A program made the translations under genes and the position numbers. From IMG/VR virus record IMGVR_UViG_3300035670_000661, positions 1 through 37,266 of that record: DNA of 37,266 bases. One strand, written 5' to 3'. Positions within the stretch are counted from its first letter, which is position 1; the number at the start of each line of letters is the position of its first letter. Below the pieces are notes generated by a model. The model saw nothing but the letters and a program-made list of their open reading frames with translations. It had not been told where the DNA came from and made no database searches. This DNA comes from a virus. Positions 1-37,266 of the stretch are shown here, in pieces.

Positions 1-1
1 A

Positions 2-169
2 GTCCTCTGTGACCGTGGCGGCTGCGTCTTCCATGCGGTTGTCACGGACAGGGAACGCGAGGGCAACAGAAATTCTTGGTTGGTCGTTGAGCCAATCGAG
101 AAGAATATTTCGTACCGCAGGATCGCTGCCCGCGAGGTGCGACGGCATTGGAAGCGGGTGAAGTCGTGA
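2..169 (+). CDS. C-terminal part of a gene cut by the left edge
   Basis: An open frame enters from the left edge and stops at TGA 167-169, giving 55 residues. It begins with a Cys pair (VLCDRGGC) and ends in a basic tail (REVRRHWKRVKS). No family was recognised. The stop overlaps the GTG start of the next gene in a GTGA junction, typical of the translational coupling used throughout this window. The frame is in exact register with the gene running off the right edge (37070 onward), so both may be parts of one 121-residue protein if the molecule is circular. Confidence 0.5.
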   Translation, partial: VLCDRGGCVFHAVVTDREREGNRNSWLVVEPIEKNISYRRIAAREVRRHWKRVKS

Positions 170-333
170 GCTTCAAACGCGGCCTCGTCGTCTGTGACGA
201 CTGCGGGCGATACGCGATGGACACCCCACACGGGTGGCGCCCCTGTCGGACGTATCCGTGCAAGGGAACACATGTTTGCTCCCTGTGCCAAGTCGCCCAT
301 GCTGAGAAGCACGAGCGGAAGGTGGCCCGATGA
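166..333 (+). CDS. Small zinc-ribbon protein upstream of integrase
   Basis: A 55-residue protein with two CxxC pairs (VCDDCGRY near residue 10, CSLCQVAH near 42) and a further Cys between them, consistent with a zinc ribbon. GTG 166 is preferred because it overlaps the preceding stop (GTGA); a TTG at 148 in the same frame would add six residues. Its stop overlaps the integrase start (ATGA 330-333), so the two are probably co-translated. A role as recombination directionality factor or regulator is conceivable from position only; nothing in the sequence proves it. Confidence 0.55.
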   Translation: MSFKRGLVVCDDCGRYAMDTPHGWRPCRTYPCKGTHVCSLCQVAHAEKHERKVAR

Positions 334-1430
334 TCCGCAAGCGTGACGGCCGCTTCGTCGTAGAGGTCTACGACCCGACGACGCGCAAGAAGGTCAGCGT
401 CTCCGCGAAGAAGCTTGGCCTTCCCGTGCCCTCCACGATGCGCGAGGCCAAGGCCCTCGAACGGGCGGCCCTCGCGCAGATGGAGAAGGTGCGCCCCGGG
501 CAGGAGACGGTCGAACACTTCGCCGCGCGGTGGATGACTGACTTCACGGAGGGTCGGTCGGAAAGCACGATCCTGCACAACAAGGAGCGCGTGAAGAAAA
601 TCGCCAAGGATTTTCACGGCCGGACAATGAACAGCATCACGCGGCAGGAGGCCGAGGCTTGGGCGCTGGCCAACCGCTCCCGCGTCCGTGAGGTGCGCGC
701 GATGTGGAACGACGCCATCAGGGTCGGCGTCGCCAGCGACAACCCCTTCAAGGGGATCGGCTACGCCCGCAAGGGGCGTCGAGACATTCAAGTCCTCTCT
801 CCCGGGGAGGTCGAGCGCCTAGCGGAGCTTGCCGTGGAAATTCACGGCGAAGGGTTCGGCGAGGAGTTCGCGGCGCTCATCAAGTGGGCGGCGTACACCG
901 GGATGCGCCCCGGGGAAATCATGGCGGCGAGGTGGAGCAACCTGAAGGGCGACATCTACCACGTCACGGAGCAGGTCAACACGAAGCTTGGGCGCACCAC
1001 GGAGCCGAAGCACGGCAGCGCGGGGAGCATCTTCGTCCCGACGCCTGCCCTCGAAGCGGTGCAGGCCATCCCTCGCCACGACGACGATCTAATCTTCCAC
1101 ACCAAGACCGGCAAGCGCTTCTCAGCGACGACGCTGCGCGAGGCTTGGGTGCCCGTCCGTGCCGCCTTCGGTCGCCCGGACCTCGACCTGTACGAGCTTC
1201 GCCACTACGCGGCGAGCTACATGCTGAACGTCCTGCACATCGAGCCTTGGGTGATCGCCAAGCAGCTTCGCCATAGCGACGACGGCAAGCTCGTCGTCAT
1301 GCTCTACGGCCATCCCGACAAGGATGTCGCGCTTGGCCGCATCCGGACCGCCTTCGTGACAGGAAAAGAAAATGGGGCGAAATCCTCTGGGGCGCAATAT
1401 GGGGCGGACCCGGACGATCTTCAAGCTTGA
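330..1430 (+). CDS. int: Tyrosine recombinase (phage integrase)
   Basis: A 366-residue site-specific recombinase for integration and excision. The N-terminal 60 residues look like an arm-binding domain, about 60-150 is the helical core-binding domain (VEHFAARWM...), and the rest is catalytic. Catalytic residues seen are Arg193 (TGMRPGE), Lys227 (TEPKHGS), Arg291 (YELRHYAAS), His315 (KQLRHSDD) and nucleophile Tyr326 (MLYGHPD). The position usually occupied by His in the HxxR box is Tyr288, a tolerated variant. The last 20 residues (NGAKSSGAQYGA) are encoded by repeated TGGGGCG boxes that may be arm-type DNA sites. ATG 330 overlaps the upstream stop. An integrase indicates a temperate phage. 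Confidence 0.95.
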   Translation: MIRKRDGRFVVEVYDPTTRKKVSVSAKKLGLPVPSTMREAKALERAALAQMEKVRPGQETVEHFAARWMTDFTEGRSESTILHNKERVKKIAKDFHGRTMNSITRQEAEAWALANRSRVREVRAMWNDAIRVGVASDNPFKGIGYARKGRRDIQVLSPGEVERLAELAVEIHGEGFGEEFAALIKWAAYTGMRPGEIMAARWSNLKGDIYHVTEQVNTKLGRTTEPKHGSAGSIFVPTPALEAVQAIPRHDDDLIFHTKTGKRFSATTLREAWVPVRAAFGRPDLDLYELRHYAASYMLNVLHIEPWVIAKQLRHSDDGKLVVMLYGHPDKDVALGRIRTAFVTGKENGAKSSGAQYGADPDDLQA

Positions 1431-1431
1431 C

Positions 1432-1449
1432 GGGCCTCTAAAGAGGCCC
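1432..1449 (+). terminator. Hairpin after integrase
   Basis: Perfect inverted repeat GGGCCTCT-AA-AGAGGCCC directly after the int stop, followed by TTGACTTTCT, which is T-rich but not a clean T-run. It could end int transcription. It abuts the promoter-like TTGACT at 1450. Confidence 0.45.
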
Positions 1450-1492
1450 TTGACTTTCTCCCCGATTTCATTTACGCTCTCCGTATGGAGAG
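1450..1492 (+). promoter_or_regulatory. Sigma-70-type promoter with overlapping operator-like palindrome
   Basis: TTGACT (1450-1455), a 17-bp spacer and TACGCT (1473-1478) make a good vegetative promoter reading toward the early genes. The inverted repeat CTCTCC-GTAT-GGAGAG (1477-1492) covers the end of the -10 and the expected start point, an ideal place for a repressor. The transcript would have a leader of about 160 nt before GTG 1646. Confidence 0.55.
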
Positions 1493-1564
1493 ACGAAACG
1501 CAGTAACGACGGGGGTTTTTCACGGTAACGAGGTGCGGTGTCGCGTCGATGAACGACACGACAT

Positions 1565-1587
1565 CCCCACGTTAAGGGACATGTTTC
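1565..1587 (+). promoter_or_regulatory. GACATGT-type motif upstream of the early operon
   Basis: GGGACATGTTTC (1576-1587) follows a partial mirror copy ACATCCCC. The GGGACATG core recurs as an exact palindrome half-site at 12106-12124, and GACATGTTCC occurs upstream of the 34837 gene. It may be a shared regulator site. This is short-motif evidence only. Confidence 0.3.
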
Positions 1588-1645
1588 AGGGTCCCGAATG
1601 GGGCAAGATGTGGGGCGGTGCTCGCGTCTCGTATGGGGCGCGGAC

Positions 1646-2386
1646 GTGAGGCCGGTCATCGAGTTCGAGCCGGAGTCGCACACCTACACGGTCAACGGCG
1701 AGGCGGGTTACCCGTCCGTCACGGAGGTGCTGAAGGCCACCGTCGTGAAGCCGTTTTCGGTCGCGGCTTGGTACGGCTACAAGCTTGGCGCGTTGGCGGC
1801 GCGTGACGCCATCAACGGCGACGGGGGCCTGCTCCTCATGGACGACGACGCCGTCTACGACGCCGCCAAGAAGGTCCGCAACCCTAACTCGGTCCTGACC
1901 AAGGCGGGGGCGAGGGGCACGGCGATCCACGAGGCCCTAGAGGCCTACGCCAAGCACGGCACGGTTCCGTCCCCGGAGGATTTCGAGGAGGAGGACCGCA
2001 AGCGCATCTACGGGATCGCTGGCTGGCTCTTGGACAACCGGCCAGAATTTATCGGCTCAGAAATTCGGACCTGTTCGTTGGAGCATCGCTTTGTTGGGAC
2101 ATTGGATGGGTATGTCCGCTTCGAGGACGGAGAATTCAAGGGCAAGACCTCCCGGCTGGATTTCAAGACCAGCAAGCGCGTCTACCCCGAAGAGCATTTC
2201 TGCCAGCTTGCCGCCTACGAGCACGCGGAGGTCGAGCTTGGGGAAGACCCGTCGGATTTGCGTCTAGTCATTCACATTCCGGAAAGCGGACGTGTCAAAG
2301 CTGTTAAGGCTGATTATTCGTTCCAAGATTTTCGGGTATTGCTCGACGTTTACAAGCGTGGCAAAGAGCGTCGGGAGGAGAAGTGA
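1646..2386 (+). CDS. PD-(D/E)XK (RecB/Cas4-like) exonuclease
   Basis: A 246-residue nuclease of the RecB-like PD-(D/E)XK superfamily, probably used in phage recombination or replication. It starts with the familiar SHTYTVNG...YPSVTEVLK segment. The nuclease signature is His95 (GTAIHEAL), Asp154 (GTLDGY), Asp172-x-Lys174 (LDFKTSKR) and the Gln187/Tyr191 box (CQLAAYEHA). GTG 1646 is chosen because the homologous core begins immediately after it; an in-frame ATG at 1598 would add 16 residues encoded by the TGGGGCG boxes. It heads the early operon, with SSB and a RepA-like ATPase downstream. Confidence 0.85.
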   Translation: MRPVIEFEPESHTYTVNGEAGYPSVTEVLKATVVKPFSVAAWYGYKLGALAARDAINGDGGLLLMDDDAVYDAAKKVRNPNSVLTKAGARGTAIHEALEAYAKHGTVPSPEDFEEEDRKRIYGIAGWLLDNRPEFIGSEIRTCSLEHRFVGTLDGYVRFEDGEFKGKTSRLDFKTSKRVYPEEHFCQLAAYEHAEVELGEDPSDLRLVIHIPESGRVKAVKADYSFQDFRVLLDVYKRGKERREEK

Positions 2387-2652
2387 TGTTTGCCGTCCTT
2401 CATCTTGGAGAATTTGACGGAGCGGAGTTTGACATGCGGACGTGGACGAAGGTTCCGGATGTTGTCTTCGCTAGGCGCGGGGGAACGGGGGAGCTTGGAG
2501 TGCTGCTCTCCCAGAAGCGTAAGCCCGGCTCGACGGCCTACAGGTTTGTCAGCGAGCAGCCCGGCAACGAATTTCACTACCGGATTGACGACGGTTCCGA
2601 TGCCGAGACGCTGGAATTTTTCGTACACGAGCCGATGGGAGCATCTGCATGA
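2386..2652 (+). CDS. Hypothetical early protein, 88 residues
   Basis: Unrecognised acidic protein. ATG 2386 has a strong ribosome site (GGGAGGAG ending at 2380) at good spacing, and overlaps the exonuclease stop. The stop overlaps the next start (ATGA 2649-2652). The content (EFDMRTWTKVPDVVFARRG...) suggests a small alpha/beta fold. No catalytic motif, Cys pair or membrane segment is visible. Confidence 0.7.
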   Translation: MFAVLHLGEFDGAEFDMRTWTKVPDVVFARRGGTGELGVLLSQKRKPGSTAYRFVSEQPGNEFHYRIDDGSDAETLEFFVHEPMGASA

Positions 2653-3023
2653 TCGAGGACCGCACACCAGCTTCGCTGCTACGTGAGCTTGCGGAGGAAA
2701 TGAGGGAGTTAAGCGAGGCCGCCGAGTCGTTCGGTCAGGCCCGCAGGGCGCTCGCCAGAGCGAAGACCCTCTACGAGCAGCGGATGACCGAGAAGCTGAT
2801 CGAGTTGCAGGAGGAGTACCGAGAAAGCGGCGAGCGGCTGCCCGGGGAGGAAATGCGCCGGGCGATCTGCCATAGCCGTCTCGATGAGGACGAGCGCGCA
2901 AACCTGCTCATTGGGGAGGCGGAGGTCGAGGCGCTGGATAAGTACATCCGCGTAAAGACTGCCGTGGTGAGCGCGATCCAGTCGGAATTGTCATTCATGC
3001 GAACGGAGTTCGCAGCGGCTTAG
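2649..3023 (+). CDS. Coiled-coil early protein, 124 residues
   Basis: Almost entirely helical and charged, with heptad-like stretches (LLRELAEEMRELSEAAES, KTAVVSAIQSELSFMRTE). Small helical proteins of this form often sit beside recombination genes in phages, but no specific family was recognised. It is coupled to the upstream gene by an ATGA overlap and followed 12 bp later by the RepA-like ATPase. Confidence 0.7.
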   Translation: MIEDRTPASLLRELAEEMRELSEAAESFGQARRALARAKTLYEQRMTEKLIELQEEYRESGERLPGEEMRRAICHSRLDEDERANLLIGEAEVEALDKYIRVKTAVVSAIQSELSFMRTEFAAA

Positions 3024-3035
3024 GAAAGAGGGCGT

Positions 3036-3755
3036 GTGGGGCGTGTTAATTGGATCAAGACATCGGAGCTTCGGGATTCGGAACCGCCGAAGGTGGATTG
3101 GGTCATCGAAGACCTCGCTGCGCGCGGGCACCTCACGCTTCTCGTTGGTGCTCCCGGGCAGGGGAAGAGTTTTCTCATGTCGGCACTGGCGGTAGGCGTG
3201 GCCAATGGTGGGTTCCCCGCTGCGGGGTTCAACACTAATCCGGGCGGGGTTGTCATCTTCGATGCTGAGAACGGCGCGGCGGAAATTCACCGTCGTGTCT
3301 CGACTCTTGGCCTGTACGAAAATACTCGTATCGCTGATGTGAGCGGTGGCTTTTCCGTGGTCGATGACATAGATGAGATTGCGGCGGCGATGGAGCCTGC
3401 AACCGAACGTCTGCTCGTGCTCGACAGTCTGCGCACACTGGCGCCGGGCATTGACGAGAACAACAGTGACGAGGTCACGGCGATGCTCTCGACGGTGCAG
3501 GATTTGGCGAGGGACTGTGACTGCGCCGTGGTCGTCCTGCATCACTTGAACAGGGCGGGGGAGTTTCGTGGCTCCGGAGCTATGACGGCTGTGCCGGAGG
3601 TCGTAATTCGAATGTACGGCGACCTGAACGACAAGTATCAGCGAAAGACGTTGACGTGGGAAAAATTCCGTCTGGGCGCAAGGCCGGATCGGAAGTGGTT
3701 GACGATCAAGGATGGGCGGGTGGCCGAGAGTTGGGCGCCCGGCTTTGACGAGTAA
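3036..3755 (+). CDS. RepA-like RecA-fold ATPase
   Basis: A 239-residue protein of the RecA-fold/RepA (RSF1010-type hexameric helicase) group, often annotated as AAA_25 ATPase in phages. Walker A is GAPGQGKS (38-45), the post-A acidic motif is FDAENG (75-80), Walker B is LLVLDS (126-131), and a sensor-like strand is VVVLHHLNR (165-173) followed by RGSGAM. GTG 3036 follows GAAAGAGGG. Together with SSB and the exonuclease it is the only visible replication/recombination ATPase. No DnaB, primase or polymerase gene is present, so host replication proteins are probably recruited. Confidence 0.85.
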   Translation: MGRVNWIKTSELRDSEPPKVDWVIEDLAARGHLTLLVGAPGQGKSFLMSALAVGVANGGFPAAGFNTNPGGVVIFDAENGAAEIHRRVSTLGLYENTRIADVSGGFSVVDDIDEIAAAMEPATERLLVLDSLRTLAPGIDENNSDEVTAMLSTVQDLARDCDCAVVVLHHLNRAGEFRGSGAMTAVPEVVIRMYGDLNDKYQRKTLTWEKFRLGARPDRKWLTIKDGRVAESWAPGFDE

Positions 3756-3789
3756 ATGTCATGCTGGAACGTGGCGGAAAGGATGAATG

Positions 3790-4128
3790 ATGGGATTCGA
3801 TAACTATTTCACGGTGACGGGGAACCTGACCCGTGACCCGGAGCAGTCGGGCAACGGCCCGGTCAAGGTGGCCATCGCGGTCAATGCTCGCAAGAAGGAC
3901 AAGATGACCGGCGAGTGGGTGGATGACCCCTCGTTTTTCGACGTGGTTGTTTGGGAGCGCGAGGAGGCCGCGTCGCTGTCGAAGGGTTCGACGGTCACGG
4001 TCACCGGGCGCCTGAAGCAGGAGCGGTGGGATGACCGCGAGACAGGCGCCAAGCGCTCGAAGGTGGTGCTTGTTGCCAACACCATCGCCATGACGGTCAA
4101 GAAGCCGAAGGCTGAGGTGGATTGGTGA
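3790..4128 (+). CDS. ssb: Single-stranded DNA-binding protein
   Basis: A 112-residue OB-fold SSB (YFTVTGNLTRDPE at the start; FFDVVVWEREEAASLSKGS and VTVTGRLKQERW in the core). It binds single-stranded DNA during replication or recombination. It ends just after the OB fold (KPKAEVDW) and lacks the acidic C-terminal tip that host SSB uses to recruit partners. Two in-frame ATGs (3787 and 3790) follow AAAGGA at 3777-3782; 3790 has the better spacing. The stop overlaps the next start (GTGA). Confidence 0.92.
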   Translation: MGFDNYFTVTGNLTRDPEQSGNGPVKVAIAVNARKKDKMTGEWVDDPSFFDVVVWEREEAASLSKGSTVTVTGRLKQERWDDRETGAKRSKVVLVANTIAMTVKKPKAEVDW

Positions 4129-4409
4129 GGCTCCCTCTCTACACGCCCGAGGAGTTCGCTGAATTTATTCAGGAGGACCCGAAGGCCGCTGTGGATTGGC
4201 TGCGCGGCGCGATTGGCGAGATTGAAAGCCATGACATGCAGACGGCGGCCAAGGCGCTGCTGCTGCTCGTGCTGATCGCGCAGGCCCTCCGGGCGATGCT
4301 TCACTACGACGAGGACGAGTACGACGATCTGATGAATCGTCTCGCTCGCCTGTCGATCCTTCTCGATGATCGGCTCGATGAATTCCTGAATGAGTGGGGC
4401 GACGAGTAG
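4125..4409 (+). CDS. Hypothetical helical acidic protein, 94 residues
   Basis: Begins at GTG 4125 overlapping the ssb stop. It has a hydrophobic helix (AAKALLLLVLIAQALRAML, about 40-58) and a very acidic tail (YDEDEYDDL...DDRLDEFLNEWGDE). The hydrophobic stretch contains Gln and Arg, so a buried helix is more likely than a membrane span. The function was not recognised. Confidence 0.65.
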   Translation: MRLPLYTPEEFAEFIQEDPKAAVDWLRGAIGEIESHDMQTAAKALLLLVLIAQALRAMLHYDEDEYDDLMNRLARLSILLDDRLDEFLNEWGDE

Positions 4410-4886
4410 TTGCCCGAGCAGGAAGCACAAGCCCGATTTCTGCTCCGCATGGCGGAGCAGCAGCGACGCTCGAACCTGACCCTAGGGCACCGGCTCGATG
4501 CTGCTCTGAGGCGCGCACGGCTCGTCTCAGAGGCTCCGGCGGGTGACTTGGAGCGCAGGTCCCCGTCGGCGGAATCCGACGAGGCTGGCCCTAGGGATTC
4601 GCGCGGCCTGATGTTCCAGCCGGGGCACGACAGTCTCGCTGACTATTTCGAGTGGCGCTTCCGCGTGCTGATCGAGAATTTTGAGCGGGAGGTTGACGCT
4701 GCTCGCCTTCGGCCCTTGGTCGGCGTTGCCGGTGATGAGTCCACTGAGGACAGGGACGCCCGGTTGTTGGAGTACAAGACCCGAGGGCTGAGTCCCCGAG
4801 AAATTCTGCTCGTTGATCCCGCACAGGGAAGCGTGCAGGCCATCGTCCGGGCCTACGCCCGCATCCAGAAGGCCGAAGAGAAGTGA
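4410..4886 (+). CDS. Hypothetical protein with C-terminal HTH-like segment
   Basis: A 158-residue protein starting at TTG immediately after the previous stop. The C-terminal third (LLEYKTRGLSPREI...DPAQGSVQAIVRAYARI) has the spacing of a helix-turn-helix like those in small phage DNA-binding proteins. The middle (about 50-75) is low complexity. It could be a regulator or an accessory replication protein; this is inference from the motif. Confidence 0.6.
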   Translation: MPEQEAQARFLLRMAEQQRRSNLTLGHRLDAALRRARLVSEAPAGDLERRSPSAESDEAGPRDSRGLMFQPGHDSLADYFEWRFRVLIENFEREVDAARLRPLVGVAGDESTEDRDARLLEYKTRGLSPREILLVDPAQGSVQAIVRAYARIQKAEEK

Positions 4887-5089
4887 TGGTGTCTTGCGCG
4901 ATCTGCGGCGAGAGGGTGGACGCCGACGCTCTGGGGACCTATCACCGCGTACAGGGATGGGAGGTGAGGCGCAAGCAGGGCGGCACGAACGCCTTGAAGC
5001 TGCGTGAGTCTTTGTTCGAGTTCGCGCACCGGACGTGCATCGAGGCCGCCGCGCGTGGCCACAAAGGGCAGGGGCGCCTTGACCTCTAG
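4886..5089 (+). CDS. Small CxxC...HxxC zinc-binding protein
   Basis: A 67-residue protein with CAICGERV at the N-terminus and a C-terminal AHRTC, plus GWEVRRKQGGTNALKLRE between them. A treble-clef or zinc-knuckle fold is likely; proteins with this GG-x-NAL core are frequent in phage early regions and have no assigned role. ATG 4886 overlaps the preceding TGA (TGATG), with GAAGAGAAG upstream. Confidence 0.65.
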   Translation: MVSCAICGERVDADALGTYHRVQGWEVRRKQGGTNALKLRESLFEFAHRTCIEAAARGHKGQGRLDL

Positions 5090-5507
5090 TCAGAAGACCA
5101 AGAAGTGCAACGGCTGTGGGAAGCGCCGTAAGGCGAAATTCTTTAAGCCCTACGTGCGAGCGGACAGGCGTGACACGCTCTCGCCTCGCTGCCGTGACTG
5201 CCAGCGCGTGAAGGACAGGGAGCGTTGGGAGCGGCGCAAGCAGCTAAAGGAAGACATCGAGGCTGGGCGTGCTCTGCCTGCCGTGAATTTTCTGGATGTC
5301 AAGCCGTTCCGTGAGTGGCTAGAGGCGACGGTGCCGAAGTATGCGTCGCTGCGTGAGTTCTGCGAATCGACGGGATTGGTGGAGCGCAGAATTTACGACA
5401 TGATGAACGGTCGTCAGAAGCGCGTGTCACTCGACACGGTCGATCAGGCTCTCACCCGTGACGGGTCGGCTTACCTGTGGGAGTTGTACCCGGAGTTGTA
5501 CCCGTGA
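5079..5507 (+). CDS. Zinc-ribbon plus helix-turn-helix DNA-binding protein
   Basis: A 142-residue protein. The N-terminus has CNGCGKRR and, 20-odd residues later, CRDCQR, an intact zinc ribbon in a very basic segment. The C-terminal half (REFCESTGLVERRIYDMMNGRQKRVSLDTVDQAL...) reads as a helix-turn-helix ending in WELYPELYP. TTG 5079, preceded by AGGGGC and overlapping the upstream gene by 11 bp, is chosen because it starts just before the zinc ribbon; a GTG at 5004 would extend it by 25 residues. It is the best visible candidate for a transcription regulator of this phage, and non-coding DNA follows it. Confidence 0.7.
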   Translation: MTSSQKTKKCNGCGKRRKAKFFKPYVRADRRDTLSPRCRDCQRVKDRERWERRKQLKEDIEAGRALPAVNFLDVKPFREWLEATVPKYASLREFCESTGLVERRIYDMMNGRQKRVSLDTVDQALTRDGSAYLWELYPELYP

Positions 5508-5604
5508 CTCCGTTCCGTCCGACAAATTTGCTACATTACCGGGTGGCGTAGTGCGCTCTTTTCCAGCGAAGAGGAAAAGCCCTAACGTCCTGTATCTTGG
5601 TGAC

Positions 5605-5751
5605 ATGATCGGTGAGAACCGCGTCACGGGATTTGAGTACAACGGCGCCCTTCAGCTTGTGCAGTTCAACAATCGTCGCTGGTGGACATTCGAGCAGGTG
5701 ACGAAGTTGCTCGCCGATGGCGCCCTTGATCCGTTTGAGTCATGGAATTAG
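5605..5751 (+). CDS. Small hypothetical protein, start uncertain (possibly leaderless)
   Basis: A 48-residue protein (GENRVTGFEYNGALQLVQ...RRWWTFEQVTKLL). ATG 5605 is the only ATG in the frame and has no Shine-Dalgarno sequence. A -10-like TATCTT lies at 5593-5598, so transcription might begin at or next to the ATG. GTG 5551 in the same frame would give 66 residues, also without a clear ribosome site. The gap 5508-5604 otherwise holds no gene. The 3' end overlaps the next gene by 10 bp. Confidence 0.55.
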   Translation: MIGENRVTGFEYNGALQLVQFNNRRWWTFEQVTKLLADGALDPFESWN

Positions 5752-6248
5752 AGCCAGTCGAAAAGCACAATTTGAAGTCTCCGCCGGAGGACGTTGATCG
5801 GGCGCTTCTGGCGCTCGCGCTGAACGGCGGGGCTATCGAGCGGACAATTCGTGAGCTAAAGGCTGCGGACGTGAAGGTCAGCCGCGATCAGCTAATGGAT
5901 TGGCGCGACAAATTTCCGAAGAGGTATCTGTGGCACTCGACCGAGAACGCGGCCAAGCTAGAGAAAGAAATCATCGCCTCCCAGAGGGAAGTGATTGCCG
6001 CTGCAACAAAAGCGACGATGGATGCCGTTGCCATGGAGCACGAGCGGATCAAGGCAGGGGAGACGAAGGATGCGGCCTCGTCCGCCAGAAACCTTGCCAC
6101 TGTCGTTGGAATAAGCACCACGAAGCTCTTAGAGCTGAGTGGTCGGCCGACAAGCATTACCGAGGTTCGTAAGCCCGAGGAAATAATCAGGGCTTTGAAA
6201 AATCGTGGGGTGAAGGTTGATGTGGAGGCTACCGCCGAAGATGACTGA
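5742..6248 (+). CDS. Helix-turn-helix protein, small-terminase candidate
   Basis: A 168-residue protein with an N-terminal HTH (about 20-60; GGAIERTIRELKA...VSRDQLMDW), a long central helix (EKEIIASQREVIAAATKATMDA) and a C-terminal segment (LLELSGRPTSITEVRKPEEIIRAL). This order of DNA-binding HTH, oligomerising helices and tail is that of many phage terminase small subunits, which recognise the packaging site. It lies about 7 kb from the large terminase, at the end of the early operon. A general DNA-binding regulator is the alternative. Confidence 0.55.
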   Translation: MELEPVEKHNLKSPPEDVDRALLALALNGGAIERTIRELKAADVKVSRDQLMDWRDKFPKRYLWHSTENAAKLEKEIIASQREVIAAATKATMDAVAMEHERIKAGETKDAASSARNLATVVGISTTKLLELSGRPTSITEVRKPEEIIRALKNRGVKVDVEATAEDD

Positions 6249-6423
6249 GTACGACCCGAATAATCCGGATGATCCCCTTCGGCATCGTTACCTTGATCGA
6301 GCCAAGCGTTCGTCGTACGCGATGCCGATTGAGGTGAAGATTGCGAATGGGCTTGGGGTCCCGCCGCCGACGCCCGTGCAGCGCGTTGCGGCTCGGGCTA
6401 GGAATCGACTAGGCCTGTCCTAG
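6241..6423 (+). CDS. Small hypothetical protein, 60 residues
   Basis: ATG 6241 overlaps the preceding stop by 8 bp. The protein starts acidic and Asn-rich (TEYDPNNPDDP) and ends basic (VQRVAARARNRLGLS). There are no recognisable motifs. An in-frame ATG at 6217 would add eight residues but lies deep in the upstream gene. Confidence 0.55.
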   Translation: MTEYDPNNPDDPLRHRYLDRAKRSSYAMPIEVKIANGLGVPPPTPVQRVAARARNRLGLS

Positions 6424-6467
6424 TTTCTTCTTATCCCCTTTAGCTCGCTGCTGCGCTCCCTGCTGAA

Positions 6468-6791
6468 ATGTCGAAATCCTATATGCGCGCGTATCGCGCC
6501 CGTAACCGCACCCGTATTCGCGCGAAGAAGCGCGCGTGGTCAGAGGCGAACAGGGGCGCGGAGCGTGAACACCAGAAGAATTATCGGGAGAAGAATCCTG
6601 TCAAGCGTATGGCCCGTAAGCGGGTCGAGCTTGCGCGCCGTAAGGGCATGAAGAATCCTTCGGTGTGCCCGAATTGTGGGGCGAAGGTGGGGAAGGGGAA
6701 GGATGGCCGGACCCTTGCGCAGGTGCACCACCCCGACCACCGTAAGGGCGGTACGGAGTGGCGCTGCCCGCGCTGCCATAAGGGGCGTTAG
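6468..6791 (+). CDS. HNH-like zinc-binding protein
   Basis: A 107-residue protein. The first 60 residues are Arg/Lys-rich and helical. The C-terminus holds CPNCGAKV, then QVHHPDHRKGG, then WRCPRCHKGR, the metal-binding scaffold and His pattern of small HNH endonucleases. Phage HNH proteins often assist packaging or act as homing nucleases; the usual extra Asn is not obvious. It is the last plus-strand gene of the early block and its stop overlaps by four bases the stop of the convergent gene at 6788-6943. Confidence 0.6.
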   Translation: MSKSYMRAYRARNRTRIRAKKRAWSEANRGAEREHQKNYREKNPVKRMARKRVELARRKGMKNPSVCPNCGAKVGKGKDGRTLAQVHHPDHRKGGTEWRCPRCHKGR

Positions 6792-6943
6792 AACAGGCTG
6801 AATAGCCAGTCCAGTTGGACTAGCAGGATCAGGAATAATTGTGTGGCGATCCAGAGGGTTGCGAAGATGCCGATGGCGGCTCCCGCGTACCAGATGGCGC
6901 CAAGCACAATTATCTTCGCTACGCCTGTGATTCGACTACCCAT
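6788..6943 (-). CDS. Tiny two-helix membrane protein, 51 residues
   Basis: A very hydrophobic protein with two likely membrane spans (KIIVLGAIWYAGAAIGIFA and LWIATQLFLILLVQL) separated by almost no loop. It ends the minus-strand operon; its 5' end overlaps the upstream gene by 25 bp and its stop overlaps the convergent HNH-like gene by four bases. It could be a holin-like, superinfection-exclusion or envelope-active protein; only the membrane character is seen. Confidence 0.65.
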   Translation of the reverse strand: MGSRITGVAKIIVLGAIWYAGAAIGIFATLWIATQLFLILLVQLDWLFSLF

Positions 6944-7317
6944 GCTTGCTCGTCTGGCTGGAAATCCCCGTTGGGGAGGTCGGGCCAGAATTCTTCAGGT
7001 AGGGCGACGCTGTCGCCCATGTCGTCGTACCCGGCGAGCACGAGGTTGCCGACGATGTAGTCGCCCTCTCGTAGTACGCCCATCATGTGCCAGAAGGTTG
7101 TCGCCCTCCGGTTCACGGGTAGGCCTTTGGCCTTCCCGTCTTCGTTGATGTAGGCCGCAAGGCTCACGCCCTTGGGGAGGTTGCGAGGCTGCGCTACTTG
7201 CACGCTCTCGATGTACCCGCCTACTGCTTCTTGCAGGTACAGGAGTTCGTCTTCTTCGTGAATTTGCGTCTCGAAGATCGGCAAATTCTCGTCGTGTGGG
7301 ATCACGATTGAGCGCAT
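6919..7317 (-). CDS. Hypothetical accessory protein, 132 residues
   Basis: An acidic globular protein without recognised motif (DENLPIFETQIHEEDELLYLQEAVGGYIESVQV...). The start overlaps the upstream stop (TAATG) and has GGAGG at good spacing. The fold of conserved strands after a Leu/Tyr-rich helix resembles small phage proteins of the DUF-with-ESVQ type, but no assignment is made. Confidence 0.75.
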   Translation of the reverse strand: MRSIVIPHDENLPIFETQIHEEDELLYLQEAVGGYIESVQVAQPRNLPKGVSLAAYINEDGKAKGLPVNRRATTFWHMMGVLREGDYIVGNLVLAGYDDMGDSVALPEEFWPDLPNGDFQPDEQAWVVESQA

Positions 7318-7613
7318 TATGCCTCCGCCATTTCGTTCACGTCGAGCGTCTTGAAGTCGTCCATCGACATGTCGATGATCGCGTCGTGAGGCTCTAGGTC
7401 ATCCTTGAATTTCAGCATGAAAATTGCTCGCATGTGCGGCTCTACCTCCACGCCACCGATGTGCTCGTGCACCATCGAGAAGCTAACGAGGTGCGTACCC
7501 TTCGGGTCGAGCATGTCGTCTAGCTCGGGGTCGGTGACGCGGTTGTATTGCATCGCTCGTCCGGCTTCCATGATGCGGATGAGGTTGTCTGTGTCTGTGT
7601 GCGTGACCTTCAT
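7317..7613 (-). CDS. Acidic accessory protein, 98 residues
   Basis: ATG at 7613 overlaps the upstream stop (ATGA). It is rich in Asp, Glu, Met and His (DPELDDMLDPKG, HEHIGGVEVEPHM, IIDMSMDDFKTLDVNEMAEA). A longer frame upstream exists but starts inside the preceding gene in shadow composition. No enzyme motif is seen. Confidence 0.75.
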   Translation of the reverse strand: MKVTHTDTDNLIRIMEAGRAMQYNRVTDPELDDMLDPKGTHLVSFSMVHEHIGGVEVEPHMRAIFMLKFKDDLEPHDAIIDMSMDDFKTLDVNEMAEA

Positions 7614-7852
7614 GCGAATACCTCGTCTCTGATTTCTTCGAGGGCGCTGACCTTGTCCCGCAGGGGATTCTCCCCGGGGAACCCGGCAGCATAATCGAGG
7701 TTCGTGATTACGTCCCCGATGAGCCTCCCTGTGTGGTCGTCGTGGGCCTGAATGTAGGCGAGCACTTCGGCTGCGCTGTCGCATTCGCTGGCCAGTTCAC
7801 GCAGGCCGTCTTCGATCTGCGTGAGTCGTTCCTGTATTTCTTTCTTGTCCAT
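7610..7852 (-). CDS. Acidic helical accessory protein, 80 residues
   Basis: Begins with a coiled-coil-like helix (KKEIQERLTQIEDGLRELASECDS) followed by a short region with AHDDHTGRLIGDVI. The ribosome site AAAGGA lies in the repeated leader sequence (AGCGAAAGGAAAAA), a variant of the operon's start cassette. Function unknown. Confidence 0.75.
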   Translation of the reverse strand: MDKKEIQERLTQIEDGLRELASECDSAAEVLAYIQAHDDHTGRLIGDVITNLDYAAGFPGENPLRDKVSALEEIRDEVFA

Positions 7853-7870
7853 TTTTTCCTTTCGCTGTGG

Positions 7871-7963
7871 TTAGTAGCTGTCCTTATCGAAGAAGTGGTC
7901 TATGACCAGCGGTATCCACGGCAGGATCAGCGCGATGAAGAGCAGCGCGTTCGCTTTTGACAT
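7871..7963 (-). CDS. Tiny single-span membrane protein, 30 residues
   Basis: A 30-residue protein with one hydrophobic helix (ANALLFIALILPWIPLVI) and a charged C-terminus (DHFFDKDSY). It has a good ribosome site (AAGGGTGA) and fits in the gap between flanking genes without overlap. Its small size makes it easy to miss; the tight packing and SD support it. Confidence 0.55.
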   Translation of the reverse strand: MSKANALLFIALILPWIPLVIDHFFDKDSY

Positions 7964-7969
7964 ACGCGC

Positions 7970-8362
7970 TCACCCTTCTGCGATGACGTTGCCGTCGGCA
8001 TCTTCGATGCTGTAGAGCGGCAGGTTCCAAGGCCGGGCCTTCGTTCCGAAGAGCCTTTCGCCTAGGTCTGTGCAGTACACGTCACGGATCGTCTCGACGT
8101 TGGCTTCGCCACCGTCGTTGCTCATGTCCTTGAATTCGATGATGAACAGGGTGTACGTGTCCATCGGGTCGAGCGTGATCGTGGTGTAGGTGAACCCGTC
8201 AGGGTTGCGTTCGGGGTTCACGGTCTTCACGACGAGGGCGTCCTTGTTGGTCGGGTGTTCGAGGAACGCCACGTCTCTGCCCGGGATCGCATCCTCGGGT
8301 GCCATGCTTGCTACCTGTCGCGCCATTTCGAGCACGAGGTCGCTGAGGTGTTCGGTGTTCAT
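7970..8362 (-). CDS. Acidic accessory protein, 130 residues
   Basis: ATG at 8362 follows a strong SD (GAGGAGG) and overlaps the upstream stop (ATGA). The protein has a helical N-terminus (HLSDLVLEMARQVASMA) and a beta-rich remainder (YTTITLDPMDTYTLFIIEFKD). No motif was recognised. Confidence 0.75.
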   Translation of the reverse strand: MNTEHLSDLVLEMARQVASMAPEDAIPGRDVAFLEHPTNKDALVVKTVNPERNPDGFTYTTITLDPMDTYTLFIIEFKDMSNDGGEANVETIRDVYCTDLGERLFGTKARPWNLPLYSIEDADGNVIAEG

Positions 8363-8775
8363 GCGTCCTCCTCGGGGGCGGGCACCTCGGCCAGAGCGGT
8401 GCGGATCATGTGCACCGTCTTGGGGTCGCCAAGAATTTCCGGCAGGCATACCTTGATGTTTTCGCTGATGTCCGCGTCTTCGAGCTTCGCGTCGATGTCG
8501 AATTCCATCGACATGTAATTCTCGATGCCCTCGATTACGCGATCATCGAGCGAGTTGTCGAGTTCGTTGCTGACGCCTTCCTCGATCTTGCTTTCGATGT
8601 CGAGTTCGTCCACGTCCACGTACTCGCTGATGTCCGTGTCCCGTAGGGCGTTGTGTACTTCGTCGGACAGGTCGATTTCCTCGTGGACGAGGGTGGTTAC
8701 TCGCTCATCTACGAACGCCCGGAGGCGTTCGTAGGCGGCGATGGTGTCGGTAATTGTCTGATCTTCGCTGTGCAT
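8359..8775 (-). CDS. Extremely acidic accessory protein, 138 residues
   Basis: About 40 of 138 residues are Asp or Glu against about 10 Lys/Arg, net charge near -30. Acidic residues are spread evenly (VDVDELDIESKIEEG, FDIDAKLEDADISENI), as in DNA-mimic proteins. It begins at MHS in a near-identical leader cassette (ACGAAAGGAAAGAAAATG). It might be a DNA-mimic inhibitor of host restriction or DNA-binding proteins; charge alone supports this. Confidence 0.75.
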   Translation of the reverse strand: MHSEDQTITDTIAAYERLRAFVDERVTTLVHEEIDLSDEVHNALRDTDISEYVDVDELDIESKIEEGVSNELDNSLDDRVIEGIENYMSMEFDIDAKLEDADISENIKVCLPEILGDPKTVHMIRTALAEVPAPEEDA

Positions 8776-8789
8776 TTTCTTTCCTTTCG

Positions 8790-9134
8790 TTAGTCGCTGG
8801 TCTTTGTACGGCTGATGAGCAGAGTTCCGGGGCGTAGCTCCTCGGTTTCCTCGTGGGCGAATCCTTCGCCGGGGTGGGGCATGTGGATGAACAGTTCTCC
8901 GTCGATGCCGCTACGAATTTCCATGACGAATGCCCCTCGTGGGTCGCCTGTGCTGATCCACACTTGGACGCTGTCGTCCATGACCCGTACTCCTGCCGCG
9001 TTGCACCATGCTTCGGGTGAGCGGGGGTCGGGCTTCGGTTCGTCTTCGTCCCCGAAGTCTTCGGGGAACACGACCGACACGTCGGCGTCTTCGCTGGCTT
9101 CGACGTAGTCGCTGTCAATAAATACGCTGTGCAT
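8790..9134 (-). CDS. Acidic accessory protein, 114 residues
   Basis: Starts MHSVFIDSDYVEASEDADVS. It contains an acidic-proline stretch (EDFGDEDEPKPDPRSPEAW) and a beta-rich second half (VQVWISTGDPRGAFVMEI). The leader repeats the operon cassette (TAACGAAAGGAAATTATGCACAG), whose TAA is the stop of the upstream gene, and its own stop TAA is part of the cassette of the next gene. Confidence 0.75.
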   Translation of the reverse strand: MHSVFIDSDYVEASEDADVSVVFPEDFGDEDEPKPDPRSPEAWCNAAGVRVMDDSVQVWISTGDPRGAFVMEIRSGIDGELFIHMPHPGEGFAHEETEELRPGTLLISRTKTSD

Positions 9135-9146
9135 AATTTCCTTTCG

Positions 9147-9368
9147 TTAGTTCAGGATCGTTTGCGGTGTCGGGTATGCGGTCATAAGCGAGTGCTGCAA
9201 GAGCGGGTTCGCTTCGCAGGCATCCATGAGGGATCGGAATTCCTCGGGCGGTTCCTGCATGAGTCGCGCTTCGATTGCTTCGCGGATGTCTGCTTGGTCG
9301 GCGTCCACGCCTAGGGCGCTGAGAATTTCTGCGAGGCCTTCGATTGCTTCGTCCATGCCGTCACTCAT
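9147..9368 (-). CDS. Small acidic accessory protein, 73 residues
   Basis: ATG at 9368 overlaps the preceding stop (ATGA). It is mostly helical (MDEAIEGLAEILSALGVDADQADIREAIEARL). No motif was recognised. Confidence 0.75.
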   Translation of the reverse strand: MSDGMDEAIEGLAEILSALGVDADQADIREAIEARLMQEPPEEFRSLMDACEANPLLQHSLMTAYPTPQTILN

Positions 9369-9628
9369 GCGAAGGCCTCGAATCGGTCGTCTAGGTCGGC
9401 GTAGCCGTCTGCCGCGTCTTCGAGTGATGCGAAGTGACGCGCTTCCGCATTGTTCGCGGGGTCGTTGTCGCTTGCGTGGTCGAACGCTGCGGCGAAGAAT
9501 CCGTTGTCGGTTCGGCCGGGCACCTCGACTACGTCGAAGGCGTTCGCCTCGTCCGTGTACTTGACATCGGCGTACTTGCCGCCTTGCCATGTGTAGGTGA
9601 AGGGTCCGATGGTGATGGTTCGGGTCAT
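9365..9628 (-). CDS. Acidic accessory protein, 87 residues
   Basis: First gene after the promoter region at 9657-9693. It starts with short beta strands (TRTITIGPFTYTWQGGKY) and becomes acidic (ASDNDPANNAEARHFASLEDAADGYADLDD). The ribosome site lies in the shared cassette CCCTAACGAAAGGCAACC. Function unknown. Confidence 0.75.
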   Translation of the reverse strand: MTRTITIGPFTYTWQGGKYADVKYTDEANAFDVVEVPGRTDNGFFAAAFDHASDNDPANNAEARHFASLEDAADGYADLDDRFEAFA

Positions 9629-9656
9629 GGTTGCCTTTCGTTAGGGCCGCTTTCCT

Positions 9657-9693
9657 GCGTACATGATAACACCTTCCGACATGACATAGTCAT
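9657..9693 (-). promoter_or_regulatory. Promoter region with shared 26-bp element and palindrome
   Basis: The 26 bp at 9657-9682 match 22 of 26 positions of 12083-12108. Read on the minus strand the element contains ATGTCGG, AGGTG and a -10-like TATCAT. Directly upstream is the palindrome ATGAC-ATA-GTCAT (9681-9693), overlapping the 3' end of the 9690-10544 gene. No good -35 is seen, so an activator or repressor at the palindrome is plausible. It drives the 9628-6788 gene run. Confidence 0.55.
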
Positions 9694-10544
9694 ACCAGCG
9701 TCAGGACTCGGTCGAGTTCTTCGTTCATCCGCTCGACCGGGAACGTGTCGGGCATGATGGACGGGCATACGATGTCGAGGATGCCGTCCTGCGGGTCGTA
9801 GGCCACACCGAAATCAGAGCCTTCGGCGTAGCCGAGTCCCTTCGCAAGCGTGTTCTTTGTGCGCTTGGCGAGGATGGCGTACCCAAGGAACCCGAGGGTC
9901 CGGAATGCGCCGGGTGCCAAGAACGCCCGCCATGCCGCGCTATCGGTGATGCGGCCAGCTTCGGCCAGCCGATAGGTGACGCTCATTGGCTTGCGGCGCC
10001 ACTGATCCCCGGTGAACGTGTTGCAGGTCAGCGAACGTAGTTCGACGGACGGGGCAAGGCCCTTGGCGGTGAGCGCGTCGATCACGGAAAGTGACCAATC
10101 GAAATAGTCGCTCATCACCTCCGCCTTGGAATTCCCGTTCGTGCTCCACAGGATGCGCAGCCTTGCACCACTATGCACGGGGACCTCGTCCCACCTTGCG
10201 TAGTACAGGTCCTCGCCGCCTAGTACCTGATCGACCAACAAGTCGCCGTCCTCTTCGACTAGCTCGATTTGCGGGGAATGAATTTCCTCTTGCCCTAGGG
10301 CAATTCCCCGCAGCTTGCTTTCGTGCTCGGGCTTGACGCCTTCTCGTAGCGCCTTGGCGATGTCGCGCCGCGTGGTGCCAGCGAACCTGTCGTATTCGTC
10401 GGGACTATCGACGGCACCCTTTAGGGTGCTGATCTTGTTGATGTCGCCCTTGCGGACCGCGTCCTTGGGGAACGCGCCGTCCTCGACGGCTGCGATCCAT
10501 GCGTCTTTGATGTCCGCGATCTTTATGGTGAATTCGGTGTCCAT
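9690..10544 (-). CDS. Likely partner protein of the AAA+ ATPase (possibly vWA-like), 284 residues
   Basis: Encoded directly after the MoxR/CobS-like ATPase with its own SD (GGAGAG). The middle holds a strand-helix pattern (ARLRILWSTNGNSKAEVMSDYFDWSLSVIDAL, then VELRSLTCNTF) that could be a von Willebrand A-like fold with a degenerate metal site. A CobT/vWA partner is what MoxR and CobS ATPases usually have in the next gene. The usual DxSxS motif is not present, so this is inference from context and weak pattern. Confidence 0.6.
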   Translation of the reverse strand: MDTEFTIKIADIKDAWIAAVEDGAFPKDAVRKGDINKISTLKGAVDSPDEYDRFAGTTRRDIAKALREGVKPEHESKLRGIALGQEEIHSPQIELVEEDGDLLVDQVLGGEDLYYARWDEVPVHSGARLRILWSTNGNSKAEVMSDYFDWSLSVIDALTAKGLAPSVELRSLTCNTFTGDQWRRKPMSVTYRLAEAGRITDSAAWRAFLAPGAFRTLGFLGYAILAKRTKNTLAKGLGYAEGSDFGVAYDPQDGILDIVCPSIMPDTFPVERMNEELDRVLTLV

Positions 10545-10561
10545 AATTCTCTCCGGGTTGT

Positions 10562-10586
10562 GACCTCCGGGTTATACCCGGAGGTC
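10562..10586 (-). other. Intercistronic hairpin spanning the ATPase stop codon
   Basis: Perfect 11-bp inverted repeat GACCTCCGGGT-TAT-ACCCGGAGGTC; the ATPase stop TAA (10572-10574) lies at its tip. No T-run follows, so it is more likely an mRNA stability or processing element that sets the ratio of ATPase to partner than a terminator. Confidence 0.6.
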
Positions 10587-12044
10587 GATTCCACGCTCGG
10601 TCAGCATCGTGTTCACGATGTTTGTGCAGAGGGCGTCGTCACGGTCGATGAGCACTCGGCCAAGGCGGAAGCGATCAAGCGTCGCGCCGTCGAGCTTGAC
10701 ACGGGCATTGTGCTCGTGTGTTGCCCCGATTCCTAGGGTGTTGGCGGTTGCCACGATCCGGAATTCCGGGTGCCGTTCGATGACGATGCCGTTGGCATCA
10801 TTGTGGAAATGCCCGTTTGCGATGGCGTTGTTGATCGCGCCAGCGGTTTGCGGGTGAGCCATGTCGAACTCTTCGAGGCAGAGGACCCCGCCGTTGGCGT
10901 AGGCCTTGCAGAATTCCGCTTCGATGAACTCGTTTAGGCGATCCTTACCCTTGACTGCCGAAGGCAGCGCACCGGCAAGGTTCACCTCGTAGTAGTCGAG
11001 GCCAAGGGCCTCTGCCGCGTATCGGGCAGCGGTGCTCTTTCCGGTCCCTGCGGGGCCATGGAGCCAGACCGGAATGTTGGCCTTGATAAGGCCCAACACG
11101 TACTCGCTGGCGGCATGTGATCCCTGCGGTGCATTACCGAACGCCTTGAAATCGTACGGGGTAATGTCCGCTTGCTCTCGGGTGTCCTCGCCCCAATCGG
11201 CGGTGAGACTGTCGAGAAGGCCATCGACCGCTACGCGGCCATCGGCTATGCCCTTCACGCCTTCGATTTCGACTCGCATTGAGTCGAAGGCGGGAATTTC
11301 CGGCCGGTCGGTGAGGAATTCACGAAGCCTGCGAACCTCGCGGATGTATCGGGTGATTTCGTCCTCGATCCCGGGGGTGAGTTCGCGGATGCGCTCCTCG
11401 ATCTGCGTGATTTCGCCCTCGATTTCGGTGATGATTTCCTCCATGCTCTTCGAGGCGTCGGCGCACTCTTCGGCCTTAGCTTCGCTGGCCTTGCGATCTT
11501 CCATCGCCTTCTCGTAGGCCTCTTTCAGAGGGAATTCGTCTTCGGTCCCCTCGTTACGGGCCTCGACATACTCGTCAAGCGCCTTGCCCTCCGCCTCACG
11601 CTGCGCCTCGACGTTCGCCTTGGCGCTCTGCTCGTCGGCGTTGGCGGCCTTCAGTCCGTTGCGGGCCTCTTCGAGACGGTTCTTCATGTTCTGCAATTTC
11701 TCTTCGAGGCCGGGAAGGTCGGCGGTTGCACCGTCGGTCGGCTGGCCGCCTTCGGCGTTGCCGTTGGTCGGCTGGCCGTTCGGCTCGCTCTTGGCGAAGC
11801 CAGTCTTACGGGCAAGCTGATTCAAGCGCTGCATTACACGCTTGTGCTGCTCGCCCATTGGCAGCGGTCGCCGTGGGGTTCCCTTCGGGGCGCCCTCTTT
11901 CGAGGGGTTGTAGGTGTAAATGAGCGGCTTGTTGTGGCCGATGTCGCCCTTCACGTGATCGAAGGCGCTCATCACGTCTCCGCCGTGCAGGGTTAGGGCG
12001 TCGAGTAGGACGCGATCTTTCGTCGGGGCTTTCATGCTGTGCAT
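10572..12044 (-). CDS. MoxR/CobS-like AAA+ ATPase with long coiled coil
   Basis: A 490-residue protein. Residues about 110-245 form a long charged coiled coil. The C-terminal AAA+ module has Walker A GPAGTGKS (330-337), Walker B VLCLEEFD (387-394), sensor 1 in VATANT (431-436) and an Arg-rich LDRFRLGRV (456-464), as in MoxR/CobS ATPases that remodel partner proteins. The region 40-110 is low complexity (PTNGNAEGGQPTDGA). It starts in the leader cassette (AAAGGAAATG), whose spacer is unusually short here; Met4 at 12035 is an alternative. It is the largest gene of the minus-strand operon. Confidence 0.88.
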   Translation of the reverse strand: MHSMKAPTKDRVLLDALTLHGGDVMSAFDHVKGDIGHNKPLIYTYNPSKEGAPKGTPRRPLPMGEQHKRVMQRLNQLARKTGFAKSEPNGQPTNGNAEGGQPTDGATADLPGLEEKLQNMKNRLEEARNGLKAANADEQSAKANVEAQREAEGKALDEYVEARNEGTEDEFPLKEAYEKAMEDRKASEAKAEECADASKSMEEIITEIEGEITQIEERIRELTPGIEDEITRYIREVRRLREFLTDRPEIPAFDSMRVEIEGVKGIADGRVAVDGLLDSLTADWGEDTREQADITPYDFKAFGNAPQGSHAASEYVLGLIKANIPVWLHGPAGTGKSTAARYAAEALGLDYYEVNLAGALPSAVKGKDRLNEFIEAEFCKAYANGGVLCLEEFDMAHPQTAGAINNAIANGHFHNDANGIVIERHPEFRIVATANTLGIGATHEHNARVKLDGATLDRFRLGRVLIDRDDALCTNIVNTMLTERGIDLRV

Positions 12045-12082
12045 TTCCTTTCGTTAGGGTTGGCCGAATTCGGTCGGCTTTC

Positions 12083-12124
12083 GCATACATGTTAGCACCT
12101 CCCGACATGTCCCTACGGGACATG
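12083..12124 (-). promoter_or_regulatory. Promoter region with 26-bp element and CATGTCCC palindrome
   Basis: The 26-bp element 12083-12108 (shared with 9657-9682) contains a -10-like TAACAT on the minus strand. Just upstream is the perfect palindrome CATGTCCC-TAC-GGGACATG (12106-12124), overlapping where a -35 would be. It drives the AAA+ ATPase gene. The palindrome half-site also occurs at 1576-1583. Confidence 0.6.
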
Positions 12125-12470
12125 AATTAGGGGTTTTTCTGGCCGGTCCTCAAACCCAGAGGGGTTTGGAATTCTTCGGCTCGCTGCTTTGCGCTCGCTG
12201 CTCTCGGCTCGCTGCTCACGTCAGGTGGATGAGCGGGGGTCGAATCCTCTCCTCGGGGTTCACTAAAAATAGCTGCTCGGGAAGGGGATAAGAATAAAAG
12301 TGAATTCCTCGGGATCGGTCGGCCGCTAGGGGCCAGCGGATCGCCGGGGCCATCCTCTCCCGGGGCCAATAAAGGCCCGCTAAGGCCCTGCGGATCGTCA
12401 CCTAGGGCCTACCCCTAGGGATGGCATCGGAGAGCGTCAGAGGGCCTGAGAATTCGTCAGGGGAAGAGGG
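12125..12470 (+). other. Repeat-rich non-coding region, candidate replication origin
   Basis: About 350 bp without a convincing gene. It holds a hairpin CAAACCC-AGAG-GGGTTTG (12151-12168), three copies of GCTCGCTGCT at 14-bp intervals (12178, 12193, 12206; single copies at 6443 and 13349), an A/T-rich patch in otherwise GC-rich DNA (about 12262-12310), three GGGGCCA and two GCGGATCG repeats (about 12330-12400), and a hairpin CCTAGGG-CCTAC-CCCTAGG (12401-12419). Spaced repeats next to an A/T-rich patch are typical of origins; a regulatory region is the alternative. Confidence 0.4.
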
Positions 12471-12471
12471 C

Positions 12472-12501
12472 AAAAAAAGAGGCCCGCCGGAGCGGGCCTC
12501 T
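12472..12501 (-). terminator. Rho-independent terminator
   Basis: On the minus strand a perfect 10-bp stem AGAGGCCCGC/GCGGGCCTCT with a 4-nt loop is followed by seven T residues (12478-12472). It ends the two-gene transcript 13066-12525. Confidence 0.9.
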
Positions 12502-12524
12502 TCCCTTCAATATGTCGGCGGGGC

Positions 12525-12809
12525 CTAGCCTATGTCTTCCCCGAAGGCCCCGGGCGTGAATTCCAGCCAATCGACGGCCGCCTCTTCCGACCTCTTCATG
12601 GCGGCCCCGTAGCCTTCCGGGCACGGTCCCGCCATAGGATCGACCTCGGGGCCTAGGTCGGCAGCCATCCGCGCCGCCTCTCGATCCTCTTCCGTCGGAT
12701 CAAATTCATCCGCGGGGTCAGGGTCGAGAAGATCGACGGGGTCGAGGTCAGGCTCCCCCGGGATCGGGGGCACCCATCGGACGCCGGGCCGGATCGCCGG
12801 GAGGGTCAT
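12525..12809 (-). CDS. Acidic proline-rich accessory protein, 94 residues
   Basis: ATG at 12809 overlaps the upstream stop (ATGA) and has GAGAGG as SD. The protein is rich in Pro and Asp/Glu (PGEPDLDPVDLLDPDPADEFDPTEEDRE), probably disordered in the middle. It is followed by a strong terminator 24 bp downstream. Function unknown. Confidence 0.75.
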   Translation of the reverse strand: MTLPAIRPGVRWVPPIPGEPDLDPVDLLDPDPADEFDPTEEDREAARMAADLGPEVDPMAGPCPEGYGAAMKRSEEAAVDWLEFTPGAFGEDIG

Positions 12810-13066
12810 GCGGACCTCTCGACCGCCCGGCGCCATTCAGACCGCAGGACGCTTTCTAGGGGCAGCGGCTCCCGAATCCCCGCCTGAACCCGTCGGCGGA
12901 CCGTCCGCCAATATGCGATGGCAAGGCCCTCTTCCGCTAGGCGCCGGTCGATTAGGTCGGCGGCCGACCCTATGGTCGCGCGGCTCTTCATGGCGTTCAA
13001 TGCCCTGAAGGCCTCTTCATGAATTGCCACCCATTCGGATGGCGTCCTGCCGGTATCAGTGTGCAT
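12806..13066 (-). CDS. Small basic helical accessory protein, 86 residues
   Basis: First gene of the minus-strand block. It is helical, with a basic C-terminal half (AYWRTVRRRVQAGIREP, LRSEWRRAVERSA), and contrasts with the acidic proteins that follow. It starts MHT in the leader cassette ACGGAAGGAAAGAGAATG. Possibly DNA-binding; not recognised. Confidence 0.75.
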   Translation of the reverse strand: MHTDTGRTPSEWVAIHEEAFRALNAMKSRATIGSAADLIDRRLAEEGLAIAYWRTVRRRVQAGIREPLPLESVLRSEWRRAVERSA

Positions 13067-13111
13067 TCTCTTTCCTTCCGTTAGGCCCTGCGGAATTGCA
13101 GGGTCAGGGGA

Positions 13112-13140
13112 TCTTTAGCAGACACGTCGCGACACGTCAA
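13112..13140 (-). promoter_or_regulatory. Sigma-70-type promoter with two GACACGTC operator repeats
   Basis: On the minus strand TTGACG (13140-13135), a 17-bp spacer and TAAAGA (13117-13112) form a good promoter for the 13066 gene. The octamer GACACGTC occurs twice at 13121 and 13131, exactly 10 bp apart (one helical turn), within the spacer and -35, as expected for a repressor site. A CCCTGC/GCAGGG hairpin lies in the leader at 13086-13103. Confidence 0.6.
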
Positions 13141-13418
13141 CCGATGAGCGGACGGAGAGGGCATATAGGCGCCAGCCGCGCGGATAAACACGCGAGGCTC
13201 CCGTGCCCTCTTCCCTTCCCTGTCTGACTGACAGCAAAAGACAGCCGCAGCCATAGGCTAGGATTCACCTAAAACCCCATTCCCAGCCCCAGAAATACGG
13301 CAAAAGCTCCCCTCCCCCTAGGGGGGGAGGGGAGGGGTCAGCCGGTCGGCTCGCTGCGTATATGTGACCCTCCACCAATGTTCTATTTTCAACAAACGAC
13401 CCCCTATCAGGAGGTGTT
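13141..13418 (+). other. Divergent control region with G-rich hairpin upstream of terminase
   Basis: Non-coding DNA between the minus-strand block and the late genes. It contains a small hairpin CTGTC-TGACT-GACAG near 13220, and at 13307-13334 a perfect 12-bp stem CTCCCCTCCCCC/GGGGGAGGGGAG with a TAGG loop. The G strand of that stem (13321-13337: runs of 7, 4 and 4 G separated by single A) could form a G-quadruplex. A -10-like TATTTT lies at about 13385-13390. The position before the terminase genes makes it a candidate late promoter region and packaging site; both are inference. Confidence 0.45.
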
Positions 13419-13529
13419 ATGGCCTGTAATTGTTGGGCTGGTTATGGCCGGGTGCCGGGCACTAAGCCCTGTGCGCCGGGGTCGTGCCGGAAGCTGAAGA
13501 AGAAGAAGAAGGTTCGGCGGAAGCGGTGA
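13419..13529 (+). CDS. 36-residue Cys- and Lys-rich protein coupled to terminase
   Basis: ATG 13419 has a near-perfect SD (AGGAGGTG, 13409-13416). The protein has four Cys (ACNCW, KPCAPGSC) in the first 23 residues, then KLKKKKKVRRKR. Its stop overlaps the large-terminase GTG start (GTGA 13526-13529), so it is probably translated with it. A mini zinc-binding, DNA-contacting protein is likely from composition; no family was recognised. Confidence 0.65.
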   Translation: MACNCWAGYGRVPGTKPCAPGSCRKLKKKKKVRRKR

Positions 13530-15013
13530 GAACCGAGGAGGAGCTTCTTGTCGAGTTGGAGCGGGCGATTGAGGCGAATCCGCTTTATCGGTTCCGCCGC
13601 GATAATGAGCAGCAGATTGCTTTTCTTCGGGCGGGGACGCCGATTCAGGCGGCGTTTTGCGGGAATAGGTTTGGGAAGACGACGGCTTTGGTGGTGAAGA
13701 GCCTTGTGAATCTTCTTGATCCGGAGGATGTACCGGATTGGATGTTGGAGTTCAAGCGTTGGGTGCCGGGGGTGAATACGACGCGGTCGGGGACGTATGG
13801 GCGTGTGGTGTGTCCGACGTTTGATTCTTTGCATTCGGTGATGATTCCGGCGTTTCGGGAGTGGTGTCCGCCTCATGCGTTGAAGGGTGGGAAGTGGGGG
13901 GCGGGGTCGTTCAATAAGCAGCTTGGTCTTGTGCAGTTTGAGAACGGGTCTTTGTTGGATTTCAAGACGTATCAGCAGGACCCGCAGTCGATGGCGGGCG
14001 CTGCGCTGCATTTTGTGGGGTATGACGAGCCGCCGCCGTGGGAGGTGCGGAGGGAGTGCCGCGTGCGTCTAACGGACTTTTCGGGGTTTGAGATGTTTGC
14101 GATGACGCCGTTGAATGTGAATACGTCGTGGATTAGGCGGGAGATTTATCGCAAGCGTGAGCATCCGGACATTACGGTGATCCGGGGGAGTATCTGGGAT
14201 AACAAGGCTTTAAAGAAGGCGGATGTGCAGCGCACTTTGGATGCGCAGACTGATGTGTGGCGCAGGGCGGTGGAGTACGGGGATTTTGTTGATATTGGTG
14301 GTTTGGCGTATCCGGATTTTGAGCGGTGTGTGAAAGATGCGCCGTATGAGAAGTCGAAGTCTTGGTCGAGGTATTGGACTGATCCGGGGCAGAATCGGAA
14401 TTGTTGGGATGTGGTGGTGGGGATTGACCCGGGTATTCGGAACGCGGGCTTTGTGTGGGTTGGCTTTGATGATGAGAATGTTGCGCATGTCTTCGATGAG
14501 GTGCTTCTTCAGGATGCGACGCCGTTGGAGTATGCGGAGGCGATCAAGAAGGTCAATTCGCGGTGGGGGATTCGTGAGGCCTTGTATGTGATTGACCCGG
14601 CGTCCCGGCAGCGCGCGCAGGTTAATTCTGACACGGTTCAGTCTGAGCTTATGCGGCAGGGCGTGGCGACGATAAATGGCCAGAACGATGTCGAGGCGGG
14701 GGTGCTTCAGGTTCGCCAGCGTTGCGAGAAGGAACGTTTGGTGGTTAATCCGGAGTGTCGCGGGCTTAGGGATGAGGCGGATGATTACGCCTTGGAGTCG
14801 CGCGCGGATGGGGTCGTGAAGCCGATTAAGGGCAACGATCACCGTTTGGATGCGCTTCGTTACGCGCTGATGGCGCGCGCGTGGGACCCGGTTGTGGAGG
14901 GGGAGGCCCCCGGTCGGCAGCTTGGCTGGTCGGAGAATACGTATGACGCTAGGCGGGAGGGCGAGATAATCATGTCGCAGGTTGATGGTGGCCCGCTTGG
15001 TGAATTTTCTTGA
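13526..15013 (+). CDS. terL: Terminase large subunit
   Basis: A 495-residue DNA-packaging motor. The ATPase domain has Walker A GNRFGKTT (46-53), Walker B VGYDEPP (Asp167, Glu168) and a coupling motif AMTPLN (192-197). The RNase-H-like nuclease has Asp301 (VVGIDPGIRN), Asp357 (YVIDPAS) and a late Asp442 with His (GNDHRLDALRYA). GTG 13526 is used because it overlaps the stop of the 36-codon gene and has GAAGCG nearby; an upstream GTG at 13484 would add 14 acidic residues lying within that gene. The codons are strongly biased to G and T, unlike the early genes. Confidence 0.96.
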   Translation: MRTEEELLVELERAIEANPLYRFRRDNEQQIAFLRAGTPIQAAFCGNRFGKTTALVVKSLVNLLDPEDVPDWMLEFKRWVPGVNTTRSGTYGRVVCPTFDSLHSVMIPAFREWCPPHALKGGKWGAGSFNKQLGLVQFENGSLLDFKTYQQDPQSMAGAALHFVGYDEPPPWEVRRECRVRLTDFSGFEMFAMTPLNVNTSWIRREIYRKREHPDITVIRGSIWDNKALKKADVQRTLDAQTDVWRRAVEYGDFVDIGGLAYPDFERCVKDAPYEKSKSWSRYWTDPGQNRNCWDVVVGIDPGIRNAGFVWVGFDDENVAHVFDEVLLQDATPLEYAEAIKKVNSRWGIREALYVIDPASRQRAQVNSDTVQSELMRQGVATINGQNDVEAGVLQVRQRCEKERLVVNPECRGLRDEADDYALESRADGVVKPIKGNDHRLDALRYALMARAWDPVVEGEAPGRQLGWSENTYDARREGEIIMSQVDGGPLGEFS

Positions 15014-15231
15014 TTGTTATTTCTGCGGAGTACGACAGCATTCTTACTGAGTTGGCGCTGGGCCGGAACGTGTGTTTCGTCCCGGTTCACGATGGGGCGT
15101 TTGAGAGTATTTACACGCCTGCCGATTCGGATGCTTTGGTTAGGGCGCGTAGTCAACCTGTGAGGTTTGCGTACGCGGCGTGTAAGAAGACGCGGCAGTT
15201 CGCGCGGGAACAAGGTTACGAGGTTTTATGA
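15010..15231 (+). CDS. Small hypothetical protein after terminase, 73 residues
   Basis: TTG 15010 overlaps the terL stop (TTGA). The protein is mixed alpha/beta (VISAEYDSILTELALGRNVCFVPVHDGAFESIYTPADSDAL) with a basic C-terminus. Stop and next start overlap (ATGA 15228-15231). Not recognised. Confidence 0.65.
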   Translation: MIVISAEYDSILTELALGRNVCFVPVHDGAFESIYTPADSDALVRARSQPVRFAYAACKKTRQFAREQGYEVL

Positions 15232-15602
15232 GCATTACTTTGAGTGACAAGCTGGTAATTGTGGAGCGTCCGGAAATGCAGCCGGGCTATTGCATGGCGT
15301 CTATGGCGGACAGGGACCCGAAGGGGTTCATTGACACGCTTCTGTCGCATTCATGTTTCGATCCGCGCGTGTATATCAGTGTTTCGTGGGTGGAGGAGAC
15401 GGCCCGCAAGCTTGGCATGGAGTACCCGGAGCCTTCTGATGATGCGCGTCGTGTGCGCGAGTTGGAGGAGCAGCTTTTGGAGGCGGACAGGCAGCTTCGG
15501 GCTATTGAGGTAATTGAGTCTGCCGGGTTCACGGCCCGGAAGAAGAAAAAGGCCCCGGCCAAAAAGGCTACGGCGAAGAAAACAACGAAGGCAAAAAGCT
15601 AA
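15228..15602 (+). CDS. Hypothetical protein with coiled coil and Lys/Ala-rich tail
   Basis: A 124-residue protein. About residues 70-100 form a coiled coil (DDARRVRELEEQLLEADRQL). The tail from about 103 is a string of Lys, Ala and Thr (KKKKAPAKKATAKKTT) resembling histone H1 tails and likely to bind DNA. Position between terL and the fibre genes suggests a virion or packaging role. Confidence 0.65.
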   Translation: MSITLSDKLVIVERPEMQPGYCMASMADRDPKGFIDTLLSHSCFDPRVYISVSWVEETARKLGMEYPEPSDDARRVRELEEQLLEADRQLRAIEVIESAGFTARKKKKAPAKKATAKKTTKAKS

Positions 15603-16850
15603 ATGGCACTAAATCCCGGCGAGAAAATTCAGAACGGCATCGTCGTTGACAGCGATGGCCGTCAGGTCGTACTCGTAGAAGACATTGTTATTGACGAGGT
15701 TACAGTCAATAACGAGGTTGAAATCAAGAATGATGCTGATTCCGCGATTCCGGTGTCGGTGCCCGGGTCGATTCCGGTCACGGACAACAACGGTTCTCTC
15801 ACGGTTGATGATGGCGGAACGACGCTTTCCGTTGATGACGGGGGCGGCGCCCTCACCGTGGACGGCACCGTCGGCGTTTCGGGGACCGTCACTGTTGACG
15901 GCTCCGGTGTTACGCAGCCGGTAAGCGATGGTGGTGGATCACTCACCGTTGACGGAACCGTTAACGTCGGCACCGTCACCGGCACCGTCTCAGTCGATGA
16001 TGATGGTGGGTCGCTAACCGTCGATGACGGCGGCGCTTCCCTTACCGTCGATGGCACCGTTGATATTGGCAACACCGTCTCGGTTGACGATGATGGCGGG
16101 AGCCTCACGGTTGACGATGGGGGCACGACCCTTAGCGTTGATGACGGTGGCGGTTCGCTGACCGTTGACGGAACTGTCGGTGTCTCTGGCACCGTGACGG
16201 TCGATGGCTCCGGCGTTACTCAGCCGGTGTCGGGAACCGTCACCGTTCAGGATGGCGGCAGCACCGTTAGCGTTGACGATGGTGGCTCATCCCTCACGGT
16301 GGATGGCACCGTTGCGGTTTCCGGTGTCTCCGGAACGGTCGAGGTAGTTGACGGGGGCAACACCCTCTCGGTTGATGATGGCGGCTCGTCCCTCACTGTG
16401 GATGGCACAGTCACCGTGCAGGACGGCGGGAATGTAATTAGCGTCGATGACGCCAACGGCTCCCTAACGGTTGACGGAACGGTTACTGCTTCGCTTAATA
16501 CTGCTGCGATTAACGATGGCGCCACGGCGCTGACCCCGAAGTTCAAGCTCGTAAATATTGCTGCTTCGCAGACTGACAGCAGCGTAGTTGCTGCGGTTGC
16601 CAGCAAGAAAATTCGCGTGTTGGCGGTTGCTGCTGTTGCCGGTGGAACCGCAACGGACCTGACGTTCAACACTAAGCCCGGGGGCGCCGGAACGGCAATT
16701 TCTTGTAAGTTTGCCAATGCTGCAAACGGCGGAGAAATCCTTCCCTTTTCGCCGGTTGGCTGGTTTGAGACAGCTTCCGGTGAGGGTCTGAGCGCGACGA
16801 CCGGCTCCGGTAGCACGACCGGAATTCAGGTCGTGTACGTGGAGGTCTGA
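15603..16850 (+). CDS. Repeat-containing receptor-binding/fibre protein
   Basis: A 415-residue protein. Residues about 30-300 are tandem imperfect repeats built on TVDDGG(G/S)xLTVDGTV, with a longer unit (GVSGTVTVDGSGVTQPVS) present twice; this suggests a beta-solenoid or triple-beta fibre stalk. The C-terminal ~105 residues (FKLVNIAASQTDSSVVAA...VVYVEV) lack the repeat and look like a compact beta-sandwich tip. Repeats at DNA level (GTTGATGACGG variants) could recombine and change fibre length. It lies between the terminase and portal, next to a glycine-rich adhesin. Confidence 0.75.
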   Translation: MALNPGEKIQNGIVVDSDGRQVVLVEDIVIDEVTVNNEVEIKNDADSAIPVSVPGSIPVTDNNGSLTVDDGGTTLSVDDGGGALTVDGTVGVSGTVTVDGSGVTQPVSDGGGSLTVDGTVNVGTVTGTVSVDDDGGSLTVDDGGASLTVDGTVDIGNTVSVDDDGGSLTVDDGGTTLSVDDGGGSLTVDGTVGVSGTVTVDGSGVTQPVSGTVTVQDGGSTVSVDDGGSSLTVDGTVAVSGVSGTVEVVDGGNTLSVDDGGSSLTVDGTVTVQDGGNVISVDDANGSLTVDGTVTASLNTAAINDGATALTPKFKLVNIAASQTDSSVVAAVASKKIRVLAVAAVAGGTATDLTFNTKPGGAGTAISCKFANAANGGEILPFSPVGWFETASGEGLSATTGSGSTTGIQVVYVEV

Positions 16851-17693
16851 GTGGGAATTCTGACGCTTCTCGGCGCTGGTCCCGGAACGGCGGTAGCGCC
16901 GTTCACGGCTACCGGCGGAACCGTTACGACATCGGGCCTGTACACGATCCACACGTTTACGTCGAGCAGCACTTTTTCGGTGAGCGCCGGGACAAAGTCG
17001 GTTGATTACCTTGTCGTCGCGGGCGGCGGTGGTGGTGGTGGCGGCTATTACGACGAAGTGATTTTTGCGGTTGGCGGCGGTGGCGGTGGCGGTGGTGTTC
17101 TTACCGGCTCGTCAACGGTCACCCCGGGGAGCTACACGGTTACTGTTGGCTCCGGCGGTAGTGGCGGCGGCACTAACGCTCAGGGTTCTGCGGGCGGTAA
17201 CAGCGTGTTTGGTTCTGTAGCTACTGCTACGGGCGGCGGTGGCGGCGCGGGAAATAATGGAACGGGTGCAACGGGCGGCTCCGGTGGTGGTGCGGCCACT
17301 ACCGGCACAAACTCTTACACGGGCGCAAACGGAACCTCCGGTCAGGGAAACAAGGGCGGGAACGTAACCGGAGGCGCTTTTTACCCTATTGGCGCTGGCG
17401 GTGGTGGTGCGACGGCAGCCGGACAAAATGTTTCTAGCACTTCCGGCGGTAATGGCGGTGCCGGACTGTCAAACAGCTATTCAGGCTCGGCGGTTGTTTA
17501 TGGCTCTGGCGGCGGTGGTGGAGCAACCGGCTCTGGCAAGGGTACGGGAGGCACTAACGCCGGTGACGGCGGCGACGATAATTCAAACCCGACTGCCGGT
17601 ACAGCTAACCGTGGTGGTGGCGGCGGCGGTAGCAACGGTGGTTCAGGCGCCGCAGGCGGTTCCGGCATCGTAATTGTTCGTTACCTCACCTGA
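16851..17693 (+). CDS. Glycine-rich adhesin/tail-tip protein
   Basis: A 280-residue protein starting at GTG. After a beta strand region (YTIHTFTSSSTFSV) comes DYLVVAGGGGGGGG, and the whole middle is Gly-rich with Ser/Thr/Asn, ending GSGIVIVRYL. This frame (LVVAGGGGGG ... GIVIVRY) matches glycine-rich phage receptor-binding domains in which polyglycine II helices pack into a sandwich. It probably recognises the cell surface. The stop overlaps the next ATG (TGATG). Confidence 0.75.
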   Translation: MGILTLLGAGPGTAVAPFTATGGTVTTSGLYTIHTFTSSSTFSVSAGTKSVDYLVVAGGGGGGGGYYDEVIFAVGGGGGGGGVLTGSSTVTPGSYTVTVGSGGSGGGTNAQGSAGGNSVFGSVATATGGGGGAGNNGTGATGGSGGGAATTGTNSYTGANGTSGQGNKGGNVTGGAFYPIGAGGGGATAAGQNVSSTSGGNGGAGLSNSYSGSAVVYGSGGGGGATGSGKGTGGTNAGDGGDDNSNPTAGTANRGGGGGGSNGGSGAAGGSGIVIVRYLT

Positions 17694-17950
17694 TGCTGTA
17701 CTTAACGGTTGCGCTTGTTGTTGCCCTTGGCGTCATTGGGTTTCAGCAGTACAGCTTCCGCAGGCTTTTTGAGCTAGAGCGCGAGCAAACTGCCCGGGAG
17801 CGCGAGCGTCTTCTGCAAAGAATTCAGGACCCCGTTTCGGCGGTCGCTATGCACGCGCAGGAGGAGATTGACTCCCCGCTCGTTCGTCATCACGTCGATT
17901 TCGATGACGATAAGGATTTCACTGATTACATGACTCGGATGGAGGGCTAG
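17693..17950 (+). CDS. Membrane-anchored small protein, 85 residues
   Basis: N-terminal membrane helix (LYLTVALVVALGVIGFQQY) followed by a charged coiled helix (RLFELEREQTARERERLLQRI) and an acidic tail (HHVDFDDDKDFTDYM). It overlaps both neighbours by one base. Its single span and location between adhesin and portal are unusual; a host-membrane-acting or virion-ejection role is possible. Confidence 0.65.
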   Translation: MLYLTVALVVALGVIGFQQYSFRRLFELEREQTARERERLLQRIQDPVSAVAMHAQEEIDSPLVRHHVDFDDDKDFTDYMTRMEG

Positions 17951-19926
17951 TGGCAACCATTGAGAAAATCAAGGCTGCGCTGGCGTTCGACACGAGCGTT
18001 CCCGGTGAGGTCAAGCAAAGAATTGAGCGCGGGAAAAAACAGATCGACAAGTATTCCGCTAGGCGGAACGAGTGTCTGGAATTTTGGCGTGGCAATCAGT
18101 ACGTTTATAGGAATAAGGACAACTGGCTTGTCAAGCAGGGCGTTCTTCTCGGTGAGGGCGGTAAGCCTCGGCATCGTGTTCGCACGATCCGTAACCTGAT
18201 TCAGCCGATTGTTCGCCAAGAGGTTTCGCAGGCGACACAGAGAATTCCGTCGTATCAGATCAACCCCTCGACGGGTGACCCTGATGACGTGAACGCCGCC
18301 CGCGTGGCGCAGAAAGTCGCCTACTACGGCTATGAGGCTTGGGACCTTCGCCGCGCGACTGAGCAGGCCGTCACGTACGCCGTCGTCGCTGATGAGGGTT
18401 TCGTGTGGCCGTATTGGGATGGGATGGTTCCCCCGTACATCCGCACCGATGATGGTGATGTGATTGGCCTTGGGGATATTCGCGTGGAGGTTCTTGGCCC
18501 GAATGAGGTGGGCTGGGAGCCGGGCGTGCGGTATGAGGATTCGCGCTGGTACATCGTCAAGCGCGCGATGAGCATTGACCGCGTCAAGAACATTTCTGGA
18601 TTTCTGCCCGGGACGAAGCTGACCGCTGACGCCTCTACTGACGGCACTCTTGGCGCTGAGAAGGAAACCGATGACATGGTCATGGTTACCGATTACCTAG
18701 AGCGCCCGTGCCCGGAGTACCCGCAGGGGAGAAGGCTTTGCATCGCAAACGGCAAGCAGATCGTTCCCGAGGAGGCCTACCCCCTCACCGATCCGGATGG
18801 GGACGCGGTCGATGAGCCGATCCTACACAGAATTTCTTACATCGTGGACCCGGATAATGACCGCGATCTTGGCCTTGTCTCTGGTCTTCTGGATGCGCAG
18901 CGCACAATTAACGACTGCACAAATAAGCAGTTGGAGTGGAAGAACCTTGCGTTGATGCCGCAGGTTTTTGCCCCGATGGGGGCGTTCCCGAAGCGCCAGC
19001 GCCTCACCGATCAGCCGGGCGCAGTGTTCATGTACAACCCGGTTTCTGGCCTGAAGCCCGAGTGGCGTCAGACTCCGCCGATTCCGACTGAGCTTGCCGC
19101 CCTGAAGGCTGAGGCCTTGATGGATATGCAGCGCATCGCGGCGCAGAATGACACGCCCGCTGATGCTTCCGGCCGCGCCCTTGCGCTCCTGATTGAGCGT
19201 GATGCCGCCGCCCGGCAGGGATTCCTCGCTCGTCTCGCGGATTTCCACAGCGGGCTTATGCGCCACTGTTTGATGCTCGTCGCCCGTCACTATTCCGAGC
19301 CTCGCCTAATCAAAATAAATGGGCGTTTTGGCCCGGAGTCCATTGAGGATTTCACCGGGGCGCAGCTTCGCTCGCAGGTTGATGTGACGGTTCTTCCGGA
19401 GAGCATTGAGCCTCGCACCCGGCAGGCGTTGGAGCAGCGCGTCATGGCGTACGCGGACCGTCAGTGGATCGCGCCGGAGAAGGCTATGGCTGCCATTGAG
19501 CAGGGCACCGCCGCTGATGTCGTTGATTCCTACGAGCTTGACGTTGCCCGTGCGCACCGCGTAATTCAAAAAATTATGTCGGGGCCGGAAGTTTTCCTGA
19601 ACGAACCGCTTCAGATTGGCCCGGATGGTCAGGATGTCCCGTCGTGGATGCCTCGCCCGGGGATTGACAATCTTGCGGTTCACAGGTCAATTTTTCAGGA
19701 TTTCGCTAAGACTCAGGAGTTTGAGCTTTCGCCGCAGCCGGTGAAGGAAGCGGTCCTTTTGTATCTCCAAGGGCTTGATTTTATGGAGCAGCAGGAGGCG
19801 ATGAAGCAGGCCGAGCAGCAGAGCATGATGGCGCAGCAGCTTGGGATGGCGAACGCCGCGCGTCCGCAGGCGCCCACCCCCATGCCGGACATGCCCGAGG
19901 CGCCTAGCGCCCCCGAAGGCCTGTAA
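17950..19926 (+). CDS. Portal protein
   Basis: A 658-residue dodecameric portal through which DNA is packaged and ejected. Landmarks are an N-terminal LEFWRGNQYVYRNKDNW, then RTIRNLIQPIVRQEVSQATQ, DPDNDRDLGLVSGLLDAQRTINDCTNKQLEWKN and QNDTPADASGRALALLIERD, the long-helix segment common to podovirus portals. The tail is Met/Gln/Pro-rich (QQEAMKQAEQQSMMAQQ ... PTPMPDMPEAP). Start GTG 17950 overlaps the preceding stop. It is followed by an unusually long non-coding gap. Confidence 0.92.
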   Translation: MATIEKIKAALAFDTSVPGEVKQRIERGKKQIDKYSARRNECLEFWRGNQYVYRNKDNWLVKQGVLLGEGGKPRHRVRTIRNLIQPIVRQEVSQATQRIPSYQINPSTGDPDDVNAARVAQKVAYYGYEAWDLRRATEQAVTYAVVADEGFVWPYWDGMVPPYIRTDDGDVIGLGDIRVEVLGPNEVGWEPGVRYEDSRWYIVKRAMSIDRVKNISGFLPGTKLTADASTDGTLGAEKETDDMVMVTDYLERPCPEYPQGRRLCIANGKQIVPEEAYPLTDPDGDAVDEPILHRISYIVDPDNDRDLGLVSGLLDAQRTINDCTNKQLEWKNLALMPQVFAPMGAFPKRQRLTDQPGAVFMYNPVSGLKPEWRQTPPIPTELAALKAEALMDMQRIAAQNDTPADASGRALALLIERDAAARQGFLARLADFHSGLMRHCLMLVARHYSEPRLIKINGRFGPESIEDFTGAQLRSQVDVTVLPESIEPRTRQALEQRVMAYADRQWIAPEKAMAAIEQGTAADVVDSYELDVARAHRVIQKIMSGPEVFLNEPLQIGPDGQDVPSWMPRPGIDNLAVHRSIFQDFAKTQEFELSPQPVKEAVLLYLQGLDFMEQQEAMKQAEQQSMMAQQLGMANAARPQAPTPMPDMPEAPSAPEGL

Positions 19927-20110
19927 CACGCCGTAACACAGTGTTGTACATGGGGGTCCGCGCCGCACGGTATTGAGCCGAATGGCCCGTGACTGAAAGC
20001 CCCCTGCGCGCAGTCAAAGCCCGGGTAGCTGCGCCAACTAAAGCTTCCCCCCGTTGGGGGGTTACAGATGACCAAGGCATAAGGCCAGTCGTCGTTACAG
20101 AGGAGAAGTA
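19927..20110 (+). other. Structured non-coding gap between portal and scaffold
   Basis: 184 bp without a usable frame in a genome where genes usually overlap. Direct repeats GTAACAC (19923, 19933) precede a dyad AACAC-A-GTGTT (19935-19945). Then come three possible RNA helices: GGGGG/CCCCC (19952-19956 with 20000-20004) enclosing CACGG/CCGTG (19966-19970 with 19987-19991) and GCC-GAAT-GGC; GCGCAG/CTGCGC (20008-20013 with 20029-20034); and CCCCCC-GTT-GGGGGG (20047-20061). The gap ends in a strong SD (AGGAGAAG) for the scaffold. It may be a cis-acting leader, an RNA processing site or a small RNA. Confidence 0.45.
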
Positions 20111-20848
20111 ATGGATTCCGAGCAGCCCATCGAGGCCCAGCCGGACGAGGTCGCATCCCCGGATACTGGCGTGGGGACCAGCGATGATTCGTTCACGACC
20201 GCTAATGATTTGCCACCGGAGCTTGAAACCCGGTACAAGTCGATGCAGGCCGATTACACGCGCAAGACGCAGGAGCTTGCGGAGCAGAGGCGTGAAGCCG
20301 AAGCTGCGCTTGAATTTGTTGAGGCGCTTCAGGACGAATCGACGCGCGAGAACGCGCTTCGCCAGATTGCCGAGTTCGTTGGTGAGGATTTTTACCTCAC
20401 CGCAGCCGGTTTTGAGGCCGACGGTGAGGACACCGAAGATGGCGAATTCTCAGATGAGGATTTTGCCGTGAACGACCCTCGCGTTGACCAGCTTGCCGCC
20501 GAGTGGGAAAGCTACAAGCGGGGCCAGCAAGAGAAGGAAATCCTCCACGAAATTGAGTCGTTCACCGACGGTGAAATGGCTCGTCTTGGAATTGAGGACG
20601 AGACGGAGCAGCAGGCAGTTCTTAGTATCGCTGCGACGCTTGATCTTGATTCTCGTGGACTTCCTCAAATTGAGGCCGCTCGTGGAATGCTCGAAGAGCT
20701 TTTCAACGAGAGGCAGAAGTCTTGGATTGGCTCCAAGAAGGCTCCCCGGCAGCCGCTTCAAGGGTCGCCCGCCGACGAGAAGTTTGACTTCAGTGATGAA
20801 GATGAACGTCGCCGTCGTATGGCAGCCCTGATCGAAGCCAACGATTAA
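20111..20848 (+). CDS. Capsid scaffolding protein
   Basis: A 245-residue acidic, helical protein directly before the major capsid gene, the usual place for scaffold. It begins with a disordered acidic region (SEQPIEAQPDEVASPDTG), has a coiled coil (YTRKTQELAEQRREAEAALEF) and a basic-helical C-terminus (DEDERRRRMAALIEAND) expected to contact the coat protein. SD is AGGAGAAG. Confidence 0.85.
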   Translation: MDSEQPIEAQPDEVASPDTGVGTSDDSFTTANDLPPELETRYKSMQADYTRKTQELAEQRREAEAALEFVEALQDESTRENALRQIAEFVGEDFYLTAAGFEADGEDTEDGEFSDEDFAVNDPRVDQLAAEWESYKRGQQEKEILHEIESFTDGEMARLGIEDETEQQAVLSIAATLDLDSRGLPQIEAARGMLEELFNERQKSWIGSKKAPRQPLQGSPADEKFDFSDEDERRRRMAALIEAND

Positions 20849-20880
20849 GTAAATACACTAACCAACAGAAAGGCTGAATT

Positions 20881-22089
20881 ATGGCTGCAACAGTCAGCAC
20901 AATTCAGGCGGCTCTGAAGGAGACGTGGACCGAACAGCGCATCGCGGAGCAGCTTTATCAGGATAACCCTATCCTTGACCGCGCTAAGAAGCTGAAGAAC
21001 ACCCAGATGGGCGAGTACGCCCTTACCCCGATTCACACCGGGCGTAACTGGGGATGGTCCGCTACTTCTGCAAGCCCCTCCACTCTGAACGACGCCGGAC
21101 AGCAGGCGTACGCTCAGGCACAGTGGCAGTACACCCACCAACACCAGCAGATCAAGATTCAGGGATCGGCTATCGACCAGACTCGCGGAGACGCGCTTTC
21201 GGTCGCGTCGGTCGTTGATGAGGAAGTTTCTGGTGCAGTGAACGACCTGAACCGCAACCTCAGCCGTCAGATTTTCAGTGACGGCAGCGGCCAGATCGCT
21301 CAGTGTGGTACTACGACATCCAGCACTACCATTCAGCTTAACGCGACGAGCGGCTTCAACGCCCTTGAACGCGGCTGGCTTGATGTTGGTGCGGTTGTGG
21401 ACATCGGTACGGCGTCTAACCCTGTCTCGCAGGTTTCTGGCGCGAGCATTACCGCCGTTGATGTTGCTAACAGCACCATCACGATTTCCGGTTCCGCCAC
21501 TAACACTTCGGCCTCGCATTTTGTGACGCTGAAGGGTGCCCGTAGCGGTTCGACCAGCTACGAAATGAACGGTCTGCACAACATCGTCAGCACCTCCGCT
21601 GACCTTGGTGGGCTTACCGTTGCTGCTAACCCGCAGTGGGCGGCCGCTAACGTGGACGCCACCTCGCAGGCCCTCACTCTGCCGCTGCTCTATGAGCAGA
21701 ACAGCAAGGTAGCCCAGAAGACCGGGCGCCCGGCGGATTTCGTCGTGACGGGTCTGAAGCAGCAGCGCAAGGCTTACCAGCTTGCGCAGGCGCAGGTTCG
21801 TTTCGCGTCTGATTCAAAGATGACTGTCGGGTCGGTCGAGGGTGTTGACATTAACGGTGTCAAGCTCTTCGCCCTGCCGGACTGCAAGAACGAGGACATT
21901 TTCTTCCTTACGATTGGGGATGTCCTTTCTGTCAGCGCGGGCGATCCGTACTGGCAGAATAAGGTGACAGGTGGCCAGATTCTTGAATGGTCACAGGGCA
22001 GCGATTCCTATGTCGGGAAGCTGACGGTTAGGATGCAGCTTGGCTGCCGCCGTCGCAACTCGCACGCGAAGCTGTCAGGCCTCACCTGA
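20881..22089 (+). CDS. Major capsid protein (HK97-fold)
   Basis: A 402-residue coat protein. The N-terminal arm (TIQAALKETWTEQRIAEQLYQDNPILDRA), the core with YALTPIHTGRNWGW and the C-terminal QQRKAYQLAQAQVRF ... VDINGVKLFALPDCKNEDIFFL pattern fit HK97-type major capsid proteins of podovirus-like phages. A Ser/Thr-rich beta insertion (about 140-215; TTTSSTTIQLNATSG ... SNSTI type) is probably a surface domain. SD is AGAAAGG. It is followed by a strong terminator, consistent with a very abundant product. Confidence 0.92.
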   Translation: MAATVSTIQAALKETWTEQRIAEQLYQDNPILDRAKKLKNTQMGEYALTPIHTGRNWGWSATSASPSTLNDAGQQAYAQAQWQYTHQHQQIKIQGSAIDQTRGDALSVASVVDEEVSGAVNDLNRNLSRQIFSDGSGQIAQCGTTTSSTTIQLNATSGFNALERGWLDVGAVVDIGTASNPVSQVSGASITAVDVANSTITISGSATNTSASHFVTLKGARSGSTSYEMNGLHNIVSTSADLGGLTVAANPQWAAANVDATSQALTLPLLYEQNSKVAQKTGRPADFVVTGLKQQRKAYQLAQAQVRFASDSKMTVGSVEGVDINGVKLFALPDCKNEDIFFLTIGDVLSVSAGDPYWQNKVTGGQILEWSQGSDSYVGKLTVRMQLGCRRRNSHAKLSGLT

Positions 22090-22100
22090 TAAGTGAAGTT

Positions 22101-22145
22101 CTAGCCCTCCCCTTCGGGGGAGGGCTAGTCTTCTGTTCTCTTTTA
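22101..22145 (+). terminator. Rho-independent terminator after major capsid gene
   Basis: Perfect 12-bp stem CTAGCCCTCCCC/GGGGAGGGCTAG with a TTCG tetraloop (22113-22116), then a T-rich tail (TCTTCTGTTCTCTTTTATT). It limits read-through from the capsid gene into the tail genes. Confidence 0.9.
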
Positions 22146-22162
22146 TTCTTCGAGGAGTAACC

Positions 22163-22660
22163 TTGTCGCAGATCATTCTGCCGGATCGTGTTCGGCACAA
22201 GATTGAGTTTGAAAATCAACTTGAAAATTTGAATGAGCGGCATGATTGGCTTCGTCACTTCGACGCTGAGCTACGGCGCATCGACCCGTACCTGTCGCTC
22301 GTGAAGGCCTCAGAGGTTGCCTCCAAGCCCGGGCTTACCCCGGGGTTCTGGCATGTGCAGCGGGACAACCCGGAAACCATGCCGACGTACATTCCGCTGA
22401 CCGATCCCGATGGCGGGTTTGCCGAGCCGAGCGGCTACCACCTTGAAATGATCCGCAAAGCTGATCTTCAGCGTCCCGGGTCGTTTGAGGCGTTCAAGCG
22501 CCGTCAGGAGGAGCGTCTTCGCGGCTTCGAGCGCGAGCGCGAGGCTAAGGCGCAGGAGCGCCGCGTGGAGCTTGCCGAGCGAATCGCCTATATGGAGAAC
22601 CCGAGTGTGAGCATGAGCAGCGGATGGACTAACAGCGTCAAGGGCAGGAGGGCTAAGTGA
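22163..22660 (+). CDS. Hypothetical virion-region protein, 165 residues
   Basis: TTG 22163 follows GAGGAGTAA. It has a helical N-terminus (LNERHDWLRHFDAELRRIDPYLSLVKA), a beta/Pro region (GLTPGFWHVQRDNPETMPTYIPLTDPDG) and a long charged helix (EAFKRRQEERLRGFEREREAKAQERRVELAERI). Probably a head or head-tail protein from position; the family was not named. Confidence 0.7.
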   Translation: MSQIILPDRVRHKIEFENQLENLNERHDWLRHFDAELRRIDPYLSLVKASEVASKPGLTPGFWHVQRDNPETMPTYIPLTDPDGGFAEPSGYHLEMIRKADLQRPGSFEAFKRRQEERLRGFEREREAKAQERRVELAERIAYMENPSVSMSSGWTNSVKGRRAK

Positions 22661-23274
22661 CTTTTCGTCAAATGCTCACGGAGTTCTATGCCCGTGGGTT
22701 TGATTACTTGAACGATTCTGGCGTTGGTGAGGTCAGGGCGAAGCGGTGGTTGAATCAGTCTTATCAGGAGATTTGCGGGCTGGACGATTGGCCGTTCCTA
22801 GAGGTTTCGACCAGCGGCTCTCTTCCGTTGACGATCAGTGATCTTCGTACGGTGATGTCAGCGACTAACACGGTCACTGAGCTTCCGCTGGCGTTCATTG
22901 ACCGCCGGACACTTGTTGATAGCTACCCGGTGATTACTGAGCCGGGGAACCCGGAGTATGCGTACTTTACAAGCCCGACTACGATTGCGGGCTACCCGGT
23001 GGGGTCTGACACGATCAACGTGCGTTACGTCAAGGTTCCGGCCGATCTGTCCGCTGATGGTGATGAGCCAATTATTCCGGCGCGGTATCAGTACGCAATT
23101 GTTGATTTTGCTTGCGGGCGGGCGTACATGGATTCTGATAACCCGCAGATGGCGCAGGCTGTCCGAGCCGACGCCGATACGGTAATTCAGTCGATGCGGG
23201 AGCATCTTATGTTGCCGCAGCATCAAGACGCCGATCAGATTGTCGCTTACGGGTACAGTCTGGATTACGAGTAG
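22657..23274 (+). CDS. Head-to-tail adaptor (P22 gp4-like)
   Basis: A 205-residue protein joining the portal to the tail. The pattern (AKRWLNQSYQEICGLDDWPFLE, then a beta-rich body with FIDRRTLVDSYP and ARYQYAIVDFACGRAYMDSDNPQMA) matches gp4/gp11-type podovirus adaptors, whose N-terminal helices contact the portal. GTG 22657 overlaps the upstream stop. Confidence 0.8.
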   Translation: MTFRQMLTEFYARGFDYLNDSGVGEVRAKRWLNQSYQEICGLDDWPFLEVSTSGSLPLTISDLRTVMSATNTVTELPLAFIDRRTLVDSYPVITEPGNPEYAYFTSPTTIAGYPVGSDTINVRYVKVPADLSADGDEPIIPARYQYAIVDFACGRAYMDSDNPQMAQAVRADADTVIQSMREHLMLPQHQDADQIVAYGYSLDYE

Positions 23275-24891
23275 ATGTACGAAAGCTATGCGGTTGGCCC
23301 GTTTAGCGGGGGATTAAATCTTCGAGATTTCCCCGATCAGATTGAGCCAACGCAAGCTTACGATCTTTCGAATGTCACGTTTACCGAGCGTGGCGGGGTG
23401 AAGAGCAGGCCGGGCTATGAAAACGTATTGACGGGGCTGGCGGCCCGCCCAGACAATTTTGAGCCGTTCAATACGGGTTCTGCGTGGCAGCTTGCTATTT
23501 CCGCAGGGAGCCGTATTGAGGTACGAAATACGGCCGGGGCAATAGTTGGGACACCGTTGACCTCTGGGGTCAACGCCTATCCAAACTACTTCACCCGGTT
23601 TGGCGGTGGCACGGCCGCCCTTGCAACGCCTCATCTTTACGCCAGCAACGGCACGGATCAGGTAAGGAAATGGACGGGGGCTGGTACGTGGAGTACGCCT
23701 ACTTGGTCGCTTACGAACAGCGCGCCTAATCCTACGGGCATGTTTGGCGCGGTTACGCCTTGGGATTCGCGCCTTGTTCTTGCGCGCTTTCCCAATACTG
23801 CGGGCGGGGACAACCCGTCGTCTGTCCGGTTTTCCGCGACCGCTGATCCGGAAAGCTGGGATGGATACGAGTATGTTGATTTGACGCCGGGCGACGGCGA
23901 AAAGATTATGGGAATGGCAGCGTACGGTAACTACGTTGTCGTGTTCAAGGAGTCAAAATTCTTCGTCTTTTACGGGACGACATTCAGCGCAAGTAACGAC
24001 CTTGGTGTTCCGGATTTTGAGTTCAGGACAGTTGACACAGGCGTTGGGCTTACTGCGAAGCAAGGCTTGTGCGTAGCACCGGACGGGATTTATTTCCTGA
24101 ATAACAAGGGTTTGTACCGCACCGATGGCGGATCGCCCGTGCTGGTGTCATCCCTGATTGAGCCGTTGTTTACGGGAGAAACACGCTCTGGCTATGGCGG
24201 TAGCACAATTAACTTTACGGCTATTGACGCTGCGCGCCTGACTTTTCATAAGCAGCAGGTGTATGTTGCGGTGCCGACCGGCACGTCCACGGTGAACAAT
24301 GCGCTTATGGTCTTCGATCCTCGTTACGGGTGGTGGACGGTTTGGGCCGTAGGTGCCGGTGCGCTTGCGTCGTTTGAGTGGTCTGTCTCGACGCCAAAGC
24401 TTACGTTTGGCTTGGCGTCTGGAAGCGTGAATGTTTGTCGCTTTGATGAAAGCTTGACCACTGATGCGGGTTCTGGATTTCAGGCTCGGATCAAGATGGG
24501 CTTTACCGATCTTGGTGTTCCAATTGCGAAGACCGTCCGTGAGAGTCAGGTTTGGGGTTCTGGCGCGGTTCGTTTTGCGGTTGCGCGCGATTTGCGCGGA
24601 TCGCGCAGCACGTCAGCTTTGTCGTTTGCAGCGGGCGTCGATAAGTGGGGCGACGGCTCGCCCGGACAATCTGATGTTTGGGCTGATGGAACCGATGCGA
24701 CTGATACTTGGAGCGCGGGGGTTACTGCTGATTTTGCTCTGGCCAGACAGGCGGTTCGTGGTCAGATTCATGGAATAGAGGTTTATTCCGCTGACGTTGT
24801 TACGCCGGAGGCGTGGTCTGTTAACCGCGTTATTTTCCGGGTACGCGAGCAGCGGGTTGCGACCGTCACGAAAGTTGACAAGGAGAGTTAA
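23275..24891 (+). CDS. Beta-propeller tail nozzle/stabilisation protein (P22 gp10-like)
   Basis: A 538-residue beta-rich protein. It begins with GPFSGGLNLRDFPDQIEPTQAYDLSNV...RGGVKSRPGYENV, the hallmark start of podovirus tail nozzle proteins, and continues as propeller blades (NGTDQVRKWTGAGTW, SRLVLARFPNTAGGDNPSSVRFSATADPESWDGYEY, NNALMVFDPRYGWWTVW). It would close the tail below the adaptor. ATG 23275 directly follows the adaptor stop. Confidence 0.85.
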   Translation: MYESYAVGPFSGGLNLRDFPDQIEPTQAYDLSNVTFTERGGVKSRPGYENVLTGLAARPDNFEPFNTGSAWQLAISAGSRIEVRNTAGAIVGTPLTSGVNAYPNYFTRFGGGTAALATPHLYASNGTDQVRKWTGAGTWSTPTWSLTNSAPNPTGMFGAVTPWDSRLVLARFPNTAGGDNPSSVRFSATADPESWDGYEYVDLTPGDGEKIMGMAAYGNYVVVFKESKFFVFYGTTFSASNDLGVPDFEFRTVDTGVGLTAKQGLCVAPDGIYFLNNKGLYRTDGGSPVLVSSLIEPLFTGETRSGYGGSTINFTAIDAARLTFHKQQVYVAVPTGTSTVNNALMVFDPRYGWWTVWAVGAGALASFEWSVSTPKLTFGLASGSVNVCRFDESLTTDAGSGFQARIKMGFTDLGVPIAKTVRESQVWGSGAVRFAVARDLRGSRSTSALSFAAGVDKWGDGSPGQSDVWADGTDATDTWSAGVTADFALARQAVRGQIHGIEVYSADVVTPEAWSVNRVIFRVREQRVATVTKVDKES

Positions 24892-25301
24892 TGGCCGTCG
24901 TTTTGCCATACACACTGACTGCCGGGCAGCCAGAAAATGTTACGCATCTAAACGCAAATCTGAATGCGCTGCGCGTTGGTGTCGATGATGCGCAGGCGCT
25001 CATCAACACTATCGAAGCGAAAACAGATAACTACACGCTTGTAACGGCTGATGCTGGCAAGCTAATCACGGTCAATGCTGCGTCTGGAAAAAACATGACC
25101 GTCAATGCGGCCCTTGATTTTACCCCGGGGCAGTACGTGTACCTTTGTCAGCTTGGCGCGGGGCAGGTCACGGTCGTAGCCAGCAGCACCACGGTTAACG
25201 CCACTCCAACCTTGAAGCTTCGCACTCAGTATTCGTGCGCGACGTTGTTTTGCATCGCGGCAGACACGTACGTTCTCTCCGGCGATCTGGCATTCACCTA
25301 A
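24891..25301 (+). CDS. Tail fibre/needle-tip protein, 136 residues
   Basis: A short helical N-terminus (HLNANLNALRVGVDDAQALINTI) probably trimerises, followed by a beta domain (YTLVTADAGKLITVN ... QLGAGQVTVVAS ... TLKLRTQYSCATLFCIAADTYVLSGDL) of the type found at the distal end of many phage tail fibres. It overlaps the nozzle gene by one base and directly precedes the collar-domain protein. Confidence 0.75.
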   Translation: MAVVLPYTLTAGQPENVTHLNANLNALRVGVDDAQALINTIEAKTDNYTLVTADAGKLITVNAASGKNMTVNAALDFTPGQYVYLCQLGAGQVTVVASSTTVNATPTLKLRTQYSCATLFCIAADTYVLSGDLAFT

Positions 25302-25643
25302 GTGGCGCTTTCTCTACCGTCACCGGATGTTCGGCGTGGGGACGCGGTTGATGCAAATGGCGTACAGCAAAATTTTGAGGTCTTGGCGCGGGCCGCTAGT
25401 GCCCTGACGCCATCCGGAGTTGTTCAAATTCCCGTTGGACTTGTTCTTCCATATGGGGGGACAAATGCGCCGGTTGGATATTTGCTGTGCGACGGAGCCT
25501 ACAAAAATCGAACGCAGTTTGCCAATTTGTTTGGGGTTTTGGGGACGACGTATGGGACTAATGCGGCGAATAATTTTCGTTTGCCGAATTTGACTGGCGC
25601 CACGATTGGTGGCGTGTCTTTGCAATTTGTAATCAAGGTGTGA
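25302..25643 (+). CDS. Phage tail-collar-domain fibre protein
   Basis: A 113-residue protein starting at GTG. The C-terminal half (VGLVLPYGGTNAPVGYLLCDGA...FANLFGVLGTTYGTNAANNFRLPNLTG) is a clear phage tail-collar domain, which makes compact trimeric tips. The N-terminal half (PDVRRGDAVDANGVQQNFEVLARAA) resembles the attachment segment of the preceding protein, suggesting both bind the same site on the tail. Confidence 0.85.
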   Translation: MALSLPSPDVRRGDAVDANGVQQNFEVLARAASALTPSGVVQIPVGLVLPYGGTNAPVGYLLCDGAYKNRTQFANLFGVLGTTYGTNAANNFRLPNLTGATIGGVSLQFVIKV

Positions 25644-25647
25644 GGTA

Positions 25648-26550
25648 ATGGCCGCTCCGAAGGGAAAAAATAACAACAAGAGGCCTTCTGCCCCGAAGAC
25701 GATTAAGGGGCTTGGGCCGATTCCGCCTTTCTTGACGGTGACGCAAACTCCGGGGGGTCCGCGCCTGACGCCGACTGCTCCCCCGCCTCCTCGCCCGGAT
25801 CGTCCGACGTACACGCCTCCGGATTACTCGAAGGGGCCTCCGGGGGATGCTGCGTATGACGCGGGCGTGACCGCCGCCAACAATGCGTACAACTCCGCGA
25901 TGGCTGCGATTGGCGCGCGGAGGGTTGCGTCGGGTGAGGATTACGGGTTTGACACGACGACGGGCACGATGCTTGCCAATGTTGATGTCTCTAATCCGTT
26001 TTCTCGCGCGGCGTTGATGAATCGTTCTTTTCGCCAGCAGGACAGGACTATGAGGGGCGGGTTTGGGGTTGGTAATCGTTTGACGAGCGGCGCTTATGCG
26101 GCTGCTCTGTCAAGTAATCAGTTTGGTCAGTTGGGGCGTCAGCGTGGCCTTGAACGTGAGTTTAAAGACCTTCTGGCGGGTTACTCGGCGGGTGAGTCTG
26201 ATGCGTTGAATTCGCGGGAGACAACGAAGGCGCAGCTTATGGGTGAGCTTATTCAGCGCCGTATGCAGCAGGACGCGATTAACACGGAGCAGCAGCGGGC
26301 GGCGGTGGAGGCTGCGCAGGCTGAGTGGGATGCGAAGTATGGCGGTGGTGGGGCTAGTGGTCCGTCGAATCCTCCGCCGACGAGCGGTCCGAGTGGGCCG
26401 GGTCCGATTGGTGCTCCGGGTCGTCCGTGGATTGACCCGGGTAATCCGTTTGGCGGGAAGCCGTTGCCTCCGAATGCTGCCGCGATTATTGCTGCGCTTG
26501 CGGCGAATCCGCCGAAGCCAAAGCCGAAGCCAAAGGGTAAGAGAAAGTAG
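25648..26550 (+). CDS. Proline-rich internal/tail protein, 300 residues
   Basis: Starts basic and Pro-rich (PKGKNNNKRPSAPKTIK; PPPPRPDRPTYTPPDYSKGPPGD), has a helical centre (NNAYNSAMAAIGARRV, TTKAQLMGELIQRRMQQDAINTEQQRAAVEAAQAEWDA) and ends in a Gly/Pro/Lys-rich tail (PKPKPKPKGKRK). By location between tail and the large internal proteins, an ejection (internal virion) protein is likely. No catalytic motif. Confidence 0.65.
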   Translation: MAAPKGKNNNKRPSAPKTIKGLGPIPPFLTVTQTPGGPRLTPTAPPPPRPDRPTYTPPDYSKGPPGDAAYDAGVTAANNAYNSAMAAIGARRVASGEDYGFDTTTGTMLANVDVSNPFSRAALMNRSFRQQDRTMRGGFGVGNRLTSGAYAAALSSNQFGQLGRQRGLEREFKDLLAGYSAGESDALNSRETTKAQLMGELIQRRMQQDAINTEQQRAAVEAAQAEWDAKYGGGGASGPSNPPPTSGPSGPGPIGAPGRPWIDPGNPFGGKPLPPNAAAIIAALAANPPKPKPKPKGKRK

Positions 26551-27846
26551 ATGGCACAACCGAAGCGTTATTCCAAAAGTCAGGTAAGGAAATTCTCTGA
26601 GGCGAAGCTGGACAAGATTCGCCAGTCGGCTAGTTGGCGTTTGCCGACTCAGTTCTTGACGCCGGAGCAGCAGGCTACTCGCCGGGCTAATGCCGCGAAG
26701 AAGAAGCAGGATGCGTTTATGAACGAGGAGCTTGTGCCGGAGTCTGGGTTGACGCGGAAGAAGCTTCAGGACATGCTGGCGTATGAGTCGCAGCTTAATT
26801 ATGGTGATGCGGAGCGTCAGCTAAAGGTTCAGCGCGATCAGCTTGTTTCGAATCGTGATCGTGACGCGGCGTGGTACGACGTGTACCGCCAGAATGTTGC
26901 GAATATGCAGAAAGATTTGGAGACTCAGAACGTCAAGGCTAACGAGGCGAATGTTGGGATGATTGAGTCTGGTCGCCGGATTGGTGATGCGCAGGATGTG
27001 AGGGTGGCTGATGAGCTTCGTCAGCGGCAGGAGAAGTTGAATCTTGGTGGTCCGAGTCAGGCTGGGGAGTATCAGTCGGTTGCTGCTCAGTCAGCGAATT
27101 CTCGTGATACTGCTTTGCGGGCTATGGCGATTGCGGCTAATGAGCGTGCTAGGGGCGGGGAGGCGTTGATTGGTTCGGCGGTTCGTGGCGCGGATATGTT
27201 GAAGTCGGATGCGCTTGGCCGGTATGCGGCGAGTGATTTGGAGTTTGGTCAGAAGGAGCGTGACCTTACGAAGAATAAGGCGGCGTTTCTTCAGAAGGCT
27301 TATGAGAAGGCGATTTCTGATGCGCAGGATGCGGTGTTGGAGCGCAAGGTGTTCGAGGCGACGTTGGATAAGAATAAGTCCGCCGAGGAGCTTGCGCGGG
27401 ATCGCCTGAATTGGCAGAAGGCTTATCAGCAGGCGCAGCTTGGGATCATGCAGCAGAACGCAGATTCGACGCGGATTAACGCTACGCGCCCGCGTGGCAG
27501 CAGCGGTGGTGGTTCGTCTTCGAAGCAGACTCGCGCGTCGTCGTCGCAGATTCAGAGCGCCACGACGGACATCGGGCGCCTGCTCGCGCAGGATGGCTCG
27601 TACTCGATCCGTCGTTTCCAGCGCAAGTTCGGGGACGATTGGGGCCGGATTCGTAATTCTCTCTTGAAGGATCGTGGCAAGTCGGCCGGTATGTCTCCGC
27701 TGCTCGTTGACGCGGCGATAGATCAGGTGGCCTTTGGTGGCCTTAGCCCGGCGAACCGTAAGCGCCTTCGCGCCGCTGGTTTCCGGGTGGCCGATTTCCC
27801 GCAGTTCAGCAGTAAGCCTAAGCGCGGCCCGAACAAGGGTAAGTAG
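26551..27846 (+). CDS. Helical internal virion protein, 431 residues
   Basis: Nearly all-helical and charged, with long coiled segments (QLKVQRDQLVSNRDRDAAWYDVYRQNVANMQKDLETQNVK in parts, QKAYEKAISDAQDAVLERKVFEATLDKNKSAEELA) and Ser/Gly linker near residue 312 (GSSGGGSSS). This is the usual make-up of podovirus ejection proteins carried inside the capsid. ATG immediately follows the upstream stop. Confidence 0.65.
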   Translation: MAQPKRYSKSQVRKFSEAKLDKIRQSASWRLPTQFLTPEQQATRRANAAKKKQDAFMNEELVPESGLTRKKLQDMLAYESQLNYGDAERQLKVQRDQLVSNRDRDAAWYDVYRQNVANMQKDLETQNVKANEANVGMIESGRRIGDAQDVRVADELRQRQEKLNLGGPSQAGEYQSVAAQSANSRDTALRAMAIAANERARGGEALIGSAVRGADMLKSDALGRYAASDLEFGQKERDLTKNKAAFLQKAYEKAISDAQDAVLERKVFEATLDKNKSAEELARDRLNWQKAYQQAQLGIMQQNADSTRINATRPRGSSGGGSSSKQTRASSSQIQSATTDIGRLLAQDGSYSIRRFQRKFGDDWGRIRNSLLKDRGKSAGMSPLLVDAAIDQVAFGGLSPANRKRLRAAGFRVADFPQFSSKPKRGPNKGK

Positions 27847-30800
27847 TTGCCTCGCTATCGGGGTCAGCCTCGCGCTAAGCGCAAGGTTGGAGCGCAGAGG
27901 ATTCAGGTCGGGAAGCGCACGCCGGGGCGTGGCGTTGTCGCGCCCGGGTTCAAGCCTGTCCGCAAGGGCGGCAAGGTTGTCCCGAAGCGCGCGAAGCCGA
28001 AGCGTTCCCCGGTGTTTGGGGCGCTGCCAAAGCCCTCGAAGCAGATTCCGGCTAGGCCGGACAGGTCGAAGAGCAGGCCGAATCCTTTGAAGGTTTCACC
28101 GTCGGGGCAGACCCGGCGGACTCGTAGTTATGTGCCGGGGACGATTGAGTATCAGAAGGCGAAGCTGAAGTCGCGTTCGCTTGGTGGTGAGACGTACCGG
28201 GCGCTTCAGAAGGAGGAGCGCCGTCAGGAAAAGCTCATCAAGGCGGTGACGGGTAAGTCGAAGAATGTCGAGCTTCGCGCAACGAAGGGCGGGGTTGTGC
28301 GGGGTGTTTCCGAGAAGCGCAGTAAGTCGGCGCTTGGCGCGGAGCCTTTGGTTACTGGCCCGAGGAATAATCAGACTCCGACGCTGGCGGGGCTGAATCG
28401 TTTGTCGAAGGCGCCGGGTGTTCCCGGCCAGCAGCGCAAGATCGAGCGCGCTCGCGCGCGCACGCAGGATGTCGTCCGTCAGACTAAGCCGGTGCCGTTG
28501 GCGCCGTACCGCAAGGGGTACAGGCCGAAGCCGACGATTGAGCAGCGCGCGCAGGTCGCGCAGGCAAAGGCGCAGACTCCCCCGAAGGAGATTGGCGCTA
28601 ACCGCAAGCTGCCGAAGCCGAAGGTCAAGCAGTACGCCTTTAAGCAGCAGCGTCGTCAGATCGCGTTTGCGGATCGCAAGAATCGCAAGGTTGTCGCTAA
28701 TCCTCGCGCTTCTCTGAAGGCGCGTAACCGCGCTGCCGAGGAGCTAATTAAGACGGGCGCTGCGCGGGGTGAGACGGAGTCGCAGTATCAGCGTCGGCGT
28801 AAGGCGGAGCGTCGTCGTGTAGCGTTGGCTAAGCGCGCTGGCGGCATAGATTCTGTGAGCCTGCCGCGTAGTGAGAAATTGACGCTGGCGAAGGCGAAGA
28901 AGGCGGCGCTGAAGCCGTTCGCTGATGTTGGCAAGGCGTTGACGAAGATTGGTCCGGCGTCGAGGGACCCGAAGAAAATTTCTCAGGATTGGGGCTTGCC
29001 GGGGGCCGCTGGCAAGGCGGCCGTTGGCCTTGGGGCCGCTTCGGTGGAGCCGATTGTTTCTGCCGCGAAGGGGGATAAGAAGGCGTTTGCGACGGTGTCG
29101 CGCGCTGGTGTGGCTACGCCAAAGCAGCAGGGTAAGGATTACGGCTCGCTTGCGTTGAAGGTTCCCGTCTATACGGCGCAGGCGATTGCCGAGAATCCCG
29201 ATGAGCAGCTAACCCGCCTTGCGAAGGACACGGGCGACATGTTGAAGAGCATTCCTGCCGGGGTGCTGATGGCGGTCGAGCAGGGTCCGGAGACAGTTTG
29301 GGAGCAGATCAAGAAGGATTATTCGCGTCGTTATGGCCCGCTTTTGGAGGGCCGCGATAAGGAATTCAGGGAGCGGCTAAAGCGTGAGGGTGTCACGTCT
29401 GAGGTGCTGGATTCTCTGACGGCAATCACGATTGTCGGTAAGGGTGCCGGTACGGCGGCGCAGGGCTTGGCGAAGTCTGGTCGTTTGGGTCAGGGCGCGC
29501 AGCGAATTGCGCTTCGTGCTCCGGCGCGTAAGGGGAATGTGCGCGCCGTTCTCGATGAGGGGCCGGTCAAGCCATCTAAGAATTTCTTTGCCAATGTTGT
29601 TCTCCGGGGTGTGGATACGGCTCGTGGTGCCCGGGCTGCGCGTGAGCGCAGGCTGGACATTGAGTCGGGTGGTAAGCGCAAGGTTTCCGAGCGTACGGCG
29701 CGGGCTGATGAGATTCGCGCGATAACCGGGGAGGGTGTCCCTGTCCCGGCGTTGCAGCCTTCCAAGAAGGCTGCGCGTAAGCCTCTGGGCGGCGGTGAGA
29801 GCGTGAGAGTGTCTGGGGATGCTGGCGTGTATGCCGCTACCCGGTTGCGGGATCGCGGCGTCGTTGAAGAGCTTGGCCTGAAGCCCGCCGAGGTCCGTGG
29901 CCTACGTAATTCTTTGGATGCCGCGTTGACCCGTGAGGGCTTAAAGCTAGGGCAGAAAAATCCGGGGCAGAGCAAAATTGGTCTTGACCTTGACCTACCG
30001 GAGAATCAGGTCGCGGCGCTAGAGCGCGTGCTTGACAGCAAGGCTGCCGTCGTTCGCCGCCCAACGGGTGACGCGATCCGCACGGTGGAAATGCCAAAGA
30101 CGAAGCTTGGGAAGCTGCGTCAGGATGTTCGGCTGGGTGCTGAGGCGCAGGTCGTCCCGAAATTCTTTGACAGCAGGTTCATCGGTCAGTCGGCGACGAT
30201 CCGCCGAAAGATTGCCCGTCTGGCTTCGGCCGCGTACGTCTCGATGCGTGTCGAGCAGCGCGAGTGGGAGAAGCAGTTCGGCAAGCGCCTTCGGGAGCTT
30301 TCCGAGGATGAACAGAAGGGCTTTTTCTACGCGCAGGCGTTTGGCATTCGTACGCCGGAGCAGGCTCGCGCTTACCTTGGCCCGCACCGTGACGCGATAT
30401 TGCGTACCCGCGAGGAGCTAAAGCAGTGGGAGTCTGAGAAGGACTTGATTACCGGGGACCTGTGGCAAGTCTTTAACGAGGTCCCGAGGATCGACGAAAT
30501 TCTGAAGGCCCCGGAGAAGGTGTTCACGCCGAAGCTGGCGCAGTTCGCCGACGACATGCGTGTCGAGGCTCGCCGGTTGGGGCGTATGGACCCGGGCCTT
30601 CGTGGTGGGCGTCGCCAGATGAAGATGGCGGAAATGGGTTCGCAGGCGCGAATGCTTGGCGTGCGGTTGGAGGATTACGCCGAGGATGTCGATAATCCGA
30701 CTCGCGCTGAGGTGCAAGCGTACATTCGTGATGCGGAGATAAAGCGTCGTGAGGCGGGCCTAGAGAACCCGGGCTTCTTCCGTGGCGAGGGCGATGACAA

Positions 30801-32937
30801 TACGCCGTATTCCCTTTGGGCGGTTGGTGGCACGCGGGCGGTACAGACTGATAAGCGCAAGCGGTTTGTGCTGACTGATTACGGCGCTTCGAACACTGAT
30901 CCACAGGCGTTTGCGCGCGGCATGATGAACAACATCAAGAGGCGCTACAACTGGAACAAGACGGCTGATCTGTTTGAAATGTTCGCCAGTCCGATCTATC
31001 GGGACATGGCCCCGGCGCAGCTTGCCCGAGCGCTTCGCAACAGCGACATCGACCCGGATGAGGTCGTCGCTTGGAGTTCGCGTCTGTACGAGAATCGGGA
31101 GTCGGAAATTGCAGCGGCGATCCGGCAGGCCGAGCGCGACGCCCCGGATGACGCTCTTGGAATTAGCCGGGCGAATCTTGATCTTGGTGATAACCCGCAG
31201 GACGGTCAGGCTCGCGTGCGCGAGGCAATTGAAGCTTCGGTGCTTGCGGGCGGTGACACCCCGCTGGTTGCGCAGCTAGAAGCGCGCGCAGCGGCCACGG
31301 CCCCGGGTCGCGCCACTCCCTCCGGTGCTTTCGAGGAGACGAAATGGACGCTGATTCCGAAGGCCGCCTACGAGGAAATTTTCGATGCCACTAAGCCGAG
31401 TGGCGCTGGGCTGCGGACGCTGGGGGTCCTTCAGGGCAAGGTGTCTCGTGTTCTGCTGGCTAACCCCGTGTGGCTTCAGTTTCAGGTGGCTTCCAACGCT
31501 TTCCTCACGGGGCTGGTGGATGGCACCGGGCCTTTGACCTTCATCAAGGCGCAGGTTTGGTGGAACAAGCTTCCCGAGGATATCAAGCAGGCGGTTTCCC
31601 CGTACGTGGGAATTCATCGCTGGTACGACGATCAGAACCGAATTGGCGCTTCGCGGTTCAAGCGTGGCCCGCTGAACGATCTGGTTGATACTTACCGGGG
31701 CTGGAAGACGACTCCGTTTTGGCAGCGCGGCACCGAGCTAAACCCGCTCACGGCTTTCTTCAAGGTCGATAACGCGCAGAACAATTACTTCCGTCGCGCG
31801 GTTCTCTACAACCGCGTCAAGCGCGAGGCGTTCAAGCAGATGGGCGAGGACATGGGGATGGCTATTCGTCTTCAGAAGCAGATTCTCGATTCCGTGAATC
31901 TGAAGAGCCTTGGCCCAGAGGAGCAGATGCGCTACCTGCTTTCTCGCCGTGATCTGATCGAGGAGCACGCCAAGCACGTCGATAGCGTGCTGGGTAACTG
32001 GACTTCGTACACCGCGTTCGAGCGCAGGGTGATGTCGCGGTTCCTGATTTTCTACGGCTTTATTCGCTTCAGCACGAAACTGACGTTCTACACGATGCCG
32101 ATGAAGCATCCGCTGACTTCAGAAATCATGCTGAAGCTGGGGCAGATGCAGAATCAGGAGTTGAAGAGAATTTTCGGCGCGGATATTCCGCCGTGGGAAG
32201 TTGGTAACTACTACGGCAAAGATGGCCTCATTCGCATTGAGGCTGCGCGCCTGAACCCGTATTTCAACCTGTATCAGGCGATTGTCGGTAATTCGCGTGA
32301 GCAGCTTGTCACCGATTCGAACAAAAAGAATCAGAAGTACGAGCTTGGGCCGAAGTTTGGTGGCCTGAACCCGGTCACGATTTTCTCGTACATGCCGCCG
32401 TACATGGCGCTGGTTGCCGATCAGCTTGTTCAGATGCAGACGGGCCTTGGCGGCAAGCCGTGGACGACAAATAGTAATGCGTCGTACAAAATGCTGCCCG
32501 TCAGTCCGGTCGGTCCGAAAGACAGGCTTCAGATTATCTGGAACAGCGTATTTCGCCTGTCGCCGTATTACCGGGCGTTGGAGCAGGTTGGCCTTCCGGG
32601 TCGCGCTCCGAACACGCCGTTCGGTCCGCTGCGCGGGAAGCAGACGACGGACTCTACGTGGCTTACGCCAAACCCGGTGGAGTATTCCCGTGACGACAGC
32701 GATGGGCGTAGTCGCTATCGCTACAACAAGAAGGTCATGCGCGATCAGGCCGAGAATGTGACCGACGCGGTTTCGGAGACTCTGCTGAGTGGTTTCAAGC
32801 CGACGGATGGTCGGCCGAAGATTGAGTCGGCGCAGAAGTTTGAGAAAGACACAGCGAAGAAGGGCAAGAAGAAAGCTAAGCGTAAGGGGTCTGGCCCGGC
32901 TTTCGGTGGTGGCGGTAGTGGACCCGCGTTCAAGTAA
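27847..32937 (+). CDS. Very large internal (ejection/polyvalent-type) protein, 1696 residues
   Basis: The largest gene. The first ~350 residues are Lys/Arg/Pro-rich and probably disordered. Ala/Gly-rich hydrophobic stretches follow (GLPGAAGKAAVGLGAASVEPIVSAA, about 385-410). The middle is helical and charged. The last ~500 residues (KVSRVLLANPVWLQFQVASNAFLTGLVDG ... WWNKLPEDIKQAVSPYVG ... KTTPFWQRGTELNPLTAFFKVDNAQNNYFRRAVLYNRV) resemble the associated domains of phage polyvalent proteins that enter the host with DNA. No peptidoglycan-hydrolase motif was found in it. TTG start directly after the upstream stop. Confidence 0.75.
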   Translation: MPRYRGQPRAKRKVGAQRIQVGKRTPGRGVVAPGFKPVRKGGKVVPKRAKPKRSPVFGALPKPSKQIPARPDRSKSRPNPLKVSPSGQTRRTRSYVPGTIEYQKAKLKSRSLGGETYRALQKEERRQEKLIKAVTGKSKNVELRATKGGVVRGVSEKRSKSALGAEPLVTGPRNNQTPTLAGLNRLSKAPGVPGQQRKIERARARTQDVVRQTKPVPLAPYRKGYRPKPTIEQRAQVAQAKAQTPPKEIGANRKLPKPKVKQYAFKQQRRQIAFADRKNRKVVANPRASLKARNRAAEELIKTGAARGETESQYQRRRKAERRRVALAKRAGGIDSVSLPRSEKLTLAKAKKAALKPFADVGKALTKIGPASRDPKKISQDWGLPGAAGKAAVGLGAASVEPIVSAAKGDKKAFATVSRAGVATPKQQGKDYGSLALKVPVYTAQAIAENPDEQLTRLAKDTGDMLKSIPAGVLMAVEQGPETVWEQIKKDYSRRYGPLLEGRDKEFRERLKREGVTSEVLDSLTAITIVGKGAGTAAQGLAKSGRLGQGAQRIALRAPARKGNVRAVLDEGPVKPSKNFFANVVLRGVDTARGARAARERRLDIESGGKRKVSERTARADEIRAITGEGVPVPALQPSKKAARKPLGGGESVRVSGDAGVYAATRLRDRGVVEELGLKPAEVRGLRNSLDAALTREGLKLGQKNPGQSKIGLDLDLPENQVAALERVLDSKAAVVRRPTGDAIRTVEMPKTKLGKLRQDVRLGAEAQVVPKFFDSRFIGQSATIRRKIARLASAAYVSMRVEQREWEKQFGKRLRELSEDEQKGFFYAQAFGIRTPEQARAYLGPHRDAILRTREELKQWESEKDLITGDLWQVFNEVPRIDEILKAPEKVFTPKLAQFADDMRVEARRLGRMDPGLRGGRRQMKMAEMGSQARMLGVRLEDYAEDVDNPTRAEVQAYIRDAEIKRREAGLENPGFFRGEGDDNTPYSLWAVGGTRAVQTDKRKRFVLTDYGASNTDPQAFARGMMNNIKRRYNWNKTADLFEMFASPIYRDMAPAQLARALRNSDIDPDEVVAWSSRLYENRESEIAAAIRQAERDAPDDALGISRANLDLGDNPQDGQARVREAIEASVLAGGDTPLVAQLEARAAATAPGRATPSGAFEETKWTLIPKAAYEEIFDATKPSGAGLRTLGVLQGKVSRVLLANPVWLQFQVASNAFLTGLVDGTGPLTFIKAQVWWNKLPEDIKQAVSPYVGIHRWYDDQNRIGASRFKRGPLNDLVDTYRGWKTTPFWQRGTELNPLTAFFKVDNAQNNYFRRAVLYNRVKREAFKQMGEDMGMAIRLQKQILDSVNLKSLGPEEQMRYLLSRRDLIEEHAKHVDSVLGNWTSYTAFERRVMSRFLIFYGFIRFSTKLTFYTMPMKHPLTSEIMLKLGQMQNQELKRIFGADIPPWEVGNYYGKDGLIRIEAARLNPYFNLYQAIVGNSREQLVTDSNKKNQKYELGPKFGGLNPVTIFSYMPPYMALVADQLVQMQTGLGGKPWTTNSNASYKMLPVSPVGPKDRLQIIWNSVFRLSPYYRALEQVGLPGRAPNTPFGPLRGKQTTDSTWLTPNPVEYSRDDSDGRSRYRYNKKVMRDQAENVTDAVSETLLSGFKPTDGRPKIESAQKFEKDTAKKGKKKAKRKGSGPAFGGGGSGPAFK

Positions 32938-32948
32938 GGAGAATTGTT

Positions 32949-33239
32949 GTGCCCAAGGGTAGGCCGTGGGATTATGAAGAGAGCGATCCGCGTTATCGCC
33001 CAATGACCGATGACATGTCTGAAGACATGCCAGCGAAAGGTGCTTCGAAGAAGGCCATGCTGAAGGAAATGGTCGAGAAGCGCATGGGGAAGAAGGCCGC
33101 GAAAAAGCCCTCGAAGAAGCGCAAGATGAAGAAGCGTCCGCCTAAGAAGGCGGTGAAGAAGAATCGTAAGGGTAAGCGTCCTCGTCGTCGTAGCTCTGCT
33201 GAGCTTGACGCCGAGTACCGTGAAAGCTTCGGTGGCTGA
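32949..33239 (+). CDS. Lys/Arg-rich small protein, 96 residues
   Basis: Starts acidic (WDYEESDPRYRPMTDDMSEDM), then becomes a Lys/Arg-rich histone-like stretch (GKKAAKKPSKKRKMKKRPPKKAVKKNRKGKR), and ends acidic. It probably binds DNA or acts inside the capsid. GTG 32949 has a good SD (AAGGAG, about 32936-32941). The direct repeat GACATGTC/GACATGCC (33013-33029) lies in its 5' part. Confidence 0.65.
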   Translation: MPKGRPWDYEESDPRYRPMTDDMSEDMPAKGASKKAMLKEMVEKRMGKKAAKKPSKKRKMKKRPPKKAVKKNRKGKRPRRRSSAELDAEYRESFGG

Positions 33240-34266
33240 TCCTTTCGGAAGTAACGCAAATAAAGTAACGATCAAGGGGGGTAAGGCCTCCCGGCAGCAG
33301 CGGGAAATTCTTGCCCGCGCGCTTCGCTATGCGGACAGGATTAAGGCTCCGTATGCTGCGAAGCAGGCGCTAATTGCCGCGTTGATTGTCGAGTCTGAGG
33401 CGAAGAATCTTTCGTCTCCGTCGGCTGACGGCTACGGCTCGTTTGGGGTCCTTCAAGGCCGGACGCAGTATCACAGCCGCAAGAACCTGATGAACCCGGA
33501 GTATCAGTTCTCCGTTTTTCTTGGCACGAACAAGAAGTGGAAGAAGGGGTTCACGAGTAAGGGGAACGCGGTCGAGCTTGCCAAGCGCGGGATGAATCCC
33601 GGCGACATCGCGCAGACCGTGGAGGGAAGCGCGTATCCGGAGCGTTACGGGCAGGTGATGAACGAGGCGAACAAGATCATTCGCCTGTATCGCGGTGGTG
33701 GTGGGGCGGTGAAGGCTCCGAAGGTGGATAAGGGCACGGGCGGTACGCCTGTCGCCGCCGCTTCGAGTGATGCTTCGCCGCCGCTTTCGACGCTGCTTTC
33801 GTACGTGAAAAATCGTGGGAAGGGGTCGTCGGTGAAAGACCTTGCGACCGCGATGGTCACCGAGCAGGTCGATACGACGCCTGATACTCCGGCGGTGCCG
33901 AAGGCTCCGAAGTCGGGGGGTCAGTCGGCGCCGAAGCAGGCCGGTAGCGGTAAGCCTTCGCAAATCTACGAAATGTTCCATGATCCCGGGTTTAGCTGGG
34001 ATTCTGGTCGTCGCAGCGGGCCGATTGGTGGCCACAGCGGCCATGTCCATGTCGCCGCTGATAAGCGGCGGGTGGAGTATCTGGGGAAGGTTGCTCAGAG
34101 GATGGGCCTGCGTGTCAGCGAGCAGGACAAGTTTGGTGGGCGCCCGAGTGGCGGCCACACGTCAGGCTCGTTTCATTACAAGGGTCAGGCTATTGACGTG
34201 TCGGGTGATCCGGCGAAAATGCGCGCCTTCAACAGGTTCGTGAAGAAGGCTTACAAGCTGAGGTAA
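33232..34266 (+). CDS. Bifunctional virion-associated cell-wall lysin
   Basis: A 344-residue protein. The N-terminal domain has a lysozyme/transglycosylase-like centre with Glu54 (ALIVESEAKN) followed by DGYGSFGVLQGR. The C-terminal part has GHSGHVHVAAD and HTSGSFHYKGQAIDVSG (His309, His315, Asp322), the metal-binding arrangement of M15-type peptidases. A Ser/Pro/Gly linker (~165-245) joins them. It probably opens peptidoglycan during DNA entry. The start is uncertain: GTG 33232 minimises overlap; GTG 33220 and TTG 33205 are in frame. Confidence 0.8.
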   Translation: MADPFGSNANKVTIKGGKASRQQREILARALRYADRIKAPYAAKQALIAALIVESEAKNLSSPSADGYGSFGVLQGRTQYHSRKNLMNPEYQFSVFLGTNKKWKKGFTSKGNAVELAKRGMNPGDIAQTVEGSAYPERYGQVMNEANKIIRLYRGGGGAVKAPKVDKGTGGTPVAAASSDASPPLSTLLSYVKNRGKGSSVKDLATAMVTEQVDTTPDTPAVPKAPKSGGQSAPKQAGSGKPSQIYEMFHDPGFSWDSGRRSGPIGGHSGHVHVAADKRRVEYLGKVAQRMGLRVSEQDKFGGRPSGGHTSGSFHYKGQAIDVSGDPAKMRAFNRFVKKAYKLR

Positions 34267-34268
34267 TT

Positions 34269-34511
34269 ATGTGGAAGACCAAGCAGGACATGACAATTAT
34301 GAAGTCGCCGGATGGTCCGATTGCTCGTGCCCCAAGTAACCGGGAGTACATGCAGGCGATGGCTGAGCGGCGGAAGCTGATGGAGAAGATGGCGAGGCAG
34401 AAGCTTTCTGATCGCCAGCGTGAGAAGCGCAAGAGCCGCAAGGGTTTCAAGCCGACTCGTCTCCCGGCGTTTGATAAGCCCGGCGTGGACATCGAGAACC
34501 TTCGTCCGTAA
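34269..34511 (+). CDS. Small charged protein, 80 residues
   Basis: ATG 34269 follows GAGGTAA. Mostly one charged helix (REYMQAMAERRKLMEKMARQKLSDRQREKRKSRKG) with a Pro-rich end. Its stop overlaps the next start by one base (TAATG). Not recognised; it belongs to the late transcript. Confidence 0.65.
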   Translation: MWKTKQDMTIMKSPDGPIARAPSNREYMQAMAERRKLMEKMARQKLSDRQREKRKSRKGFKPTRLPAFDKPGVDIENLRP

Positions 34512-34690
34512 TGCCCGGACCGGGATACACGTCGCCGAGCACTAGGCGCGGCAAGCAGATGGTGAAAGATTTCGCGCTGCTGATGCACCGCAAGGCGGGC
34601 GCGAAGAAAGGGCCGACCGAGAAGGCGTTCAGGGGCGCGCTGAAGCGGGAGGGCAAGATCGTGCTTCGCCCTCCCCGGCGTCCGAGGTAG
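34511..34690 (+). CDS. Small basic protein, 59 residues
   Basis: Begins in the TAATG junction with the previous gene and ends at TAG 34688-34690. Very basic (STRRGKQMVKDFALLMHRKAGAKKG ... LRPPRRPR). It shares composition with the two genes upstream and closes the late run before a non-coding region. Coding status rests on packing and codon use. Confidence 0.5.
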   Translation: MPGPGYTSPSTRRGKQMVKDFALLMHRKAGAKKGPTEKAFRGALKREGKIVLRPPRRPR

Positions 34691-34701
34691 CTGGTACAAA
34701 G

Positions 34702-34836
34702 TTACCTGTTTGCAGGCAAAAGACATGTTCCGGGGTGTAATCCCTTGACAGGTGTGTTAGGCTCGTGGCCTGCCCCTCCAAGGGCGGGGGCCGAAAGGCC
34801 CTCACCGGCCCGGCCAGCGGGAACGGAGGGGTATTG
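34702..34836 (+). promoter_or_regulatory. Control region upstream of the phosphatase gene
   Basis: Contains the dyad CCTG-TTTG-CAGG (34705-34716), the GACATGTTCCGGGG motif (34722-34735) related to elements at 1576, 9657 and 12083, a TTGACA (34745-34750) and an extended -10-like TGT-TAGGCT (34755-34763). TTGACA is only 7 bp from that -10, so the two do not form a standard pair. The leader has a GGGCC-GAAA-GGCCC hairpin (34788-34801). A new transcript probably starts here. Confidence 0.45.
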
Positions 34837-35742
34837 GTGAAGCTCACCGAGGAAGCTTTTCTTCAGGCAATAGCGAAGGTCGATGCCGGAGAGTCGATTC
34901 GAAGCGTCGCCGCTCAGGCGGGCGTCGATGAATCAACCCTTCGTCGCCGCCTTAAACGTCGCGGCTTCGGTGCTCCCGATGCTCTGCGTGATGACGTTGT
35001 CGATCCGCAGGAAATCCCCGTAATTTTCAGGGACTACTCGTCGCAGCCTCATCATTACGTCTATCCCCTTGGCGACCTGCATAAGGGTTCGGCCAAGCAT
35101 CAGGGGAGGCGTTGGCGCGAGTGGCTGGGGTATCTGTGCGAGGAGTCTGATCGCTCGCTGCTCAATACCGGCGACAATTTCAACTCCGCGATCATCGGCT
35201 CCAAGAGCGACGTGTACGACGAGGTCATGCGCGTTGGTGACGCCAAGCGCGAGCTTCGAGAGGAGCTTCGGCCGCTGGCTGAGCAAGGGCGCGTTGATTT
35301 GATGATGCCCGGCAATCACGAGGACCGGATTACCCGAGCCGTTGGTGATTGCCCCGTCCTCGATGTCGCAGAATTTCTCGACATCCCTTATGTCCGGGCT
35401 TCGGCGCTGATCGTCTATCAGGTCGGCGACATGAGCTACGAGCTTTATGTCAGGCATGGCACCGGGAACGGGCAGTCGTTGGCGACGCTTCAGAAGTCGG
35501 CGTTCACGATCAGCGCGGACGTGTACGTAACCGGGCACACTCACCGGCAGGCCATCACGGCCGATGACTATTTCTACCGGGACGGGGAGAGGTGCGTTCG
35601 CCGTCACCGCTACTTCGTCAACAGCGGCTCGTTTGTCGGTTTGGAGAATTACGCGGCGCAGCGTGGGTACGCCCCGACGCGGATTGGGGCGCCGAGGATT
35701 TTCCTCGATGGCCGACGCCATGATGTCCATGTCAGCCTCTAA
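34837..35742 (+). CDS. Calcineurin-like metallophosphatase with N-terminal HTH
   Basis: A 301-residue protein. Residues 1-45 form a helix-turn-helix (EAFLQAIAKVDAGESIRSVAAQAGVDESTLRRRLKRRGF), then a binuclear-metal phosphoesterase with Asp80/His82 (PLGDLHKG), Asp113 (NTGDNFN), Asn160/His161 (MPGNHEDR), His207 (VRHGTGNG) and His234/His236 (VTGHTHRQ), all the family's metal ligands. The substrate could be a nucleic acid or a nucleotide. GTG 34837 has a good SD (GGAGGGG); upstream in-frame codons lie within the leader. Confidence 0.88.
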   Translation: MKLTEEAFLQAIAKVDAGESIRSVAAQAGVDESTLRRRLKRRGFGAPDALRDDVVDPQEIPVIFRDYSSQPHHYVYPLGDLHKGSAKHQGRRWREWLGYLCEESDRSLLNTGDNFNSAIIGSKSDVYDEVMRVGDAKRELREELRPLAEQGRVDLMMPGNHEDRITRAVGDCPVLDVAEFLDIPYVRASALIVYQVGDMSYELYVRHGTGNGQSLATLQKSAFTISADVYVTGHTHRQAITADDYFYRDGERCVRRHRYFVNSGSFVGLENYAAQRGYAPTRIGAPRIFLDGRRHDVHVSL

Positions 35743-35745
35743 AAT

Positions 35746-35763
35746 GTCACGTAGCAACGTGAC
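35746..35763 (+). other. Short intergenic hairpin/dyad
   Basis: Perfect 7-bp inverted repeat GTCACGT-AGCA-ACGTGAC between the phosphatase stop and the SD (GGGAGG) of the next gene. It could be a weak RNA hairpin or a regulator site; no T-run follows. Confidence 0.45.
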
Positions 35764-35777
35764 TATCGGGAGGCATA

Positions 35778-36122
35778 ATGGAACGAGACAAGGTAATGGA
35801 GTGGGACCTGACGGAGGCGGCAGCAAAGACGGTTCGCGTCGCGGTCGATGACAACGGCCATACGCGCCTGACGGCCCCTCCGACTAGGGAGCTAAACGAG
35901 TTCGCGGACGCTCGCGCGGGGACTCGCCCAATCCGGCCGGAGGTTCTTGACAACGGCATAACGGAGGCGAGAGAGGAAGCGGCTGATTTCCGCAACTACA
36001 TCGTATGGCGAATTCTTTACCGCAACGATTCTCCGGAGAACACGGAGAGGCTAGGACAGGCTCTCGGCCACATAATCGCGGCGTACCACCTTCTTTCATT
36101 CGTAGAGGCCACTCACGAGTAA
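35778..36122 (+). CDS. Hypothetical protein, 114 residues
   Basis: ATG 35778 with SD GGGAGG. Mixed content with a helical C-terminus (AADFRNYIVWRILYRN ... ERLGQALGHIIAAYHLLSFVEATHE). It ends where the structured region of 36137-36246 begins. Function unknown. Confidence 0.7.
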   Translation: MERDKVMEWDLTEAAAKTVRVAVDDNGHTRLTAPPTRELNEFADARAGTRPIRPEVLDNGITEAREEAADFRNYIVWRILYRNDSPENTERLGQALGHIIAAYHLLSFVEATHE

Positions 36123-36136
36123 TGGGCCTCGCCAAA

Positions 36137-36246
36137 CTTTCCCTCGCGCCCCCACGACGCCCATCGTGGGACCGCTTCGCGGTGTCCGGTCTAGCGTCTC
36201 CCCGCCTCCTAGCTGGGCTGGTGCGCGCGAGGGAAAGACCCTTTTT
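36137..36246 (+). ncRNA. Predicted cloverleaf RNA upstream of the holin gene
   Basis: A closing stem of 13 perfect pairs (CTTTCCCTCGCGC 36137-36149 with GCGCGAGGGAAAG 36225-36237) encloses three hairpins: CCCACGA/TCGTGGG (36151-36157 with 36164-36170), ACCGC-TTC-GCGGT (36171-36183) and a 10-bp stem with three G-U pairs (36186-36195 with 36212-36221). A TTTTT follows (36242-36246). The 3' strand of the closing stem holds the only SD-like sequence (GAGGGAAAG) before ATG 36251. It may be a small RNA or a cis switch for lysis. The pairing is seen by eye; no family was recognised. Confidence 0.55.
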
Positions 36247-36250
36247 CAAC

Positions 36251-36529
36251 ATGCTCGAATCATTAGTCCTGAAGGGAGCGGTCGGCTTCCTCTGCATTTT
36301 TCCCGCATTTATTTTCGGCGCTTCGATTTCGAACGTCGCTGAGCAGTTCGTCCTCTTTGCGGGGGCGATTACGGCTGCCGCCGTGGTCTGGGCGAAGGTC
36401 ATCCGCCCGTTGATTCAGGGCGTCAACAAGCTGAACGACGCCTATCAGGCGGCGATCAAAGCTGAGTCGGAAATTTGCGACATCAGGAAAGACATTCACG
36501 AAATCAAGGAGAAGCTGAATGGCTCGTAG
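36251..36529 (+). CDS. Holin candidate
   Basis: A 92-residue protein with two hydrophobic helices (LVLKGAVGFLCIFPAFIFGA, about 5-24; EQFVLFAGAITAAAVVWAKVI, about 33-53) and a charged helical tail (SEICDIRKDIHEIKEKL), located directly before and overlapping the amidase gene. This fits a small holin. ATG 36251 lacks a close SD. ATG 36122, overlapping the previous stop (TAATG), is in frame and would give 135 residues, but the added segment is the highly structured 36137-36246 region. Confidence 0.65.
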   Translation: MLESLVLKGAVGFLCIFPAFIFGASISNVAEQFVLFAGAITAAAVVWAKVIRPLIQGVNKLNDAYQAAIKAESEICDIRKDIHEIKEKLNGS

Positions 36530-37073
36530 GCTGAGGCGCCCGTTTGAGCGCGTGAAGAAAGATGTGGTCAATCAGTCGAGCCGGTCGATCCCGAGGCCGG
36601 TGCTGATCGTCCTGCACAGCACCGAGGGGCATAACCGCCCGGGGGTTTCTGACCTCATCAACCTTGGTGACTATTTCAACAAGCCTTCCGTGCAAGCGTC
36701 CAGTCATGTCGCCGTCGATGCTGAGGGCTTCGCCGCGAAATACGTTGAGGATTACCGCAAGGCTTGGACGTGCGCCGGGTTTAATTCAGCTTCGCTGAAC
36801 ATCGAAATGGTCGGCTTCATGCGCCAGAAGACTTGGCCGAAGAAGCAGGTCAAGAAGACCGCGAAGTACATCGCGTATTGGTCGAAGAAATTCAACATCC
36901 CGATTCGTGAGGCTCGCGTGGATGGCGTCACCGGACGCATTCTTCGCAGCGGGGTTATTCGTCACAGTCAGCTTGGCGTCGTCGGTGGTAATCACGGCGA
37001 CCCGGGTGAGAATTTCCCGTTTGATCGTTGTCTTCGCTACGCGAAGTTCTACCGGGTTCGGGGCTGGCTTTGA
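36519..37073 (+). CDS. N-acetylmuramoyl-L-alanine amidase (endolysin)
   Basis: A 184-residue amidase_2-type enzyme that cuts the bond between muramic acid and the stem peptide. His33 (VLHSTEG), Glu95 (LNIEMVGF), His149 (IRHSQLG) and the NHGDPGENFPFD end (158-169) fit the zinc-binding and catalytic sites. There is no signal peptide and no separate wall-binding domain, so release would need the holin. It overlaps the holin gene by 11 bp and its stop overlaps the next start. Confidence 0.88.
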   Translation: MARRLRRPFERVKKDVVNQSSRSIPRPVLIVLHSTEGHNRPGVSDLINLGDYFNKPSVQASSHVAVDAEGFAAKYVEDYRKAWTCAGFNSASLNIEMVGFMRQKTWPKKQVKKTAKYIAYWSKKFNIPIREARVDGVTGRILRSGVIRHSQLGVVGGNHGDPGENFPFDRCLRYAKFYRVRGWL

Positions 37074-37266
37074 AGCGTTACAGCTTCGGGGAGGCCAAGG
37101 TTTCCCGCTCGTGGCATTGGCTTCTCACCAACGCTCGTAGGAATGGTTGGCGCGGGTGGGTGAACGGCCCTCGCGGGGGTCTGCGCACGTACGTGATGCA
37201 GGCGCAGCTTTATGCCCTGTACCGCTCCGGTCGCGGCGCACCCGCCTTTCCGCCTAACGGCCCGTC
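37070..37266 (+). CDS. M15-like peptidase fragment running off the right edge
   Basis: TTG 37070 overlaps the amidase stop (TTGA). The 65 visible residues (GPRGGLRTYVMQAQLYALYRSGRGAPAFPPNGPS) resemble the front part of phage D-Ala-D-Ala carboxypeptidase-type (M15) proteins, but the zinc-binding half is not in the window at this end. The open codon TC at 37265-37266 plus A at position 1 makes TCA and continues in frame to the stop at 169. A lysis accessory role is likely from position. Confidence 0.6.
   Translation, partial: MKRYSFGEAKVSRSWHWLLTNARRNGWRGWVNGPRGGLRTYVMQAQLYALYRSGRGAPAFPPNGP

Follow-up and report, generated by a model that had tools for sequence, protein, structure and literature searches.

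We analysed the 37,266-nt record IMGVR_UViG_3300035670_000661 of an uncultured phage; this whole stretch of DNA is referred to as the window. The genome encodes an integrase, a large terminase, a portal protein, a major head protein and an amidase endolysin. Its capsid relatives among cultured phages are distant (<30% identity), and nearly all of them are phages of actinobacteria (Microbacterium, Arthrobacter, Cellulosimicrobium). Within the late gene string, a segment with the features of a cloverleaf RNA is located between a 114-aa gene on its 5′ side and a 92-aa gene on its 3′ side. An AlphaFold model of the 114-aa protein was of low confidence (pLDDT 56). The 92-aa gene is presumed to encode a holin on the basis of its position, the hydrophobicity of its product and a weak match to a holin PHROG (E 0.022). 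The features of the locus are as follows, with G002 denoting the homologous phage described below.

35778–36122, + strand: 114-aa gene, 84% identical to its counterpart in G002
36137–36237, + strand: cloverleaf RNA element, comprising a closing stem and three hairpins; the homologue folds alike, with 10 compensatory pairs
36137–36149, + strand: 5′ arm of the 13-bp closing stem; 13/13 paired in both phages, with 2 double changes and 1 single change
36151–36170, + strand: hairpin 1, 7 bp (36151–36157 with 36164–36170); 7/7 paired in both phages, with 3 double changes
36158–36163, + strand: hairpin 1 loop, CGCCCA; 6/6 identical in G002
36171–36183, + strand: hairpin 2, 5 bp (36171–36175 with 36179–36183); 3/5 pairs kept in G002, with 1 double change
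36186–36221, + strand: hairpin 3, 10 bp with a 16-nt apical loop (36186–36195 with 36212–36221); 9/10 pairs kept, with 4 double changes
36197–36209, + strand: C-rich apical loop TCTCCCCGCCTCC; 13/13 identical in G002, containing CCTCC as in the 16S anti-Shine-Dalgarno sequence
36225–36237, + strand: 3′ arm of the closing stem, carrying the Shine-Dalgarno (SD)-like purine run GAGGGAAAG (GGGGGGAAG in G002)
36238–36247, + strand: unpaired linker ACCCTTTTTC from the RNA to the holin start; 9/10 identical in G002
36251–36529, + strand: presumed holin gene, 92 aa, with two hydrophobic segments, immediately 5′ of the endolysin gene
36519–37073, + strand: endolysin gene (Amidase_2), 184 aa

An earlier note, made from the sequence of the window, had described four nested helices at this locus (a 13-bp closing stem and internal hairpins of 7, 5 and 10 pairs), and all four are present; three of the ten pairs of hairpin 3 are G-U. 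The minimum free energy of the element was about −59 to −60.4 kcal/mol, compared with a mean of −40.2 for shuffled sequences (z −5.97; none of 200 shuffles was as stable), and the element ranked second in stability among the 3,716 stretches of 110 nt along the + strand. The window contains one perfect 13-bp inverted repeat whose spacer is 40–120 nt, whereas random Markov sequences contained a mean of 0.085 such repeats and at least one in 12 of 200 cases. The same note had described the fold as followed by a T run. The run itself exists (TTTTT, 36242–36246), but ACCC intervenes, so that it lies 4 nt from the stem. An intrinsic terminator is unlikely given this gap and the corresponding TTGTT in G002.

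A search of IMG/VR with the capsid protein yielded six contigs, one of which, G002 (IMGVR_UViG_3300046007_008906, 41.8 kb), extends into the lysis region and has the element in the equivalent position, flanked by the same two genes. The ends of this contig overlap by 1.15 kb at 91% identity, and it is probably a near-complete genome of ~40.7 kb that was joined from two strains or has a diverged terminal repeat. Folded separately, the G002 element formed the same four helices. The two elements were aligned using MAFFT, which considers sequence only and is blind to structure, and a single 2-nt gap was introduced; 67 of the 70 pair cells were kept on this alignment. Among the 35 pairs, 17 were unchanged, 10 had changed on both sides and still paired, 5 had changed on one side and still paired, and 3 were broken. 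Two of the three broken pairs fall in the small hairpin 2, which is shorter or bulged in G002 and has the 2-nt indel in its loop. None of 500 shuffles matched the observed pairing values, and when the structure was slid along the alignment, pairing fell to 40–53% with at most one double change. With the portal-to-capsid substitution pattern as the null, all 10 double changes retained pairing against 4.4 expected (p ~2e-4) and double changes were in excess (p ~0.001), values that come from two sequences, take positions as independent and test a structure derived from one of the two. Unconstrained RNAalifold arrived at what is essentially this structure, and the covariation term was −6.25. A covariance model built from the two members found only these two, setting them apart from ~1 Mb of other sequence by more than 100 bits.

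The earlier note had left room for in-frame translation from ATG 36122, and we considered whether the region is an N-terminal extension of the holin whose GC-rich codons fold by chance. In the window, the frame is open from this ATG through the holin gene, and it overlaps the upstream gene at TAATG, which could permit reinitiation. However, ATG 36122 is missing from G002 and the frame is broken there by the 2-nt indel; therefore, the region is not a holin extension that starts at 36122. Identity by codon position in the RNA region was 0.62/0.68/0.73, with no periodicity, compared with 0.84/0.90/0.48 and 0.74/0.86/0.42 in the flanking genes, which show the usual third-position divergence. The note had also held that a lack of compensatory changes combined with amino-acid conservation and synonymous substitutions in the 36122–36250 frame would refute an RNA, and the alignment of the homologous loci that it proposed gave the opposite outcome on both counts. 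A coding origin of the fold is thus very improbable, even though an in-frame GTG at 36221 aligns with an ATG in G002. This GTG (36221–36223) lies 10 codons 5′ of the holin ATG and is a possible second start; a short holin extension of ~10 residues, which would overlap the RNA at its 3′ part, is possible on sequence grounds. Taken together, the ten compensatory pairs, the absence of codon periodicity and the loss of both start and frame in G002 strongly support a conserved structured RNA rather than a coding sequence.

The perfect 13-bp inverted repeat could also be read as a DNA-level feature, namely a recombination, packaging or replication site. All of the non-Watson-Crick pairs that are kept are G-U on the + strand (three per phage) and never A-C, which identifies the + strand as the folded strand, and this strand alone, not the minus strand, folds alike in the two phages. 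A role at the level of DNA is accordingly the least probable of the explanations considered.

The element is a real and so far unnamed RNA element. The Infernal search that had been suggested found no credible match in Rfam, either for the whole window at the gathering threshold or for the region of both phages at E values up to 10, and ARAGORN detected no tRNA or tmRNA genes. In cultured phages, blastn and tblastn searches with the region and its genes revealed nothing related to the RNA, to the holin or to the 114-aa protein. Scans of IMG/VR with the holin, the endolysin, the 114-aa protein and a phosphoesterase returned nothing or G002 alone, and GTDB genomes searched with the capsid and 114-aa proteins gave no match. 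DNA patterns based on the closing stem and the conserved loops retrieved 0, 13 and 81 stretches, of which G002 alone proved real when the fold and closing stem were checked. The RNA model was likewise unmatched in the distantly related phages Shocker, ctEqG8 and ctLwi270 and in the five other contigs with related capsids, which are fragmentary and stop short of the lysis genes. The scarcity of homologues is due as much to the collections and to seeding with exact peptides as to rarity. In the open-licence literature searched, we found no account of a structured RNA preceding a phage holin gene, and phage genomes can now be searched for this new RNA family.

Upstream of the holin start (ATG 36251), the sequence that best resembles an SD is the purine run within the 3′ arm of the closing stem. 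It had been reported as the only such run before this ATG, which we confirmed and which also holds for G002. The run is predicted to be fully paired in both phages, as expected of a leader that sequesters a ribosome-binding site, although it lies at long spacing from the holin ATG (13–15 nt in the window, 10–13 nt in G002); the linker and start codon lie just outside the stem. No sigma-70-like site, which may not be the promoter type of the host, was found in 35000–37266, and a terminator scan called no terminator-like site at the element. Since neither was found, the element is probably part of the operon mRNA. The note had proposed either a small phage RNA or a switch that delays holin translation. 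Because the SD-like run is predicted to be paired in both phages and the linker and start are outside the stem, these predictions favour a cis role, and we give about even chances to a structured leader of the late mRNA that acts in cis and masks the sole SD-like run before the holin start. In such a leader, the closing stem would lock the SD-like run in base pairs with the start codon and short linker 3′ of it, the folded state would keep holin translation low, and opening or binding of the element would alter it. The element may thereby control holin synthesis and the timing of lysis. Release of the run by a terminating ribosome is not a conserved arrangement and is plausible in G002 only, because the upstream stop codon is 15 nt from the stem in the window but 3 nt in G002. 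Points against a cis leader are that the spacing is longer than optimal, so that the run may not be a working SD, that simple sequestration needs one hairpin and leaves the invariant loops and the four-way junction unexplained, and that the whole comparison consists of two homologues.

The loops are the most conserved part of the element. Unpaired columns were identical at 34 of 40 positions, compared with 42 of 70 for paired columns (Fisher p 0.009), and the loops CGCCCA and UCUCCCCGCCUCC are invariant between the phages. Such C-rich loops suggest that a partner, either an RNA or a protein, acts in trans, and they would be its likely contact. The main rival to a cis leader is a small RNA processed from the late mRNA, or transcribed from an unrecognised promoter, in which the UCUCCCCGCCUCC loop, with its CCUCC, pairs with SD regions of host or phage mRNAs in trans. 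Its pattern of invariant loops and covarying stems follows the logic of the NfeR1 RNAs of rhizobia, whose ultraconserved, unpaired CCUCCUCCC anti-SD loops block ribosome-binding sites while the stem sequences diverge (PMC10746234). On the other side, no promoter was matched, the U run is separated from the stem and broken in the homologue, and a scan of both phage genomes for sites complementary to the C-rich loop revealed no convincing shared mRNA target; the lone syntenic match was a G-rich DNA stretch upstream of the terminase. The CGCCCA loop could pair with TGGGC immediately 5′ of the element in the window, but not in G002. An independently transcribed small RNA is less probable because neither a promoter match nor a conserved terminator was found, and we consider the small-RNA explanation as a whole somewhat unlikely. 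The lack of a loop partner in the pairing scan would also fit a site for a phage or host protein, such as an antitermination, RNA-stability or packaging element, with the proximity to the holin gene incidental. A four-way junction with two invariant loops would be typical of protein-recognised RNA, but the element matches no Rfam family and the phage has an ordinary large terminase rather than a pRNA-type motor, and a protein site appears quite unlikely.

Phage lysis timing has mostly been studied at the level of the holin protein, and leaders that sequester the ribosome-binding sites of lysis genes, such as the stem upstream of lambda S and that of the T4 e gene, are single hairpins. Like them, the present element places an SD-like run within a stem just ahead of a lysis gene, but it is a junction with conserved loops. 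It is conceivable, though unlikely, that the element represents a new class of regulatory RNA, a ligand-controlled lysis-gene switch that times lysis through the holin start by sensing a factor in trans. The cloverleaf would then sense a phage protein or an RNA that pairs with the anti-SD-like loop, and the holin start would be released or hidden accordingly. A conserved structured RNA immediately 5′ of a presumed holin gene would mean that the mRNA, too, sets the timing of lysis, through a fold more elaborate than simple sequestration calls for.

Comparison with known structured RNAs did not place the element in any of their families. The NfeR1/αr14 small RNAs of alphaproteobacteria are alike in that a C-rich anti-SD-like motif is invariant in loops whereas the stems diverge but keep their shape (PMC10746234). 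They differ in being free-standing and in having three hairpins, each with CCUCCUCCC; the element has a single CCUCC loop (UCUCCCCGCCUCC, in one hairpin only) in a closed four-way junction, is located between phage late genes and has no Rfam or sequence match. The c4 antisense RNA (RF01695) is also a small structured phage RNA inside an mRNA, but it gave no match at E 10 and its gene context is different. Similarly, the phi29-type pRNA (RF00044) is ~110 nt long with paired ends and an internal junction, but the element has no Rfam match, occurs with an ordinary terminase and has a four-way rather than a three-way junction.

Several other features of the window were observed. Upstream of the terminase, a ~45-nt leader (13353–13400, TATATGTGACCCTCCACCAATGTTCTATTTTCAACAAACG) is near-identical in G002, to a degree exceeding the surrounding DNA, and may be a late promoter or a regulatory leader. 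An inverted repeat (13296–13328, CTCCCCTCCCCC-TA-GGGGGGGAGGGGAG) lies between the gene blocks that run leftward and rightward; it is followed on the minus strand by CTTTTG and is perhaps a terminator, but it is absent as a repeat in G002. The 415-aa gene that precedes the tail-fibre-like gene contains internal direct repeats (125 nt at 81% and 60 nt at 82%) within 15798–16408.
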